From assembly GCA_937923625.1 (NCBI GenBank), contig CALDTV010000015.1, forward strand, positions 62,001 to 126,000: a DNA stretch of 64,000 nucleotides, read 5' to 3'. The notes under the pieces are model-generated. The model was not told where the DNA came from. It saw nothing but the letters and a program-made list of their open reading frames with translations, and ran no database searches. The stretch is from an uncultured Alphaproteobacteria bacterium (GTDB taxonomy: Bacteria; Pseudomonadota; Alphaproteobacteria; Micavibrionales; Micavibrionaceae). A program made the position numbers and the translations under genes. Every line of letters starts with the position of its first letter. Within the stretch, counting starts at the first letter, position 1. Below, in pieces: positions 1 to 64,000 of the stretch.

Positions 1-278
1 ACAATAAAAAGAGCGTGCGATAAAATACCCGTTAGGCCGCTCATAACAATAGCAAGCCAGCCATTGGTAGGAATATTTCTTAAAATATCACATGTTTGTT
101 TTATTTTGTTTGAGGCGATTAAATAAAAAGCCGTCACAATAATTGCCCCTGCGCCAGAGACAAAATAAACTATAAAAATAAGTTGAAAGCTCGACATGGA
201 TTTTAACCCATAAGTCGCGGCGAGCGGGTATAAACTCCAAATAAGAACGGCTAATGACATTGAGGCGAGAACAGGCAT
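1..278 (-). CDS. EamA/DMT-family transporter, partial (N-terminal part)
   Basis: This is the first 92 codons of a membrane transporter whose remainder lies beyond the left edge of the window. It begins MPVLASMSLAVLIWSLYPLA, almost the same start as the complete transporter encoded just upstream on the same strand. Long hydrophobic stretches alternate with short polar loops, as in drug/metabolite transporters with ten membrane segments. It is the most downstream of three tandem paralogues read right to left, about 50 bases after the previous stop codon. The substrate cannot be read from the sequence; the family exports metabolites or amino acids. Confidence 0.85.
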   Translation of the reverse strand, partial: MPVLASMSLAVLIWSLYPLAATYGLKSMSSFQLIFIVYFVSGAGAIIVTAFYLIASNKIKQTCDILRNIPTNGWLAIVMSGLTGILSHALFI

Positions 279-328
279 GAAATATCCTTTAAATAAATTT
301 CATAAAGAATATCATACTTTTAACAATC

Positions 329-1300
329 CTATGGATTTGTTTTCCGTCCGTTATAAATAAGATAGGCGTTGCAAAATATGACGATTAAGCCACCGATAAA
401 TAAGCCCATATTTAATTGCGTTTGGCCAGCAAGCCATAACCAAATAACGGCAATAACAGGCACCATATAATTTAAGGTATGGATTGTTGGGCTGTTAGAT
501 TTTAAAAGTGATAGCGTGTAAAGCGCACTACCAATGGTGAAGACACCAACACCAATAAAGATGGCGGGTAATAATTGAATATCACCCGTGGTAATATCAG
601 GTTGAATGATAATGAGCCCTAAGATAATGACGGCAAAACATATCAGGCGGCTGATCATTTCGCTAATCAGCGTGCTACCAAAATCATCCTTCAAATCTTT
701 GAAATATTCCGAATAAGCGCCCTTTGTAACAACAACGATGGCGCATAAGTAAGCACCCGCAAAGGCCAGAATATATCCCCCCAATGTGGAATAATCTATT
801 TTGTTGCTGTTCGAATTTTCGGGCGTCATATCAATATGAATGGAATCATCGGACAAGATAATAATCGCAACACCAATAAGGGCGACGAGGCTTATCATAA
901 ATTCTTTTAAGCTGACGTCGCTCCATGTTTTTTTCATTAAAAACGGGGTCGCAATAATGGCAATGACGGGCCACGATTCAAACAAAAGCGATACGCCCCC
1001 TTTGTTCGCAAGGGTTAAGGCAATAATAAAAAAGCCGTGACACAAAACCCCCGCAATACCAGAAACAAGAATAAGCAAATATGCATTGGTATTTAATGTT
1101 TTTTGAATAGCGATGGATTGCTTAATTAATCCCTTCTTCCACAAGTAAGCAATGGCCAATATAGGCGCCCCCACACCCGCAAAGAAGTAAACCAATATAA
1201 TCATTTGCGCGGTGCTCATCGTTTCTAAACCGATTGTGGCGGCAAGTGGGTATAAACTCCAAATAAGAACAGCCAGTGACATTGACGCAAGAACGGGCAT
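329..1300 (-). CDS. EamA/DMT-family transporter
   Basis: A 323-residue inner-membrane protein of the drug/metabolite transporter superfamily. Length and hydrophobic pattern fit two five-helix EamA repeats. It closely resembles both neighbours on the same strand, for instance in the opening motif AVLIWSLYPLAATIGL, the central stretch LANKGGVSLLFESWPVIA and the loop around KDDFGSTLISEMISR. The three genes are separated by only about 40-50 bases and probably form one operon made by repeated duplication. Likely role is export of a small metabolite; the substrate is unknown. No regulator lies nearby. Confidence 0.9.
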   Translation of the reverse strand: MPVLASMSLAVLIWSLYPLAATIGLETMSTAQMIILVYFFAGVGAPILAIAYLWKKGLIKQSIAIQKTLNTNAYLLILVSGIAGVLCHGFFIIALTLANKGGVSLLFESWPVIAIIATPFLMKKTWSDVSLKEFMISLVALIGVAIIILSDDSIHIDMTPENSNSNKIDYSTLGGYILAFAGAYLCAIVVVTKGAYSEYFKDLKDDFGSTLISEMISRLICFAVIILGLIIIQPDITTGDIQLLPAIFIGVGVFTIGSALYTLSLLKSNSPTIHTLNYMVPVIAVIWLWLAGQTQLNMGLFIGGLIVIFCNAYLIYNGRKTNP

Positions 1301-1336
1301 AATTTTTCCTTCTTTTAAAAAAAGTATGTTTAGGCG

Positions 1337-2317
1337 TTATAATTTTTTTTGTGGTGCTTCAACTTTTTGGCTGGTGTAAAAAAGATACACATTGCAGGCC
1401 AGCACAATTGCGCCGCCAATAAATAAACCAGCATTTATTTCTGCTTCGCGCATCACCCATAACCAGACAACCGCAAAGACGGGCACAAAATAATACAAGA
1501 TATGCACCGTAGGACTTTTGGCATTTAAAAGACTGTAAGTGTAAAGCGCGCCGCCGACAACAAACACGATAAAGCCAATGAAAAATGTGGAAAACCAGTT
1601 AATATCAATAAAACTGACGTTGTGGCTAAAAAAACTTAAACCCGCTACCATGAAAACAAGGCTTAACATACGGCTGATGGCTTCACTGATAAAAGTAGAA
1701 CCAAAATCATCGTTCATTTCTTTAAAATATTCCGAAAACACACCTTTTGTAACCACGTGGATCGCGCATAAATACGCCCCTGCAAATGCAAGAATATAGC
1801 CGCCTAAGCTATAATAATCTGTTTCTTTGACGGTGTGGTCTTCAAGGCCTAAAGAGACAGCTTTATCTGATAAAATAATGATCGCAACCCCCATTAACGC
1901 TACAAGGCTGACCATGAATTCACGTAAATTAACCTCTTTCCATTGACGTTTCATCATAAAGGGCGTGGCGACCACGGCAATGATGGGCCATGATTCATAA
2001 ATAAGCGACACGCCCCCCTTATTCGCCATGGTGAGCGCAATAATAAAAGCGGCGTGGCACATGACACCTGCGATGCCACTAACAAGAATTGTGAGATAGG
2101 CATTTTGGGGGAGGTTTTTTGCAATATCTATCGCACGGGATAGATTTTTACCTATCCATAAATAATGCAGTGTTAAAATTAACGCACCCAAGCCAGAGAA
2201 AATATATACAATCATAATCATTTGCGTGCTGGTCATGGTCTTAAGACCTATTGTTGCTGCAAGCGGGTATAGGCTCCAGATAAGTACCGAAGCGGACATC
2301 GCCAGAAATACTTTCAT
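1337..2317 (-). CDS. EamA/DMT-family transporter
   Basis: A 326-residue paralogue of the two transporters downstream, and the first gene of the tandem set. It shares the same anchor motifs (SVLIWSLYPLAATIGLKTM near the start, MANKGGVSLIYESWPIIA in the middle, GGALYTYSLLNAKSPTVHIL near the end), so all three derive from one ancestor. Ten hydrophobic segments are expected. The C-terminus is short and basic (QKVEAPQKKL). Any promoter for the set must lie in the 131-base gap before the divergent tsaC-like gene. Function beyond membrane transport is not predictable. Confidence 0.9.
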   Translation of the reverse strand: MKVFLAMSASVLIWSLYPLAATIGLKTMTSTQMIMIVYIFSGLGALILTLHYLWIGKNLSRAIDIAKNLPQNAYLTILVSGIAGVMCHAAFIIALTMANKGGVSLIYESWPIIAVVATPFMMKRQWKEVNLREFMVSLVALMGVAIIILSDKAVSLGLEDHTVKETDYYSLGGYILAFAGAYLCAIHVVTKGVFSEYFKEMNDDFGSTFISEAISRMLSLVFMVAGLSFFSHNVSFIDINWFSTFFIGFIVFVVGGALYTYSLLNAKSPTVHILYYFVPVFAVVWLWVMREAEINAGLFIGGAIVLACNVYLFYTSQKVEAPQKKL

Positions 2318-2448
2318 TATTCAACTTTCTTTGAAGGGGCATAATGCCAAAAAGAAATGTATTTTACCCCAAATAACAGCTCTTTCAAAGAATAAGATTG
2401 CGGCTTATATTAAGCTTGTAAAAAAATTTAAATAAATAAGGAAAGCGC

Positions 2449-3447
2449 ATGCCGCGCATTGTTGCCGCTAACCAAGACTCTATCACCGAAGCCGCCGCGT
2501 TGATTGCAGGCGGTGAGTTGGCAGTGTTGCCGACGGAAACTGTTTATGGGCTTGGGGCGAATGCGCTTGATGGAAAAGCGGTCGCAAAGATTTTTGCGGC
2601 CAAAAACCGTCCGTCTTTTAACCCGTTAATCAGCCACGTGGCTGACACACATGACGCGGCGAAATATGTGTTGATGGATGACCGAGCGCGTCAAATAGCA
2701 GATGCTTTTTGGCCAGGGCCTTTAACGCTCATTTTACCCAAACGGGCGGATAGCGGTATGAACGATTTGGTTAGTGCGGGCTTACCGACCTTGGCGATAC
2801 GTGTGCCTTCCCACAAAATTATGCAGGCGGTGATAAAACAAGCGGGCGTGCCAATAGCAGCACCAAGCGCCAATGCGTCGGGGGAGCCAAGTGCAACGAC
2901 CCCCAAACATGCGGCGGAGAGTTTAGGCGAAAATGTGCCCTTTATTCTGGCGGCGGGTATGTGTGATGTTGGTCTGGAATCCACGGTGTTGGATTTAAGC
3001 GGTGAAGACGCTGTGATCTTACGCCCCGGTGCGATTACGGCCGAAGATTTGAAACCTTATTTAGGCACCGTGAAAATTGACACGGGCGCGCATGAAAAAG
3101 CTGAAGATATCAAATCGCCTGGGCAGCTCTTAAAGCATTACGCACCTGCTATCCCTGTGCGCTTAAACGCTGTGGACGTGGAGGAGGGCGAAGCATTATT
3201 GGCTTTTGGTTCAACAAAATTTATGGCTATTAAAAGTGGTGGCAATGTCAGTAATTTACCCGATGACGCCTTAAAAAACCTCAGTGAAGATGGTGATTTG
3301 ATCGAAGCCGCCGCAAATTTATTTATGATGCTGCGGGATTTGGATAGCCCCAATCATAAAGCAATAGCCGTGATGAATATCCCTAATATAGGGCTTGGTG
3401 TTGCGATAAATGACCGCCTTCACCGCGCCGCTAATGCACCCCCGTAA
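2449..3447 (+). CDS. L-threonylcarbamoyladenylate synthase (Sua5/YwlC type)
   Basis: A 332-residue enzyme that makes threonylcarbamoyl-AMP from threonine, bicarbonate and ATP, the first step of t6A37 modification of tRNAs reading ANN codons. The N-terminal YrdC/TsaC fold is recognised by PTETVYGLGANA (about residues 28-39), the KNRPSFNPL motif (52-60), APSANASGEPSATT (138-151) and GLESTVLDL (175-183). After the linker motif SPGQLLKHYAP (223-233) comes the extra C-terminal Sua5 domain, which makes this the long Sua5 form and not the short TsaC form. A GGAAAG-like ribosome site precedes the ATG. It is divergent from the transporters and convergent with the transglycosylase gene. Confidence 0.93.
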   Translation: MPRIVAANQDSITEAAALIAGGELAVLPTETVYGLGANALDGKAVAKIFAAKNRPSFNPLISHVADTHDAAKYVLMDDRARQIADAFWPGPLTLILPKRADSGMNDLVSAGLPTLAIRVPSHKIMQAVIKQAGVPIAAPSANASGEPSATTPKHAAESLGENVPFILAAGMCDVGLESTVLDLSGEDAVILRPGAITAEDLKPYLGTVKIDTGAHEKAEDIKSPGQLLKHYAPAIPVRLNAVDVEEGEALLAFGSTKFMAIKSGGNVSNLPDDALKNLSEDGDLIEAAANLFMMLRDLDSPNHKAIAVMNIPNIGLGVAINDRLHRAANAPP

Positions 3448-3454
3448 TGATGTT

Positions 3455-4327
3455 TTATTTAAGAACGTCTAATAATATTGAAGATGGCGATTTTGTATTG
3501 CTGTATAGCGATAGGGAAAAAGCATCAGAGGCTTGGGCAAAAAAACTATTTTGACGATAATCATCAATTTGATTTTGAATTTGAAAAAGTGAATTACGCG
3601 CGGCAAGCATCGTATTATCAATGCGGCTATAACGGTTTTCAGAAACAGGCGTAATTGCGTAAGAAGATTTCTTAACGCTTGGTTTATGTGCCATTGTTTC
3701 TGGCGAAGCAGTAGAGGCAATTGCGTCGCCATCTGTGAATTTTTTATCAAAGAAATTATAAACTTGTTGCAATGTTTTGGGCGCACCGCTTTGACGGTCA
3801 TAAAACACGCCACGGTTGGCGCTGGCCTCTCTGGGGAAAATGTCCGCCGCAATCCCCATTGGGTTTTTCTTTAATTGTGATAAAAATGCGCTTGCCCCGC
3901 CGGCACCCATAAAGTGGGCAAAATAAAGCTCGGTATTGCCAATGTCACCGCCTATTTTTTTCTCTAAATGCGCGGCATTATCGCCTGCAAATTCTGCCGC
4001 CATGAGGGACGCAATTGATGGATCTTTGCGCAGGTTCAACAATGTCTGGCGGTCTTGGTTGGTATCAATGCCATATTTTTCGCCGTGGCGCTTCATCATA
4101 TCCATCCATGTGCTATCAATGAATTGAAAAAGTCCTGTCGCACTGCTGGTTTTGGCTTTAACAGTTGGGTTAAAATTACTCTCAGCGGCGGCTTTTTCCA
4201 TTAGGTAGGAAAAATTGACCCCTGTTTTGGCGCTTGCGGTCTTGATGGCGCTGACAATTCCTGACGGTGCGCGCTGGGTTAAGGCCGCTAAGGCGTTGTT
4301 TTCTAATGATTTTAGTGCGTTATTCAT
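3455..4327 (-). CDS. lytic transglycosylase-like (SLT domain) protein
   Basis: A 290-residue protein with a soluble-lytic-transglycosylase domain at about residues 20-160. The motif AAAESNFNPTVKAKTSSATG places the expected catalytic glutamate at E49, followed by GLFQFIDSTW. These enzymes cleave peptidoglycan glycan strands. No obvious signal peptide or lipobox is present, unlike most housekeeping lytic transglycosylases. This hints at export by another route, for example as a flagellar or secretion-associated muramidase, but no such genes are nearby. The C-terminal 100 residues are polar and of unknown role. Confidence 0.8.
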   Translation of the reverse strand: MNNALKSLENNALAALTQRAPSGIVSAIKTASAKTGVNFSYLMEKAAAESNFNPTVKAKTSSATGLFQFIDSTWMDMMKRHGEKYGIDTNQDRQTLLNLRKDPSIASLMAAEFAGDNAAHLEKKIGGDIGNTELYFAHFMGAGGASAFLSQLKKNPMGIAADIFPREASANRGVFYDRQSGAPKTLQQVYNFFDKKFTDGDAIASTASPETMAHKPSVKKSSYAITPVSENRYSRIDNTMLAARNSLFQIQNQIDDYRQNSFFAQASDAFSLSLYSNTKSPSSILLDVLK

Positions 4328-4356
4328 AATTTCCTGTTTTATGTTCTATGGATAAC

Positions 4357-4376
4357 ATTGCGAGGAGCGTGCCAGT
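4357..4376. repeat. partial copy of the CATTGCGA repeat (family A)
   Basis: Twenty bases resembling the left end of the family A element (CATTGCGAGGAGCGTG), directly beside a fuller copy. Probably a remnant of a second insertion in this gap. Confidence 0.45.
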
Positions 4377-4386
4377 ATTCATACTT

Positions 4387-4486
4387 CGTCATTACGAGAG
4401 AGCAAAGCGAGCGTGGCAATCCATATCTGCGGGAGAGTTGCAGATTGATCCATCCTAAAAATATATGGGCATTCCTTGCTATGACG
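4387..4486. repeat. interspersed palindromic repeat, family A, diverged copy
   Basis: An element of about 100 bases bounded by CGTCATTACGA and its near-complement ending TATGACG. It carries the internal GCGTGGCAATC segment seen in the copies near 23.5 and 32.4 kb. It fills most of the gap upstream of the acyl-CoA dehydrogenase gene. Confidence 0.6.
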
Positions 4487-4531
4487 GGGTATAATGCGTG
4501 TGCAAATTTTTACAAAAAAGGTTTTTAGATT

Positions 4532-6268
4532 ATGTCAGACACTTACCACCCGCCGCTGGATGATATACGTTTTGTTTTGGATCATGTTGTGGGGCTTGAT
4601 GAATTGCCCGAACATGCCGATTTGGGCAAGTTGGATATGGAGATGGTGGAGAGCGTTTTGACTCCTGCGGCAAAATTAGCCAGTGAAGTTTTAGCGCCGA
4701 TTAACTGGACAGGTGACCAAGATGGCACAAAATTAAAAGATGGTGTCGTTACCACCGCCAAAGGATTTAAAGAAGCCTATGCGGAATATCGTGAAGGTGG
4801 CTGGAACGCGGTACCGTTTGATGCCGCGCATGGTGGACAATCATTGCCGTGGTTGGTGGCGTTTCCATTACAAGAAATGTGGCAAGGAGCAAATATGTCA
4901 TTTGGTTTGTGTCCGTTGTTAAATCAAGGGGCGATTGAAGCCATTGAAGCACATGGATCAGATCAGCAAAAAGAAACCTATTTAGAAAAAATGATTTCTG
5001 GTGAGTGGACAGGGACAATGAATTTAACCGAGCCACAAGCGGGCTCCGATCTCTCTGCTATTCGGAGCAAAGCCGAACCAAATGACGATGGTGGCTATAA
5101 GATTTTTGGTCAGAAAATTTACATCACTTATGGTGAGCATGATATGGCGGAAAACATTATCCATCTTGTGTTGGCGCGATTGCCTGAGGCACCTGAAGGT
5201 GTGCGCGGCATATCATTATTTATTGTGCCAAAAATTTTGGAAGATGGTGCGCGCAACGATGTGATCTGTACGGGGATTGAGCATAAATTAGGTATTCATG
5301 CCTCCCCAACTTGTACGATGCAATTTGGCGATGATGGGGGGGCAACGGGATATTTGGTTGGTGAAGCGCATCATGGTTTAAAATATATGTTTACGATGAT
5401 GAATAATGCGCGTCTATCTGTGGGATTGCAGGGTGTTGCAATTGCGGAAGCATCTTATCAACATGCGTTAAAATACGCAAAAGACCGTGTGCAAGGAACA
5501 GCTTTAAGCGATAAATCGCAAGCTGTTCCGATCATTGAACATGCGGATGTGAAGCGGATGTTATTATCCATGCGGGCGCAAATTGAAGCGATGCGGGCGT
5601 TGACGTATGAGGCCGCATTGCAATTGGATTTAGCGGGGGCGGGTGATCTTGCGGCGCAAGCCAAGGTTGATTTATTGACGCCAATTGTCAAAGCATGCGG
5701 CACGGATATGTCGTTAGATGTGACCTCAACGGGTATTCAAATTCATGGTGGCATGGGGTTTGTGGAAGAAACGGGCGCGGCGCAATTTTATCGCGATGCG
5801 CGTATTCTGCCGATTTATGAGGGCACAAACGGTATTCAAGCGGCTGATTTGGTGTTTCGCAAAATTTTACGGGATGAAGGAAAAACTGTTACGGCCTATT
5901 TAGGTGAATTGATGGTGCAGATCAACGAGCTGAGTGATGAGACAGTAAAACAGCCTTTGCAAGAAGCGTTAAAATCATTGATGGCGGCAACCACTTGGGT
6001 GCTACAAAATGGGCCAAAAGATTTGGATGTCATTGCCGCATCAAGCGTTCCTTATTGCAAATGTTTTGGTTTTGTTGCGGGGGGCGTGATGATGGCACGT
6101 TCGCTGGTTGCGGCAAAAATGCAGATTGAAGCTGGCGGTGATAAGAAGTTTTTGCAGCAAAAAATAAATACTGCGGAATTTTACATGACCCATATATTAC
6201 CACAGGCGCAAAGCTTTTCTAAGACTGTTTTGCATGGCGCGCAGAGTGTTCTGGCCGCTGAATTATAA
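4532..6268 (+). CDS. acyl-CoA dehydrogenase, long (DmdC-like) form
   Basis: A 578-residue FAD-dependent acyl-CoA dehydrogenase that introduces a trans double bond in the acyl chain of a CoA thioester and passes electrons to ETF. Family marks are WTGTMNLTEPQAGSDLSAIR (flavin and substrate binding), IQIHGGMGFVEETGA and IYEGTNGIQAADL near residue 430, which holds the expected catalytic glutamate. The length, the N-terminal extension (YHPPLDDIRFVLDHVV) and the C-terminal helical domain place it in the roughly 590-residue class that includes 3-methylmercaptopropionyl-CoA dehydrogenase. Automatic tools often name this class dmdC, but no DMSP pathway genes are here, so general fatty-acid beta-oxidation is equally likely. 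Confidence 0.9.
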   Translation: MSDTYHPPLDDIRFVLDHVVGLDELPEHADLGKLDMEMVESVLTPAAKLASEVLAPINWTGDQDGTKLKDGVVTTAKGFKEAYAEYREGGWNAVPFDAAHGGQSLPWLVAFPLQEMWQGANMSFGLCPLLNQGAIEAIEAHGSDQQKETYLEKMISGEWTGTMNLTEPQAGSDLSAIRSKAEPNDDGGYKIFGQKIYITYGEHDMAENIIHLVLARLPEAPEGVRGISLFIVPKILEDGARNDVICTGIEHKLGIHASPTCTMQFGDDGGATGYLVGEAHHGLKYMFTMMNNARLSVGLQGVAIAEASYQHALKYAKDRVQGTALSDKSQAVPIIEHADVKRMLLSMRAQIEAMRALTYEAALQLDLAGAGDLAAQAKVDLLTPIVKACGTDMSLDVTSTGIQIHGGMGFVEETGAAQFYRDARILPIYEGTNGIQAADLVFRKILRDEGKTVTAYLGELMVQINELSDETVKQPLQEALKSLMAATTWVLQNGPKDLDVIAASSVPYCKCFGFVAGGVMMARSLVAAKMQIEAGGDKKFLQQKINTAEFYMTHILPQAQSFSKTVLHGAQSVLAAEL

Positions 6269-6293
6269 GTTACGATTTTTTCTATATCGTTCA

Positions 6294-6328
6294 TCGCGAA
6301 GGACACAAAGTTGCGCAAAGTTTTTTAA
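6294..6328. repeat. short interspersed repeat, family C
   Basis: The pattern CGCGAAGGACACAAAG then TTGCGCAAAG and a T-run recurs near 52.0 kb and, in part, near 15.65 kb. It lies just after the acyl-CoA dehydrogenase stop and could double as a transcription end. Confidence 0.45.
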
Positions 6329-6385
6329 TTTCTGTCATCATCGGGAATGCAAAAGAGAAATTAATTTGGGTTGTTTTTTAAATTG

Positions 6386-6898
6386 TTATTTACAAGATAA
6401 CATTGCGCCACTGCGAAGTTGACGAATGTAATCGGTATTTAATATTGGTTTCTTTTGGAAGTTTAAAGCAGTCTTATTGGCGACACACTTACAATATTTA
6501 TTATTATCTTTGTTGCGCGCGCGATAGATGGAGGAGTATTCTTGGCAGGATTCATATGCATCACCCGCGATGCCGATTGTGTTGGCGCATTGGCTGTTAT
6601 TATCATTGAAAAGTGCATTAATGATTTGTGATTGCGGCACAAGTTTTTCGCTGTCACGCTCTTGACGAAAGGCGCCAGCAATACAGGCGCAGTCAAAATA
6701 TAAACTTTGGATTGCGTTGCTTTGGCAGGTGTTGAAAACATATAAGGCTTCTTCATCTTTTTCTGCGTCAGAAAATTCACCATCCCCCTTCATGAAATAA
6801 AAGCTGTCTTTGACTTCATATTGCGCCGCGGCGTCATCGGCGGTGAAAGCGCTGAGGGCACAGATAATCAAAAGGGCTGTCATTAGGTTTTTAATCAT
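6386..6898 (-). CDS. Cys-rich exported protein of unknown function
   Basis: I do not recognise this 170-residue protein. It starts with a clear signal peptide (a hydrophobic run from about residue 5, cleavage expected near AAAQ at 22-26). The mature part has about ten cysteines, several in close pairs: FDCACIAG, NKYCKCVAN, plus FNTCQS, NSQCAN, YESCQE and the penultimate Cys of the C-terminal LSCK. An even number of cysteines in an exported protein suggests disulfide bonding in the periplasm. No lipobox is seen. It is monocistronic; the nearest gene on the same strand is about 80 bases upstream. Confidence 0.7.
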   Translation of the reverse strand: MIKNLMTALLIICALSAFTADDAAAQYEVKDSFYFMKGDGEFSDAEKDEEALYVFNTCQSNAIQSLYFDCACIAGAFRQERDSEKLVPQSQIINALFNDNNSQCANTIGIAGDAYESCQEYSSIYRARNKDNNKYCKCVANKTALNFQKKPILNTDYIRQLRSGAMLSCK

Positions 6899-6978
6899 GC
6901 TCTATCATAGCACAATGCGCGTAAAACAGGCAAAAATCAAAAATATTTTTCGAATATAATCAAACGGTTACGTGGTTT

Positions 6979-7809
6979 TTATGCCGCTTTATCGCCTTTG
7001 ATTTTCTTCCATAGGCCTTGGATTTTGCCCAATCCAGTTTCTGAAGCAGATTGAACGCCTTCGGCGGCTTTTTTGATGTTTTCTTCGCTTAAGCGGCGTT
7101 GGCTTTGGTTTTGGCCTTCTGCTCTTTGTGTTTGCCTTTGTTGCGCTTGAGCCTGCTGATGGGGTGTGCGTTGCTGTTGATGTTCTGCACGGTGCGCGTC
7201 TTGTCTGCGCACGCTATTTGCAGGTCTTTGTTGTTGCGATGATGCTTGTTGTTGTGCGGAGGCACGCTGTGCGCTTCCTTGTGGGGCGGTGCGGCGTTGA
7301 TTTTCGTTACCACCTTGCCCTTGCATCTTGCGCATTTTCTCTGCCATCATCTCATCACGACGCTTTTTGGCGCGTTCGTCACGCTCTTTTAATTCTGCTT
7401 TGGCTTGCTCGGCTTCTTTTTTAGATTCATCTGCTTGTTTTTGTGAATGCTGGCTGGTGATCAAAACTTGTTGGGCTTGTTTTTGCCACTGGTCACGCTG
7501 GGATTTTAGGTCTTCCATGTTCTCAACGGCGTTCTCTAATTGATCCTCAAGCGCTTTGATTTTCATTTTCATGCGCTCCATCTCAATCATGTCTTGTGCT
7601 TTTTTCAGCTCGGCTTCAACAGAAGCGTGCGGCGTTGCTTTTTCGGGCGCGTTTAAGCCGTAAACACGTTCTAATTCAGATACATCAATTATACGGCGAT
7701 TGTTATTGTCTTTTTCAAAAGATAGCTTGCCGCTATTCATGGCTCTTTGAATGGTCGATTTTGATTTCCCTGTAAGCTCTGCTGCTCTTTGTGCGCCGAC
7801 TTTTGCCAT
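6979..7809 (-). CDS. helix-turn-helix, coiled-coil, Gln-rich protein
   Basis: A 276-residue protein in three parts. Residues 1-52 form a compact DNA-binding-like helix-turn-helix (AAELTGKSKSTIQRAMNSGK) followed by a short wing ending in ISELERVYG-like sequence (actual DVSELERVYG). Residues 65-160 are highly charged heptad-like sequence predicted to form a long coiled coil. Residues 165-250 are low-complexity, rich in Gln, Arg, Ala and Ser, and the tail (LGKIQGLWKKIKG) looks amphipathic. Similar N-termini occur on small plasmid-encoded or mobilisation-linked proteins. No plasmid genes lie here, so the role is unknown; candidates are DNA organisation or regulation. Confidence 0.75.
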   Translation of the reverse strand: MAKVGAQRAAELTGKSKSTIQRAMNSGKLSFEKDNNNRRIIDVSELERVYGLNAPEKATPHASVEAELKKAQDMIEMERMKMKIKALEDQLENAVENMEDLKSQRDQWQKQAQQVLITSQHSQKQADESKKEAEQAKAELKERDERAKKRRDEMMAEKMRKMQGQGGNENQRRTAPQGSAQRASAQQQASSQQQRPANSVRRQDAHRAEHQQQRTPHQQAQAQQRQTQRAEGQNQSQRRLSEENIKKAAEGVQSASETGLGKIQGLWKKIKGDKAA

Positions 7810-7882
7810 TTTTAATACTCCTGTTTATTCTTTTGTTTTATAAGCGGCTCTTATCATTTCATCCATGTGACGTTGCCCTCTT

Positions 7883-7920
7883 AAAAAGATCGCTTCGCCA
7901 ACATAAACTGGCAAAGCGAT
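7883..7920 (-). terminator. rho-independent terminator after the SapC-family gene
   Basis: On the minus strand an ATCGCTTTGCCA arm pairs with TGGCGAAGCGAT across an eight-base loop, with one mismatch, and is followed by CTTTTTAAG. It lies about 56 bases beyond the sapC stop codon. Confidence 0.75.
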
Positions 7921-7975
7921 TATACATTTTAGAGTGTGACGCATTATAAGGTCACGCAATGATAATAAGCTTATT

Positions 7976-8785
7976 TTACTTATTATCCTTTTCTAGCTTC
8001 TGATTCAAGAGCGAAGTGAGTTTTTGCCACTGTGATCCAGAGAATAAATGTGCATAAAGGAAGGGAATCCAGCCATTTTTGCGCCATTCAAGGAATGTTT
8101 TATCATCCAATTCGGCCAATTTCTTCTCATCAATAATGCGGAAACCAGCAAAATTAATCTTTTTGCCGTCTCCTATATTGATTTCAGCCTGACGCTCGAC
8201 CAAAAGGTCTGCATCATGCAAAGCCTTACCAAATCCAAGTGTTTGTTGGGCGGCCGCGTGGTATGATTTACAAAATTCTAACGCATTTTGTGATAGCTGG
8301 CTTGGCTTGCCGTCCTCATCAAAGAAAGGCTGCTCCCCTTTTGATTCAATAATATCCTTATCCAAATCAACACAAAGCGATAATTGGTCGTTATCGGGCA
8401 TTTCAGAGAAAATGAACGGATAACGGCGGATATAGGCAGGGATATAGGTGTCCGCTAACCACTGGTTTTTGCTGTCTAAAAACAAGTTTTCATTATCGCG
8501 TAAACCGACAATCGCGACGGGCGTGGCTGAATCGTCTGGTGAAAAACCAATAGGATAGTAATGGCAGATTTGCGGCATTTCGATCATATTGATTGGCACG
8601 GCATTCACATCCTTGGTGAATTTCAGGCCGAAGTTTTTCTTTAAACCTAAATCTTTATGGGCTTTGCCGTCTAAAGGGATGGGGGCTTTGTAGAAAAGCG
8701 GCATTGGCGCGGCATCTTTATCTGCCTCAACGGTTGCTCCCTTATCTTTGTTCTTGCTGTCTTTTTTGTCATCTTTTTTGGCCAT
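7976..8785 (-). CDS. SapC family protein
   Basis: A 269-residue protein of the SapC family, named after a gene of the Campylobacter surface-array locus; its biochemical role is not established. Typical family features are the PLFYKAPIPLDGKAHKDLG opening, the YPIGFSPDD segment, the WLADTYIPAYIRRYPF motif near the middle and the FLEWRKNGWIPFLYAHLFS region near the end. I chose the ATG at 8785 because GAGGGA stands seven bases upstream; an in-frame ATG seven codons earlier has no such site. The first 25 residues are Lys/Asp-rich and probably disordered. A terminator follows. Confidence 0.85.
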   Translation of the reverse strand: MAKKDDKKDSKNKDKGATVEADKDAAPMPLFYKAPIPLDGKAHKDLGLKKNFGLKFTKDVNAVPINMIEMPQICHYYPIGFSPDDSATPVAIVGLRDNENLFLDSKNQWLADTYIPAYIRRYPFIFSEMPDNDQLSLCVDLDKDIIESKGEQPFFDEDGKPSQLSQNALEFCKSYHAAAQQTLGFGKALHDADLLVERQAEINIGDGKKINFAGFRIIDEKKLAELDDKTFLEWRKNGWIPFLYAHLFSGSQWQKLTSLLNQKLEKDNK

Positions 8786-8971
8786 AATTTTTCCCTCGGC
8801 TGTCATTGATTAGGTTACCAATAGACCAAAAAAAGGTTAACAAAGCAATAACTTATAAATATTTTGGCGAGCGATATGACAAGTGGTGAACCTTGTTATT
8901 TTCAAACAAAAACCTTGTGTTTAATAAGCGGCAAGGCATTATGGGGCTTCAAACAAAAGGTGGAGTAAAAA

Positions 8972-10321
8972 ATGCAATTAGCCATGGTCGGAACGGGATA
9001 TGTGGGATTGGTCTCTGGGGCTTGTTTTGCTGAATTTGGCGTGAATGTTATTTGCGTTGATACGGATGCAGATAAGATTGCGTCGTTAAAAAATGGCGAA
9101 ATACCTATTTATGAACCAGGGTTAGAAGACCTTGTGGCAAAGCAAGTGCGCGCTGGCAGGCTTTTTTTTACAACGGAACTTCCCGACGCCGTGAAAGGTG
9201 CAGACGCTGTTTTTATTGCCGTGGGTACACCGCCCCGTAAAGATGATGGTCACGCAGATCTGACATATGTATATGAAGCCGCGAAACAAATTGCGGCATT
9301 GGTGGAGGGCTATACGCTTATTGTTACCAAATCCACCGTGCCGGTGGGGACAGCACGAGAGGTAGAGAAAATCGTGCTTGAGCATAAAAAGCCTGATGCG
9401 GAGATTGATGTTTGTTCTAATCCAGAATTCCTTCGGGAGGGCGCGGCGGTAAATGATTTTATGCGCCCTGACCGTGTTGTGATAGGCACAGAATCTGACC
9501 GCGCTATTGCGGTGCTCAAGGAAATTTATCGACCCTTATATATCAACGAAACACCGATGGTGGTGACCTGCCCCGAAAGTGCAGAGATTATTAAATATGC
9601 GTCCAACGCGTTTTTGGCCACCAAGATTACCTTTATCAATGAGATCGCTGATTTATGCGAAAAAGCAGGCGGATCAGTGCAGGCGGTGGCGCGGGCGATG
9701 GGGTTAGATGGACGTATCGGATCGAAATTCTTACATGCGGGGCCGGGGTATGGTGGCTCTTGCTTTCCCAAGGACACACTAGCCTTGACCCAAACGGGGC
9801 AGCTGCTTGGGGCGCGGCAAACCATTGTTGAAGCCGTGGTTGAAGCCAATAATAAACGCCAAAAAGATATGGCGCAGAAAATTATTACCGCCTGTGGTGG
9901 GTCGGTAGATGGCATGAAAATTGGGATTTTGGGTATGGCCTTTAAGCCCAACACAGATGATGTGCGCGATGCACCCTCCTTGGTGATTGTGCCTGCCTTG
10001 CAAAAAGCGGGCGCACGCGTTCTGGCGCATGACCCCGAAGCGCAGGCCGAAGCTGAAAAACATCTTAAAGATATTGATTGGCAATCTGACCCCTATGAGG
10101 TGGCGAATGATGTTGATGCGCTGGTGATCTTAACGGAATGGAATGAGTATCGCGCCCTCTCCATTGCTCGATTGGGCGAGGTTATGGCGGTAAAACGTTT
10201 GATTGACCTAAGAAATATCTATAAGCACAATGTAATGAGAGAGCATGGATTTCACTATGTCTCCATTGGTCGCGCCGCGGTGGCAGAAGGCGATGATAAT
10301 AAAATTCGCGCCGTATCGTAA
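8972..10321 (+). CDS. ugd: UDP-glucose 6-dehydrogenase
   Basis: A 449-residue NAD-dependent enzyme that oxidises UDP-glucose twice to UDP-glucuronate, a precursor for acidic surface polysaccharides. The Rossmann motif GTGYVG is at residues 7-12, and the catalytic cysteine of GYGGSCFPKDT is C264. Other family marks are STVPVGTA, NPEFLREGAAVNDF and KPNTDDVRDAPS. Length is normal. A GGTGGAG-like ribosome site precedes the ATG. It is the first gene of a same-strand run into the sulfate-activation genes, separated by only 20 bases from the next. Confidence 0.96.
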   Translation: MQLAMVGTGYVGLVSGACFAEFGVNVICVDTDADKIASLKNGEIPIYEPGLEDLVAKQVRAGRLFFTTELPDAVKGADAVFIAVGTPPRKDDGHADLTYVYEAAKQIAALVEGYTLIVTKSTVPVGTAREVEKIVLEHKKPDAEIDVCSNPEFLREGAAVNDFMRPDRVVIGTESDRAIAVLKEIYRPLYINETPMVVTCPESAEIIKYASNAFLATKITFINEIADLCEKAGGSVQAVARAMGLDGRIGSKFLHAGPGYGGSCFPKDTLALTQTGQLLGARQTIVEAVVEANNKRQKDMAQKIITACGGSVDGMKIGILGMAFKPNTDDVRDAPSLVIVPALQKAGARVLAHDPEAQAEAEKHLKDIDWQSDPYEVANDVDALVILTEWNEYRALSIARLGEVMAVKRLIDLRNIYKHNVMREHGFHYVSIGRAAVAEGDDNKIRAVS

Positions 10322-10341
10322 TTTAAATTTACCGAATTAAA

Positions 10342-10956
10342 ATGAAAAAACTTTTGCTCTTATCAACATTACAAAGCTTTGCCGAAAAATTTGAAGAAAT
10401 TATCGGTGACTTAAGCCATAAAAAAGTCGTCTGCATCACAACAGCGGCTGTGGGCGAAGGATCACCCGAATGGATGCCGCGGGAAATGGCGCCCTTAAAA
10501 GATCATGTTAAATCATTTATTGAGTATGATCTAAACAGCAAAAGCGTCGATGAGGTGCGTGAAACATTGAGTGATGCAGATATTATCTATGTCATGGGGG
10601 GGAATACTTATTACTTGCTGGAACATGTTCAAAAGTCGGGTTTCAAAGAAGTCGTAGAAGAAAAATTAGCGCAAGGCGTTTTTTATATTGGCGCAAGCGC
10701 AGGAGCGGCGCTTGTTTGTCCTTCAATTGATTATATCGAAGATTTAGACGATCCCACAAAGGGCAATCCAGATGGGTTTGAGGCTCTTGGTTTGGTCGAT
10801 TTTTTCATTATGCCCCATTTGGATGATCCAACATTTGCTTCAAATATATTAAAAATAATGGATAAATTAATGGCTCGGAATAAACTGGTTGTGGGGATTC
10901 ATGAAAACCAAGGGCTATTGGTAAACGATAATTTTTGTAAGGTATTAAACGTATGA
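10342..10956 (+). CDS. peptidase S51/dipeptidase E-like protein
   Basis: A 204-residue protein of the type 1 glutamine amidotransferase-like fold, peptidase family S51. The nucleophile elbow GASAGAALV contains the expected catalytic serine, the preceding strand carries the family motif YVMGGNTYYLLE, and VVGIHENQGLLV supplies the late conserved segment. Characterised relatives cut Asp-X dipeptides or process cyanophycin, but the substrate here is unknown. Its stop overlaps the cysD start by four bases (ATGA), implying translational coupling. Confidence 0.82.
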   Translation: MKKLLLLSTLQSFAEKFEEIIGDLSHKKVVCITTAAVGEGSPEWMPREMAPLKDHVKSFIEYDLNSKSVDEVRETLSDADIIYVMGGNTYYLLEHVQKSGFKEVVEEKLAQGVFYIGASAGAALVCPSIDYIEDLDDPTKGNPDGFEALGLVDFFIMPHLDDPTFASNILKIMDKLMARNKLVVGIHENQGLLVNDNFCKVLNV

Positions 10957-11750
10957 CAGATACATTGGATGAATTAGAATCACGCTCGATATATATCCTG
11001 CGCGAAGCTTATGCCAATATAGACCCAATGGCGATGCTTTGGTCTATTGGCAAGGATTCAACCGCCATGCTGTGGCTGGTGCGTAAGGCGTTCTTTGGCC
11101 GTGTACCATTCCCGCTGGTATTATTGGATACGGGTGAGGAAATGGACGAGGTGTACGCCTTTCGCGATATGTTGACGGAAAAATGGGACTTGCCCGTTAT
11201 CAATCATCCATGCCCGCCCGAAGAAGAAATGGATAGCTCGCTACCGCCTGCCACACGTTCGGCAATGCGCAAGACCGAAGGGTTAAAATCCTTGTTGGCG
11301 AAAGAAAAATATAAGGGTGTTGTTTGCGGCATCCGCCGTGATGAACAAGGCTTACGCGCGAAAGAGCGCGTTTTTTCACCGCGCTCACTTGATGGTTCAT
11401 GGGATTTTAAAGACCAGCCCGCCGAATTTTGGGATCAATATAAAACCAACGTGCCCGATGATTGTCATTTGCGTATTCATCCCATCTTGCATTGGACGGA
11501 GCTCGATATTTGGCGCTACACGCAACGCGAACAAATCCCGCTTTGTGATCTGTATTTTGCGCGTGATGGCATGCGGTATCGCTCCTTGGGGGAAAAAAAC
11601 ATCACCAAACCTGTCCCCAGCGAAGCCGACACATTAGAGAAAATCATTACAGAATTAGAGACAACAAATTCTAGCGAACGCGAAGGCCGCGCAATGGATA
11701 AAGAAACCGAAGATAGCTTTGAGAAATTGCGAAGCCAAGGGTATATGTGA
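10953..11750 (+). CDS. cysD: sulfate adenylyltransferase subunit 2 (ATP sulfurylase, CysD)
   Basis: A 265-residue catalytic subunit of the heterodimeric ATP sulfurylase, which makes adenosine 5'-phosphosulfate from ATP and sulfate. The PP-loop is SIGKDSTAML (residues 31-40). CGIRRDEQ, KERVFSPR and the metal/substrate region LHWTELDIWRY are characteristic of CysD and its PAPS-reductase superfamily. The Cys-containing C-terminal motif of PAPS reductases is absent, and the tail ERSQGYM-like end (actual KLRSQGYM) is that of CysD. The usual partner cysN lies two genes downstream instead of adjacent. Confidence 0.94.
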   Translation: MTDTLDELESRSIYILREAYANIDPMAMLWSIGKDSTAMLWLVRKAFFGRVPFPLVLLDTGEEMDEVYAFRDMLTEKWDLPVINHPCPPEEEMDSSLPPATRSAMRKTEGLKSLLAKEKYKGVVCGIRRDEQGLRAKERVFSPRSLDGSWDFKDQPAEFWDQYKTNVPDDCHLRIHPILHWTELDIWRYTQREQIPLCDLYFARDGMRYRSLGEKNITKPVPSEADTLEKIITELETTNSSEREGRAMDKETEDSFEKLRSQGYM

Positions 11751-11753
11751 CAA

Positions 11754-12248
11754 TTGAGTGATATTCAAATCAGAAAATTAGAAAAATCTGATGCGGCTAT
11801 ATACCGTGACATCAGATTGGAAATGTTGAAAAAAGAACCTTTATCTTTTGGTTCATCATTTCAAGATACGTTCAAAGAGCCACTTAAGTTTTTTGAGGGG
11901 CGCATTAAAAACGCGCCACTGTTTGGTGCTTTTTCAAACGGCGAGCTGGTGGCCGTCGCTGGATATTTTAGGCACCAAGGCGAAAAGGTTGCGCATAAAG
12001 CCAACATATGGGGTGTCTATGTAAAGCCTCATTTCCGTGGGCAGCGATTAAGCCAAACCCTAATCCAGAAAGGTTTAGATGAATGCAATAGCAAGGCAGA
12101 ACAAGTTTTAATTAACGTCAGCGCGAAAAATGAAGCCGCGATTAAAATATATAAAAGCTTAGGGTTTGAAGAATTTAGCCGTGAGCCAAAAGCACGAAAA
12201 GCCAATGATATTTACTTTGATGAAATCTCTATGGTGAAGTTTTTATGA
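11754..12248 (+). CDS. GNAT-family N-acetyltransferase
   Basis: A 164-residue acetyltransferase. Acetyl-CoA binding motif A is VYVKPHFRGQRLSQTLI (about residues 93-109), followed by VSAKNEAAIKIYKSLGFEEF, the classic GNAT C-terminal strand-helix. The start is a TTG at 11754, three bases after the cysD stop; it gives MSDIQIRKLEKSDA, a normal GNAT N-terminus, while the next ATG would remove the first strand. The acceptor is unknown. It lies between the ATP sulfurylase subunit genes and is coupled to the next gene by a four-base overlap. Confidence 0.85.
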   Translation: MSDIQIRKLEKSDAAIYRDIRLEMLKKEPLSFGSSFQDTFKEPLKFFEGRIKNAPLFGAFSNGELVAVAGYFRHQGEKVAHKANIWGVYVKPHFRGQRLSQTLIQKGLDECNSKAEQVLINVSAKNEAAIKIYKSLGFEEFSREPKARKANDIYFDEISMVKFL

Positions 12249-12805
12249 GCCAAATTAATAAAAATAATGTGGTTTTAGAACTGCCGTCAATGACGGCTTT
12301 TGATTCTTATATAGAGGCATTAAAGGAAGGGTATTACCCCGGTGTTCAAACCGTTAAAACGCCAGAAGAAATTGCAGAGATAAAAAAGCGGAACGCTGAA
12401 TTTGTCGCTTCCTTAAATGAGGAAAAAACAGGATATTTTGCAACGCCATCGGGGGACAAATTTCCCTATGTGCCATATGAATGTTTATGGCTGATGTATG
12501 ATGACATCTTCATTGGTGAAATTTCATTTAGGCATGAATTAAACGAAATGTTGGCCAATTTTGGTGGTCATGTTGGCTATGGCATACGCCCATCGTTATC
12601 AAGGCAGGGATTTGGTACTTTGGCGTTAAAATTAACCAAGGAACGCGCTAAAAATATGGGTATGACGCAGTTACTGCTGACCTGTTCTCCTAAAAATATC
12701 GCGTCGGTAAAGATTATTGAAAGAAATAAGGGAGAATATATTGATACAGTTGAAAATTCATATGGTTACAATGACTTATGTAACAGATATAATATTTCCC
12801 TGTGA
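12245..12805 (+). CDS. GNAT-family N-acetyltransferase
   Basis: A 186-residue GNAT acetyltransferase of a different branch from its upstream neighbour. The acetyl-CoA site is YGIRPSLSRQGFGTLALKL (about residues 116-134), and TCSPKNIASVKIIERNKGEY is the conserved C-terminal part. The opening LPSMTAFDSYIEALKEG resembles bacterial acetyltransferases of unknown substrate. Its start overlaps the previous stop (ATGA). It sits inside the sulfate-activation run, 21 bases before cysNC, so the two GNAT genes probably share the transcript without an obvious metabolic link. Confidence 0.83.
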   Translation: MSQINKNNVVLELPSMTAFDSYIEALKEGYYPGVQTVKTPEEIAEIKKRNAEFVASLNEEKTGYFATPSGDKFPYVPYECLWLMYDDIFIGEISFRHELNEMLANFGGHVGYGIRPSLSRQGFGTLALKLTKERAKNMGMTQLLLTCSPKNIASVKIIERNKGEYIDTVENSYGYNDLCNRYNISL

Positions 12806-12826
12806 TTAAGGGGTAGTCGAAATATT

Positions 12827-14776
12827 ATGAAACAAACAAATAAAGCATCAAATAGCCAAATGGGCGTGGTTATTGTCGGTCACGTCGATCATGGAAAATC
12901 AACCTTGATTGGGCGGTTGTTGAATGACACGGACAGTCTGGAAGATGGCAAGATCAATGACATCAAGGCATCCTGCGAAAAACGCGGTGTGCCGTTTGAA
13001 TGGTCGTTCGTGCTGGATGCGTTTCAAGCGGAACGTGACCAAGCGGTCACGATTGATACGACGCAAATTTTCTTTTCCACCAAAGCGCGGAATTACGTGA
13101 TCATTGATGCCCCAGGGCATCGCGAGTTTTTAAAAAATATGATTTCTGGCGCGGCGCAGGCCGATGCGGCGGTGTTGGTTGTTGATACGATTGAAGGCGT
13201 GCGGGAGCAAACAAAACGACATGCTTATATGCTCCATTTGCTTGGCATGAAACAAGTATGTGTGGCGATTAATAAAATGGATAAGGCAAAATACGATGCA
13301 AAGGCATTTGAAAAAGCGTCGCGTGAGTCAGTTGAGTATTTAAACTCAATTGGCTTAAGCGCGGCGCACATCATTCCTGTCTCTGCGTTTGAAGGTGACA
13401 TGATGGCGGCGCGGGGTGACAATATGCCGTGGTATAAGGGTAAAACCTTGACTGAAGCCTTGGATGCGTTTGCCGTGTCTTCGCCGCCCGTCGCGCTGCC
13501 GCTTCGTTTCCCTGTGCAGGATGTCTATCGTTTTGATGAAGAACGCATTTTGGTGGGGCGCGTCGAAAGCGGTATTTTACGCAAAGGGGACACGGTCTTT
13601 TTCTCCCCCACCAACGAAAAATCCACGGTGACTGCAATAGAAAATTGGCCCAATAAAGAAGGCTTGATCGAAGCGCAAGCGGGGCAATCTATTGGAATTA
13701 AATTAGATGATCGTATCTTTGTGGAGCGTGGACATTTGGGCAGTCACGAAAAAAATCTGCCGATGCTCTCCAATGTTTTTCGTGCCAATATCTTTTGGTT
13801 TTCAAATAACGCCTTAAAAGTTGGCAATGTTTATAAGGCACGCTTTGGCACGGCGGAGGCCACGGTCACCGTACAATCAATTGATACGCTGGTGAACACG
13901 GATGATTTAGCCAAACAAGATAACGCGGGCGAAGTTGCCAAGAATGCGGTGGCGGAAATTACGTTACGCGCGCGCGATATGCTCCCTATAGACTCCCATG
14001 ATGATAACGGCCAATTGGGACGCATGGTTTTATACGAAAACCATGATGTTGTAGGGGGCGGCTTAATCAACATGGAGGGCTATCCCGATCAACGTCAATC
14101 CAAAGAGCCGAAGTCGGAAAATATTTATAAAGTGGCGCACTCCGTCACGCCCGATATGCGGGCAGAACGCTTTGGGCATTATGGCGGCGTGTTTTGGTTT
14201 ACGGGACTATCGGGCTCGGGTAAGTCGACCTTGGCAGTGGCAGTGGAGCATGAAATATTCAACCGTGGTCTAAATGCGTATGTGTTGGATGGTGATAATG
14301 TGCGGTACGGATTAAATTCTGATCTTGGATTTTCCCCCGAAGACCGCACGGAAAATATTCGCCGTATTGGTGAGGTCGCGGCATTACAAGCCAATAGCGG
14401 CGTGATTATTCTCTCTGCTTTTATCTCCCCCTATCAGGCGGATCGTGATAAAGCGCGGGTGGCATCCCCCCATAATTTTTACGAGATATACATCAAAGCA
14501 GATTTAGAAACTTGCGAAGGGCGCGACCCCAAAGGGCTATACAAAAAAGCGCGAAGCGGGGAGATCAAGCAATTTACAGGTATTGATTCCCCTTATGAGC
14601 CGCCCCGAAACCCAGATCTGGTGGTCGATACAGAGAATAATGATATTGATACCTGTGTCGAGCAGATTGTGAATTATATTTTCGCCCATGTGCAAACGGA
14701 TGGACAAGTGGACGTATCACAAAAATCGAAGGGCCGCGTTGTAGCGCTTAAAGATATGAAACAAAAAGGCGGCTGA
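12827..14776 (+). CDS. cysNC: bifunctional sulfate adenylyltransferase subunit 1 / APS kinase (CysNC)
   Basis: A 649-residue fusion. The N-terminal part is the GTPase subunit of ATP sulfurylase: G1 GHVDHGKST at residues 18-26, G3 DAPGH at 94-98, G4 NKMD near 150, then EF-Tu-like beta-barrel domains to about 440. The C-terminal part is APS kinase, with P-loop GLSGSGKST at 460-468 and the [20 protein letters not shown] motif. Together with CysD it converts sulfate to PAPS. Such fusions are common in alphaproteobacteria and Xanthomonas. It is one base before cysQ, a clear operon partner. Confidence 0.95.
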
Positions 14777-14777
14777 T

Positions 14778-15605
14778 ATGAGTAAAATTTTAAATCATCT
14801 GCCAGCCTTGATGAATCAAGTGCGGCGTGTCGCGGTGGAGGCAGGGAATTTAACGCTCGATTATTTTGATGATGCGGGCTTTGATGGGGCGGACATGAAA
14901 GCCGATGGATCGCCTGTCACGTTGGCAGATCAAAAAGCTGAAGAGCTGATTGAAAAAGCATTAAAAGAAATAACACCCGAAGTGATTATCGTGGGCGAAG
15001 AAGCTGCGGCGGGTGGTTATCGTCCTGATTTAAGCACGGAAGAATATTTTTGGCTGGTTGATCCATTAGATGGCACGAAGGAATTTATTTCTGGCAGTGG
15101 CGATTACACGGTGAATATTGCGCTGGTGCAAAACAATAATCCTGTGTTGGGTGTTGTTTATGCCCCTGTGCATGGGGAGCTTTACGCGGCCTGTGGCGAG
15201 GGCACAGCAATCCGCTGGATGGAAGATACGGGTAAAGAGCGCCCAATTCGTGTGCGGGATGTCCCAAATGAAGGCCTTACGATTGTATCAAGTAAATCGC
15301 ATGGCAAGGGCGACAGACTGGATGAATTTTTAACACATTATAAAATTAAAAAGCAGGTACAGCGTGGAAGTTCGTTAAAAATGTGTGCGATTGCGGCGGG
15401 TAAGGCGGAAATGTATCCACGTTTTGGTTTAACCTGTGAATGGGATACAGCGGCGGCGCATGCTATTTTGAATGCGGCGGGCGGCACGATTACGACGATG
15501 GATGGTGCAGAATTAACCTATGGCGGTAGCGATCCTAAATTTCTCAATCCTGAATTTATTGCGCGGAATAGAGATATTCCCCTGCCGCATGAAATGGAGA
15601 CGTAA
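14778..15605 (+). CDS. cysQ: 3'(2'),5'-bisphosphate nucleotidase CysQ
   Basis: A 275-residue Mg-dependent, lithium-sensitive phosphatase of the inositol monophosphatase superfamily that hydrolyses 3'-phosphoadenosine 5'-phosphate, the by-product of PAPS use. The metal-binding residues are in GEE (73-75), DPLDGTKEF (95-103) and the late motif WDTAAAHAIL. The gene starts one base after cysNC. The association argues that PAPS is actually consumed by this cell, either by PAPS reductase or by a sulfotransferase, neither of which is in the window. Confidence 0.94.
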   Translation: MSKILNHLPALMNQVRRVAVEAGNLTLDYFDDAGFDGADMKADGSPVTLADQKAEELIEKALKEITPEVIIVGEEAAAGGYRPDLSTEEYFWLVDPLDGTKEFISGSGDYTVNIALVQNNNPVLGVVYAPVHGELYAACGEGTAIRWMEDTGKERPIRVRDVPNEGLTIVSSKSHGKGDRLDEFLTHYKIKKQVQRGSSLKMCAIAAGKAEMYPRFGLTCEWDTAAAHAILNAAGGTITTMDGAELTYGGSDPKFLNPEFIARNRDIPLPHEMET

Positions 15606-15647
15606 AAACATAGCAGCAGTCATGACGGGAAGTTTTCGTTATTATCA

Positions 15648-15672
15648 ACGCAAAGAAACAAAGTGGCTTTGG
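15648..15672. repeat. short interspersed repeat, family C, partial
   Basis: ACGCAAAGAAACAAAG followed by TGGCTTTGG matches the first half of the family C repeats near 6.3 and 52.0 kb. It is between the converging cysQ and the next gene. Confidence 0.35.
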
Positions 15673-15683
15673 TAATTGCGCGT

Positions 15684-16340
15684 CTACTCATCATCACCAT
15701 CTGATTGAATAGGGGGCTGTCTGCGAACCATGCGGCGTGCGCCACCACCGCCGCCCATACCGCCGGGGCCTTTGGGTGCCATTGACGGTGCGGCTGTCTG
15801 AACATAATCAACACCAGATGGCCCGCTGGGGCCGCTTGGCCCTGAAGGTGCAAGCTCTAACATACGCTGTTTAATTAATTGCGGCACAAATTCTAATTGC
15901 TTAGGGTCCATGCCATCCAAAACAGAACCGTTTGAATCCTCATCTCCTAAATTATCGCGGTGGATGGGTTGGGCGAAATTACATTGCGCCATAAAATGCT
16001 CAAAACCAATCATCGCACGTTTGGGCTGTGCGCCGCGGTTTTTGGGCGCGTAATTGTCACTATAAGGATCGTTTAAGTGCATTAATGGAAGCTCTAGCGT
16101 TTCAATAACACGCCCATCTTCCAAAAAACCAACATAGATTTTCTTGGTGAATAAAATGGTATCGCGTAATTGATCTTCGGCAGTGATGTTCAGGTGGAAC
16201 GGGGCGTCTTTGATGAAATCAACAGTAAATTCGAGCGTTTCGGCATCAAACAAAACCGCCGCTGGCAGGTTGTCAAACGCTTGCCCGCAGAGCAAACCAC
16301 ATTCGCCCCGTGGCGTTAAGAATAAGTCTATATTAATCAT
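15684..16340 (-). CDS. uncharacterised protein with collagen-like and Gly-rich tail
   Basis: I do not recognise this 218-residue cytosolic-looking protein; it has no signal peptide or membrane segment. Residues 1-130 look like a folded beta-rich domain (INIDLFLTPRGECGLLCGQAF and FHLNITAEDQLRDTILF). At about 165-175 there are consecutive GPSG units, and the last 35 residues are Gly-, Pro- and Arg-rich (GGMGGGGGARRMVRRQ) with an acidic end (SDGDDE). It stands alone on the minus strand between cysQ and asnB. The tail resembles RNA- or protein-binding disordered sequence, but that is only an impression. Confidence 0.65.
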   Translation of the reverse strand: MINIDLFLTPRGECGLLCGQAFDNLPAAVLFDAETLEFTVDFIKDAPFHLNITAEDQLRDTILFTKKIYVGFLEDGRVIETLELPLMHLNDPYSDNYAPKNRGAQPKRAMIGFEHFMAQCNFAQPIHRDNLGDEDSNGSVLDGMDPKQLEFVPQLIKQRMLELAPSGPSGPSGPSGVDYVQTAAPSMAPKGPGGMGGGGGARRMVRRQPPIQSDGDDE

Positions 16341-16416
16341 CGTCTTTCGCGTGGCTTTGCCGTGTAAATACGTTATTGTACCAAAGTTGAAACGTTAATA
16401 ACAAACTTATCATATT

Positions 16417-18357
16417 ATGTGCGGAATTGCTGGGTTTTATAATATAAAGAATGACCGCGAAGCGGGGCAGGCGGTTGCGCTGGGGCAAGCTATGGCCGCA
16501 TCGTTATCGCATCGGGGGCCAGACGCGCAAGATGTTTGGAAATGCCCTAATCATGGTTTGGTGTTGGCGCATCGTCGTTTGGCGATCATTGATTTAACAG
16601 ACGATGGACAGCAACCAATGACGTCACCATCTGAGCGTTATATCGTGACCTATAATGGTGAAATTTATAATTATTTATCGTTAAAAACAGAATTAGAAGC
16701 CTTGGGGCAAGTATTTAAAACCCGCACCGACACCGAAGTTATGTTAGCCGCGTTCGATCATTGGGGCATTCATCAAACATTACAAAAGTTAAATGGTATG
16801 TTTGCCATCGCGCTTTATGATAAAAAAGAGCACGTCTTGCATTTTATACGTGATCGCTTTGGCAAAAAACCACTTTATGTTGGGTGGGCGGGCGATGATT
16901 TGGTTTTTGGCTCAGAATTAAAATCATTACGGGTGCATAATGATTTTAAAAAAGAGATTAACCGTGATGTTCTGACGCAATATATGCAATATGGCTACGT
17001 ACATGCCCCGTTCAGCATTTATCAAAATGTCTGGCAATTACTTCCTGCCGCGCGGATGAGTTTGGATTTGTCGGCATTAAAACGGCAAGAAAATTTGGCG
17101 GAATACATGCAAACTTATTGGTCTTTAAAAAGTGTGACTGATAACGGCAAAGCAAATTTAATTCGCTCTGGCGAAGCCGAGATTATCAATGAATTTGAAG
17201 CCTTGCTGGAACAGGCTGTGTCAGAACGCATGGTGTCTGATGTTCCTTTGGGGGCATTTTTATCTGGCGGTATTGATTCTTCGGCAGTGGTGGCATTGAT
17301 GCAAAAACAAAGCAGCGCGCCCGTCAAAACATTCTCTATTGGTTTTGATGCAGTGGGGTACAATGAAGCCGAACACGCCAAAGAAATTGCCAATTATTTA
17401 CAAACAGATCATCACGAATTTTATATCACACCCAAGGATGCAATGGATGTTATCCCTAAGTTACCTGATATTTATGACGAACCTTTTGCCGATGCCTCCC
17501 AAATTCCGACTTATTTAATTTCTAAATTGGCGCGGGAACAAGTGACCGTGGCAATGACAGGGGATGGCGGGGATGAAATTTTGGGCGGTTATGATCGCCA
17601 TGTAAAAGTCGCGGCGTTATGGCAGAAATTTTCAATCCTACCTGCACCGATACGTAAGATAACGGCAAAGGCGTTATCATCTATGCCTGATATAATGTTA
17701 CAGGCGTTAAAGCCATCTGACCCTTTATTTGCTGCCAAAGCAAAACGGGCATTTGGCTTGATGGGGTTAAAGAACAGCCAAGAAATTTATGAGGCTTTGT
17801 TAAGGGCGTGTCCTGATGATGGCGTTGTTATTGGCGGTAATGCGCCAACGCCGCCGTTACAAAATAAAGAATTTTGGCCTTTCAAACCGCTAACTTTTTC
17901 TGAAGAAATGATTTATGGCGATATGCTGTCTTATCGCGTGAATGATATCATGGTGAAATCTGACCGCGCCAGTATGGCGGCCTCCTTAGAGGCGCGCGCG
18001 CCGTTGATGGATTATAAATTGGCAGAATATTGCTGGCGGTTGCCGCATGATATGAAGGTGCGCGGCGGCGCGGGCAAATGGTTATTGCGCCAAGTGTTGA
18101 AACGTCACATCCCAGAAAAGCTTTATCAGCGTCCTAAAATGGGATTTTCTGTGCCTATTCATGATTGGCTTCGCGGGGCTTTAAGGCCGTGGGCGGATGA
18201 TTTGTTATCGGTGAATAAATTACGAGCGCAGGGCTATCTGGAGGCGGATAAAATCGCTATAAGGTGGCAAGAATTTTTAAAAAGTGATAATCCGAACACG
18301 CCCAAAGATTTATGGGCGATCTTAATGTTTCAAGCATGGCTACAGAACGAAAAATAA
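16417..18357 (+). CDS. asnB: asparagine synthetase (glutamine-hydrolysing)
   Basis: A 646-residue class II amidotransferase making asparagine from aspartate, ATP and glutamine. Cys2 (MCGIAGFYN) is the glutaminase nucleophile after Met removal. The glutamine-binding segment YNGEIYNY and RTDTEV are present, and the synthetase PP-loop SGGIDSS is at residues 283-289. The C-terminal motif YRVNDIMVKSDRASMAASLEARAP is typical. Length fits the AsnB subgroup often found beside surface polysaccharide genes, and here a GT4 glycosyltransferase begins two bases after its stop. It may therefore amidate a sugar acid and not free aspartate. Confidence 0.92.
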   Translation: MCGIAGFYNIKNDREAGQAVALGQAMAASLSHRGPDAQDVWKCPNHGLVLAHRRLAIIDLTDDGQQPMTSPSERYIVTYNGEIYNYLSLKTELEALGQVFKTRTDTEVMLAAFDHWGIHQTLQKLNGMFAIALYDKKEHVLHFIRDRFGKKPLYVGWAGDDLVFGSELKSLRVHNDFKKEINRDVLTQYMQYGYVHAPFSIYQNVWQLLPAARMSLDLSALKRQENLAEYMQTYWSLKSVTDNGKANLIRSGEAEIINEFEALLEQAVSERMVSDVPLGAFLSGGIDSSAVVALMQKQSSAPVKTFSIGFDAVGYNEAEHAKEIANYLQTDHHEFYITPKDAMDVIPKLPDIYDEPFADASQIPTYLISKLAREQVTVAMTGDGGDEILGGYDRHVKVAALWQKFSILPAPIRKITAKALSSMPDIMLQALKPSDPLFAAKAKRAFGLMGLKNSQEIYEALLRACPDDGVVIGGNAPTPPLQNKEFWPFKPLTFSEEMIYGDMLSYRVNDIMVKSDRASMAASLEARAPLMDYKLAEYCWRLPHDMKVRGGAGKWLLRQVLKRHIPEKLYQRPKMGFSVPIHDWLRGALRPWADDLLSVNKLRAQGYLEADKIAIRWQEFLKSDNPNTPKDLWAILMFQAWLQNEK

Positions 18358-18359
18358 CA

Positions 18360-19538
18360 ATGACAAAAACACCGAGAAAAAGGATAAAATTTTTGATGAT
18401 CCCCAATCATCTAGATTTTTTTTGGTCGCACCGTTTGCCATTGGCGGATGCAATTTTGAATCGTGGATGGAAACTTTATGTGGCGACCGATGGCGCGGAG
18501 AGTGATCCAAAATTATCGGCGATGGGCGTAAAAGGGTGCGCTTTGCCTAAACACGGACGCGGGCTCGATATCATGGGGCAGTTTCGTTTAATGTGGCACA
18601 TATATAAGACAATCAAAAATACCCAGCCCGATATTATTCACGCGATTACCATTCGGTATGCTTTTTATACGGGGCTTATAACGCGTTTGATGGGGTATAA
18701 ACCTGCAATATATACAATTGCGGGATTGGGTAGCCTTTATACGGCGCCCGGATTAAAGGCAAAAATTATGCGCGCTCTGCTTGTTCCTTTTATGCGTTTT
18801 GCTTTTTCAGGACAAGGGAAGCATATCATTTTTCAAAATCCAGACGATCAAGAAAAAATGTTGGTTACTAAAATTACATCGCTTGAAAATTCAACGATTA
18901 TTCGGGGGTCTGGCGTAAATTTAAAAGAATTCCCTTATGCGCCTTACGTGGCAGGAACGAACCCACCGATTGTGTTGTTTTCTTCGCGGTTGATGCGCGA
19001 AAAAGGTATTGCTGATTTCATTGAAGCGGCGCTTATTTTGAAAGATAAAAACATCAATGCGCGGTTTCAAGTTGCGGGCAATGTTTATGAAGATAACGCA
19101 CGCTCTATGACACGCGCTGAAATGGAAAATGCGCATGATTTAGGTGTGATTGAATGGTTGGGGCAATGCCACGATATGCCAGATTTATTAAACCGATCAA
19201 AAATAGTGGTTTTGCCCTCTTATTATGGGGAGGGTGTGCCGAAGGTTTTGCTGGAAGCGGCTTCTATTGGGCGGCCCATTGTGACCTGTGACACGCCAGG
19301 ATGCCGCGAAGCGGTTATGCATGAGGTAAATGGCTTATTGGTTGCGCCGCAATCCCCGCAAGATTTGGCGGCAGCCATTGCAAAATTATTAAATGACTCC
19401 GCGCTGTGTGATCAATATGGCGCGGCAGGACGCAAGCTTGTGGAAGAAGATTTTCACGTTGATGCCGTGATCGAAAAAACGGTGGCCGTTTATGATGCTA
19501 TGTTAGAAGACGCGCATATTAATGCGTTACGGAGATAA
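18360..19538 (+). CDS. glycosyltransferase family 4 protein
   Basis: A 392-residue GT-B retaining glycosyltransferase. The N-terminal acceptor domain opens KFLMIPNHLDFFWSHRLPLA. The C-terminal donor domain carries GSGVNLKEFPY, FSSRLMREKGIADFIEAA and the E-x7-E motif in GEGVPKVLLEAASIGRPIV. I start at the ATG two bases after asnB; the open frame continues upstream, but only by overlapping asnB. The protein is similar in outline to the enzymes that extend undecaprenyl-linked glycans (PglA/WbpX-like). Donor and acceptor are unknown. Coupled with asnB, it probably serves a surface polysaccharide. Confidence 0.88.
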   Translation: MTKTPRKRIKFLMIPNHLDFFWSHRLPLADAILNRGWKLYVATDGAESDPKLSAMGVKGCALPKHGRGLDIMGQFRLMWHIYKTIKNTQPDIIHAITIRYAFYTGLITRLMGYKPAIYTIAGLGSLYTAPGLKAKIMRALLVPFMRFAFSGQGKHIIFQNPDDQEKMLVTKITSLENSTIIRGSGVNLKEFPYAPYVAGTNPPIVLFSSRLMREKGIADFIEAALILKDKNINARFQVAGNVYEDNARSMTRAEMENAHDLGVIEWLGQCHDMPDLLNRSKIVVLPSYYGEGVPKVLLEAASIGRPIVTCDTPGCREAVMHEVNGLLVAPQSPQDLAAAIAKLLNDSALCDQYGAAGRKLVEEDFHVDAVIEKTVAVYDAMLEDAHINALRR

Positions 19539-19544
19539 TAAATT

Positions 19545-21392
19545 ATGGCGGCCCCTCTTTTATTAAGTGTCAAAGACGCCGCGATTGCGTATGGCAAAAA
19601 AGTTATCTTTGATGGTTTGTCTTTTAATATTCACCAAGGCGCGAAAATCTCCATCGTCGGAAGTAATGGCGCGGGCAAAACCACGCTGATGGATATCATC
19701 ACAGGCAAAAAAGACCTTGATGCGGGAGAGCGTTGGCAGGAGCAATCCATTACAATTGGTTATCTACACCAAGATATTATCCCCAAAGAAGGCCAAACAG
19801 TTTTTGAATATATCTTCGAAGAAATTGATGAAGAAGAAGCTATGCTTCATTCATATAAGGTCGATACAATTGCCGAAGCATTGCATTTGGATGTAAAAAC
19901 ATTGATGACGACCTTATCGGGGGGACAGTTGCGTCGTGCGGGAATTGCACGGGCATTGGTCGAAGAGCCAGATATTTTACTTCTTGATGAACCCACAAAC
20001 CATTTGGATTTAGAAGTGATTGAATGGTTGGAAAATTATTTAAAAAATTATCGTGGCACAATTCTTTGTATTTCGCACGATAGAACATTTTTATCGAATA
20101 TTTCGAACAAAGTTTTTTGGCTGGATCGCGGGCGGCTTCGGGTGAGTCCAAAGGGATTTGCCGATTTCGAAGAATGGTCGAGCATGTTGCTGGAGCAAGA
20201 AGAGCGCGAGCTGAAAAACCGTAAGGCGATAGTCGCACAAGAAGTTGAGTGGGCCAACCGCGGCGTCAAGGCACGCCGTAAACGCAACGTCCGCCGCGTC
20301 GAACAAATGCGGGAAATGAAAGCGAAATTAGAAGCAGATCAATCCGCCTTTCGCCGCGTAACGTCAAAGGTCGCGTTACCAGAAGTCAAAGACAATGATA
20401 AATCATCAAAAATTGTTTGTGAATTTTTTAACGTGCATAAATCTTTCAAGGATGATGAAGGGCGTGAGAAACGCATATTGGAAAAATTTAATATGCGTAT
20501 TATTCGCGGTGATCGCATCGGGTTATTGGGAAAGAATGGGTCGGGTAAAACAACCTTTTTAAAGATGTTATTAGGGGAACTGGAGCCAGATCAAGGGCGC
20601 GTAAAACGCCGTAAAGAGCTGGAATTTTCTTACTTTGATCAAAAACGCAGTGACCTTGATCCTGAAAAAAGTCTGCATAAAACCCTCTGCCCAGGGGGCG
20701 GGGATTATGTGGATGTGATGGGCAAACAACGCCATGTTTGTGCGTATTTAAAAGATTTCTTATTTGATCCGGGTGATGTGTATCAGCAAGTCAAAACTTT
20801 ATCGGGGGGGCAAAAGAACCGCTTGATGCTGGCAAAAATTTTGGCCAATCCAAAGACGTGCTTAATCCTCGATGAACCGACCAATGATTTGGATATGGAT
20901 ACGCTCGATATGTTGGAAGAGGTTTTGATTAATTATAAAGGGACATTGATTGTTGTCTCCCATGACCGCGATTTCCTTGATCAAACAGTATCCAAAGTGT
21001 TGGCGTTTGAAGGGGATGCCAATGTGCAAGGTTATATTGGCGGCTATAGCGATTATATCGCGGCAAAAAAAGCACAAGAAGCGCCCAAGAAAACTGAAGC
21101 CGCACCAAGGAAAAAAACTGAAGCAAATGAAACTGAAAAACCAAAAGAGCCAGCCAAGAAATTAAGCTATAAATTACATCGTGAATTACAACAATTGCCT
21201 GATAAAATTGAAAAATTAGAAGCAGATATCGCCCAGATGAATGAACAATTAAGTGACGGCGAATTTTACAGCCGCGACCCTGATAGTTTCCATCAAGTCA
21301 CACAGCGCCACGGCCGCGTGACGGAGCGCTTGCGTCAGGCGGAAGAACGTTGGCTGGAATTAGAAGAAATGCGTTTAAAAGCGGAAGCTTAG
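19545..21392 (+). CDS. ABC-F family ATPase (Uup-like)
   Basis: A 615-residue soluble protein with two ATP-binding cassettes and no membrane domain. Cassette 1: Walker A GSNGAGKT (39-46), signature LSGGQLRRAGIARAL, Walker B DILLLDEPTNHLDL. Cassette 2: Walker A GKNGSGKT near 330, LSGGQKNRLMLAKIL, CLILDEPTNDLDM. The linker between them is Arg/Lys-rich, and the C-terminus (about 540-615) is a charged coiled coil with heptads, the mark of the Uup branch. These proteins act on ribosomes or on DNA/RNA structures. It begins six bases after the glycosyltransferase gene. Confidence 0.93.
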   Translation: MAAPLLLSVKDAAIAYGKKVIFDGLSFNIHQGAKISIVGSNGAGKTTLMDIITGKKDLDAGERWQEQSITIGYLHQDIIPKEGQTVFEYIFEEIDEEEAMLHSYKVDTIAEALHLDVKTLMTTLSGGQLRRAGIARALVEEPDILLLDEPTNHLDLEVIEWLENYLKNYRGTILCISHDRTFLSNISNKVFWLDRGRLRVSPKGFADFEEWSSMLLEQEERELKNRKAIVAQEVEWANRGVKARRKRNVRRVEQMREMKAKLEADQSAFRRVTSKVALPEVKDNDKSSKIVCEFFNVHKSFKDDEGREKRILEKFNMRIIRGDRIGLLGKNGSGKTTFLKMLLGELEPDQGRVKRRKELEFSYFDQKRSDLDPEKSLHKTLCPGGGDYVDVMGKQRHVCAYLKDFLFDPGDVYQQVKTLSGGQKNRLMLAKILANPKTCLILDEPTNDLDMDTLDMLEEVLINYKGTLIVVSHDRDFLDQTVSKVLAFEGDANVQGYIGGYSDYIAAKKAQEAPKKTEAAPRKKTEANETEKPKEPAKKLSYKLHRELQQLPDKIEKLEADIAQMNEQLSDGEFYSRDPDSFHQVTQRHGRVTERLRQAEERWLELEEMRLKAEA

Positions 21393-21393
21393 T

Positions 21394-21792
21394 TTAGCGA
21401 GATATAATGGCTGTTCCATGAAATGTTGGTCTTGCACCAGCTTGACGTACTTTTTGTTGTGCGGCTTTAATATTTTTCAATATTCTTACAACTGTTAATT
21501 GTGAATCTTGAAGAAGACCTAAGGCTTGTCTTTGAGACTCTTTCACTGCACGTTTCATTTCACTTAAAGGCACAGACCTAGCTTCACGATAATAACGTGA
21601 TAATGCTGCATCTTGGTGTGTTTTTGGGTTAATAAGATTCGGTATCATAGCGGCTGGAATAGTATCCGTTTGAACAGTATAGCCTCCATTTTTACCTCTA
21701 CGAACGCCCGCGAAAACGGCAATGAGAGGACCTATATTAGGCGTATGCAAATAACAAGTTTTTTGAAAAGTTGGGGTGTCGCTTAACTGCAT
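21394..21792 (-). CDS. uncharacterised 132-residue protein
   Basis: Unrecognised. AAGGAG lies seven bases before the ATG on the minus strand, which supports translation. The protein has no signal peptide or membrane segment; it is basic, with a long helical C-terminal half (SEMKRAVKESQRQALGLLQD and VRILKNIKAAQQKVRQAG) and a compact N-terminal part containing FAGVRRGKNGGYTVQTD. It converges on the Uup-like gene, with only one base between the stop codons. Possibly a small nucleic-acid-binding or stress protein; nothing in the neighbours says which. Confidence 0.65.
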   Translation of the reverse strand: MQLSDTPTFQKTCYLHTPNIGPLIAVFAGVRRGKNGGYTVQTDTIPAAMIPNLINPKTHQDAALSRYYREARSVPLSEMKRAVKESQRQALGLLQDSQLTVVRILKNIKAAQQKVRQAGARPTFHGTAIISR

Positions 21793-21910
21793 AGTAGTCT
21801 CCTTGTTAATAATAGATTAAACATAGCTTGAGATGAGTTTATGTCAATAATTATTGTGAAATTCGCGTTTATATGTGTTCATCTGTATTTTTTTTCATTA
21901 TAAAATCCAC

Positions 21911-23515
21911 ATGACAACGACAAATACCCATAAAACCCGCCGTACTTTCGCGATTATCTCTCACCCCGATGCGGGTAAGACGACGTTGACGGAAAAATTA
22001 TTGCTCTTTGGCGGGGCGATTCATCTGGCGGGCGACGTCAAAGCAAAAGGGGATCGTCGCCGTGCGCATTCTGACTGGATGAAAATTGAACAAGCGCGGG
22101 GAATTTCCGTGACGACCTCCGTCATGACATTTGAATATGATGGCTGCACGTTTAACTTACTGGATACACCGGGGCATGAAGATTTTTCTGATGATACTTA
22201 TCGCACGCTAACCGCTGTCGATAGTGCGGTGATGGTGATTGATGCGGCCAAGGGGATTGAAGCGCAAACGCAAAAATTATTCGAGGTCTGCCGCCTGCGT
22301 GACGTGCCGATTATGACGTTCGTCAACAAGATGGATCGTGAAACGCGCGACCCGTTCGAGCTGATGGATGAAATAACAGAAAAATTGGCATTGGATGTCA
22401 CGCCAATGACGTGGCCTGTGGATCAAGGAAAACAGTTCCAAGGGTGTTACGATTTACGCAAAGATCAAATGATTTTATTTGGCGATGCCAAAAAAGAAAA
22501 AAAGGGATCACTGCCTGGTATTTTGCCGTGTCAGGGAACAGATGATGCAAAATTAAAAGAAATTTTAAGCGACGACCAACACGCAAAATTGGTGGAAGAC
22601 GTTGAAATGGTCAAAGGGCTATGTCCCGAATTTGATTTAGAAAGTTACCGCGAAGGGCATTTAAGCCCTGTTTATTTCGGCTCTGCGTTGAAAGATTTTG
22701 GCGTTCAAGATTTGCTGGATGGGATTAAAGAGTTCGCGCCATCGCCCCGCCCGCAAGAAACGGAAAGCCGTGAAGTGAATCCGGATGAGCCAAAAGTTTC
22801 TGGCTTTGTCTTTAAGGTGCAGGCGAATATGGATCCGAACCACCGTGATCGTATTGCCTTTATGCGCATATGTTCGGGCACGTTTAAACGTGGTATGAAA
22901 TTGTTGAATACGGCGTCTGCAAAAACATTGTCTATTAGTAATCCCATTTTCTTCTTCTCCCAAGGGCGCGAATTGGCGGATGATGCAGTCGCGGGAGACA
23001 TTATTGGTATCCCAAATCACGGCACAATTCGCGTGGGTGATACGTTGAGTGAAGGCGAGAAAATTATGTTCACGGGCATCCCTGATTTTGCGCCAGAAAT
23101 TCTGCGCCGTGTCCGCTTGGGCGACCCCATGAAAGCGAAACATCTGGAACGCGCGCTTCATTCATTGGCGGAAGAAGGCGTAACACAAGTCTTTCGTCCG
23201 ATGCTCGGCAGTGACTGGATTGTGGGGGTTGTTGGCACGTTGCAACTCGATGTGTTGAAAGACCGCTTGGATGCCGAATATAATTTGGAAGTCGATTTTG
23301 AAGCGACACAATATATTACGGCACGTTGGGTGAGTGCATCTGGTGAAAAAGCGAATGATAATTTGAAGAAGTTTATTGATTCCAACCGCGCATCACTGGG
23401 TGAAGACCGCGATAAAACCCCCGTTTATTTGGCACGTAATAATTGGGATTTAGACCGCGCGCAAAGCGATTATAAAGAAATAAAATTCAGCGAAGTGCGC
23501 GAACGCGGGCGTTAA
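21911..23515 (+). CDS. prfC: peptide chain release factor 3
   Basis: A 534-residue translational GTPase that recycles RF1/RF2 from the ribosome after peptide release. G1 is SHPDAGKTT (17-25), G3 DTPGHEDFSDDTYRTL, G4 NKMDRE. RF3 of E. coli has 529 residues, so the length is normal. The ATG at 21911 is preferred because the reading frame can be extended upstream only to a GTG that adds a hydrophobic, non-conserved leader. The gene is monocistronic, followed by a repeat that may act as terminator. Confidence 0.95.
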   Translation: MTTTNTHKTRRTFAIISHPDAGKTTLTEKLLLFGGAIHLAGDVKAKGDRRRAHSDWMKIEQARGISVTTSVMTFEYDGCTFNLLDTPGHEDFSDDTYRTLTAVDSAVMVIDAAKGIEAQTQKLFEVCRLRDVPIMTFVNKMDRETRDPFELMDEITEKLALDVTPMTWPVDQGKQFQGCYDLRKDQMILFGDAKKEKKGSLPGILPCQGTDDAKLKEILSDDQHAKLVEDVEMVKGLCPEFDLESYREGHLSPVYFGSALKDFGVQDLLDGIKEFAPSPRPQETESREVNPDEPKVSGFVFKVQANMDPNHRDRIAFMRICSGTFKRGMKLLNTASAKTLSISNPIFFFSQGRELADDAVAGDIIGIPNHGTIRVGDTLSEGEKIMFTGIPDFAPEILRRVRLGDPMKAKHLERALHSLAEEGVTQVFRPMLGSDWIVGVVGTLQLDVLKDRLDAEYNLEVDFEATQYITARWVSASGEKANDNLKKFIDSNRASLGEDRDKTPVYLARNNWDLDRAQSDYKEIKFSEVRERGR

Positions 23516-23525
23516 TTTTCTTTTT

Positions 23526-23608
23526 GTCATTGCGAAGGAGCGATAGCGACTGTGGCAATCTAGTGGATCAATGACTATTCTGGATTGCTTCGCGATGCTC
23601 GCAATGAC
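23526..23608. repeat. interspersed palindromic repeat, family A
   Basis: The outer arms GTCATTGCGA (23526-23535) and TCGCAATGAC (23599-23608) are perfectly complementary. Inner arms GGCAATCTAG (23554-23563) and CTGGATTGC (23580-23588) also pair, giving a cruciform-like nested hairpin. The first 38 bases match the copy at 32388 with a single difference. It lies between the convergent genes prfC and slyX and may serve both as a terminator. Confidence 0.8.
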
Positions 23609-23617
23609 GAAGTTATT

Positions 23618-23857
23618 TTAGTAATGCGGTGGCTTATTCGCGGCGGCTTCGTCGATGATGCTCATGTTGGTGTCTTGTCCTAGATCACCTATGTTATTTT
23701 CAATTTCTGCCAATTTTGATTTGGTCATTTGAATGTGCTTTTTTAAGGCGTCAATTTCTTTTCCCTGCGCGATGACCACATCATTGAGCTCCTGAATTTG
23801 TTTGTCTTGGTGGGCAATCATCATTTGCAGGTTATTTATGTCTGAATCGTTGGTCAT
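23618..23857 (-). CDS. slyX: SlyX family protein
   Basis: A 79-residue protein, starting at the ATG at 23857 (MTNDSDINNLQMM). It is one long coiled coil with regular heptads (IQELNDVVIAQGKEIDALKK) and ends with the family-specific PPHY. Length is close to the usual 72 residues. The function of SlyX is not established; in E. coli it lies near slyD and fkpA. Here it is divergent from sdaA, with starts 48 bases apart, and convergent with prfC. Confidence 0.85.
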   Translation of the reverse strand: MTNDSDINNLQMMIAHQDKQIQELNDVVIAQGKEIDALKKHIQMTKSKLAEIENNIGDLGQDTNMSIIDEAAANKPPHY

Positions 23858-23873
23858 TTTGTTACTTTCTGAT

Positions 23874-23905
23874 AGGCTTTTGGCATAACAGCCGAAAGCA
23901 AGCCT
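23874..23905. promoter_or_regulatory. inverted repeat at the sdaA start
   Basis: AGGCTT (23874-23879) and AAGCCT (23900-23905) are complementary, with an inner GGC/GCC pair (23882-23884 and 23891-23893). The repeat ends exactly at the sdaA ATG and lies in the slyX-sdaA divergent promoter region. It could be a regulator site or an RNA hairpin covering the ribosome site; this is inference. Confidence 0.3.
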
Positions 23906-25285
23906 ATGTTTATCAGTATTTTTGATTTGTTTAAAGTCAGTATTGGCCCGTCCAGTTCTCACACGATGGCGCCGATGCTGGCGGCGGTGCGGTTTGTCAA
24001 TTTATTACGCGCGAAAAAATTGAACAAACCAATTACGGTGACTGTGACGCTTTATGGCTCGTTGGCTTTTACAGGGAAAGGACACTCGACGGATAAAGCG
24101 ATTATTTTGGGCTTAATGGGGTTTGTCCCTGAAACGCTGGATGCGACCAAAGCCAAAGAAAGGCGCAACGCCTTAGAGCAAACAAAAATAATTAAAATAG
24201 AAGGAGTGCCACCAATGAATTTTGATCCTGAGATCAATCTGGTTTTTAATTATGATGGGCCATTAGAAGGTCATCCGAACGGCATGATCTTTGCGGCAAC
24301 GGATGAAAACGGTGCAGAGATAGTGTCCGAGACAATTTATTCCATCGGTGGTGGCTTTATCTTAAGCGAAGATGAATTGAATAACCGTGTTGAGGCGGGT
24401 GATCCAAAAACAGCTGTTCCTTACCCATTTAAGAATGCAGCTGAGATGCTAGCGATGGCAGAGCAAAGTGGCTTATCAATTGGCGATATGAAACGCGAGA
24501 ATGAGCGGACATTATGTGATGACACGCAGATTGACACGAAGCTTGATAAAATTTGGCGTGTTATGAATGACTGTATTGAGCGCGGTTTGGCGCGAGAGGG
24601 CATTTTACCCGGTGGGTTGGATGTCAAACGGCGCGCGAAAAATATTGCGGCGCAATTGCGTGAAGAAGAATTGAAAAACAGCAAATCGCATCATGTTTGT
24701 AATGAATGGTTATCGCTTTATGCGATGGCAGTGAATGAAGAAAACGCGGCGGGCGGACAAGTTGTAACCGCACCGACCAATGGGGCGGCAGGCGTGATCC
24801 CTGCGGTTATTCGGTATTATCTGGATTTTGTGCAAGGGGCAGATAAAGCGGGTGTCAGAAATTTCATGCTAACGGCGACGGCGATTGGCGGGATTATTAA
24901 GAATAATGCTTCTATCTCTGGCGCAGAAGTTGGGTGCCAAGGCGAGGTTGGTTCTGCGGCGGCAATGGCGGCGGCGGGGCTGTGCGCCGTGATGGGGGGG
25001 GACCCGAAACAAATTGAAAATGCAGCAGAAATTGCGCTGGAGCATCATTTGGGCATGACGTGCGATCCCGCGGCGGGGTTGGTGCAGGTGCCGTGCATTG
25101 AGCGTAATGGTTTGGGCGCGGTGAAGGCCGTGACCGCGGCGGCGTTGGCGTTACGTGTCGATGGATCGCATATCATTCCGCTGGATAATTGTATTGAAAC
25201 TATGCGCCAAACGGGCGCAGATATGTCGGAACGGTACAAAGAGACCTCGCAAGGTGGTCTTGCCGTGAATTTGCCTGAGTGCTAA
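23906..25285 (+). CDS. sdaA: L-serine ammonia-lyase, iron-sulfur type
   Basis: A 459-residue single-chain L-serine dehydratase that converts L-serine to pyruvate and ammonia with a [4Fe-4S] cluster. The opening [19 protein letters not shown] holds the substrate-binding serines. The C-terminal catalytic domain has [17 protein letters not shown] and [18 protein letters not shown], whose three cysteines are the expected cluster ligands. [14 protein letters not shown] is also typical. Length matches E. coli SdaA. There is no strong Shine-Dalgarno; a hairpin abuts the ATG. Confidence 0.95.
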
Positions 25286-25321
25286 TCTCCGCCCATAATT
25301 AAGATGTAAGAGGATTTTATC

Positions 25322-26182
25322 ATGCGCTGGAAACACGGGCGACGGAGTAGCAATATTGAAAACAGGCAACGTATAGGTGGTAAGGGTAAAACCCTTGCGG
25401 GTGGGGGCGTTGGTTTTTTGGTGCTGGCATTGGTTGTTGGTTTAATGGGCGGTGACCCGACCCCGTTGGTGCGCGAGGGGATTCAACGCACGATCCAAGG
25501 GCAAGGACAGGTGCAATCCTCCCTGAGCGAAGAAGAAATGCAAGAGGGGACGGAGTTTGTGTCCGTTGTCTTGGGCAGTACCGAAGATATTTGGAGTAAG
25601 ATATTTCGCGAGAGTGGACAGACCTATCGTCAGCCTAAATTAGTTTTATTTACAGGGGTGGTGAACTCCGCTTGTGGGCGTGCGGGGGCTGCTATGGGGC
25701 CATTTTATTGTTCGCGCGATGAAAAAATTTATATTGATTTAAGCTTTTATAAAGAGCTGAAAAATAAAATGGGCGCGCCAGGGGATTTTGCACAAGCTTA
25801 TGTTGTCGCCCATGAAGTGGGACATCACGTGCAACATTTAATTGGCGTTCTGGGGGAGGTTCATCGGTTAAAAACACGCGCTTCTAAAAAAGAAAGTAAT
25901 AAAATGTCAGTGAAGTTAGAACTTCAAGCAGATTGCTTTTCGGGTATTTGGGCGCGCAGTGTGCAGGATGAATATAACATGATCGAAGCGGGAGATATTG
26001 ACGAAGCGTTAAACGCCGCCAGTAAAATTGGGGATGACCATTTGCAAAAACAGGCGCGGGGCTATGTTGTCCCCGATAGTTTCACCCACGGATCATCGGA
26101 ACAGCGCAGACGTTGGTTTAAACGCGGGTTTGAGACAGGTGATTTTAACAGCTGTAATACGTTTGAAGCGCGCAGTTTGTAA
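25322..26182 (+). CDS. putative neutral zinc metallopeptidase (YpfJ family)
   Basis: A 286-residue membrane-anchored protein. The first 25 residues are basic (RWKHGRRSSNIENRQRIGG), followed by a transmembrane segment at about 29-44 (GGVGFLVLALVVGLMGG). The bulk is expected in the periplasm. The zincin motif HEVGHHVQ gives H164, E165 and H168, and the downstream ELQADCFSGIWA provides the third metal ligand. FYCSRDEKIYIDLSFYKEL is family-typical. The substrate is unknown. AGAGGA precedes the ATG closely. Confidence 0.9.
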   Translation: MRWKHGRRSSNIENRQRIGGKGKTLAGGGVGFLVLALVVGLMGGDPTPLVREGIQRTIQGQGQVQSSLSEEEMQEGTEFVSVVLGSTEDIWSKIFRESGQTYRQPKLVLFTGVVNSACGRAGAAMGPFYCSRDEKIYIDLSFYKELKNKMGAPGDFAQAYVVAHEVGHHVQHLIGVLGEVHRLKTRASKKESNKMSVKLELQADCFSGIWARSVQDEYNMIEAGDIDEALNAASKIGDDHLQKQARGYVVPDSFTHGSSEQRRRWFKRGFETGDFNSCNTFEARSL

Positions 26183-26337
26183 ACGTTAAAGGGCTAAGAA
26201 CGCCGATCTTTGCGGTATGTTACCTTTATAAATCAAAGAATTATCATTGTGATTGAAAATTTATTTGGGCGCAGCAATCGAGAGTTTGTGGCCGTCATAT
26301 TAGATTGCCGCCGTCGCTTATGCTTTTGCGTTATGCG

Positions 26338-27600
26338 CTAATCATCGTCATCTTCTTTACGCATTTCTTGCATGACGGCATGACCTTCTTCGGTGATGGT
26401 CATACTCATGGGGGTGGCGCGAATGGGCACTTGCATGTGATCGCCTTGCTCATCGAGTGGGATGGCATCACGTTTGGTCGTACGATAAAGCGCGTAGCCA
26501 AATAGCCAGAAGAAAACTGCCGCAATCAACGGAAAGAAAAATGCTGTGCCAAAAATTGACATGATAACCGAAATACCAAACGGGCCAAGCGCGGCACCGA
26601 CGCCATTGATAAGAATAGCAGACGCCCCCGCGGCCACATATTGGCGAGGTGTTAAGTGGTCATTGATGTGCGACATGGACAACCCATATATGGGTAAGCT
26701 AATCGCACCAAGACAAAATATCATCGCATTGAGCGCATAAGGTGAGTCCGATACAACCAAACACGCAATGCTTAAGACGCCTGATAAAAGAGCGGTACCG
26801 ATAAGCACCAAACGGCGATCATATTTATCTGACAGCCAACCGATGGGCATTTGTGAAGCAACGCCGCCAAAAATATAAAGCGCCATAAAGGTTGAAATTT
26901 GTGGCAAGGTCATACCGATTTCTTTGGCGTACACCGCACCAATACCAAACAACGCCCCCGTGCCAATACCCACGGCAAAACAACCCGCCAAACCAAGCGG
27001 GGAGATCACATAAAGACGTTTAAGGGATAAGTGGTCAGGTTCTGTGAAGTCTGGCGCAGGGCGAGAGCTCAGCGATATAGGCATCAAGGCCAAGGATACT
27101 AAAATGGAAGTCATCGCAAAAAGTTGTATCGTTTCAGGATCGGCAATGTTCAAACCAAATTGCCCAATCACCATGCCGCCAAAACCAATCACTTGGTAAA
27201 TCGCAAAAAGTTTACCGCGTGTTTTATTTGTGGAGGCATCATTGAGCCAGCTTTCAACAACGATATAAAGCCCCGCATAGGCAAAACCTGTAAAGATACG
27301 AATACCTGCCCATAAAATAGGATCAGGAAATAGTCCATGCAATAGCACCGTTGCCGAAGCAAGCGAGGCGAGGGCGGTAAATACACGAATATGCCCCACC
27401 GAGCTAATCAGCTTTGGGACATAATACGACCCGCCCAAAAACCCAAGGTAATAAAGCGACATAATAAAACCAATGGTTGCGGTATCGAACCCCTCGATAG
27501 AGGCACGAACGCCCAGCAATGTTCCTTGTAAGCCATTGCCGATCATAATCAGCAACAGCCCAAAAAATAGCGGCCATGATTTATAGAGAGTCTGTAACAT
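26338..27600 (-). CDS. major facilitator superfamily transporter (YcaD-like)
   Basis: A 420-residue MFS transporter with twelve hydrophobic segments predicted by pattern. The motif between helices 2 and 3 is weak, and GWLSDKYDRRLVLIGTALL in the second half is a clear MFS motif A. The C-terminal 45 residues are hydrophilic and acidic (MRKEDDDD). Overall layout and the GNGLQGTLLGVRASIEGFD opening resemble the YcaD group, whose substrates are unknown. It is divergent from the CtlX-like gene (151-base gap), so they may share regulation. Confidence 0.86.
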   Translation of the reverse strand: MLQTLYKSWPLFFGLLLIMIGNGLQGTLLGVRASIEGFDTATIGFIMSLYYLGFLGGSYYVPKLISSVGHIRVFTALASLASATVLLHGLFPDPILWAGIRIFTGFAYAGLYIVVESWLNDASTNKTRGKLFAIYQVIGFGGMVIGQFGLNIADPETIQLFAMTSILVSLALMPISLSSRPAPDFTEPDHLSLKRLYVISPLGLAGCFAVGIGTGALFGIGAVYAKEIGMTLPQISTFMALYIFGGVASQMPIGWLSDKYDRRLVLIGTALLSGVLSIACLVVSDSPYALNAMIFCLGAISLPIYGLSMSHINDHLTPRQYVAAGASAILINGVGAALGPFGISVIMSIFGTAFFFPLIAAVFFWLFGYALYRTTKRDAIPLDEQGDHMQVPIRATPMSMTITEEGHAVMQEMRKEDDDD

Positions 27601-27751
27601 AAATAGTTATTCCTGTTTTGCCTAAATTACGCCCGTTTACGCCATAAGGTTTTTTGAAAATTTCTTCCTAGGATTGTGGAGAAATTAACCAAATTACGAT
27701 ATCATAAATACGCTATTCATGCGCTGTTAATTCTCTAGGGGGAAAATATAA

Positions 27752-28660
27752 ATGAGTAAAGACCTAAAACAATCGACCAATCATATTATGGTGATGGAAC
27801 CAAAAGAATTTTTTGCCAATCCGCAAACCATGGCTACCAATAGCTACCAGCATGAAAATGATAAAGACGCCAAAGAGATACACGCCGGCGCCGTGGCAGA
27901 GTTTCGCGCCATGCGGGATTTACTGGTATCTCATGGTGTGGTGATGACAACAACGTTGGGGCAAAAGGGCTGCCCTGATGATATTTTTTGCAATAACTGG
28001 ATATCAACCCATCAGGGTACGGACGGTCAAGAGAGCCGCATGGTGCTGTATCCGATGTTGGCGGATAACCGTAAAACCGAACGCCGCCCAGAATTGATTA
28101 ATATGCTGCGCCAGACTTATCGCGATGTACAGGATTTTACACCGCATGAACAACATGGCAAAGCGCTGGAAAGTACAGGCGCTATCTGCCTTGATCGTGT
28201 AAATAAGGTTGCTTATCAAACACGCTCTAGCCGTTCCAATGATGAATTGGCGGCAATGTGGTGCAAGATGAATGATTATGAGTGCGTGCCATTTGATACG
28301 GAGCATCGCGGGAAGCCCGTTTATCACGCCGATGTCGTCATGTGGATTGGGACAGAACTAGCCGGAATTTGTAGCGAGTGCTTGGTGCATGATCACGTGC
28401 GGCCAAAGTTAAAAGAGACACATGAAGTAATTGAATTCACCAACGCCCAAATGGAAGCCTTCTGCGGTAATTCATTGGAGGTCGTCGGCGCGAATGGTGA
28501 GCGCATGCTGGTGATGTCAAAAGGAGGCTATGACAGCTTACGGCGAGAGCAAAAAGAAGTCCTTTTGAAGCATTACAAAACCATCATCAACCCCGTAATC
28601 CCCACAATTGAATATTATGGCGGCGGTTCAGCACGCTGTATGCTGTTGGAGCTGTTTTAA
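27752..28660 (+). CDS. ctlX: citrulline utilisation hydrolase CtlX-type / arginine deiminase-related protein
   Basis: A 302-residue member of the guanidino-group-modifying (amidinotransferase) superfamily. The catalytic cysteine is C296 in GGGSARCMLLELF at the very end. The histidine motif YHADVVMWIG and the acid ALESTGAICLDRVNK complete the expected catalytic set. The opening IMVMEPKEFFANPQTMATN is typical of CtlX proteins, which degrade citrulline to ornithine. No ornithine cyclodeaminase is adjacent, so that assignment rests on the family alone. It overlaps the convergent next gene by four bases. Confidence 0.85.
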   Translation: MSKDLKQSTNHIMVMEPKEFFANPQTMATNSYQHENDKDAKEIHAGAVAEFRAMRDLLVSHGVVMTTTLGQKGCPDDIFCNNWISTHQGTDGQESRMVLYPMLADNRKTERRPELINMLRQTYRDVQDFTPHEQHGKALESTGAICLDRVNKVAYQTRSSRSNDELAAMWCKMNDYECVPFDTEHRGKPVYHADVVMWIGTELAGICSECLVHDHVRPKLKETHEVIEFTNAQMEAFCGNSLEVVGANGERMLVMSKGGYDSLRREQKEVLLKHYKTIINPVIPTIEYYGGGSARCMLLELF

Positions 28661-29256
28661 GCGGTCACATCAAACTGCGTGCCGCGTGCGGGGCGGAATG
28701 GGTTTTCGTTCTGCTCTGGGGTTGGCGGGCGCCCTAAAATAATATCCTCATTATTGGGTGTGATATTATTTGTGATGTTGGTTTTTGTTGTGCCTGCTTC
28801 ATCGGTATAACGCTCTGTTAAGCGAAAACTACCATCGTCTTGGCGATCAATAACATTTTCGACGACGGTCACTGCGCCAGAAGCATTTTGTTGTATGACG
28901 GTACGGGTCGAACGATCATCTTGTGTAATGAATTCTTCGGTGCGGATGAACTTACGGCCATTTGCATTTCCAAATTCTTGCGAACGACGGAAACCATTTT
29001 CGAGCGGTTCAATTGTCTCCGCGGTTAAACGGGTTTGTTTCGGGGAAAAGCCCTTTTGTGCATCCTCATTATTATTGTTGATCTGTTGATTGTTTGATAA
29101 ATCAACTTTGTCTAATTGCCTGACAGAATTTTTGGCCTTAATCGGTGGCGCAACGCTACCTGCTGCGTCGGTGGTGCGCGTAGCTGTTGACTTCTTTGTT
29201 TGCACAAGCTGGGTTAACAGCGTGTCAAGGGAGGGTGTGTTATTACGAACGTCCAT
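28657..29256 (-). CDS. uncharacterised hydrophilic 199-residue protein
   Basis: Unrecognised. The protein is polar throughout, rich in Asn, Thr and Gln, with no signal peptide or membrane segment. Residues 1-90 look disordered (poly-Asn NNQQINNNNED). Residues 95-170 contain alternating beta-like sequence (RKFIRTEEFITQDDRSTRTVIQQ, then GAVTVVENVIDRQDDGSFRLTERYTDE) suggesting a small sheet. GAGGAA lies sixteen bases before the ATG, a long spacing. The stop overlaps the convergent ctlX stop by four bases. A structural or secretion-linked role is possible. Confidence 0.6.
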   Translation of the reverse strand: MDVRNNTPSLDTLLTQLVQTKKSTATRTTDAAGSVAPPIKAKNSVRQLDKVDLSNNQQINNNNEDAQKGFSPKQTRLTAETIEPLENGFRRSQEFGNANGRKFIRTEEFITQDDRSTRTVIQQNASGAVTVVENVIDRQDDGSFRLTERYTDEAGTTKTNITNNITPNNEDIILGRPPTPEQNENPFRPARGTQFDVTA

Positions 29257-29519
29257 AGTTTTTCAAATTTCCTCAAGGCGGGCTCACCCGCTGCGTCTTT
29301 CATTTACTTCGGACGCAATAGCGCGCCACAAATTACAATTACACCGCGAAACAAAAACACAATTTGCTTCATCAACATAATCCTGTGGTTAGCGAGCTAT
29401 CCTAGCTGTTTAACGCATGGGAGAAAATACCAGACTGTTCTTGAGAATATTGCTTTTTGGCGTTATTTTCAAGGCCGAAGCAAAGTTTTCGTCTTGTTTA
29501 CCTTGAAATATTTTAAATT

Positions 29520-30440
29520 ATGACAACAAAAACGATATTATCTCATTTTTCATGGCCTGTTTTAATGATTTTTTGCCTCAGTATTTCTGCTGTTGGTACA
29601 AAGATAGGGCATCCCGTTCTTGCATTTAATTTTGCTTATCTATGTTTAGCGCTCAGTTTATTTTTTCTTGAACGAATAATTCCGTTCGAGGAGAAATGGC
29701 AAGAAAATGATGGGCAAACTTTTGCGAATATCGCGCATACCTTGACCAGTAAAGGCGTTGTGCAGGGCTTAATTATTTTTGGCGGTGTGATTGGTATCAC
29801 ATCTTATATTACCCCCGTTGATGAAATAGGTTTTGGAATTTGGCCGCGTGACTGGCCGATGATTATCCAAGTGCTGATGGGGCTTGTTGTAGCGGAATTT
29901 GGCCTTTATTGGGCGCATCGTTTATCCCATGAGATAGGATTTTTATGGCGGTTTCATGCGGTACATCACAGTGTTACGAAATTATGGTTCGTCAATACAG
30001 GGCGGTTTCATTTTATTGATTCACTGCTGAGTATTATTTTGGGGGGTGGCCTTCTTATCGTTGCGGGCGCACCATTGGAAGTAGTCATGTGGTTAAGTGC
30101 GGTGACGGCGTATATTGGCATGTTAACCCATTGTAATGTGGATATGACATTTAAATGGTTGCCTTATATTTTTAATACGCCAAGCTTACACCGATGGCAC
30201 CACAGCAAAAAGTTGGTTGAAGGAAATAGAAATTATGGTGAAAATTTGATGATTTGGGATCATATTTTTGGTACATGGATTAACCCGAATAAACGCCCTT
30301 CGGCAAATATTGGGATCACGGATGATATGCCGTTAAAATTCACGCAGCAACTTGCTTGGCCGTTTAAAAAACCAACAAAGAAATTTTATACAGAGCGTCA
30401 TTTGAAAAAATCCGCCAAATTAAAAGCGGAAAAAATATGA
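29520..30440 (+). CDS. sterol desaturase / fatty acid hydroxylase family protein
   Basis: A 306-residue integral membrane di-iron oxygenase. The histidine clusters are HRLSHE (about 132-137), HAVHHS (about 145-150) and HRWHHS (about 223-228), embedded between four or five hydrophobic segments. Family members hydroxylate or desaturate lipids, such as carotenoids, sterols or fatty acyl chains. The substrate here is unknown; a role in modifying lipid A or membrane lipids would fit its position before GDP-fucose genes but is inference. Its stop overlaps the gmd start by four bases (ATGA). Confidence 0.9.
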   Translation: MTTKTILSHFSWPVLMIFCLSISAVGTKIGHPVLAFNFAYLCLALSLFFLERIIPFEEKWQENDGQTFANIAHTLTSKGVVQGLIIFGGVIGITSYITPVDEIGFGIWPRDWPMIIQVLMGLVVAEFGLYWAHRLSHEIGFLWRFHAVHHSVTKLWFVNTGRFHFIDSLLSIILGGGLLIVAGAPLEVVMWLSAVTAYIGMLTHCNVDMTFKWLPYIFNTPSLHRWHHSKKLVEGNRNYGENLMIWDHIFGTWINPNKRPSANIGITDDMPLKFTQQLAWPFKKPTKKFYTERHLKKSAKLKAEKI

Positions 30441-31465
30441 GCCAAAAAACCGCCCTTATTACCGGTGTAACAGGCCAAGATGGTGCGGTGCTGGCTGATT
30501 TTCTTATTAAAAAAGGATATGTGGTGCATGGCATGCGCGATTATAGCGCTGTACCTGACCAGAGCCGTATCGCGCATTTAGAAGATTTGAAACTACATTA
30601 TGGGGACATGACAGATGGTGGAAATATTTACCGTTTGCTAGAAACAATTAAGCCAGATGAAATTTATAATCTTGCAGCGATGAGTCATGTTCACGTGAGC
30701 TTTGACGTGCCTGAAAGTACCGCAAATATAAACGCGATGGGGCCTTTACGAATTTTAGAAGCAATGCGGACAATGGGCGTTCAAAATGACATGCGGCTTT
30801 ATCAGGCATCAAGCTCCGAAATGTTTGGCCGTGCGCCTGCCCCGCAAAATGAAGACACAAAGTTTGAACCCTGCAGCCCATATGGCACAGCTAAATTATA
30901 CGCTTATTGGAGTGTTCGTAACTATCGCGATGCTTATGGTCTATATGCAGCAAACGGAATTTTATTTAATCACGAAAGTCCATTGCGTGGCGAAGAGTTC
31001 GTCACCCGAAAGATTACCTGTGCCGTGTGTGAAATTGAGGCAGGATTGCGCCAAAAAATAAAATTGGGCAACCTAAATGCTATGAGAGATTGGGGGTATG
31101 CACAAGATTATATGGAAGGCGCATGGCAAATTTTACAACAAGATAGGCCTGATGATTATGTGTTAGCCACGGGTAAGTCTTATACTGTACGCGATTTTGT
31201 GGAGCGTGCCTTTGCGGTGATTGGGAAGCAAATAATTTGGGATGGCGAAGGCATACAAGAGCAAGGCCGTGATAAAATTACAGGAGATATTTTAGTAGAG
31301 ATTGATCCCGCTTTATTCAGGCCAACAGAAGTTCATGCGTTAATTGGCGATGCCTCAAAAGCAAAACGCATTTTAGGCTGGCAACCAAAAATATCTTTTG
31401 ACGATTTGGTCGCAGATATGATGCAAGCAGATCGTATTATGAAACCGCAAATCAATGTCGCCTAA
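30437..31465 (+). CDS. gmd: GDP-mannose 4,6-dehydratase
   Basis: A 342-residue short-chain dehydrogenase/reductase enzyme converting GDP-D-mannose to GDP-4-keto-6-deoxy-D-mannose. The NADP-binding motif GVTGQDG is at residues 10-16; the active-site region is YQASSSEMFG, and YGTAKLYAYW holds the YxxxK pair. NHESPLRGEEFVTRKI and MRDWGYAQDYMEG are family signatures. Length is normal. It overlaps fcl by eleven bases, a two-gene pathway for GDP-L-fucose or related 6-deoxyhexoses for surface glycans. Confidence 0.95.
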   Translation: MSQKTALITGVTGQDGAVLADFLIKKGYVVHGMRDYSAVPDQSRIAHLEDLKLHYGDMTDGGNIYRLLETIKPDEIYNLAAMSHVHVSFDVPESTANINAMGPLRILEAMRTMGVQNDMRLYQASSSEMFGRAPAPQNEDTKFEPCSPYGTAKLYAYWSVRNYRDAYGLYAANGILFNHESPLRGEEFVTRKITCAVCEIEAGLRQKIKLGNLNAMRDWGYAQDYMEGAWQILQQDRPDDYVLATGKSYTVRDFVERAFAVIGKQIIWDGEGIQEQGRDKITGDILVEIDPALFRPTEVHALIGDASKAKRILGWQPKISFDDLVADMMQADRIMKPQINVA

Positions 31466-32408
31466 TTTTTCTTTGAAAAATAAAACTGTTTGGGTTGCGG
31501 GTGAAACAGGCATGGTCGGGCGCGCGATGTTAAGACGTTTGGAAAATGAAGATTGCCGCATTATTTCTGCCCCGCATGCGGCGCTTGACTTAACCAATCA
31601 ACAACAAACATATGGCTGGATTGAAACCTATAATCCCGATGTGATCGTCATGGCAGCGGCAAAAGTGGGGGGAATTGGCGCGAACGCGGCAGCGCCAGCC
31701 AGTTTTTTACATGAGAACGTAGCAATGGCGCAAAACGTTATCCACGGGGCGTATTACGCAAAGGTGCAAAAGCTTATTTACCTAGGGTCTAGTTGTATTT
31801 ATCCCAAAATGGCAACGCAACCCATAAAAGAAGAAGCACTTTTAACAGGCGCGTTAGAGCCAACGAATGAAGGATATGCGTTAGCTAAAATAACAGGGTT
31901 AAAGCTCTGTCAGTTTTATCGCCAGCAATATGGCTGTGATTTCATATCTGTTATGCCAACAAATTTATATGGCGCGTATGATCATTTTGATGAAAATAAG
32001 TCACACGTTATCCCCGCAATAATGATGAAAATTCATATGGCACAAATAGCGCAGAAAGATAATGTTGTTTTATGGGGAACAGGAGCGCCCTTGCGTGAAT
32101 TTTTACATGTCGATGATTTAGCAAAAGCGCTTGTTCATTTATTAAAAAACTATTCTGACGGCGCGCCCATTAATATTGGAAGTGGGCAAGAAATTTCGAT
32201 TGCTGATTTAGCGATGATGTTGAAAGATATTATTGGATATGACGGCATTATAGAATTTGATACGTCAAAACCTGACGGAACGCCGCGTAAATTATTGGAT
32301 TCTTCAAAGATCAATGACTTAGGCTGGAAAGCTCAAACCCTTTTAAAACAGGGGCTTGAGAGGAGTTATGATTGGTTTCAGAAAAACGTCATTGCGAAGG
32401 AGCGATAG
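31455..32408 (+). CDS. fcl: GDP-L-fucose synthase
   Basis: A 317-residue epimerase-reductase that converts GDP-4-keto-6-deoxymannose to GDP-L-fucose. NADP binding is at AGETGMVGRAM (about 15-25), GSSCIYPKMATQPIKEEALLTG is the family mark, and YALAKITGLK carries the catalytic Tyr and Lys. The last six codons before the stop (VIAKER) and the TAG itself come from a family A palindromic repeat inserted at the 3' end, so the natural C-terminus has been replaced. The loss seems small, because the protein is about the usual length. Confidence 0.94.
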   Translation: MSPNFSLKNKTVWVAGETGMVGRAMLRRLENEDCRIISAPHAALDLTNQQQTYGWIETYNPDVIVMAAAKVGGIGANAAAPASFLHENVAMAQNVIHGAYYAKVQKLIYLGSSCIYPKMATQPIKEEALLTGALEPTNEGYALAKITGLKLCQFYRQQYGCDFISVMPTNLYGAYDHFDENKSHVIPAIMMKIHMAQIAQKDNVVLWGTGAPLREFLHVDDLAKALVHLLKNYSDGAPINIGSGQEISIADLAMMLKDIIGYDGIIEFDTSKPDGTPRKLLDSSKINDLGWKAQTLLKQGLERSYDWFQKNVIAKER

Positions 32409-32484
32409 CGACTGCGGCAATCTAGGGATGCTACCTGTAGGCTCTAGATTGCCACGTCAGCCTATCGGCTTCCTTGCAATGACG
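32387..32484. repeat. interspersed palindromic repeat, family A, ending the fcl gene
   Basis: The outer arms start CGTCATTGCGAAGG and end CCTTGCAATGACG, complementary apart from one missing base. Inner arms GGCAATCTAG (32416-32425) and CTAGATTGCC (32444-32453) pair perfectly. The left 38 bases equal the 23526 copy with one substitution. The element begins within the last codons of fcl and supplies its stop (32406-32408), then fills the gap to the M3 peptidase gene. Confidence 0.85.
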
Positions 32485-32491
32485 ATAAAAC

Positions 32492-34537
32492 CTAAGCGGC
32501 TTTATCGTCCAATAATCCTTCACGGCGTAATAACGCATCGGGGTCAGCATCGCGGCCACGGAAATTACGGTAGAGTGTTTCGGGTGGTTCGCTACCGCCT
32601 TTAGACAGAATTTCTTGCTTATATTTTTCTGCCGTTTCGGTGTGGTACAAACCATTTTCTTCAAATAGCTCGAACGTGTCGGCATCGAGAACTTCTGCCC
32701 ATTTATAGCTGTAATATCCTGCGGCATAACCACCTGCAAAAATATGACTAAAGCTGGTCGACATGGGGCCCGCCAGACGATCAAACAAACGACTATCCGC
32801 TGTGGCGTCGTCTTCAAATTTGGCAACGTCTTTAATACTCGCGGGGTCGGCAGTGTGCCAACGCATATCCATCAAGCCAAAGCTAGCTTGACGGAGACCG
32901 CCCATACCAATCATAAAATTTTTGGCGTTATTCACTTTTTCGATCAATTCAGCAGGAATTGTCTCCCCTGTTTCATAATGATGCGCGAATAAATCGAGCG
33001 TTTCTTTTTTGTACGCCCAATTTTCTTGTACTTGTGAGGGGAGTTCCACAAAGTCCCACAGAACACTGGTTCCCGCGTGGGAAGAGTAAGTCACATTCGA
33101 TAAAAGCGCATGAATCGCGTGACCCATTTCATGGAAAAGTGTTGTGACTTCGCCAAAGGTTAATAAGGACGGCGTATCTTTGGTTGGTTTGGTGAAATTA
33201 CAGACAATCGCCACGATTGGCTCTTTTATTTTGCCGCCATGAAGCCCTTGGTCACGATAACTAGTTTTCCATGCGCCTTGTTTCTTGCCACTGCGCGGGT
33301 AAAAATCTGCATAAAGAAGTCCAACAAATTTGTTCTTGTCATGCACTTCATAAGCGGTGACGTCTTTATGCCATGTTGGCACGTTGTCTGCGGCTTTAAA
33401 TTCCAAGCCGAATAGTTTGGTGAAATGGTCAAAAGCACCGTTTAAAACTTTTTCTAATTGGAAGTAAGGGCGCAAATCTTCGCTGGAGTAATCAAATAAT
33501 TTTTGTTTTATTTTTTCGGAATAATAACCAACATCCCATGGTTTTAAATCACCCTCAAACCCTTGCTCATTTGCGAATTTTTGAAGGTCGGCTAAATCTT
33601 TTTCGGCGGAGGGTTTATAAGTTGCTAAAAGCTTTTCTAAGAAACTCATGACGGTTTCTGGTGATTTTGCCATACGGCGCTCCAGCACGTAATCAGCATG
33701 GTTTTTATAGCCCAATAATTGTGCGCGTTCATGGCGTAAACGAATGATGGTGAGGATTGTGTCGCAATTATCATAGTCATCTTTATAGGCACGGCTAGAA
33801 AAAGCGCGCCAGACATGTTCGCGCAATGCGCGGTTATCAGCATAGGTCAGGAAAGGGCCAAAGCTTGGATAATCGAGCGTGAACAGCCATTTTCCGTCAT
33901 ATCCTTTTTCTTCCGCCGCACTAAGGGCGCCCGCCTTCGCGGTATCAGGTAAGCCCGCCAAATCGGCTTCGTTTTCAATCACCAGCTCAAAGGCTTCGGA
34001 GGATTTTTTGGCGTTGTTCATGAATGTTGTGCCAAGGGTCGACATTTCTTGGGAGATTTCACGCAAACGGCTTTTCTTTGTCTCATCCAACAATGCACCG
34101 CCGCGGACAAAACCTATATAGGTGTCTTCGAGCAAAGTAGTTTCTTCAACGTTTAAGCCAAGCGTATCTTTTTGGTCATAGACGGCTTTGACGCGGGCGA
34201 ATAAATCGGCATCAAGCGAAACATCGCTGGAGAATTCCGCATTTAGTGGGCTAATTTCTTCGGCAAGGGCTTCGAGTTTATCTGTCCCTGCGGCAGAGAG
34301 TTGATTGTAGAAAATTGAAGCAATAGTGCCAAGGCGTTGCGAGGCAGATTCTAAAGCGACGATGACGTTTTCAAAGGAGGGGGCTTCGGTGTTGTTCTTA
34401 ATGGCATCAACATTGGCGCGGGCTTCTTTGATGGCGGCTTTTACGGCGGGTAAAAAGTCATCTTCTTTTATTTTATCAAAAGGGGGCGCTTCATAGGGCG
34501 CAGGAGAAGTCTGGAGCAAAATATTATCGTTTGTCAT
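32492..34537 (-). CDS. M3 family oligopeptidase (oligopeptidase A / PrlC-like)
   Basis: A 681-residue cytosolic zinc metallopeptidase that degrades short peptides, including cleaved signal peptides. HEMGH places the zinc ligands H469 and H473 and catalytic E470. The thimet family is also marked by APPFDKIKEDDFLPAVKAA at the start and by FAGGYAAGYYSYKWAEVLDAD near the end. I use the ATG at 34537; another in-frame ATG at 34552 would add five residues, and longer starts would run into the divergent mnmC. Neither start has a clear ribosome site. Confidence 0.92.
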   Translation of the reverse strand: MTNDNILLQTSPAPYEAPPFDKIKEDDFLPAVKAAIKEARANVDAIKNNTEAPSFENVIVALESASQRLGTIASIFYNQLSAAGTDKLEALAEEISPLNAEFSSDVSLDADLFARVKAVYDQKDTLGLNVEETTLLEDTYIGFVRGGALLDETKKSRLREISQEMSTLGTTFMNNAKKSSEAFELVIENEADLAGLPDTAKAGALSAAEEKGYDGKWLFTLDYPSFGPFLTYADNRALREHVWRAFSSRAYKDDYDNCDTILTIIRLRHERAQLLGYKNHADYVLERRMAKSPETVMSFLEKLLATYKPSAEKDLADLQKFANEQGFEGDLKPWDVGYYSEKIKQKLFDYSSEDLRPYFQLEKVLNGAFDHFTKLFGLEFKAADNVPTWHKDVTAYEVHDKNKFVGLLYADFYPRSGKKQGAWKTSYRDQGLHGGKIKEPIVAIVCNFTKPTKDTPSLLTFGEVTTLFHEMGHAIHALLSNVTYSSHAGTSVLWDFVELPSQVQENWAYKKETLDLFAHHYETGETIPAELIEKVNNAKNFMIGMGGLRQASFGLMDMRWHTADPASIKDVAKFEDDATADSRLFDRLAGPMSTSFSHIFAGGYAAGYYSYKWAEVLDADTFELFEENGLYHTETAEKYKQEILSKGGSEPPETLYRNFRGRDADPDALLRREGLLDDKAA

Positions 34538-34591
34538 TTTTGAATCAATCATCACTTTATTGTTAAAGGTGAATTGATTATAACGATTTTT

Positions 34592-36460
34592 ATGAAAGGT
34601 GCACCCCGTTCCACGCAATTTGATGATATTTATTTTTCGGCTGAAAATGGGCTGGAGGAGACAGCGCATGTGTTCTTGCACGGGAATGACTTACCAGCAG
34701 CTTGGCAGGGGCGCGGACAGGGTGAGGGGCAGGAGCAAGACCAATTCACCATTTGTGAGACGGGATTTGGCACAGGGTTAAATTTTTTGAGTGTTTGGAA
34801 GCTTTTTGAAGAAACAGCCGAGGAAACCCAAACGCTTGATTTTATCTCCGTTGAGAAATATCCGTTGAAGGCGGAAGAAATTAAAAATTCTTTGGCGCCA
34901 TGGGCGGAATATTTTGGTCTGCGGATTGATATTTTATTAGAAAAATATCCACTGCGCATTGCAGGCTTTCACCGTGTTAAAATAAATCAACAAATAACGC
35001 TGACATTATTGATTGGGGATGTTGCTGAAGAATTACCGCGTTTGGAGGCATCGGTTGATTGTTGGTTTTTGGATGGTTTTACGCCCGCCAAAAATCCAGA
35101 CATGTGGAATACGGAAGTCTTCGCGCAGATGGCGCGACTGTCGAAAGAAGGGGCTAGCTATGCCACCTATACGGCAGCAGGAGATGTTCGACGTGGGTTA
35201 GCGGCGGCAGGTTTTTCCGTTGAGAAACAAAAAGGATTTGGCCATAAACGCGACATGATCGCGGGGTGTTTTAAAGCTCCTTGTCATTCCGTCTCTAGCG
35301 AAGCGAAACGAAGGAGTCTTGTTTCGTCTCAAGTAAGATCCCTCGGCTACGCTCGGGATGACAAGGTGGAAAACTCTCGGGCTAACAGAAAGAAAATCGC
35401 CATTATCGGCGGTGGCCTCGCGGGGACGGCTTGTGCTTATACGTTGAAACAATATGGCTTTGAGCCTGTTATTTATGAAGCCTCTGATCAGTTAGGCCAT
35501 GGGGCTTCGGGGAATTCGGTGGGGCTTTATAATCCACGTTTTTCAAAATTAAGGGATGATTTATCAAACTTTTTTGCCCCCGCTTATGCGCAATTTGTCA
35601 CAACTGCGAAAGAGGCGGGCGGCGCAGTTGATTATACGCCTTGCGGTGCGCTTCATTTGATGAATACACCAGAAAAGACGGAGCGTTTTATGTCGATGGT
35701 GAATCACTGGCAATGGCATGAGGATCATTTGCGGGTTGTTGACACAAAAGAAGCGAGTGATATTGCAGGGATACCAATTGAATATGAGGCACTTTATTTG
35801 CCTGATTCTGGGTATCTGTCACCAAAAAAACTCTGTGAATTTTATGCGCAAGATGTGGAGGTGCACTTTAACCGACATATAAAAAATGTGAATGAGATAG
35901 ACGCCGATGCGGTGATTTTGGCGTGCGGGGCGGCGGTGAAAAATTTTGATAGCTTAACGTGGTTACCGATTGAGTCCGTACGCGGACAAATTTCGGCGTT
36001 ACAAGAAACCGCGCATAGCCGTGATTTAAAATGCGATATTCATTATGGTGGGTACGTGACACCTTCGCGCGAGGGCGTGCATATGACGGGATCAACATTT
36101 GAAAAATGGATTGATCATTTGGATGTTTTAGAAAAAGATCATGGGCGTAACATCAATACGCTGCAAAAAAATATTACGTTTTTAAAAAATGAGGATTTTA
36201 AGGCCGTATCAGGTCGTGCAGGAATGCGCGCCGCAACCAATGATCGCTTTCCTGTGGTTGGTGTTGTCCCTAATAGCTCTAATACTTATGTTTCGACAGC
36301 TTTCGGGTCGCACGGCTTGGTGGGGAGCATTGCGGGAGCGCAGTATTTAGCGGATTTATTGCGCGGGCACGCATCTTGTATGCCGAGCAAAACCGCCTAT
36401 GCGCTATCACCGCAGCGTTTTATTGACCGTGCCGCTAAAAAAGGCCATGCTTTGGTTTAG
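34592..36460 (+). CDS. mnmC: bifunctional tRNA mnm5s2U methyltransferase / FAD oxidoreductase MnmC
   Basis: A 622-residue enzyme finishing the mnm5s2U34 wobble modification. The C-terminal FAD domain removes carboxymethyl from cmnm5s2U and the N-terminal domain methylates nm5s2U. The methyltransferase part (1-229) has FDDIYFSAENGLEETAHVFL, GFGTGLNFL and LDGFTPAKNPDMW. The oxidase starts near residue 265 with IAIIGGGLAGTACAY. Between them, residues 230-258 are encoded by a palindromic element inserted in frame; the resulting peptide is polar and basic. An upstream TTG at 34574 is in frame, but the ATG is preferred. Confidence 0.93.
   Translation: MKGAPRSTQFDDIYFSAENGLEETAHVFLHGNDLPAAWQGRGQGEGQEQDQFTICETGFGTGLNFLSVWKLFEETAEETQTLDFISVEKYPLKAEEIKNSLAPWAEYFGLRIDILLEKYPLRIAGFHRVKINQQITLTLLIGDVAEELPRLEASVDCWFLDGFTPAKNPDMWNTEVFAQMARLSKEGASYATYTAAGDVRRGLAAAGFSVEKQKGFGHKRDMIAGCFKAPCHSVSSEAKRRSLVSSQVRSLGYARDDKVENSRANRKKIAIIGGGLAGTACAYTLKQYGFEPVIYEASDQLGHGASGNSVGLYNPRFSKLRDDLSNFFAPAYAQFVTTAKEAGGAVDYTPCGALHLMNTPEKTERFMSMVNHWQWHEDHLRVVDTKEASDIAGIPIEYEALYLPDSGYLSPKKLCEFYAQDVEVHFNRHIKNVNEIDADAVILACGAAVKNFDSLTWLPIESVRGQISALQETAHSRDLKCDIHYGGYVTPSREGVHMTGSTFEKWIDHLDVLEKDHGRNINTLQKNITFLKNEDFKAVSGRAGMRAATNDRFPVVGVVPNSSNTYVSTAFGSHGLVGSIAGAQYLADLLRGHASCMPSKTAYALSPQRFIDRAAKKGHALV
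35279..35366. repeat. palindromic element (family B) in frame inside mnmC
   Basis: The terminal arms CCTTGTCATTCC (35279-35290) and GGGATGACAAGG (35355-35366) are complementary except for one base. Inner pairs GAAAC/GTTTC and ATCCC/GGGAT give nested hairpins. The whole element is translated, as codons 230 to about 259 of mnmC, exactly at the boundary between the two enzyme domains. Confidence 0.85.
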
Positions 36461-36524
36461 GGGTATAATATCCTATGTTTCTACATCATTAATTATTGAG
36501 TGTCGCTGTAAGCGGATATTTATT

Positions 36525-37571
36525 ATGAGTTTGTCTTCTCTTTTTGTTTTGGGTTTTGTGGGCTTTTTGGTGTCACTTGCTTTTTTTAAAGTAGGGATAA
36601 AATTGGCGCATAAAATTGGGCTGGTTGATACACCTGACCAAAATGGAGGGCGTAAAAATCATGAAAATATTATTCCGCTAATTGGTGGGCTGGTGATTAT
36701 TCCTGTGTTCATTTCGCTTTGTTACATCGCAAAAGTGCCAGACAGCCTATTAATTGCGCCACTTTTCGGCGGGGTTATCTTGTGGCTCATTATTGGGGCG
36801 CTTGATGATAAATTTGAAATTTTGCCTTGGGCGCGGTTCGTTGTCCAAATATGGGTGTCCTGTTTCGTGGCAATTTTCTGCCAAGCAGAGTTAACAAATT
36901 TGGGCAATCTTTTTGGTTTCGGTGATGTGCATTTGGGTTGGTTTGGTGTTGCCTTTACCGCAACGTGCCTTGTTTTATTAATGAATGCGATCAATATGCT
37001 GGACGGTGTTGATGGGCTGGCGGGCGGCTTTATTGCTATTGCGTTGGGCTGGTTTATTTTTGCCGCATGGCAAGCCGGTGCCTCGGCGTTATTCTCCCCT
37101 TTGTTCTTACTGCTCATGCCTATACTGGCATTTTTATGTTTTAACGCACGTCATCCTTGGCGCAAAAAAGCATCGCTTTTTATGGGGGATGCGGGATCCA
37201 TGTCGCTTGCTCTTATCCTCGGTTGGTTTGCGATTACGTTGGCGCAAACACAAATGCCGCAACAAATTTTTTCTCCTGTTGTCATTATCTGGATTATGAC
37301 GGTGCCTATTGTTGATACTTTCGCCGTTTTCTTCACCCGTATGAGGCAAGGGCGCAGTGCGTTTGATGCAGATCGACTGCATTTGCATTACATCATGATT
37401 GATTCAGGCATTAGCCCTGCCAAAACAACTTTTTTGATCTGGTGTCTTGCCATTGTGACAGGCGCGATAGGCTATATTAGCAACCAGATGGGTGTGCCAG
37501 ATTATGTACTACTTTATAGCTGGTCAGCAATTTGGCTTGGTTATGCTTTTTATCGTATTAAGCACGCCTAA
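36525..37571 (+). CDS. undecaprenyl-phosphate phosphoglycosyl transferase (WecA/MraY family)
   Basis: A 348-residue membrane enzyme of the PNPT family that transfers a sugar-1-phosphate to undecaprenyl phosphate, starting synthesis of a lipid-linked glycan. About ten hydrophobic segments are seen. Key motifs are GLVDTPDQNGGRKNHE, GALDDKFEI, NAINMLDGVDGLAGG (metal-binding Asp) and LFMGDAGSMSLAL. The start at 36525 is preceded by AGCGGA; the frame is open further upstream but that part overlaps mnmC. The WecA-like branch fits better than MraY, since no mur genes are near. It would initiate O-antigen or another surface polymer. Confidence 0.88.
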   Translation: MSLSSLFVLGFVGFLVSLAFFKVGIKLAHKIGLVDTPDQNGGRKNHENIIPLIGGLVIIPVFISLCYIAKVPDSLLIAPLFGGVILWLIIGALDDKFEILPWARFVVQIWVSCFVAIFCQAELTNLGNLFGFGDVHLGWFGVAFTATCLVLLMNAINMLDGVDGLAGGFIAIALGWFIFAAWQAGASALFSPLFLLLMPILAFLCFNARHPWRKKASLFMGDAGSMSLALILGWFAITLAQTQMPQQIFSPVVIIWIMTVPIVDTFAVFFTRMRQGRSAFDADRLHLHYIMIDSGISPAKTTFLIWCLAIVTGAIGYISNQMGVPDYVLLYSWSAIWLGYAFYRIKHA

Positions 37572-37623
37572 TAAAATTTAACCATAATTTTGGCAAGGCA
37601 GAGCAAAGCATTGCGATGCGGGG

Positions 37624-38892
37624 CTAAATTTTTGTAAATCTATCCATCACCGCTGTTGCGACAAGGTCGCCTGTGACGTTCAACGTTGTGCGGCACATAT
37701 CCAAAATACGATCAATGCCCAGAATAATACCAATCCCTTCGGGGGGGACACCAATACCAGACAAAATTGTTGCTAATACAATAATACCAACACCTGGGGT
37801 CGCGGGCGTTCCGATGGACGCACCGACAGTTGTAATCATCAGCAAAAATATTTCCCCTGTGCTGAGGTCTACGCCAAAAAGTGAGCACAAAAAGAGGGCG
37901 GCGACAGCTTGATACAATGCTGTGCCATCCATATTAATTGTGGTACCAAGGGGAATAACAAAGCGGGAGACGCGCTCATCAATCTTCATGTTTACTTCTG
38001 CGGCGCGCAGGGAGAAAGGCATAGTCGCAGCCGAGCTAGAGGTTGAAAAGGCAAATATTTGCGCGTTTCGGATGGAGCGTAAAAACTGTAAAGGCGAACG
38101 TTTTGCAACAACAGCAATAATCACAAGATAGACCAAAAACATAGAAAATAGCCCAAGCAAGACAGCCAAGGCATAAGCACCAACACCCGTTACAGCATCC
38201 GCACCCATTTGGATGGTGACATTACAAATAAGCCCAAAGACCGCATAGGGTGCTAACTTCATTGTCCATTCAATAACTTTCATGGTGGCAGCTTGCGCGA
38301 ACATGCATAATTCTTCGAAGGGTTTGCCTGTTTCTTTTGGGATGCTAAGCATGATGATGCCTGCCAAAATAGAGAAGATCACAATTTGCAACATATTTTT
38401 ATCAAGGCTTGCTTCGGTCAAGCTCACAGGCATCATATTTTCAATGCGTTGTGGAATGCTCAGTTCGTCAAAAATTTGAAAGGGGGTGTCGCTGGCCGCC
38501 ATCATATTTTCAACAAAGGCGGTATTCATATATTGCGCGGGCTGAATGATTTGAACGATAAAAACACCAATGGAAATAGAAATAAAACTAGTGATTAAAA
38601 AATAAGGCACAATCTTAGCGCCCATTGATTTTAAAAAGCTGAGCGATCCGCTATCAATAATACCTAAAACAATCGAGCTGATCACAAGCGGTACAACCAC
38701 CATTTTTAAAAGCCCTAAAAAGATAATACCCGGAAGCGCAAGCCATTCCCCCCACGTGCCAGCTGTCATGCTGTCGACCAATGCCATTCCTGTCGGAGAG
38801 AGGGCATATCCAATTGTTATGCCAAGTGCCATACCGATTAAAATACGTATCCAAAGGGTTTTATCTGTCTGTGGAATCGGGTGGTTTGTCAT
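37624..38892 (-). CDS. dicarboxylate/amino acid:cation symporter (DAACS family)
   Basis: A 422-residue secondary transporter of the GltP/DctA type driving glutamate, aspartate or C4-dicarboxylate uptake with H+ or Na+. Characteristic pieces are the serine-rich FAFSTSSSAATMPFSLRAAE hairpin, TINMDGTALYQAVAALFL and GTPATPGVGIIVLATIL with GIDRILDMCRTTLNVTGD. Eight hydrophobic segments and two re-entrant loops are expected. The precise substrate cannot be told. It is monocistronic and divergent from the EF-hand gene. Confidence 0.93.
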   Translation of the reverse strand: MTNHPIPQTDKTLWIRILIGMALGITIGYALSPTGMALVDSMTAGTWGEWLALPGIIFLGLLKMVVVPLVISSIVLGIIDSGSLSFLKSMGAKIVPYFLITSFISISIGVFIVQIIQPAQYMNTAFVENMMAASDTPFQIFDELSIPQRIENMMPVSLTEASLDKNMLQIVIFSILAGIIMLSIPKETGKPFEELCMFAQAATMKVIEWTMKLAPYAVFGLICNVTIQMGADAVTGVGAYALAVLLGLFSMFLVYLVIIAVVAKRSPLQFLRSIRNAQIFAFSTSSSAATMPFSLRAAEVNMKIDERVSRFVIPLGTTINMDGTALYQAVAALFLCSLFGVDLSTGEIFLLMITTVGASIGTPATPGVGIIVLATILSGIGVPPEGIGIILGIDRILDMCRTTLNVTGDLVATAVMDRFTKI

Positions 38893-39032
38893 TTTTTTTC
38901 TCTTTTTTATTGTTTAATATCAATATTTTGTAGGGTTTTTGTAACTTTTTTAGACTTTTTGCGAAGGGTTTCTTATGCTCAAGCGTATAAAGAGTATAAA
39001 TTAATAAACTCAAACAACAAAGGATACTTAAA

Positions 39033-39341
39033 ATGAAAAAACTTCTTATGCTCGCAGCGGCGATACTTGTCTTTCAAGCTACACCTGTTTTGGCGGATAA
39101 CCACGGTGATCACGGTGGCAAAAAAGGTAAGATGTTTGAAAAGCATGACACAAATGGTGACGGCATGGTTTCTGAAGCTGAGTTTTTAGAACATGCAAAA
39201 AAGAAATTTGCAGAAAAAGATACAAATGGTGATGGTTCGATTTCAAAAGAAGAAGCCAAAGCAGCCAAGAAAGGTAAGCGCAGCAAAATGAAAGAAAATA
39301 TGAAAGAGCGCATGCAAGAAAAAAGAAATTCTGCTGAATAA
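39033..39341 (+). CDS. exported EF-hand protein
   Basis: A 102-residue protein with a signal peptide (1-21, cleavage near VLADN) and two canonical EF-hand loops: DTNGDGMVSEAE (39-50) and DTNGDGSISKEE (63-74), each with Asp/Asn at positions 1, 3, 5 and Glu at 12. It should bind Ca2+ in the periplasm. The N-terminus of the mature form is His/Asp-rich (DNHGDHGGKKGK) and might bind transition metals; the tail is very basic and Met-rich. It stands 30 bases before an ECF sigma factor gene, suggesting a common transcript and a link to envelope signalling. Confidence 0.88.
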   Translation: MKKLLMLAAAILVFQATPVLADNHGDHGGKKGKMFEKHDTNGDGMVSEAEFLEHAKKKFAEKDTNGDGSISKEEAKAAKKGKRSKMKENMKERMQEKRNSAE

Positions 39342-39371
39342 GAATATCCATCGGAAAATTTTGTAAAAAAA

Positions 39372-39974
39372 TTGACAAAATCTTTAACAGATTTAAGTGA
39401 TGAAAGCCTGATGGAGCGGATAAAATTCCAAGATCATCAGGCTTTTTCTATTCTTGTCGATCGGCATACGGATAAATTTTATGGCGCGGCGTATCGTATG
39501 GTCATGAACCGTGAAACGGCAGAAGATATTACGCAAGAGGCCTTTATAAAATTATGGGAGAATCCTAAAATTTGGAAAAGTGATAAAAAAGCAAAATTTA
39601 CAACATGGTTTTACCGTATTGTCACCAACCAAGCGTTAGATTTTTTGCGTAAGAATAAAAAACAAATAGACGGTTTAGAAGTTGATGATTTTGTGGCGCA
39701 TGACATGGCACAAGACAAGCAGATTGAACAAAATGAACAACAACATTCATTGGATAAAGCCTTAAAAACATTGCCAGATAATCAGCTAACGGCGTTAAAT
39801 TTATGTTTCTATGAAGGCATTAAAAATAAAGAGGCCGCAAAGATTATGAAGGTAAATGTTAAGGCACTGGAGTCCTTATTAATGCGGGCAAAAACAAACT
39901 TAAAAAACGCGTTGACGCGTGACGGTGTGATTGAAGACAAAACACTTAAAAATACCAAAGGAGAAGTAGCATGA
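39372..39974 (+). CDS. ECF-family RNA polymerase sigma factor
   Basis: A 200-residue sigma factor with region 2 (FSILVDRHTDKFYGAAYRMV, then ETAEDITQEAFIKLWE and WKSDKKAKFTTWFYRIVTNQALDFLR) and region 4 (ALKTLPDNQLTALNLCFYEG followed by NKEAAKIMKVNVKALESLLMRAKTNLK). The start is a TTG at 39372; no ATG gives a complete region 2. No clear Shine-Dalgarno is present. Its stop overlaps the next gene by four bases, and the following small membrane protein is in the usual place for an anti-sigma factor. Expected to direct an extracytoplasmic response regulon. Confidence 0.9.
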   Translation: MTKSLTDLSDESLMERIKFQDHQAFSILVDRHTDKFYGAAYRMVMNRETAEDITQEAFIKLWENPKIWKSDKKAKFTTWFYRIVTNQALDFLRKNKKQIDGLEVDDFVAHDMAQDKQIEQNEQQHSLDKALKTLPDNQLTALNLCFYEGIKNKEAAKIMKVNVKALESLLMRAKTNLKNALTRDGVIEDKTLKNTKGEVA

Positions 39975-40273
39975 ATGATAACAGCAATTTAGAACGTATT
40001 TTACATGAGCGTCACGTGCCAGCTGCTTCGACGAACTTGGCCGCGCGTATTAAGACTTCTGCAAAAGTAACGCAGGATATCCCATTTTATCAGAGTCTCT
40101 TGAATGACATCACTTCGATAATGATTATTCCAAAACCTGCTTACGCGTTGGCGGCGATGTTGGTTCTGGGCGTTTTTATTGGGGTGGAAATGAACACAGG
40201 AACAGATATGGCGCTTAGCAGTACGGATGATCTGTTTGCGTTCGCAGATATTGAACAAGGGGGATGGTTATAA
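39971..40273 (+). CDS. small single-pass membrane protein, candidate anti-sigma factor
   Basis: A 100-residue protein translationally coupled to the sigma factor (ATGA overlap) and one base before the next gene. The N-terminal 50 residues are cytoplasmic and mostly helical (NSNLERILHERHVPAASTNLAARIKTSAKVTQD is split here as motifs NLERILHERHV and NLAARI). One membrane segment lies at about 56-72 (AYALAAMLVLGVFIGVEM), and a short periplasmic tail follows. Position and topology match CnrY/anti-sigma proteins, but there is no zinc-binding HxxxCxxC motif. The anti-sigma assignment is inferred from context. Confidence 0.7.
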   Translation: MNDNSNLERILHERHVPAASTNLAARIKTSAKVTQDIPFYQSLLNDITSIMIIPKPAYALAAMLVLGVFIGVEMNTGTDMALSSTDDLFAFADIEQGGWL

Positions 40274-40274
40274 A

Positions 40275-40754
40275 ATGAAAAAGGCCATAAAAATTATTTT
40301 TACAGTGTCCGTGTTGCTAAACATAGCCCTTATTGGGGTTGTTGGTGGGCATGCGTTCAAGAAGCAAAAGGGGTATGAAAGCCATAATAAATTTGAAAAT
40401 TTAAGTGCTGAAACGCGTGATATCTTAGAAGCAAACCGCCAAAAAATGCGCGCTGATAAAAAAGGTAATTGGGAACGTAAAAAACAAGATCGTGAAGCGT
40501 TACAAAAAATTATTAGCGCCGATGTTTTTAACCGTGATGAGTATAACGACGCGGTGGGTAAAATGCTGGATCAACGTGATGATATGATGCGCAGCAAAGC
40601 CGCGACGATGGCAGAAATATTAGACAGCTTACCACAAGCCGAGCGTGAGGAATTATCAAAGCATATCATGCGCGGTTTATCAGGGCAGAAGCGCCACAAA
40701 AAATATGGCTCATGTAAAGGCCGTGAAGAGGGCGCAAAGGGCGCGGATAAGTAA
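40275..40754 (+). CDS. CnrX-like periplasmic metal-sensor / Metal_resist family protein
   Basis: A 159-residue protein anchored by an N-terminal membrane segment (KIIFTVSVLLNIALIGVVGG, about 5-24), with a helical, charged periplasmic domain. Segments FENLSAETRDILEANRQKMR and YNDAVGKMLDQRDDMMRSKA, then ILDSLPQAEREELSKHI, fit the Spy/CpxP/CnrX-like fold. The His/Lys/Cys-rich tail (QKRHKKYGSCKGREEG) may bind metal. The ATG at 40275 is chosen over an upstream start that overlaps the preceding gene. With its neighbours it forms a sigma, membrane protein, sensor set like cnrYXH of Cupriavidus. Confidence 0.75.
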   Translation: MKKAIKIIFTVSVLLNIALIGVVGGHAFKKQKGYESHNKFENLSAETRDILEANRQKMRADKKGNWERKKQDREALQKIISADVFNRDEYNDAVGKMLDQRDDMMRSKAATMAEILDSLPQAEREELSKHIMRGLSGQKRHKKYGSCKGREEGAKGADK

Positions 40755-40771
40755 ACATATTTAAAGAGAAA

Positions 40772-40802
40772 ATTTGCAATGCTAATTTGAGCCAATGCAA
40801 AT
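40772..40802. terminator. inverted repeat between convergent genes
   Basis: ATTTGCA (40772-40778) and TGCAAAT (40796-40802) pair across 17 bases, between the stops of the CnrX-like gene and trhO. It may be a bidirectional terminator; there is no long T-run. Confidence 0.3.
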
Positions 40803-40806
40803 GATT

Positions 40807-41769
40807 TTAAAGACGATCGGGCGTATCTTGCAGGTCATCGCCAGGGATGACTTCGCCCATTTTTTTCATTTGGTCGTGACGCATACGAAATGATCGCGCA
40901 CGCTCTGGCGTTAATTTATCAATGCAATGCGGGCAAGACACCCCTTTTTCGTAGCTTGCATCTTCTAAATCATCGGGCGATAACGGGAAGCGGCAACCAT
41001 AACAAATTTGGTATGGTGACTCTTGTAAATCTTGTCCAACGGCAACGCGGCGATCAAAAACAAAACAATCACCTTCCCATTGGCTTTGCTCTGCGGGGAC
41101 TTCTTCTAAATATTTTAAAATACCCCCTTGCAAGTGATAAACTTCTTCAAACCCATGTGCCAGCATATAGCTAGAGGCTTTTTCGCATCGAATGCCGCCT
41201 GTACAAAACATTGCGACTTTCTTTTGTTTGGTGGGGTCCATTTTTTCGGCAACGTAATCTTTGAATTCGGTGAAGGTTGCAATGTCAGGATCAATCGCGC
41301 CTTTAAAAATACCCACAGCGGTTTCGTAATCATTGCGTGTGTCAATCAACGTGACATCTGGATCACTGATGAGGTCGTTCCAATTTTCTGGCGTCACATA
41401 CGTGCCAACTTGTTTGGTGGGGTTGGCCTCTGGCGCTTTCATTGTGATAATTTCTTTTTTCAGGCGTACCTTAATACGGCGAAAAGGGCGCTCTTCAGCG
41501 GAAGAATATTTTAATTCGCCTTGCTTGATACCTGCGATCTCATCCAACAAATCAATGATCACATTGATAGCATCACCTTGTCCCGCAATCGTGCCGTTTA
41601 TACCTTCGGGTGCGATTAAAAGCGTGCCGCAAATATTTCGCGCATCACAAACATCTTTAATCTGCTTTTGCAGTTCTTTTAAAGTTTGAGGCGAATCCCC
41701 AAGCGCAACAAAGCGATAAAGCGCGGCAACCGTCCAAGGAACATTGGTAGATATATTATTTTCTTTCAT
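40807..41769 (-). CDS. trhO: tRNA uridine-34 hydroxylase TrhO (YceA-type rhodanese)
   Basis: A 320-residue protein of the TrhO/YceA family, which makes 5-hydroxyuridine at tRNA position 34 in an oxygen-dependent way. An N-terminal acylphosphatase-like domain (GTLLIAPEGINGTIAG) is followed by a rhodanese domain with active cysteine in CTGGIRCEKAS. A Cys-rich end (CYGCRFPLSPDDLE and KGVSCPHCIDKLT) is typical of the family. Length is normal. It is immediately downstream of oxyR on the same strand, 48 bases away. Confidence 0.92.
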   Translation of the reverse strand: MKENNISTNVPWTVAALYRFVALGDSPQTLKELQKQIKDVCDARNICGTLLIAPEGINGTIAGQGDAINVIIDLLDEIAGIKQGELKYSSAEERPFRRIKVRLKKEIITMKAPEANPTKQVGTYVTPENWNDLISDPDVTLIDTRNDYETAVGIFKGAIDPDIATFTEFKDYVAEKMDPTKQKKVAMFCTGGIRCEKASSYMLAHGFEEVYHLQGGILKYLEEVPAEQSQWEGDCFVFDRRVAVGQDLQESPYQICYGCRFPLSPDDLEDASYEKGVSCPHCIDKLTPERARSFRMRHDQMKKMGEVIPGDDLQDTPDRL

Positions 41770-41817
41770 GAAGCTTATATAAGTAATTTGTGAAGAAATT
41801 TCAATAAATATGACAGT

Positions 41818-42717
41818 TTAAGCCGTTAAAATGGCTTCAGCCTTCATCAAGATAGCGTTGATATCACTGGCACGGGGGTTTTCTGCGCGCCATGCAGCGC
41901 CAATTTTACGCGATGGCGGTGGAGATTCAAACGCATGTAAATCAAGCCTTTTGGGTAATGCGCCGTGATCTATGACCATCTGCGGGAGCAGTGTAATGCC
42001 ATGCCCTTGCGATACCATTTGAATAATGGTCAACAAGCTGGTGGCGCTGAGGGTTTTTTTATCTTCGTTATTCTGCATTTTACAGGCTGATAAGGCGTGA
42101 TCACGCAAGCAATGACCGTCTTCGAGTAATAAAAGCTTGTGCGCGTCTAAGTTATTTAAAGTTAATTTTTGTTTTGTTTTAAATGTCTTTTTTTGTGAAG
42201 CACATAAAAACGGTTCGTCAAAAAATATCTTTTGTTTCAAGTTAGGCGTTTCATAAGGAAAAGCCATAAGGGCGATATCGAGCGCGCTTTCTTCCAGTTT
42301 TGTAACGAGCGTGGCGCTCATCGCTTCGACAATTTGAAAATCAATATTGGGGAAGTTATTTTGTAAAGCAGGTAACAATGTTGGCAATAAATACGGCGCC
42401 ATTGTCGGAATAAGCCCCAGCCGAATATCCCCCGAAAGCGGTTTACTCATTTGTTGCGCCATATGCGAGAGGCTTTCCAAACGCGGCATGATGGCTTTGG
42501 CGGTGGTTAAAACTTCTAGGCCGAAGGGGGTAAAGATAAGTTTTTTATGTTGGCTGCGGTCCAGAACATCAAGGCCGAGTAATTTCTCCATCTCAGCGAT
42601 GCCTGCACTTAATGTGGGTTGCGTGACGAAGCACATATCTGCGGCGCGGCGGAAGTTACCCGTTTTTTCAAGGGCGATTAAATATTGCAGTTGGCGCAGG
42701 GTGGGGACATTATTCAT
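41818..42717 (-). CDS. oxyR: hydrogen peroxide-sensing LysR-type regulator OxyR
   Basis: A 299-residue LysR-family activator. The winged helix-turn-helix lies at about 5-65 (LQYLIALEKTGNFRRAADMC, then TQPTLSAGIAEMEKLLG). The redox pair is C203 and C212 in LLEDGHCLRDHALSAC, nine residues apart as C199 and C208 are in E. coli OxyR. When oxidised they form the activating disulfide. Divergent from katG with a near-perfect OxyR site between, and followed by ahpC, a nitroreductase and ahpD on the other strand: a classic peroxide regulon. Confidence 0.95.
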   Translation of the reverse strand: MNNVPTLRQLQYLIALEKTGNFRRAADMCFVTQPTLSAGIAEMEKLLGLDVLDRSQHKKLIFTPFGLEVLTTAKAIMPRLESLSHMAQQMSKPLSGDIRLGLIPTMAPYLLPTLLPALQNNFPNIDFQIVEAMSATLVTKLEESALDIALMAFPYETPNLKQKIFFDEPFLCASQKKTFKTKQKLTLNNLDAHKLLLLEDGHCLRDHALSACKMQNNEDKKTLSATSLLTIIQMVSQGHGITLLPQMVIDHGALPKRLDLHAFESPPPSRKIGAAWRAENPRASDINAILMKAEAILTA

Positions 42718-42751
42718 AAATAGATTATTCCATCAAATCATTACATTATCA

Positions 42752-42788
42752 ATAGATTTTATCTATCAATAAAAAAGATAATTACAGT
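42752..42788. promoter_or_regulatory. OxyR binding site between oxyR and katG
   Basis: The half-site ATAGATTTTATCTAT (42752-42766) fits the consensus ATAGnTnnnAnCTAT in every defined position. After seven bases comes a weaker second half (42774-42788, AAAGATAATTACAGT) that matches about five of nine defined positions. It lies 34 bases from the oxyR start and 73 bases before katG, suitable for autoregulation and katG activation. Confidence 0.8.
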
Positions 42789-42852
42789 TAGATTTAAGGC
42801 GAAGAATCCGCGTAATTTGATCTTACACAAGCAGAAGAACACACAAATATAA

Positions 42853-45069
<2,217 letters not shown>

Positions 45070-45082
45070 AATCGCTTCATTA

Positions 45083-45108
45083 TTATTGTGGCAGACAAGC
45101 CGCAATAA
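45083..45108. terminator. hairpin downstream of katG
   Basis: TTATTGTGGC (45083-45092) pairs with GCCGCAATAA (45099-45108) around a six-base loop, with one G-U position in RNA. It stands 14 bases after the katG stop but has no clear T-run, so termination may be partial. Confidence 0.4.
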
Positions 45109-45182
45109 CGTGTAATGATGATGCCATAATATGTATTGCGGCATATCGTATAAAATTAATTTTAAAAAAGGAGTAAAAGACT

Positions 45183-45770
45183 ATGCTTGGTATTGGAGAT
45201 AAATTACCTGAATTTACAGTAACTGGTGTGAAACCTGGTTTTATGATGCACGAAGAAAATGGTGTCAGTGCGTTTGAAGAAATTACGCAGGACAGCTTTG
45301 AAGGAAAATGGAAAGTAATTTTTTACTATCCAAAAGATTTCACATTTGTTTGCCCAACAGAAATTGTTGAGTTTGCAAAATTAAATGAAGAATTCGCTGA
45401 TCGTGATACAGTCGTCTTAGGCGGCAGCACAGATAACGAATTCTGTAAGCTCGCTTGGAGACGTGAGCATGCGGATTTAGCAAAACTTAACCAGTGGAGC
45501 TTTGCAGATACAACAGGCCAGTTGCTTGATGGCTTGGGCGTGCGTGATCGTGACGCGGGTGTTGCGCTTCGTGCAACATTCATCGTTGATCCCCATAATG
45601 TGATCCAGCAAGTTTCAGTAAACTCATTAAACGTAGGGCGTAACCCGAAAGAAATTCTACGTCTTGTTGATGCGTTACAAAGTGATGAGCTATGCCCATG
45701 TAACCGTCCCGTTGGTGGTGACACGATTGATGCGAGCGTCGTGGCGAATGATATGGCGAAGGCGGCTTAG
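45183..45770 (+). CDS. ahpC: peroxiredoxin, alkyl hydroperoxide reductase subunit AhpC
   Basis: A 195-residue 2-Cys peroxiredoxin reducing peroxides. The peroxidatic cysteine is C57 in DFTFVCPTEIVEF. The resolving cysteine is C171 or C173 in LCPCNRPVGGD; the CPC arrangement near the C-terminus is typical of the AhpE/AhpC group that uses AhpD and not AhpF. AAGGAG lies ten bases upstream of the ATG. It is part of the peroxide island; no ahpF is present, in accord with the ahpD-like gene downstream. Confidence 0.95.
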   Translation: MLGIGDKLPEFTVTGVKPGFMMHEENGVSAFEEITQDSFEGKWKVIFYYPKDFTFVCPTEIVEFAKLNEEFADRDTVVLGGSTDNEFCKLAWRREHADLAKLNQWSFADTTGQLLDGLGVRDRDAGVALRATFIVDPHNVIQQVSVNSLNVGRNPKEILRLVDALQSDELCPCNRPVGGDTIDASVVANDMAKAA

Positions 45771-45865
45771 GATCGCTTTTTTATAAAAACAAAATGTAAC
45801 GGGGCTATGTTCTTTTCGAATAAACTCCCGTTACATTCAAATATTTTGAAAGAAAAGAAAAAATT

Positions 45866-46468
45866 ATGAAAGTTTCTGAAGCTATCGCTGAACGCCGTGC
45901 CGTTAAGCATTTTGATGCGCACCATCAAATGAGCGATGACGAATTTAAGCATATGATGCAATTGGCGATGCAATCGCCAACATCATTTAACATTCAAAAT
46001 TGGCGCTTCGTGCGTGTTGTTGACTCAGCCAAGCGCGAGAAGATAAAGGCCGCGGCATGGGACCAAGCACAGGTGACGGATGCCTCTGCCCTGCTTATTA
46101 TATGTGCAGATGTTAAAGCATGGGATAAAGATCCTGCGCGATATTGGAAAAATGCACCGCAAGAAACCGCAGAATTAATGGTGTCTATGACGGGCCCTTT
46201 TTACGAAGGTCGTGAATGGTTGCAACGTGACGAAGCCATGCGATCTGTTGGGATTGCGGCGCAGACCCTGATGCTTTTAGCCAAAGAAATGGGATATGAT
46301 TCATGCCCCATGATTGGATTTGACCAAGAGGTTGTATCGGAGGTGATTAATCTGCCCAAAGATCACGCCATTGGCATGATGCTGGCGATTGGTAAGGAAG
46401 CCAAAGCCCCACATCCACGGGGGGGCTCAATTGATTTTGATGAGGCCGTGATAACGGATAATTTTTAA
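45866..46468 (+). CDS. nitroreductase family protein
   Basis: A 200-residue FMN-dependent oxidoreductase. The flavin-binding segment is AIAERRAVKHFDAHHQM at the start, and SPTSFNIQNWRFVRVVD and GIAAQTLMLLAKEMGYDSCPMIGFD are the other family marks. Members reduce nitro compounds, quinones or flavins with NAD(P)H. Located between ahpC and ahpD it may reduce quinones or act in electrophile defence; the physiological substrate is unknown. A GAAAGAAAAG stretch precedes the ATG. Confidence 0.9.
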   Translation: MKVSEAIAERRAVKHFDAHHQMSDDEFKHMMQLAMQSPTSFNIQNWRFVRVVDSAKREKIKAAAWDQAQVTDASALLIICADVKAWDKDPARYWKNAPQETAELMVSMTGPFYEGREWLQRDEAMRSVGIAAQTLMLLAKEMGYDSCPMIGFDQEVVSEVINLPKDHAIGMMLAIGKEAKAPHPRGGSIDFDEAVITDNF

Positions 46469-46505
46469 ACGTAAAATTTAAACATAAAATAAAGGAGTAT
46501 GAGAT

Positions 46506-47063
46506 ATGAGTATTGATACCATTAAATCAGCGATCCCTGATTATGCGAAGGATATTAAATTAAATATATCATCTTTGGCGAATGATGAGACGCTTAATGA
46601 GCAACAATTATGGGGTACAATGTTGGCGAGTGCGCTAGCGGGACGTAACGATTTCGTTATTGCGCAAGTGACCGAAGAAGCGGCGCAACATTTATCCCCT
46701 GAGGCCCTACAAGCCGCAAAAGCGGCGGCGGCTATCATGGCGATGAATAATGTTTATTACCGTTTTGTGCATTTAGCATCGAATAAAGATTATCAAACTA
46801 TGCAGGCAAAATTACGCATGAACATCATTGGTAATCCTGGTATTGATAAGGTTGATTTTGAGCTTTGGTCTTTGGCGGTATCCGTTGTGAATGCGTGTGG
46901 CATGTGTATTGATGCCCACGAAGCGCAATTAGCACAACATGGCGTCAGCAAAGAGCAAATCCAAACAGCGGCGCGCATAGCGGCAGTCATTCACGCGGCA
47001 AGCGCGGTCTTAGACGGCGAAGCCGCAATGAGCGGTCAAGAAAAGACGCCTATAGCGGCCTAA
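46506..47063 (+). CDS. ahpD: alkyl hydroperoxide reductase AhpD-like protein
   Basis: A 185-residue carboxymuconolactone-decarboxylase-fold protein with the catalytic CGMC pair (C131, C134) in [16 protein letters not shown]. In mycobacteria AhpD reduces AhpC using lipoamide as cofactor. Length and the [22 protein letters not shown] segment fit AhpD. A strong AAAGGAG lies just upstream. It is the last gene of the peroxide run and is followed by a strong terminator. Confidence 0.93.
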
Positions 47064-47094
47064 TTTCTTTTAAGTTTCTATTTTTAAGATGAAT

Positions 47095-47126
47095 AAAAAG
47101 CTTGGGGATTTTCTCCAAGCTTTTTT
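47095..47126 (+). terminator. rho-independent terminator after ahpD
   Basis: The stem AAAAAGCTTGG pairs with CCAAGCTTTTT across a nine-base loop and runs into six T residues. It ends the peroxide operon 32 bases after the ahpD stop. Confidence 0.88.
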
Positions 47127-47216
47127 ATAACCCTTTAGTCGATTTTTTAAGAAATTTTCTTACGATAGACGAATATAAACAAAAAATTGCGATGACATAT
47201 AATATCGTTGTTATAG

Positions 47217-47555
47217 CTAGGTTGAAAAATAGAGTGCTGTGGCAATTCGTGCTTCGTAATCAGCCATATCTATAGGAATAGCGAACGCCGTTAATCCCGC
47301 CAAAAAATAACAAATAATCATTGAAGCAATAAGGCAGCCTATGGCAATTTTAAAATTCTCACTTTTTGTCGGCTGACGCTGTTTAATTTTTGAAAATTTA
47401 TAAGCGCTGAGGAAGACCCCAAGAAAAACGGCAACAACATTAAAAATAATGTTAACGGAAAAAGAGAGAAGAAAAGAAACGCCTGATAGTAAAAATAATG
47501 TCACAAAATGCGTTACAGAAAAAACAGCAATAAAGAAAAATATGCGTTGTGACAT
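47217..47555 (-). CDS. small membrane protein, ABZJ_00895-like
   Basis: A 112-residue protein with four hydrophobic segments. It is a paralogue of its upstream neighbour: both have a SAYKFSKIKQRQPTKSENFK-type loop between membrane pairs (a basic stretch with Pro-Thr/Glu-Lys), then IAIGCLIASMIICYF. I start at the ATG at 47555, seven bases after the preceding stop; a longer frame would overlap the neighbour. Function is unknown. Confidence 0.72.
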   Translation of the reverse strand: MSQRIFFFIAVFSVTHFVTLFLLSGVSFLLSFSVNIIFNVVAVFLGVFLSAYKFSKIKQRQPTKSENFKIAIGCLIASMIICYFLAGLTAFAIPIDMADYEARIATALYFST

Positions 47556-47562
47556 ATCAGCG

Positions 47563-47988
47563 TTATGTTTTTTGTATCGCTTTGAGCCATGTTTTAACCA
47601 TCCATCCGTAACTAAAATAAATGGCGGCAAAATACAGCACCAAGACAAAGATAGCAGAGCCTATCAATAAACCTGCGCTAATATCAGGAGGCAAGAAAGC
47701 CTGCATGTTAAATCCACTTAACGCGTAAGGAATCATCGAAACTAATATTGAGATAACAATCGCCGCAATGAGGCATCCTAAAGTGATTTTTCTTTTTTCA
47801 CCTTTTTCTGGCATGCGCCGCTTGTCTTGAGCGAATTTATGGGCGCTGAGATGTGTTGCAACCAAAAGCGAAACCACATTCGCCGCACCGCCCAAATTGA
47901 TAAATGCGCCAATGACCATGATAGCAATAACCGCAATCACGTACACGAGGGAAAATCTTTTCACATAGGGATTGAGTAAAAATGACAT
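47563..47988 (-). CDS. small membrane protein, ABZJ_00895-like
   Basis: A 141-residue protein with four membrane segments: YVIAVIAIMVIGAFINLGGA, a segment before SAHKFAQDKRRMPEKGEKRK, then LGCLIAAIVISILVSMIPYA, and a last one near residue 110-125. The loop and third segment match the downstream gene, so the two are tandem duplicates. GGAAAAG precedes the ATG on the minus strand. It probably belongs to the ABZJ_00895 family of unknown function. The mscS-like gene ends 26 bases upstream, so the three may be co-transcribed. Confidence 0.75.
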   Translation of the reverse strand: MSFLLNPYVKRFSLVYVIAVIAIMVIGAFINLGGAANVVSLLVATHLSAHKFAQDKRRMPEKGEKRKITLGCLIAAIVISILVSMIPYALSGFNMQAFLPPDISAGLLIGSAIFVLVLYFAAIYFSYGWMVKTWLKAIQKT

Positions 47989-48014
47989 GGTGCTTTTCCT
48001 TTTTTATGTAAGTT

Positions 48015-49334
48015 TTATTTCTTTTCTTTTGGTTTCGGCTTCGGCTTGGCTTTTTTCGGCTCATGCATGAAAACTTCACGGTGGGGATAGGGTATTTCGA
48101 CGTTGTTTTCTTTTAAGATATCCCACAGCGCCAGCATCACATCCCCTTTGGTGTTGGTGAGGCCTTTTTCAGCATCTTTGATCCAATAACGTAGCACAAA
48201 ATTAAGCGAGCTATCGCCAAATTCAACCAAATGGCAAACAGGGGCGGGGCTGTCTACCACACGGTCTGGCTTGGTTGCGGCCTCTAACGCAAGGCGTTTA
48301 ATTTCATGTGGGTCAGAATCATAATGTACCCCAAAAGTGGTTTCGACCCGCACCAATGTATTGCCGTGCGACCAGTTAATGACCTGTTGTGTGATAAATT
48401 CTTCGTTCGGCACAAGGTAAGATTTATTGTCACGCGTCACCAGTTCTGTATATCGTGCGCCCATATGGTTCACCCAACCAAATGTGCCGTCCATTTCAAT
48501 GATGTCACCTGGTTTGATTGATTGATCCATCAAGAGCAACATCCCTGAAAATAAATTAGAGATGACTTTTTGTAGACCAAAACCAATACCCAAACCAACC
48601 GCACCAGAGAAAACCGCAAAGAGCGATAGGTCAATCCCCGCGGAGGTTAAGCCAATGAGGAGCGCGCTGACGACCAATATAACACGCGCGATTTTTGAAA
48701 TTAACACGCGGGAGGAGGGATTAAGACTGCGCACGGAGGAAATTTTACGGTCTAATAAATTCGCAAGGAATAACGCCCCATAAAGAAGCACAAAAATGCC
48801 CAGCACGCCTTTGGCGACACTTAAGGCAGAAAGACGGAAATCACCAATGTTAAAGCCGATGGCATCCAACGTTGCCATGGTTTGATCGAGGATACCGAAA
48901 ATACTTAACGCGACCAACCCCAAAACAGTGAAGGCGATAATGTTGCGCGCAAATCGATGCTCAATAAATTGTGCGACAATGCGAATAAACATCCACGCCA
49001 ATAGAAGTTTGACGACAGCCATTGAAAAAGCAGGGTTAAAGCCAAATCCAGCGGGGCCAATTATTTTTGCGCCAACAAAAACAAAACACATCGCCAAGAA
49101 GGGAAAGATTAATTTCAAACAGCTGTAAAAAATTTCTGTCAGGCGAAAGGGGATGCTTAAATTATTGATCCGTTCTTTTAACGGTGGGCCAATCACGTTT
49201 TTAAGAAGCCACGCGAGCACAAATGACAAAGCGATCACCGATATTTGGGCGGCGGTGTTGGTCGTCATGACCTTTTCCATGACCCAAGATAGAATTTCAG
49301 TCTGGATATCTGTCACATTAATTTTATCAAGCAT
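48015..49334 (-). CDS. mechanosensitive ion channel MscS family protein
   Basis: A 439-residue channel with about six N-terminal hydrophobic segments before the MscS core. The pore helix is the Gly/Ala-rich AVFSGAVGLGIGFGLQKVISN stretch (read here in parts), followed by NLFSGMLLLMDQSIKPGDII and the beta domain (VNHMGARYTELVTRDNKSYLVPNEEF). The C-terminal alpha/beta domain ends with a Lys/Pro repeat (KAKPKPKPKEKK). It relieves turgor after osmotic downshock. It is longer than E. coli MscS (286), like the YbdG/YjeP-type groups with extra helices. Confidence 0.92.
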   Translation of the reverse strand: MLDKINVTDIQTEILSWVMEKVMTTNTAAQISVIALSFVLAWLLKNVIGPPLKERINNLSIPFRLTEIFYSCLKLIFPFLAMCFVFVGAKIIGPAGFGFNPAFSMAVVKLLLAWMFIRIVAQFIEHRFARNIIAFTVLGLVALSIFGILDQTMATLDAIGFNIGDFRLSALSVAKGVLGIFVLLYGALFLANLLDRKISSVRSLNPSSRVLISKIARVILVVSALLIGLTSAGIDLSLFAVFSGAVGLGIGFGLQKVISNLFSGMLLLMDQSIKPGDIIEMDGTFGWVNHMGARYTELVTRDNKSYLVPNEEFITQQVINWSHGNTLVRVETTFGVHYDSDPHEIKRLALEAATKPDRVVDSPAPVCHLVEFGDSSLNFVLRYWIKDAEKGLTNTKGDVMLALWDILKENNVEIPYPHREVFMHEPKKAKPKPKPKEKK

Positions 49335-49429
49335 AGCTATAGTTTAGAGGAACGATTAACTTATTGAAAGGTTAGAATAATCGTTAAAGATTAAAAAATT
49401 TAAACAGAAATAACAAAGAGGTTGAATAA

Positions 49430-49885
49430 ATGCAGTATTTACACACGATGGTGCGGGTTAGGGACATTGATGAATCGCTTGATTTTTATTGCGGGAAAAT
49501 GGGTATGACGGAAATTTCCCGTAAAGAAAATGAACAAGGCCGCTTTACATTGATCTTTTTGGCGGCAGGCGAAGATGATGATCGCGCAAGGGCAGATAAA
49601 GCCCCAATGTTAGAGCTGACTTATAATTGGCCAGATGAGGATGGTAAAGCAGAAGAATATGAGGGAGGCCGCAATTTTGGTCATTTGGCGTATCGGGTTG
49701 ATGATATTTATGCCACCTGCCAAAGCTTATCAGATGCCGGTGTGATCATTAACAGGCCACCACGCGATGGCCATATGGCTTTTATTAAATCACCTGATGG
49801 TATTTCGATAGAGTTACTACAAAAAGGCGACGCCCTTGCACCAAAAGAGCCATGGAAATCAATGGAGAATGAAGGTTCTTGGTGA
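49430..49885 (+). CDS. gloA: glyoxalase I (lactoylglutathione lyase)
   Basis: A 151-residue metalloenzyme that isomerises the methylglyoxal-glutathione hemithioacetal to S-lactoylglutathione. The metal ligands expected are H5 (LHTMVRVRD), the Glu of LELTYNW near 63, the His of FGHLAYRVDD near 85 and the Glu of ISIELLQK near 127. DFYCGKMGM is family-typical. An AGAGGT stands a few bases before the ATG. It is about 15 residues longer than E. coli GloA at the C-terminus (EPWKSMENEGSW). Confidence 0.92.
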   Translation: MQYLHTMVRVRDIDESLDFYCGKMGMTEISRKENEQGRFTLIFLAAGEDDDRARADKAPMLELTYNWPDEDGKAEEYEGGRNFGHLAYRVDDIYATCQSLSDAGVIINRPPRDGHMAFIKSPDGISIELLQKGDALAPKEPWKSMENEGSW

Positions 49886-50056
49886 TTTTGCGCTTTTTTG
49901 CGCTGTTATTAACATTGTTATTGCGTTGTTATTATGAGGCGCGTAACGACGAAATAATCTCAATAGGTTAAAAAACGGCCTGTGAGATGAGAGTGCAAGC
50001 GTGCCCCCATAAATTAACATTCGCCTACAGCGTTAACTTGCAATAATAATATGTCG

Positions 50057-50680
50057 CTAAGCTCTCAACGCTTTTAATAGCATTTCTGTCATATCAGAAA
50101 TAAACCCATCATCTAATTCCTGACCACTAATCAGGCGGAAGAAGATAGGGCCCAAAATAACGTCAATCGCGCTATCCGTGTCAATGTCCTGCGCGAACTC
50201 ACCCGTTTGTTTGCCGCCTTCAATATAGGATGAGAGCGTATTATAACGTTCTTGCAAGAAGCTATTGATAAAGATTTTGAGGGCTTCCGGCTCTGATTGT
50301 GCTTCACCAATAATTTCTGCAACGGTGCGGCCATTTTTTGCGCTTAATTGGCGGCACAATTTATCAATTTGGGCGCGCACGCCTTCATCGGCATTGCGCG
50401 GTGTTTGCATGATATTGTTAAAAGCGGGTTGAGAGAAAATCGCCTCCATCACAACCGCAGATTTATTAGGCCACCAACGATATATTGTGGTTTTACCAAC
50501 ACCTGCTTTGCGGGCGATGGCTTCGATAGAAAGCTTTTGAACGGAGACATGAGTGAGCAAACGACGCGTTGATTCCAAAATGGCACGGCGCGAGCTTTCA
50601 GAGCGTGGGCGCCCTGCTTTAAAATGCTTTTCGTCGTCTTTAACGGCCTCTGGGCCTTGCTCTATGACTGTGTCTGTCAT
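50057..50680 (-). CDS. TetR family transcriptional regulator
   Basis: A 207-residue repressor-type protein. The helix-turn-helix is in LSIEAIARKAGVGKTTIYRWWPNKSAV (about residues 44-70, quoted in part: KAGVGKTTIYRWWPNK). The C-terminal part, beginning MEAIFSQPAFNNIM, is the ligand-binding TetR_C-type domain. An N-terminal tail rich in acidic residues (EQGPEAVKDDEKHFKAG) precedes it. It is divergent from the RimK-like gene with a 221-base gap holding an imperfect palindrome (ATATCCTTTTAAGGGAATAT) that could be an operator. The effector is unknown. Confidence 0.9.
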   Translation of the reverse strand: MTDTVIEQGPEAVKDDEKHFKAGRPRSESSRRAILESTRRLLTHVSVQKLSIEAIARKAGVGKTTIYRWWPNKSAVVMEAIFSQPAFNNIMQTPRNADEGVRAQIDKLCRQLSAKNGRTVAEIIGEAQSEPEALKIFINSFLQERYNTLSSYIEGGKQTGEFAQDIDTDSAIDVILGPIFFRLISGQELDDGFISDMTEMLLKALRA

Positions 50681-50901
50681 TTCTCTTCTCCTGCTATATA
50701 TACTGAACGCCCCGTTTTATAATGACATTCTAAAGAGATCAAGACTTAATGTCGCAGCTTAAGAAAAAATAATTTTACAGAAAAAAATATCCTTTTAAGG
50801 GAATATATTGTAAAGTCACTCACATTCTTGTAGAAATTAGCCCTGAAAAAATTATTTTTTTATAAAATGATGATGCTATCAGGGAATTATTAGGGGGCTT
50901 C

Positions 50902-51876
50902 ATGGAAGTATGGATTTTATATGGTGACGACATTGAATCAAACGCTGATTTAGCGCATGAAGCACGCCGTTTTGAAAAAGAAGGCGAACGCATGAATGTT
51001 GATGTTAAAATCATCAAACCATCCGACTTTGACCTGCTCGTCACCCAAGATGCCCGTGATTCTATTTTAATCAAGGGCCGTGCCGTACCGCTGCCTGATT
51101 TTGTTTTTCCTTATTTTAATCATCATGACCAAGGTTATTTCTCATTGGCGATTGTTCGCCAGCTAGAGCGCCTTGGTGTTCATGTTTTTAATGGCGCGGA
51201 TGTGATTGAAACGGTGCGTGATAAATTACACACGCACCAGATTTTGGCGGAAAGTGGTATTCACACGCCTGATACGATGCTGGCAAAATTCCCTGTTGAC
51301 ATGAAATTGGTCGAAGAAAATATTGGCTTTCCTGTTGTGGTGAAAACGCTTAACGGGGCGCTAGGCATAGGGGTGTTCTTGGTTGAAACCCAAGGCGCCT
51401 TTGCGGATTTAATGGAATTAGTCGGAGAAACCAACCCGAATTTACAATTAATTTTCCAAAAATTTGTCTCCGTTAGTAAAGGGCGTGATTTACGTTTATT
51501 CGTTGTTGATGGCCAAGTTATGGCGGCAATGGAACGCCGCGCCAAGGACGGTGGCTTTAAAGCAAATTACAGCACAGGTGGCTCTGTTCACTTTTTTGAA
51601 GCAGACCAAGAAGCCACAGAAATGGCACTCCGCACAGCCGAGGTACTTAATATTGATATTGGCGGTATTGATTTATTGTTCAAAGAAGATGGCGGCTATA
51701 CTATTTGCGAAGCCAATACGTTCCCTGGCTTTAAAGGTTTAGAAAAAGCCTCTGGCGTCAACGTGGCAGGCAAAATCCTCGAAGTCATGCAACGCCAATT
51801 AGAACAAAATGGTGGCATATCCCGCGCAGAAAAGAAAAGCAATGCCACGCACGACGCGCCTATGACGCGCCATTAA
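50902..51876 (+). CDS. RimK-family ATP-grasp ligase
   Basis: A 324-residue ATP-grasp enzyme of the RimK/glutathione synthetase type. ATP binding is in FPVVVKTLNGALGIGVFLVE, then GRDLRLFVVDGQVMAAMERR, and the metal-binding ICEANTFPGFKG (E-x-N). An N-terminal pre-ATP-grasp domain (VWILYGDDIESNADLAHEA) is present. Relatives add glutamate or other amino acids to ribosomal protein S6, coenzyme F420 or peptides. Its acceptor is not evident; no ribosomal or peptide gene is next to it. GGGGG-type ribosome site (TTAGGGGG) precedes the ATG. Confidence 0.88.
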   Translation: MEVWILYGDDIESNADLAHEARRFEKEGERMNVDVKIIKPSDFDLLVTQDARDSILIKGRAVPLPDFVFPYFNHHDQGYFSLAIVRQLERLGVHVFNGADVIETVRDKLHTHQILAESGIHTPDTMLAKFPVDMKLVEENIGFPVVVKTLNGALGIGVFLVETQGAFADLMELVGETNPNLQLIFQKFVSVSKGRDLRLFVVDGQVMAAMERRAKDGGFKANYSTGGSVHFFEADQEATEMALRTAEVLNIDIGGIDLLFKEDGGYTICEANTFPGFKGLEKASGVNVAGKILEVMQRQLEQNGGISRAEKKSNATHDAPMTRH

Positions 51877-51900
51877 TTGTATCCACAAAGCCAACAGCTT

Positions 51901-51976
51901 CGTCATTCGGACAAAATTTAATTTTTTCGGGCGATATTGAATCTTAAAAGATTTTTCACATATGTTCGAAATGACG
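51901..51976. repeat. palindromic element, family B-like, diverged
   Basis: CGTCATTCGGAC at the left and TTCGAAATGACG at the right form partly complementary ends with a 7-base perfect core (CGTCATT/AATGACG). It lies in the non-coding gap after the RimK-like gene. Confidence 0.45.
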
Positions 51977-52007
51977 GAACGGTGCGTAAAGTGTTACTTT
52001 TATATAA

Positions 52008-52043
52008 ACGCAAAGGATACAAAGCTTCGCAAAGTTATTTTTT
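52008..52043. repeat. short interspersed repeat, family C
   Basis: ACGCAAAGGATACAAAG then CTTCGCAAAG and a T-run, as in the copy near 6.3 kb. It contains CGCAAAG twice as a direct repeat. Confidence 0.5.
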
Positions 52044-52138
52044 TGATTGGCTCAGCTTTGCGCTCTGGGCGTTTTTAAATTTTTTAAAGTAAAATCGTTC
52101 TCGTTGTGCTGATGGGGTGATGTTCGCGTTGTTGGCTA

Positions 52139-53377
52139 CTAAAACCTATTCGGGGCAGGATCAATTTCAACCCCTTGCCCGTTGCGAAGTTCTAATATCG
52201 CTAGGCCACGTTCGACCAAGCCATTTTGTCTGAAACGGAAAATACCGTCTGTGCCTACGAAGCCATTAGGGTTCGTCAGATCGCTGAAACCAAAAGCAGG
52301 AGCGCCTGTACTTTCAAAACCGCGCCGCGCAAGAATTGCCGCTAATGCTGTGGCATCATAGGCCAACGTTGAAAGTCGCGCGGGGCGTTGTCCGTAGGTG
52401 GCAAAATAAGTTTGCTCAAACTGCTGACGCGCAGAAGGGGCAGGGGCCGCGAACCAACTGCCCTGCATATTAGGTTGTGCGGCAATACGGGCATCATCCC
52501 ACAAGCCGGTGCCAAGGCGTTTATATTCTTGCGGCATTAAATGGTGATAGCTTAACGCGCTGGAGATTGTTTCAACCATACTGCCGCCAACGGGCATAAA
52601 CACAGCCTGAAAATTTGGGGTGTTTTGTTTGGCGTTTAAATCGGCGATTTTTGCGGCGATATCATCACCAATGTTAAAGCGAATTTTTTGCGTAATGGCG
52701 ATGCGATTTTGTGCGGCGGCATTTTCAAAATGTGATGCAACGGCATTGCCGTATTGATCCATGGGGGCAATTAACGCGACGTTACGAATATCTTTTTCAC
52801 TCATATATCGGCTGATACGATCAACCTGTGAGAAGGGTAAAAAGCCCATCAAAAATGTGTTGCGATCCGCCAAGTTCCAATCCGTTGAAAAGGCGATGAC
52901 ATTCACATTATTGGGCGCGGCGATAGTTTTGACGGCGGCAACAGAAGAGCCAAAAAGTGGCCCTAATATAAGTTGTGCGCCATCATTAATAGCAGAGCGA
53001 GCGGCAGCAGCGGCCCCATCGGCTGTCCCTTTTGTATCACGTGGGATAAGGTTTAAATTGCTATAGCCCATTTCAAAAAGCGCCAATTGCGCGGCCTGTA
53101 ACATTGATTGCCCTATCGCGCTGCGGCTTCCGCTCAAAGGGAGCAAAATAGCGACTTTAACAGCAGGCAGGCCTGTAAAACTGCCGGCGTTATTAACGTT
53201 ATTTGCGGCCTCATATGTTGGTTCGATGCGCGGCAATTGCTGGTTGTTTTGCACTTCAATATGGCTGTTATCGTGACGCGTGACCCATGGCGCGCCGCTT
53301 TGCGTGCCACAGGCATTTAACATGAGCATGAGGGGAAGAAGGCACAATATAATCGGGTATAGACGCGTTTTTGTCAT
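52139..53377 (-). CDS. LppC-type lipoprotein, penicillin-binding protein activator (LpoA-like)
   Basis: A 412-residue outer-membrane lipoprotein. The signal peptide ends in the lipobox LNAC, with C23 as the lipidated cysteine. The mature part is a periplasmic-binding-protein-type fold (VKVAILLPLSGSRSAIGQSMLQAAQLALFEMG in outline, starting VAILLPLSG; then LILGPLFGSSV and VIAFSTDWNLA). In E. coli the related LpoA activates PBP1A, but alphaproteobacterial members lack the N-terminal TPR domain, as here. It is divergent from rsmI, an arrangement conserved in many proteobacteria. Confidence 0.88.
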   Translation of the reverse strand: MTKTRLYPIILCLLPLMLMLNACGTQSGAPWVTRHDNSHIEVQNNQQLPRIEPTYEAANNVNNAGSFTGLPAVKVAILLPLSGSRSAIGQSMLQAAQLALFEMGYSNLNLIPRDTKGTADGAAAAARSAINDGAQLILGPLFGSSVAAVKTIAAPNNVNVIAFSTDWNLADRNTFLMGFLPFSQVDRISRYMSEKDIRNVALIAPMDQYGNAVASHFENAAAQNRIAITQKIRFNIGDDIAAKIADLNAKQNTPNFQAVFMPVGGSMVETISSALSYHHLMPQEYKRLGTGLWDDARIAAQPNMQGSWFAAPAPSARQQFEQTYFATYGQRPARLSTLAYDATALAAILARRGFESTGAPAFGFSDLTNPNGFVGTDGIFRFRQNGLVERGLAILELRNGQGVEIDPAPNRF

Positions 53378-53411
53378 GGTAATACAAGCTTACTTTCGAT
53401 ATTTTTTATGA

Positions 53412-54368
53412 ATGTTCTTCAACACTACACAAAAAAAATCGTTAATGCCACAAGACAATCACCCCCTAAAAAGCGACACACAAAAACCCTTGGGGACAGG
53501 GGGGAATGCCCGCCGTGATCCTCCACAGATAAAAACCACGCCCATGAAGCCAGGGTTTTATTTGATTGCAACGCCCATTGGCAATCTTCGCGATATTACC
53601 TTTCGGGCATTGGATGTGTTGTCATCGGTGGATTTAATTATTTGTGAAGATACACGGGTGACGGGTAAATTATTAAGTGCCTACGGTTTTAAGAAAAAGA
53701 TGCAGGTTTATAATGACCATAGCAATGAAAAACAGCGCGAAAATTTAATTGAAACTGTTGCAACAGGCCAAAGCGTTGCCGTTTTAAGTGATGCGGGGAC
53801 GCCTCTTATTTCTGATCCGGGTTACAAGCTCGTGCGTGCGGCGATTGAGCGAAAATTATACGTGACAGCCCTACCGGGACCGAATGCGGCGCTGCCTGCG
53901 TTGCAGTTATCGGGATTGCCGACGGATCAATTTTCATTCCTTGGATTTTTACCGCCCAAAACATCGGCACGCCAAGCGGCGCTGCAAAAATGGGCGGAAA
54001 CGTCAGGGACACTTATTTGTTATGAAACAGGGCCGCGCTTGCTCGATAGTTTGCAAGATATGCGTAAGGTCCTTGGTAACCGTGAAGCCGCGGTTATGCG
54101 GGAATTAACGAAAATGTATGAAGAAGCAAGGCGGGGAAAGCTGTCTGACCTCATTGTTCATTACACCGAAAAAGGCCAGCCAAAAGGGGAAATTGTGATA
54201 ACGATTGGGCGGGCTTGCGTTGAAGTTATGTCGGGTGAAAGTATTGAAAAGCAATTAAAGCGCGCCCTAGAAACAATGTCCGTTAGAGACGCGGCAGAGA
54301 TGGTCGCGCAAGCAACAGGCAAGCCTAAAAAAGCTATTTATACATTGGCGTTAAAACTAGGGAGCTAA
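53412..54368 (+). CDS. rsmI: 16S rRNA (cytidine1402-2'-O)-methyltransferase RsmI
   Basis: A 318-residue SAM-dependent methyltransferase that modifies C1402 in the ribosomal P site. The tetrapyrrole-methylase fold is shown by FYLIATPIGNLRDITFRAL, ICEDTRVTGKL, VAVLSDAGTPLISDPGYKLV and LPGPNAALPALQLSGLPTD. The first 44 residues before the conserved core (PMKPGFYLIA) are not typical; an ATG at 53544 would give a shorter product of usual length, so the start is uncertain. It is the head of a run with yraN and the BON lipoprotein gene. Confidence 0.93.
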   Translation: MFFNTTQKKSLMPQDNHPLKSDTQKPLGTGGNARRDPPQIKTTPMKPGFYLIATPIGNLRDITFRALDVLSSVDLIICEDTRVTGKLLSAYGFKKKMQVYNDHSNEKQRENLIETVATGQSVAVLSDAGTPLISDPGYKLVRAAIERKLYVTALPGPNAALPALQLSGLPTDQFSFLGFLPPKTSARQAALQKWAETSGTLICYETGPRLLDSLQDMRKVLGNREAAVMRELTKMYEEARRGKLSDLIVHYTEKGQPKGEIVITIGRACVEVMSGESIEKQLKRALETMSVRDAAEMVAQATGKPKKAIYTLALKLGS

Positions 54369-54485
54369 GCTAATCTAAGCTTTATTGCCTGTGCCAAAGA
54401 ATTTTAAATGAAGCAGCGTCGATAGCTTCAGGGTCCTATGATTTCTTACAGTGCTGATAGGTTTTAAGTCGGTAGGTTTAAAAAA

Positions 54486-54857
54486 ATGAAAAAAGCGATA
54501 TCGCATAAAAAACAAACTTACGATCGCGGGCTTAGAGCTGAAAAAATAGCGAGGATATATTTGCGGCTTAAAGGGTATAAAATTCTTGAACAACGATACA
54601 AAACCCCAGTGGGGGAAATTGATTTGATTGTGCAAAAACGCAATGTTGTTGCCTTTGTTGAGGTAAAAGCCAGAAGCACCCAAATGACAGCCTTGGAGAG
54701 TTTGACGCCAATGATGCGAAGACGGATAGAACGCACGGCTGCCTATTATGCGGCGCGTAAAAATGTCAAAAATGTTGATTTGCGTTTTGATTTAATCACA
54801 TTGTCACCGCCTTTTCACATTCATCATCTAGACAATGCGTGGATTCACGGGACATAA
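54486..54857 (+). CDS. yraN: YraN family (UPF0102) protein
   Basis: A 123-residue protein with an endonuclease-like PD-(D/E)xK core: GEIDLIVQKRNVVAFVEVKAR. Conserved opening DRGLRAEKIARIYLRLKGYKIL is typical, and the C-terminus (RFDLITLSPPFHIHHLDNAW) is too. The function of YraN is not firmly known; a role in DNA processing has been proposed from the fold. It usually stands next to rsmI, as here, with an unusual gap of 117 bases. Confidence 0.9.
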   Translation: MKKAISHKKQTYDRGLRAEKIARIYLRLKGYKILEQRYKTPVGEIDLIVQKRNVVAFVEVKARSTQMTALESLTPMMRRRIERTAAYYAARKNVKNVDLRFDLITLSPPFHIHHLDNAWIHGT

Positions 54858-54864
54858 TAGATTT

Positions 54865-55779
54865 ATGATTCGTAAATATACACTTGTTTGTTTTTCTCTT
54901 TCCGCGCTCGCGCTTTCTGGGTGTACGGGCTTGGGGCTTGCCACAGGTGCGGCGGCGGTAACGGGAATTGCTGTGGCCAAAGAAGGCGGGATCAACCGCG
55001 CTATCAGTGATACAACAATTAAAGCGCGCATTAACGATGCATGGCTTCGTTATGATTTAAAAGCTTTTATAAAATTAAGCACGACTGTTAATCAGGGGCG
55101 TGTCCTTATTACGGGCGTTGTTCAAAACCCAGAGCATCGCGTAGAAGCCGTTCGGTTAGCATGGCAAGTAAAAGGCGTGGAGCAAGTTATCAATGAAATT
55201 CGTGTCGCCGATAGCACAGGTATTACGGGATTCGCCAAAGATGGCTGGATCACAACACGTTTAAGAACAAGCATTGCGCTGGACCGTGAAGTGCAATCAA
55301 TTAATTATTCGATTGATACAGTACAAGGGATTGTTTACCTGATGGGCGTGGCGCAAAACCAAGTTGAACTCAACCGTGTGATCGAAAAAGCACGGACAAT
55401 TGCGGGCGTTAAACAAGTGGTGAGCTATGTGAAGCTGCCGGGTGAAACACTCGCAAGTGGTCGTGAAGTAAACCAGCCCAACAGAATGGATGCTTCGGTT
55501 CACGCATATCCTACGGCGCGTGAAAATATTCAATGGGCTGGCGACAGGCAGATCATTGAAAATCAACCAACTTTGAATCAAACGGGTAGCCAATTTGTAA
55601 CAAATCAGCCCGTTCTCAACGAAACCATCGTGAATGAAACTATTGTAAATAGGCCTGTTGTAAACGAGGTCATTACAAATACGGTGCCGCAAAACGTGAT
55701 TGAGCAAGGGCAGTCTTTGGATGTGCCGACGCGCATCATTCCCGAAAATGCCCCGCGTATTGAAGATCAATATAATTAA
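54865..55779 (+). CDS. BON-domain outer-membrane lipoprotein (DolP/OsmY-like)
   Basis: A 304-residue lipoprotein with lipobox LSGC (C20) and two BON domains (about 42-110, with ISDTTIKARINDAWLRYDL; and about 115-190, with ITTRLRTSIALDREVQS). It should bind phospholipids or stabilise the envelope. The last 100 residues are a low-complexity tail in which NxPVxNE-type units recur (NQPVLNETIVNETIVNRPVV). I start at the ATG at 54865; a longer frame would overlap yraN. It follows yraN by seven bases. Confidence 0.88.
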   Translation: MIRKYTLVCFSLSALALSGCTGLGLATGAAAVTGIAVAKEGGINRAISDTTIKARINDAWLRYDLKAFIKLSTTVNQGRVLITGVVQNPEHRVEAVRLAWQVKGVEQVINEIRVADSTGITGFAKDGWITTRLRTSIALDREVQSINYSIDTVQGIVYLMGVAQNQVELNRVIEKARTIAGVKQVVSYVKLPGETLASGREVNQPNRMDASVHAYPTARENIQWAGDRQIIENQPTLNQTGSQFVTNQPVLNETIVNETIVNRPVVNEVITNTVPQNVIEQGQSLDVPTRIIPENAPRIEDQYN

Positions 55780-55975
55780 ATTATTTTATATCTTAGGCGA
55801 AGCTCTCACGCGCCCCTTATGTTAAAAGATTCTGCCCTGTTAAAGGATTAGAATAAGGCAAAAAAACGAAAATAAGGGGGTATTGTTGTGAAGTCATCAG
55901 TTTCCTATTGTCACTGTTGAGGCAAAAGCTTAAAAATAGAATCAGAATTTATTCGCATATAACAAGGAGTTCCGC

Positions 55976-56566
55976 ATGCGCACCCGCTTTTCCAAAAAGA
56001 TAATGACAATCGCCTTTACATTAATGATCCCTGTTGGATTAACGGCGTGTTCGTCGAATAAAGATTTGGGCGACTCCCAAGGGGTCATCATTGGCAGTCC
56101 AGATGATGGCACCATATTAAACCAAGGCCCATATACAAGCGGTGATGGTAGTGAATATGGAAGCGATTACGGCACAGCCAGTGTCGGTGGTGTTGAGAGC
56201 TCAGCTGTCCCTGGGACGCAATCTGACTTGGTCGCGCAAGCAGGAGACATTGTTTACTTCAATACAGATAGCCATACTTTGACAGCGCAAGCGCGCTCTA
56301 TCTTGGATGGACAAGCGCGTTGGTTGGCCAATTACTCAAATCTCAATGTCACTGTGGAAGGTCATGCAGATGAGCGCGGCACGCGTGAATATAACTTGGC
56401 CTTAGGGGATCGCCGCGCAACATCGGTGCGTAATTACTTAATTTCTATGGGGGTTAACCCGCGCCGTATCCAAACAATAAGCTTTGGTAAAGAACAGCCA
56501 ATGGTTGTTGGTAATAATGGTGAGTATTGGGCACAAAACAGAAGGTCACGTACACGTGTTAACTAA
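55976..56566 (+). CDS. pal: peptidoglycan-associated lipoprotein Pal
   Basis: A 196-residue outer-membrane lipoprotein that links the membrane to peptidoglycan in the Tol-Pal system. Lipobox LTAC (C25) follows a signal peptide (KKIMTIAFTLMIPVG). The OmpA-like domain has VEGHADERGTREYNLALGDRRA and the terminal NRRSRTRVN. Residues 30-75 are a Gly/Ser/Asp-rich linker. AAGGAG lies seven bases before the ATG. TolB, usually just upstream in alphaproteobacteria, is missing here, so pal has its own promoter. Confidence 0.95.
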   Translation: MRTRFSKKIMTIAFTLMIPVGLTACSSNKDLGDSQGVIIGSPDDGTILNQGPYTSGDGSEYGSDYGTASVGGVESSAVPGTQSDLVAQAGDIVYFNTDSHTLTAQARSILDGQARWLANYSNLNVTVEGHADERGTREYNLALGDRRATSVRNYLISMGVNPRRIQTISFGKEQPMVVGNNGEYWAQNRRSRTRVN

Positions 56567-57551
56567 GACTGGCTTATTTAAAAATATGGGAGGGGCGCAG
56601 AAACTAATTCTGTGCCTTTCTTTTAGCATCTTTATGTTATGTGCGTCGCCGTTACAGGTTATGGCGCAGTCTCCAGTGTATAACACGGATAATTTTAATG
56701 CAGGGAATGCTGCGCAAACCGAAATTCGTTTGCAGCAAATGGAAACACAAATTCGTGAATTAACGGGGCGTGTTGAAAAACAAATTTTTGAAATTAACGG
56801 CCTAAAAGCGAAAATCGATATGATGGAAAAGGCAGGGGCGTCGCCGCAGGCGGCTATTGCGCCTTTGTCCTCTTCTCTGCCTAATCCTGCTGCTGTGCAA
56901 AATGATCTTGTCCCCTTTCGCGGCGCAGAATTTGCAACACCACGCGCAGCAACAACGGCACCCGTGATCAACACAACTGTGCCCAGACCACCCACATTAT
57001 CAACGCCAACTATAAAAAATACGCAAAACGCGGTGCCGTTAACAAATACGAAAACAACAACGGAATCTTTAAATGCGGCGGTTAATAATGCCGCCAATAA
57101 TTTGAACTTAAATTTAAATACGAATATGCCTACGGGCATTCAAACCACAACCTTAACGGGGGGTGATGCAGCCGCGCAATATGAGGCGGCTTTTGCTAAT
57201 TTAAAAGCCAATAAATATGACGTGGCCCAAAAAGGTTTTGAGAATTTCCTCGTTGATTATAAAGACCATGTTTTGGCGGCTAACGCGCATTATTGGTTGG
57301 GGGAGACTTTTTACGTGCGGGGGCAGTATGATACGGCGGCACGTCGCTTTGCTTCAGGGTTTCAAGCGTTCCCCGAAAGTTCAAAATCTCCTGATATGCT
57401 GTTAAAATTGGGCATGTCACTTAAACGGATGGATAAGAATGACGAAGCTTGTGTGGCTCTAACACAAGTCCCTGTTAAGTTCCCAACGGAATCAAAAACG
57501 ATTTTGAATTTAGCGGAAAAAGAAAAACAGGGCTTGGATTGTAAATCCTAA
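56556..57551 (+). CDS. cpoB: Tol-Pal system coordinator CpoB (YbgF)
   Basis: A periplasmic protein of about 331 residues. A signal peptide (LILCLSFSIFMLCASPLQVMAQ) is followed by an N-terminal trimerisation coiled coil (IRLQQMETQIRELTGRVEKQ), a Thr/Asn/Ala/Pro-rich linker, and C-terminal TPR repeats (YEAAFANLKANKYDVAQKGF and ANAHYWLGETFYVRGQY). It coordinates outer-membrane constriction with PBP1B. The start is uncertain: a GTG at 56556 with GAAGGT nine bases upstream overlaps the pal stop; the ATG at 56586 lacks a ribosome site. Confidence 0.9.
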   Translation: MLTKTGLFKNMGGAQKLILCLSFSIFMLCASPLQVMAQSPVYNTDNFNAGNAAQTEIRLQQMETQIRELTGRVEKQIFEINGLKAKIDMMEKAGASPQAAIAPLSSSLPNPAAVQNDLVPFRGAEFATPRAATTAPVINTTVPRPPTLSTPTIKNTQNAVPLTNTKTTTESLNAAVNNAANNLNLNLNTNMPTGIQTTTLTGGDAAAQYEAAFANLKANKYDVAQKGFENFLVDYKDHVLAANAHYWLGETFYVRGQYDTAARRFASGFQAFPESSKSPDMLLKLGMSLKRMDKNDEACVALTQVPVKFPTESKTILNLAEKEKQGLDCKS

Positions 57552-58564
57552 TGGCGGTGATACTCGATCACGCTTTATCTGAATTTTTTCAAAAATATCC
57601 TGATATCTCTGCGCAAGATAAATTGGGCATAGGTGTTTCTGGTGGGCCTGATAGCATGGCGCTCGCGGCGGCCCTAATAAATTATTTTAAAACAGATAGT
57701 GCAAAAGAAATTTATATTATCTCCGTTGATCATGGCCTGCGGGCGGATGCTGCGACTGAAATTAAAATGGTACAAGACTGGGCAAAAAGCCAAAACATAA
57801 ATCATCAAACTTTATTGTGGCAAGGTGACAAACCAGACACAGGCGTCATGGCTGCTGCACGGCAGGCGCGCTATGATTTAATGAATAATTTTTGTCTGGA
57901 GGAAAATATTCAAACGCTTTTTATCGCTCACCACGCAGACGACCAAGCAGAAACTTTTTTAATAAGATTAGCCAAAGGCAGTGGGCTGGATGGCTTGGCC
58001 GCTATGAGTGATTGGCGTGTTAACACGGGCGGCATAAATATCGCGCGACCATTTTTAAACGTGCCAAAACAAATATTGGTAGAATATTGTGAGGCGAAAA
58101 ACGTCCCATTTATGCACGACCCCAGCAATGAAAATGAACAATATTTGCGCCCCAGATTACGCCAATCAATGGAGGCTTTAGCGGCAGAAGGGTTAACCCC
58201 TAAACGCTTAACGATTACCGCAAAACGTTTATCACGGGCACGAAAAGCATTAGAGAGGCTTGCCGCAAAGGCATTTGATGAAGCCGTGAAACAGCAACAG
58301 AGCCATCAAATTATCCTTGATTATGAAGTTTTGCGTGCGCACCCAGAAGAGATTGGCTTGCGGGTTGTTCAAAACGCAATCGCAGATTTAAGGTGTGGGG
58401 CGTTATATCAGGTAAGAATGGAAAAACTGGAAGAATTGTTTGAATGGCTATGGTTTGATCCAAAAAGTTTTAAGCCGCGCACATTAGGGGGATTAAAATT
58501 CAGCCTAAAGAAAATAGATATCAATAGTGGGCTATCTTTAATAATAGAGCGTGAAAAATTATGA
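57551..58564 (+). CDS. tilS: tRNA(Ile)-lysidine synthase TilS
   Basis: A 337-residue ATP-dependent enzyme that modifies C34 of the AUA-reading tRNA(Ile) to lysidine. The PP-loop SGGPDS is at 30-35, and HHADDQAETFLIRLAKGSGLDGL is the tRNA/ATP core motif. It lacks the C-terminal TilS_C domains of the E. coli enzyme, as the shorter (about 330-residue) alphaproteobacterial forms often do. It shares one base with the cpoB stop (TAATG). Essential gene in most bacteria. Confidence 0.94.
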   Translation: MAVILDHALSEFFQKYPDISAQDKLGIGVSGGPDSMALAAALINYFKTDSAKEIYIISVDHGLRADAATEIKMVQDWAKSQNINHQTLLWQGDKPDTGVMAAARQARYDLMNNFCLEENIQTLFIAHHADDQAETFLIRLAKGSGLDGLAAMSDWRVNTGGINIARPFLNVPKQILVEYCEAKNVPFMHDPSNENEQYLRPRLRQSMEALAAEGLTPKRLTITAKRLSRARKALERLAAKAFDEAVKQQQSHQIILDYEVLRAHPEEIGLRVVQNAIADLRCGALYQVRMEKLEELFEWLWFDPKSFKPRTLGGLKFSLKKIDINSGLSLIIEREKL

Positions 58565-59160
58565 TACGTTATGTTTTTATATCGGCCTTTATGTTCATGT
58601 TTTTTCTGTCTTCTGGTTGGGCGCAAACATCTGACGAAAAATCGTTAATAAATCACGGAGATGTGCGTGGATTTATCTGGGGTTTACCTACAAAAGTTGT
58701 ACAAGAAAATGAAGCCGCAACATTTATTGTTGCTGAAGATGATCGAATGTTATTTCGCGGCGGCGCATTCGGCATGCCTGCCACCATTGTTTATGAATTT
58801 CGTGAGAATAAGTTAAACCAAGCAAGAATTTTTATTGAAAAATCTTATACGGATCAGCAAAAACGTATTGATGATCTTATGACTATAAGGGCTGATTTGG
58901 TCGCACGCTATGGCGAACCTTTAGAAGAAGATTTTAAATGGCGGAACAAAAGTAACATTGATTATCCTGATGCTTGGGGGTGGTCAGTTTATCGTGGGGA
59001 GCTTTTCATTACGTTAAAATTCCAAGATCAACAGACGGATGTGACCGTTTTTCTGGGCAATCAACAGCCCTATGAGCCGCAGTTTTCTGTAACCTACCAA
59101 CCCCGCCAAGCGAAGACAAATAGTACGAAAGAGCCGCCAGCATCGGGGTTGTTATTTTGA
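58561..59160 (+). CDS. uncharacterised exported protein
   Basis: A 199-residue protein, unrecognised, with a signal peptide (VFISAFMFMFFLSSGWAQ, cleavage after about 21). The mature part has GDVRGFIWGLPTKVVQ followed by DRMLFRGGAFGMPATIVYEF, LVARYGEPLEEDFKWRN and WGWSVYRGELFITLKFQ, beta-rich and without cysteines. The ARYGxP-type segment is reminiscent of small periplasmic proteins that monitor or modify substrates by a Gly-Pro turn, but this is not a function. Overlaps the tilS stop by four bases (ATGA) and precedes ftsH. Confidence 0.72.
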   Translation: MIRYVFISAFMFMFFLSSGWAQTSDEKSLINHGDVRGFIWGLPTKVVQENEAATFIVAEDDRMLFRGGAFGMPATIVYEFRENKLNQARIFIEKSYTDQQKRIDDLMTIRADLVARYGEPLEEDFKWRNKSNIDYPDAWGWSVYRGELFITLKFQDQQTDVTVFLGNQQPYEPQFSVTYQPRQAKTNSTKEPPASGLLF

Positions 59161-59264
59161 GCTGTAAATAGGGCTTTATGCCGCGAAATATAAAGGACTA
59201 AGCTTGATTTATGGCGTGAAAAGCTTAAGGTACAAGTGAATAATTTATCGAAGGATTTTTAACC

Positions 59265-61181
59265 ATGAATAATATGGGACGTAACCTCTTTTTCTGGCTT
59301 GGTATTGGCCTGCTGATCGTTTTATTGCTGAACGCTTTTCAAAGCGGACGCATGGGCGGCCTGATGGAGCAAGACAAAGAAATTGCCTATAGCGAATTTA
59401 TGGATGGCGCAAAATCTGGCTCCATTTCCAGCATCACAATCCAAGGGCAAGAAATACAAGGAAGCTTCACCAATGGCGGTGAAAAATTCCGTGTTCTTGT
59501 GCCGAACGGTGAAAATGTTGTGCAACGAATTGAGGGCACAGGTGTTCGTATTAGCGCCAAAGAGCCTGAACCTGAAAAGATAAGTGCTTTTTCCATTTTG
59601 TTGTCTTGGTTCCCGATGTTGCTTTTGATTGGTGTTTGGATTTTCTTTATGAAGCAAATGCAAGGAAAAGGCGGCGGTGGCGCGATGGGGTTTGGGCGTA
59701 GCCGCGCGAAATTGTTAACCGAAAAACATGGCCGCGTCACATTTGATGATGTTGCGGGGATTGATGAAGCAAAAACAGATCTTCAAGAAGTTGTTGAGTT
59801 CTTAAAAGATCCACAAAAATTCCAACGCCTTGGGGGGAAAATCCCTAAAGGGGCGTTGCTTGTTGGCCCACCAGGGACAGGTAAAACTTTAACCGCACGC
59901 GCCGTTGCGGGTGAGGCGGGTGTTCCGTTCTTCACTATTTCTGGCTCGGACTTTGTTGAGATGTTTGTTGGGGTCGGCGCCAGCCGCGTCCGCGATATGT
60001 TTGAACAGGCGAAAAAGAATGCGCCTTGTATCATCTTTATTGATGAAATTGATGCCGTTGGGCGTCACCGTGGTGCAGGCCATGGCGGTGGAAATGATGA
60101 ACGCGAGCAAACATTAAACCAACTTTTGGTGGAGATGGATGGTTTTGAAGCCACTGAAGGTGTGATCTTGATTGCGGCAACCAACCGCCCTGATGTTCTT
60201 GATCCTGCGCTCTTGCGTCCTGGTCGTTTTGATCGTCAAATTGTTGTGCCCTTGCCCGATATTAAAGGCCGCGAAAAAATTCTTAAAGTGCATATGAAAA
60301 AAGTGCCGCTGGGCAGTAATGTCGACGCGATGGTTCTGGCGCGTGGAACGCCAGGTTTTTCTGGTGCGGATTTGGCGAACCTTATTAACGAAGCCGCTTT
60401 ATTGGCCGCACGAAATGATAAACGCACTGTCGGCATGGAAGAATTAGAAGCCGCAAAAGATAAAATCATGATGGGCGCGGAGCGCAAATCTATGGTCATG
60501 ACAGAAGAAGAAAAAAAGCTAACGGCATATCACGAAGCAGGCCACGCTATCGTGGCGGTGCATGAGCCAGAATCTGATCCTATCCATAAGGCAACGATTA
60601 TTCCACGTGGTCGTGCGTTGGGGCTTGTTATGCGTTTACCGGAAGGCGACAGAATTTCAATGTCTCGTGCCAAGTTAAAAGCTGATTTGTCCGTAGCAAT
60701 GGGCGGACGTATTGCTGAAGAAATTATCTTTGGTGAAGAAGCTGTGACAACAGGTGCTTCAAGCGATATCCAAATGGCAACATCAACCGCACGCCGCATG
60801 GTGACAGAATGGGGAATGTCTGACAAACTTGGTCCGCTTCGCTACGGCGCAGACGAACAAGAATTATTTTTGGGACAAGGTATGGGGGCGGCAAAATCCA
60901 TGTCAGAAGAAACCGCCAATATGGTTGATTCAGAAACCAAGTTAATCGTTGAAAATGCCTATACGCGCGCGAAAGATATTTTAACCGAGCATCTTGATCA
61001 ATTGCATACGCTTGCGAAAGCGTTGTTGGAATATGAGCTGTTAAGCGGTGATGAAATCAAAGACATCCTAGCAGGCAAAAAGATTGTACGCGTCGATGAT
61101 GACGAAGAAGACACCCTATCAAAACGTGGTCCAACGTCTTCTGTGCCAACAACGGGCAGGACGACAACGCAAGGGGCGTGA
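59265..61181 (+). CDS. ftsH: ATP-dependent zinc metalloprotease FtsH
   Basis: A 638-residue membrane protease that degrades misfolded membrane and regulatory proteins. Two N-terminal membrane segments ([18 protein letters not shown] and [20 protein letters not shown]) flank a small periplasmic domain. The AAA module has Walker A GPPGTGKT at 201-208 and Walker [13 protein letters not shown]. The zinc motif HEAGH is at 423-427. GAAGGA precedes the ATG. The position after tilS is the standard alphaproteobacterial arrangement. Confidence 0.97.
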
Positions 61182-61185
61182 TTAG

Positions 61186-61213
61186 TTGACATATTATTAT
61201 TTTGCTTTATACA
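61186..61213 (+). promoter_or_regulatory. sigma-70-type promoter for the thioredoxin-like gene
   Basis: A perfect -35 TTGACA (61186-61191) and TATACA at 61208-61213 are separated by 16 bases, starting five bases after the ftsH stop. It would give a transcript starting near 61220, about 25 bases before the next ATG. Confidence 0.6.
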
Positions 61214-61230
61214 TAATTTTTTTTATGTAT
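61209..61230. promoter_or_regulatory. perfect inverted repeat overlapping the promoter
   Basis: ATACATAA (61209-61216) and TTATGTAT (61223-61230) pair exactly around six T residues. It overlaps the -10 element and start point, the position of a repressor site, or it may be the ftsH terminator hairpin. AGAGGA follows, the ribosome site of the next gene. Confidence 0.45.
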
Positions 61231-61244
61231 GAGAGGATATAGAT

Positions 61245-61805
61245 ATGGATAGAAGAAACGTCTTAATTTTGGGATTAGGAACTGTTGCCGCTGGCTATTT
61301 TGCAAGACCATATATTGATGCGGCATTACAAAGTGCTGGCGAGGTAGATTATTTAGAATACACGCATACCTCTGATAATCCATTAATTGTTTTAGATGAT
61401 TTTGTTAATTTTGCTAATCAAGAATCGATGAGCAGATTTGTGATGATTGACTTTCATGCTGATTGGTGTCCGCCCTGTCATGCTATTTCGCCTAGGTTAT
61501 TGCCTGCGGCGCTAGCGTCGGGTGAAAATGTACTTGTTGTAAAAGTAAAAATACAGGACAGAGATGCAGAATTTACTAATCTTGGTATGATTAGCACATT
61601 AAAAATGACCGATGGTTTACCTGAAATTCAATTATACAGAAATGGTGAGCTCGCAGGTTTGTTCCAAGGTGACTTTCATGAGGCGGGCATTGCATCCTTT
61701 GTTAAAGAGCATGCTGAGGCGTATCGATCAAGGCCAGATGTGTTCCTTGGAAACCCGATAGAAGCACCCGTACCAAAAAATAATGGTCCATCTTTCGAGC
61801 TGTAG
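61245..61805 (+). CDS. thioredoxin-like protein, exported or membrane-anchored
   Basis: A 186-residue protein with a thioredoxin fold. The active site is WCPPC (C75 and C78) within HADWCPPCHAI. The N-terminus MDRRNVLILGLGTVAAGYFA has an Arg pair before a hydrophobic run, resembling a Tat signal or a short anchor, so the domain probably faces the periplasm. CPPC is closer to disulfide-bond isomerase/thiol relay proteins than to cytosolic CGPC thioredoxin. It lacks the partner DsbD/CcdA nearby. AGAGGA precedes the ATG. Confidence 0.82.
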   Translation: MDRRNVLILGLGTVAAGYFARPYIDAALQSAGEVDYLEYTHTSDNPLIVLDDFVNFANQESMSRFVMIDFHADWCPPCHAISPRLLPAALASGENVLVVKVKIQDRDAEFTNLGMISTLKMTDGLPEIQLYRNGELAGLFQGDFHEAGIASFVKEHAEAYRSRPDVFLGNPIEAPVPKNNGPSFEL

Positions 61806-61870
61806 ACGTCCGTAAGATCAATATTCTGTATTTCTTTGTATTTTAGCCTTGGATCTACTAAAATATTTTC

Positions 61871-63220
61871 ATGAATAAAAAATATTTTGGGACAGATGGA
61901 ATACGGGGAACGGCGAACGCCGCGCCTATGACGGCGGGGATGGCGTTGCAGGTGGCCATGGCAATTGCATATGTGTTGCGCCAAAATGCCAATGGCAAGC
62001 CGATGAACCGCGTGGTGATTGGCAAAGATACGCGGCTATCGGGCTATATGCTGGAACAAGCCATGGCATCTGGTTTTGTGGCGATGGGCATGGATGTGAT
62101 CCGTACAGGGCCAATTCCGACTCCTGCTGTTGCCCGTTTGACCACATCTTTACGGGCGGATATTGGCGTGATGATTTCTGCATCGCATAACCCCTATCAG
62201 GATAACGGCATAAAAATTTTTGGCGGGGATGGCTTTAAGTTATCCGATGACATGGAAGCACAAATAGAAACCATGATTGATCAGGACATGGAGGCGCATT
62301 TACCGTCTGCGGATGAGATTGGAAAGGCCACGCAATTGAACGATGCTGCGGGGCGTTATATTGAATATATCAAGCGTAGCTTTCCAAAAGGTAAAACGTT
62401 AAATGGATTAAAAATCGTTATCGATTGTGCGCATGGTGCGGCTTATAAAGTTGCGCCACAAATCTTATGGGAGCTAGAAGCCGATTTGATTAAAATAGGG
62501 CACGAGCCGAATGGCCGAAACATTAATGATAATGTGGGCGCGACGGCAACCCAAACATTGCAAGAGCGTGTGATTGCAGAAAAAGCGGATATTGGTATTG
62601 CGCTAGATGGAGACGCGGACCGTTTGATCGTGGTGGATGAAAAAGGGCAAAAAATTGATGGTGACCAAATACTTGGATTGTTGGCACTTGCAAAGCGTGA
62701 CCAAGGACATTTAAAAGGCGGCGTTGTCGCTACTGTCATGTCCAATTTGGGCCTAGAAAGATTTTTTGAAAAGGAAAATATTGCTTTTGCCCGCACGGCT
62801 GTTGGTGACAGATATGTGGTCGAAGAAATGCGCCAGAGTGGTTTTAATATTGGCGGTGAGCAATCTGGCCATATTATCATGAGTGATTTTGCGACAACAG
62901 GCGATGGCGTTCTTGCCGCGCTTCAGGTGTTATCGGTCGTGAGCGAAAGCGGTAAAAAAGCGAGTGAGGTTTGCCATGTGTTTGACCCGTTGCCGCAATT
63001 ATTAAAGAACGTGAAATATACAGGCAATAGCCCGCTAGATCTGGAACAAGTCCAATCTGCAATTAAATCGACAGAAGAAAAATTACGGGGTTCTGGCCGT
63101 TTATTGGTGCGCGCATCTGGCACAGAACCGCTTATTCGGGTGATGGCGGAAGGCGATGACTCTGCGCTGGTTGAAACGTCCGTGAATGATCTTTGTGATG
63201 TTATTCAAAAAGCTGCTTAA
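61871..63220 (+). CDS. glmM: phosphoglucosamine mutase GlmM
   Basis: A 449-residue enzyme that interconverts glucosamine-6-phosphate and glucosamine-1-phosphate for UDP-GlcNAc, peptidoglycan and LPS synthesis. The phosphoserine is S105 in [18 protein letters not shown]. The metal loop DGDADR and the sugar loop GGEQSGHI are present, and [15 protein letters not shown] is the phosphate-binding loop. Length matches the family. An AAAATATTTTC-type stretch precedes the ATG; no clear Shine-Dalgarno. Confidence 0.96.
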
Positions 63221-63246
63221 AGAAATATTATTAAAGGAATACATAA

Positions 63247-63678
63247 ATGATTGATATTGATACCGCCGTCCAAAGAGAGGCCGAAAATCCAGAAGGCAAT
63301 CAAGAGTTGTTTTACCAAGTTTTTCTTAACGCTGAATTACATGTATGTTCTGCACCGAATAGTAAAAATATGGATCTTGATACACCGTATCAAGCGGATG
63401 GAGATACGCAGTTTGAAATTTTGGTGGCAGAAAATGACACCACAGAAAATGATGGTCGGAACCTCGTTTATCTTTTTGATACCAAAGAACGCCTCGTTGA
63501 ATTTTTTGATGATGGTGATAAGCACATGATTGGCATGAATGGCTATTCGTGGTTGCATACTCTGAAAACGGATTACACGCTGGTTTTAAATCCTGATCTG
63601 CCCTCTCAACGGGAATTTTATGCAGATGAAATTGAATGGCTTTTGAATAATATCGAAGAAGGCGACCCGATAGAATAG
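63247..63678 (+). CDS. small acidic protein, possible SseB-like domain
   Basis: A 143-residue acidic protein with no signal peptide. GNQELFYQVFLNAELHVCSA, then QFEILVAENDTTENDGRNLVYLFDTKERLVEFFDDGD and the end LVLNPDLPSQREFYADEIEWLL, read in this order, fit the layout of the SseB N-terminal domain (a strand, a polar loop, a PxFTSxxxL-type helix). The match is tentative because the family motifs are loose. AAAGGA lies seven bases before the ATG. It is 26 bases after glmM and probably in its transcript. Confidence 0.6.
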   Translation: MIDIDTAVQREAENPEGNQELFYQVFLNAELHVCSAPNSKNMDLDTPYQADGDTQFEILVAENDTTENDGRNLVYLFDTKERLVEFFDDGDKHMIGMNGYSWLHTLKTDYTLVLNPDLPSQREFYADEIEWLLNNIEEGDPIE

Positions 63679-63901
63679 AGCCTATTTAACCGCTAGATTT
63701 TTACAATTCGATATGTCCCACAGACAAGAAAGCCAATCGAAAGGGCTATTTTGCTGGTGTAAGAAGCACTTGGAATGACGATGCATATAAGTTGTTATTT
63801 TAAGTGTGAAACTGTGCAATAGGGGCAATTTGATCTTGATTATCTGCGCCCTATAAGGGAAGGTAAAATTACATTTCAACAGCTTAGTTAACAGTGATTT
63901 T

Positions 63902-64000
63902 ATGCGCAAAGACAGCTCTTCAGCCTTGCTTCCAAATGGTCTGAGCGACCTTCTACCGCCATTTGCGGAGCAAGAGGCCCGTATTGTGGCAGGTCTCATG
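63902..64000 (+). CDS. hisZ: ATP phosphoribosyltransferase regulatory subunit HisZ, partial N-terminus
   Basis: The first 33 codons of a gene continuing beyond the window. The segment SALLPNGLSDLLPPFAEQEA fits the N-terminus of HisZ, a class II histidyl-tRNA synthetase paralogue that activates short-form HisG in histidine synthesis. The ATG at 63902 is preceded only weakly by a ribosome site. A 105-residue open frame on the opposite strand (63682-63999) is probably not coding. Confidence 0.7.
   Translation, partial: MRKDSSSALLPNGLSDLLPPFAEQEARIVAGLM

Follow-up and report, generated by a model that had tools for sequence, protein, structure and literature searches.

The closest described systems to the element reported here are the CGTC-tagged REPs, which occur mostly in alpha-Proteobacteria, Micavibrio among them, and form dimers in head-to-head orientation (Di Nocera et al., 2013; PMC3733652). 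According to the Results and Discussion text of that study, CGTC-tagged REPs lie in frame in many genes, uvrA and those of tRNA synthetases included; over half of the in-frame inserts consist of dimers or groups and measure 20-30 residues, and the authors suggested that such inserts may occupy flexible linkers or loops. In many repeats the terminal motif reads TGTC or CCTC instead of CGTC, and no dedicated transposase is known for them (PMC3733652). In the same text, RPE-4 of Rickettsia was assigned to CGTC-4, whereas RPE-6 and Neisseria dRS3 were assigned to CGTC-1, and dRS3 was reported to lie mostly in large clusters in Neisseriae. Dispersed pairs of short palindromes are also known as REPINs, which are mobilised by RAYT (PMC3116915).

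Here, we analyzed a stretch of 64,000 nucleotides (the window) from an uncultured alphaproteobacterium of the Micavibrionaceae, in which a palindrome lies in frame within mnmC, and we compared this locus with its counterparts and with other copies of the repeat in the family.

The mnmC gene and its palindromic insert

The mnmC gene, for the bifunctional MnmC2 methyltransferase/MnmC1 FAD oxidase, occupies positions 34592-36460 of the forward strand and is interrupted in frame by the repeat. The reading frame is already open from a TTG at 34574, although the ATG at 34592 is the likelier start. The ORF at 34574-36460 (628 codons) runs through the palindrome with no stop, as a preliminary description of this DNA had stated, and from this open frame the insert would be translated as part of MnmC. 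NCBIfam recognized the entire ORF as bifunctional MnmC (545.3 bits; cut-off 540). In the 628-residue reading, Pfam placed Methyltransf_30 at residues 120-231 and DAO at 274-595 with the insert between them, in agreement with its claimed position at the border of the two enzyme domains. An AlphaFold2 model of 621 residues, for which a 29-sequence alignment was the input, had a mean pLDDT of 89.7, and the insert was the single segment of three or more residues with pLDDT under 50 (residues 232-263; codons at 35288-35383, plus strand). Alignment with the MnmC structure 3pvc in PDB showed a gap at the insert position. The sequence of both enzyme domains is intact, and the model predicts their folds with high confidence and the insert as a disordered loop. 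The linker of E. coli MnmC (residues 245-255) is counted among the most divergent segments of the protein in the text of PMC3648344. In the region 34530-34681 of the window, the listed start of a minus-strand oligopeptidase-like ORF is a GTG that lies within mnmC; the actual start of this ORF is probably located further in, in the space between the two divergent genes.

As first given, the insert at 35279-35366 is an 88-base imperfect palindrome whose 12-base ends, CCTTGTCATTCC and GGGATGACAAGG, are complementary with one mismatch, exactly as had been read before. Its DNA fold had an energy of -19.1 kcal/mol, whereas 200 dinucleotide shuffles averaged -9.69 (sd 2.26), which corresponds to a z of -4.16; none of the shuffles was equally stable. 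The repeat proper is probably 35282-35363. The outer CCT/AGG pairs of the longer interval may be flank and need not belong to the repeat, since strong conservation in the 108 copies described below ends inside them.

Within these limits the window copy is a head-to-head dimer with TGTC at both ends. The left unit, TGTC-ATTCC-...-GGAGT-CTT (35282-35320, plus strand), has an eroded arm and a long tip when its sequence is set against the family alignment; a 14-base spacer (35321-35334), which falls in a variable column block of that alignment, separates it from the right unit, TGTC-ATCCC-...-GGGAT-CTT (35335-35363, minus strand). The copy has an unbroken stem of 5 bp, tips of 12 and 22 bases and a CTT tail. 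The right arm forms its ATCCC/GGGAT stem when the fold is computed, whereas the left arm pairs as ATTCC/GGAGT with one G-U only by reading and, taken alone, folds otherwise and not on that stem. The nested inner hairpins of the preliminary description could be retained as two arms with AT-YCC/GG-R-AT pairing and variable tips, but not as independent strong hairpins. An eroded left unit beside an intact right unit suggests some age for the window copy.

Absence of the insert from other MnmC proteins

Linker length was taken as the number of residues between fixed positions, and 86 of 90 family loci gave both MnmC domains; one locus (L128) was a dummy 100-base stretch and was excluded from the element count, which left 89. 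The MnmC linker had 35 residues in the window, compared with 8-17 in nine other species of the genus, in which the insert is missing. The profile of the repeat matched an element inside mnmC in one of the 89 loci, that of the window, and in none of the 88 others. Among named genomes, 0 of 27 loci had a profile match, and the linkers were 8-29 residues in the 22 loci with both MnmC domains; the nearest named MnmC (L178) came from an uncultured alphaproteobacterium and was 55% identical in the best segment. The same segment in other MnmC proteins, which would have marked it as native, was thus not found at these family and named-genome loci. It should be noted that none of the relatives compared had an empty mnmC site similar enough for the limits of the insertion to be set, and that the net gain could be bracketed only at 18-27 residues, because the same-genus MnmC proteins in the alignment were just 51-63% identical.

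In many family MnmC loci (within L055-L127) the two domains did not share a reading frame, as would be the case for split genes that adjoin or overlap. Such split domains may be a further sign that this border tolerates change.

A dispersed family of palindromic repeats

A profile built from 71 other copies, with the window copy excluded, matched positions 35283-35362 on both strands with an E of 6.4e-11, and this was the sole site in the window. The insert is thus one member of a dispersed family of palindromes. We searched 104 genomes of the bacterial family, representing 39 genera, with a pattern of the two ends separated by a middle of 51-81 bases, and found 434 places in 62 of the 104 genomes, compared with 3 genomes for a reversed control; this pattern is loose and also takes sister types, and 7 of the 115 places that were read were chance matches. 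When the right half was used with three mismatches allowed, 18 half matches were obtained in 5 of 10 genomes of the genus. Four of these (L136, L139, L140 and L147) had no partner in the flank by eye; the searches otherwise targeted pairs. A covariance model was also built from 61 copies and run on 385 genomes drawn from the class, under stricter filters and with scoring of 12 candidates in each genome; it matched in 45 of them.

Of the 115 pattern places read, 94 passed an inner-signature filter and 14, the window included, were re-added by eye, giving a total of 108 copies; the seven dropped as chance were L014, L017, L019, L021, L029, L031 and L268. A typical copy consists of two head-to-head units, each with YGTC, AT-YCC pairing with GG-R-AT, a variable tip and a tail, plus a spacer, and the tips vary in length and are often palindromic themselves. 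In the 108 copies the base preceding GTCAT was T (87) or C (21), where strong conservation stops, and the base following ATGAC was A (83) or G (25). The cores measured 66-97 bases.

In its own genome, a DNA search with a 106-base stretch returned the self-match alone, and among plasmids the same query gave weak, partial hits to two records (E 3); Rfam at gathering thresholds gave no match in the window. With both patterns, one copy of the GTCATYCC type could be identified in the genome, that in mnmC, and a shorter pair spacing (20-50 bases) gave no place. GTCATYCC itself was over-represented (80 against 28), but the idea that many copies are present was rejected, as eight GTCATYCC places that were read showed no paired element by eye. 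The covariance model gave four matches in this genome, of which those listed were mnmC and a related GTCATTGC-type dimer. This dimer, CGTCATTGC...GCAATGACG, is intergenic (L369, 1503-1599; G000:C6).

Could the segment nevertheless be native to MnmC, with linker DNA that forms a palindrome by coincidence? MnmC linkers do vary, as the range in the named genomes shows, and one family locus outside the genus (L043) has a linker of 36 residues without element motifs. However, the z of the fold and the match to an independent profile speak against such a linker, and the latter was counted as a refutation. In addition, a 26-base part of the right unit (35337-35362) is identical in 26 of 26 bases to a copy at another locus of another species of the same genus (G008). 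We therefore consider this explanation scarcely credible. The best explanation, to which we assign a probability of about 0.86, is that a small non-autonomous palindrome of the CGTC-tagged REP sort, made of head-to-head YGTCAT-YCC hairpins, was inserted in the short mnmC linker of an ancestor of the species.

Relation to described repeats

The element resembles the CGTC-tagged REPs, as described in the text of PMC3733652, in the YGTC tag, the stem start AT, the head-to-head dimer, the in-frame copies, among them those of uvrA and tRNA synthetases, the size of the dimer inserts (20-30 residues) and the alphaproteobacterial spread. It differs from CGTC-1 to CGTC-4 in that these have stems of 8-9 bp and loops of 4-5 bases, against a stem of 5 bp and tips of 12 and 22 bases in the window element. 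The tail of 3 unpaired bases is mostly CCA in those families and CTT here, a possible further difference. Judged by its stem and loops, the window element would be a CGTC-type repeat outside the four described families. RPE-4 and RPE-6 of Rickettsia likewise lie in frame in proteins of varied function, and their kinship, as well as that of Neisseria dRS3 as a member of the same superfamily, is by the assignment in PMC3733652 and not by sequence. REPINs are likewise dispersed pairs of short palindromes (PMC3116915), but they carry the tag GTAG and are linked to a transposase (PMC3733652), whereas the element studied here has a YGTC tag and no transposase link was found for it.

The preliminary description had regarded the insert as an independent case of a translated palindrome in a lineage other than Rickettsia. 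This novelty was not upheld, since in-frame dimers of CGTC-tagged REPs in alpha-Proteobacteria are already reported in the text of PMC3733652, where RPE-4 and RPE-6 are placed in the same CGTC superfamily. MnmC, NadE and E1beta are not named in the Results and Discussion text of that paper, and no repeat of such type in MnmC appeared in the titles and abstracts found. Translated palindromes themselves are already known; what is new is that several genera show them repeatedly at the same junctions between domains.

In-frame copies in other genes

The survey of copies was directed to those in open frames and was non-random, being composed of the first-listed pattern places, the half matches of the genus, and copy-rich genomes with further places there. 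Thirteen of the 108 copies lay in an open frame in Pfam-supported genes, including that in the window MnmC: the others were in PDH E1beta (L249), UvrA (L225, L238 and L023), CobT (L221), PurL (L245), ArgRS (L246), IleRS (L278), AlaRS (L032), PurQ (L223) and, in the same genus, NadE (L272) and RNase HII (L144). Two copies near the start of an open stretch, which may precede the gene (L254, FliP; L264, LysM/M23), and five in an open frame without a Pfam match (L226, L228, L232, L270 and L037) were excluded from the 13. Further in-frame copies outside the 13 were found in E1beta of a same-genus genome (G007, L145), where the element was missed by the pattern, in ferrochelatase (L384) and IleRS (L388) of one genome (G092), and in Lnt, MtaB and TruA of a genome from another family of the class (G213). 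In G092, one whole and one partial element also lie ahead of the first PurL domain (L383, 1131-3077); as they may precede the true start, this PurL was kept off the in-gene list.

The location of these copies relative to Pfam domains was assessed in 11 proteins, leaving aside UvrA, PurL, PurQ and TruA, in which Pfam coverage is incomplete or borders are unclear. Six copies lay between domains, compared with 2.4 expected (P 0.014, post hoc), and in the remaining five proteins (IleRS, AlaRS, ferrochelatase, RNase HII and Lnt) the copy was inside a domain.

We also considered whether the element is adapted to openness in many frames. This was rejected: in non-genic copies 1.96 of the six frames were open, compared with 2.67 in shuffles. 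As non-genic copies are not unusually open, the genic ones look like survivors and not like elements built for translation. Random landing would hit mostly genes, so a genic fraction of 12%, in this non-random sample, would point to strong loss from genes, with some survivors.

Recurrence at the same domain junctions

The linker between the lipoyl and transketolase domains of E1beta carried the element in 6 of 70 loci (G007, G035, G078, G092, G053 and G076), all in one frame; these loci were read out of 100 genomes with a match, and the match in G076 was weak (L419, E 0.004). At the glutaminase-synthetase junction of NadE it was present in 3 of 50 loci (G011, G023 and G091), read out of 95 genomes, that in G091 being a match to half an element (L290). 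When the linker was left out of an E1beta tree of 30 rows, four state changes were needed to account for the four carriers; strongly supported branches, which make up 5 of the 27 inner branches, forced at least two. Copies in UvrA of two genera began 48-49 residues past the DNA-binding domain, and those in IleRS, again of two genera, 291-293 residues past the start of the Pfam match.

Linker length in E1beta could be measured in 28 of the 30 rows: 45-48 residues in the four with the element (L310, L317, L321 and L334; further carriers are L405 and L419) and 38-55 in the 24 without. The earlier view that such repeats lengthen a linker thus held for MnmC but does not apply in every case. In E1beta, where the linker is not lengthened, more than a simple insertion must have taken place; as the carriers are no longer than the non-carriers, the element seems to have replaced the native linker, or a later deletion restored its length. 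One further E1beta linker (L324, in G043) resembled an element-derived peptide by eye and had no profile match.

A tentative reading of these data, which we hold to be possible and somewhat less probable than not, is that palindromic repeats have supplied the family with interdomain linkers time and again. Independent copies at the E1beta and NadE sites, and seemingly at those of UvrA and IleRS, together with the unchanged length in E1beta, would then make them interchangeable linker cassettes and not only tolerated debris.

It is a different matter whether the segment is in service, that is, whether the palindrome or its peptide is kept by selection, for example for slowing the ribosome between the two domains or as a longer polar linker. 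The repeated hits at the junctions of E1beta and NadE, the changes on the E1beta tree and the excess of copies between Pfam domains speak for such a role, and the RNA fold of the window element (-36.7 kcal/mol, a bare figure without shuffle control) was put on the same side. On the other hand, most species examined have the same enzymes without the element, the left arm of the window copy is eroded relative to the family, and tolerance of linkers accounts for the recurrence equally well. We regard selection for such a service as rather unlikely.

Mobility and possible mechanism

No direct repeats flanking the 108 copies were found beyond chance at offsets of 0-5 and lengths of 2-7, so a target duplication was not seen; of the 144 asymmetric settings a single one was conspicuous, at 8 against 2.1, and was taken as chance. 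Mobility therefore rests on dispersal and not on a transposition footprint. A conventional MITE that depends on a DDE transposon for cut-and-paste movement with target duplication would share the inverted ends and the size of the cores, but it should leave the flanking repeats just sought, and the interior consists of two palindromic units instead of a shrunken transposon; this origin appears very improbable. A single-strand, REP-like route fits better than a classical MITE, given the paired hairpins and the lack of a target duplication.

A candidate mover of the copies is the single-copy Y1 (RAYT-like) transposase of the genus. A Y1_Tnp gene was present in 9 of the 10 genus genomes, including the one under study (L175, G000:C23:63262-63582), and related GTCAT repeat end pairs occurred near 3 of 30 Y1 loci. 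The first of these (L155, 704-800) is of the GTCATCCCGGCG type and belongs to the genome that is richest in copies (G032, 60 pattern matches); the other two (L173 and L177) are GTCATTGC-type pairs. However, a window-type copy was found near none of the 30 loci (to about 1.5 kb on each side, E 0.05). Nor did copy number differ between the 33 genomes with Y1_Tnp (median 2) and the 71 without (median 1; p 0.14), and among the 12 copy-richest genomes 9 had no Y1_Tnp match. In the genus there is one Y1 gene per genome, with a common neighbour in the three loci read, and this single-copy gene looks domesticated. RAYT as the mover of the window-type repeat is thus not supported, and we judge it unlikely that the genus Y1 transposase spread the copies, while the three loci leave room for a role with the related repeats. 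No transposase tied to the repeat was found, Y1_Tnp being the one examined.

On the preferred reading, that of an inserted REP-like palindrome, insertions would happen widely in genes, and most of them would be lost because frame or fold is broken. The surviving copies would be those whose frame stays open and which sit in linkers and loops, where their effect may be nearly neutral. The mnmC copy may persist because it could be cleanly removed only by a deletion that is exact and in frame.

Implications

The mnmC locus would provide a clear example of a dispersed repeat that has become protein sequence in a fusion of two enzymes. The family, in which about 100 species have the same junctions with and without the element, offers a natural experiment. 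Whether such inserts are neutral survivors or useful linkers thereby becomes testable in MnmC, NadE and PDH E1beta.
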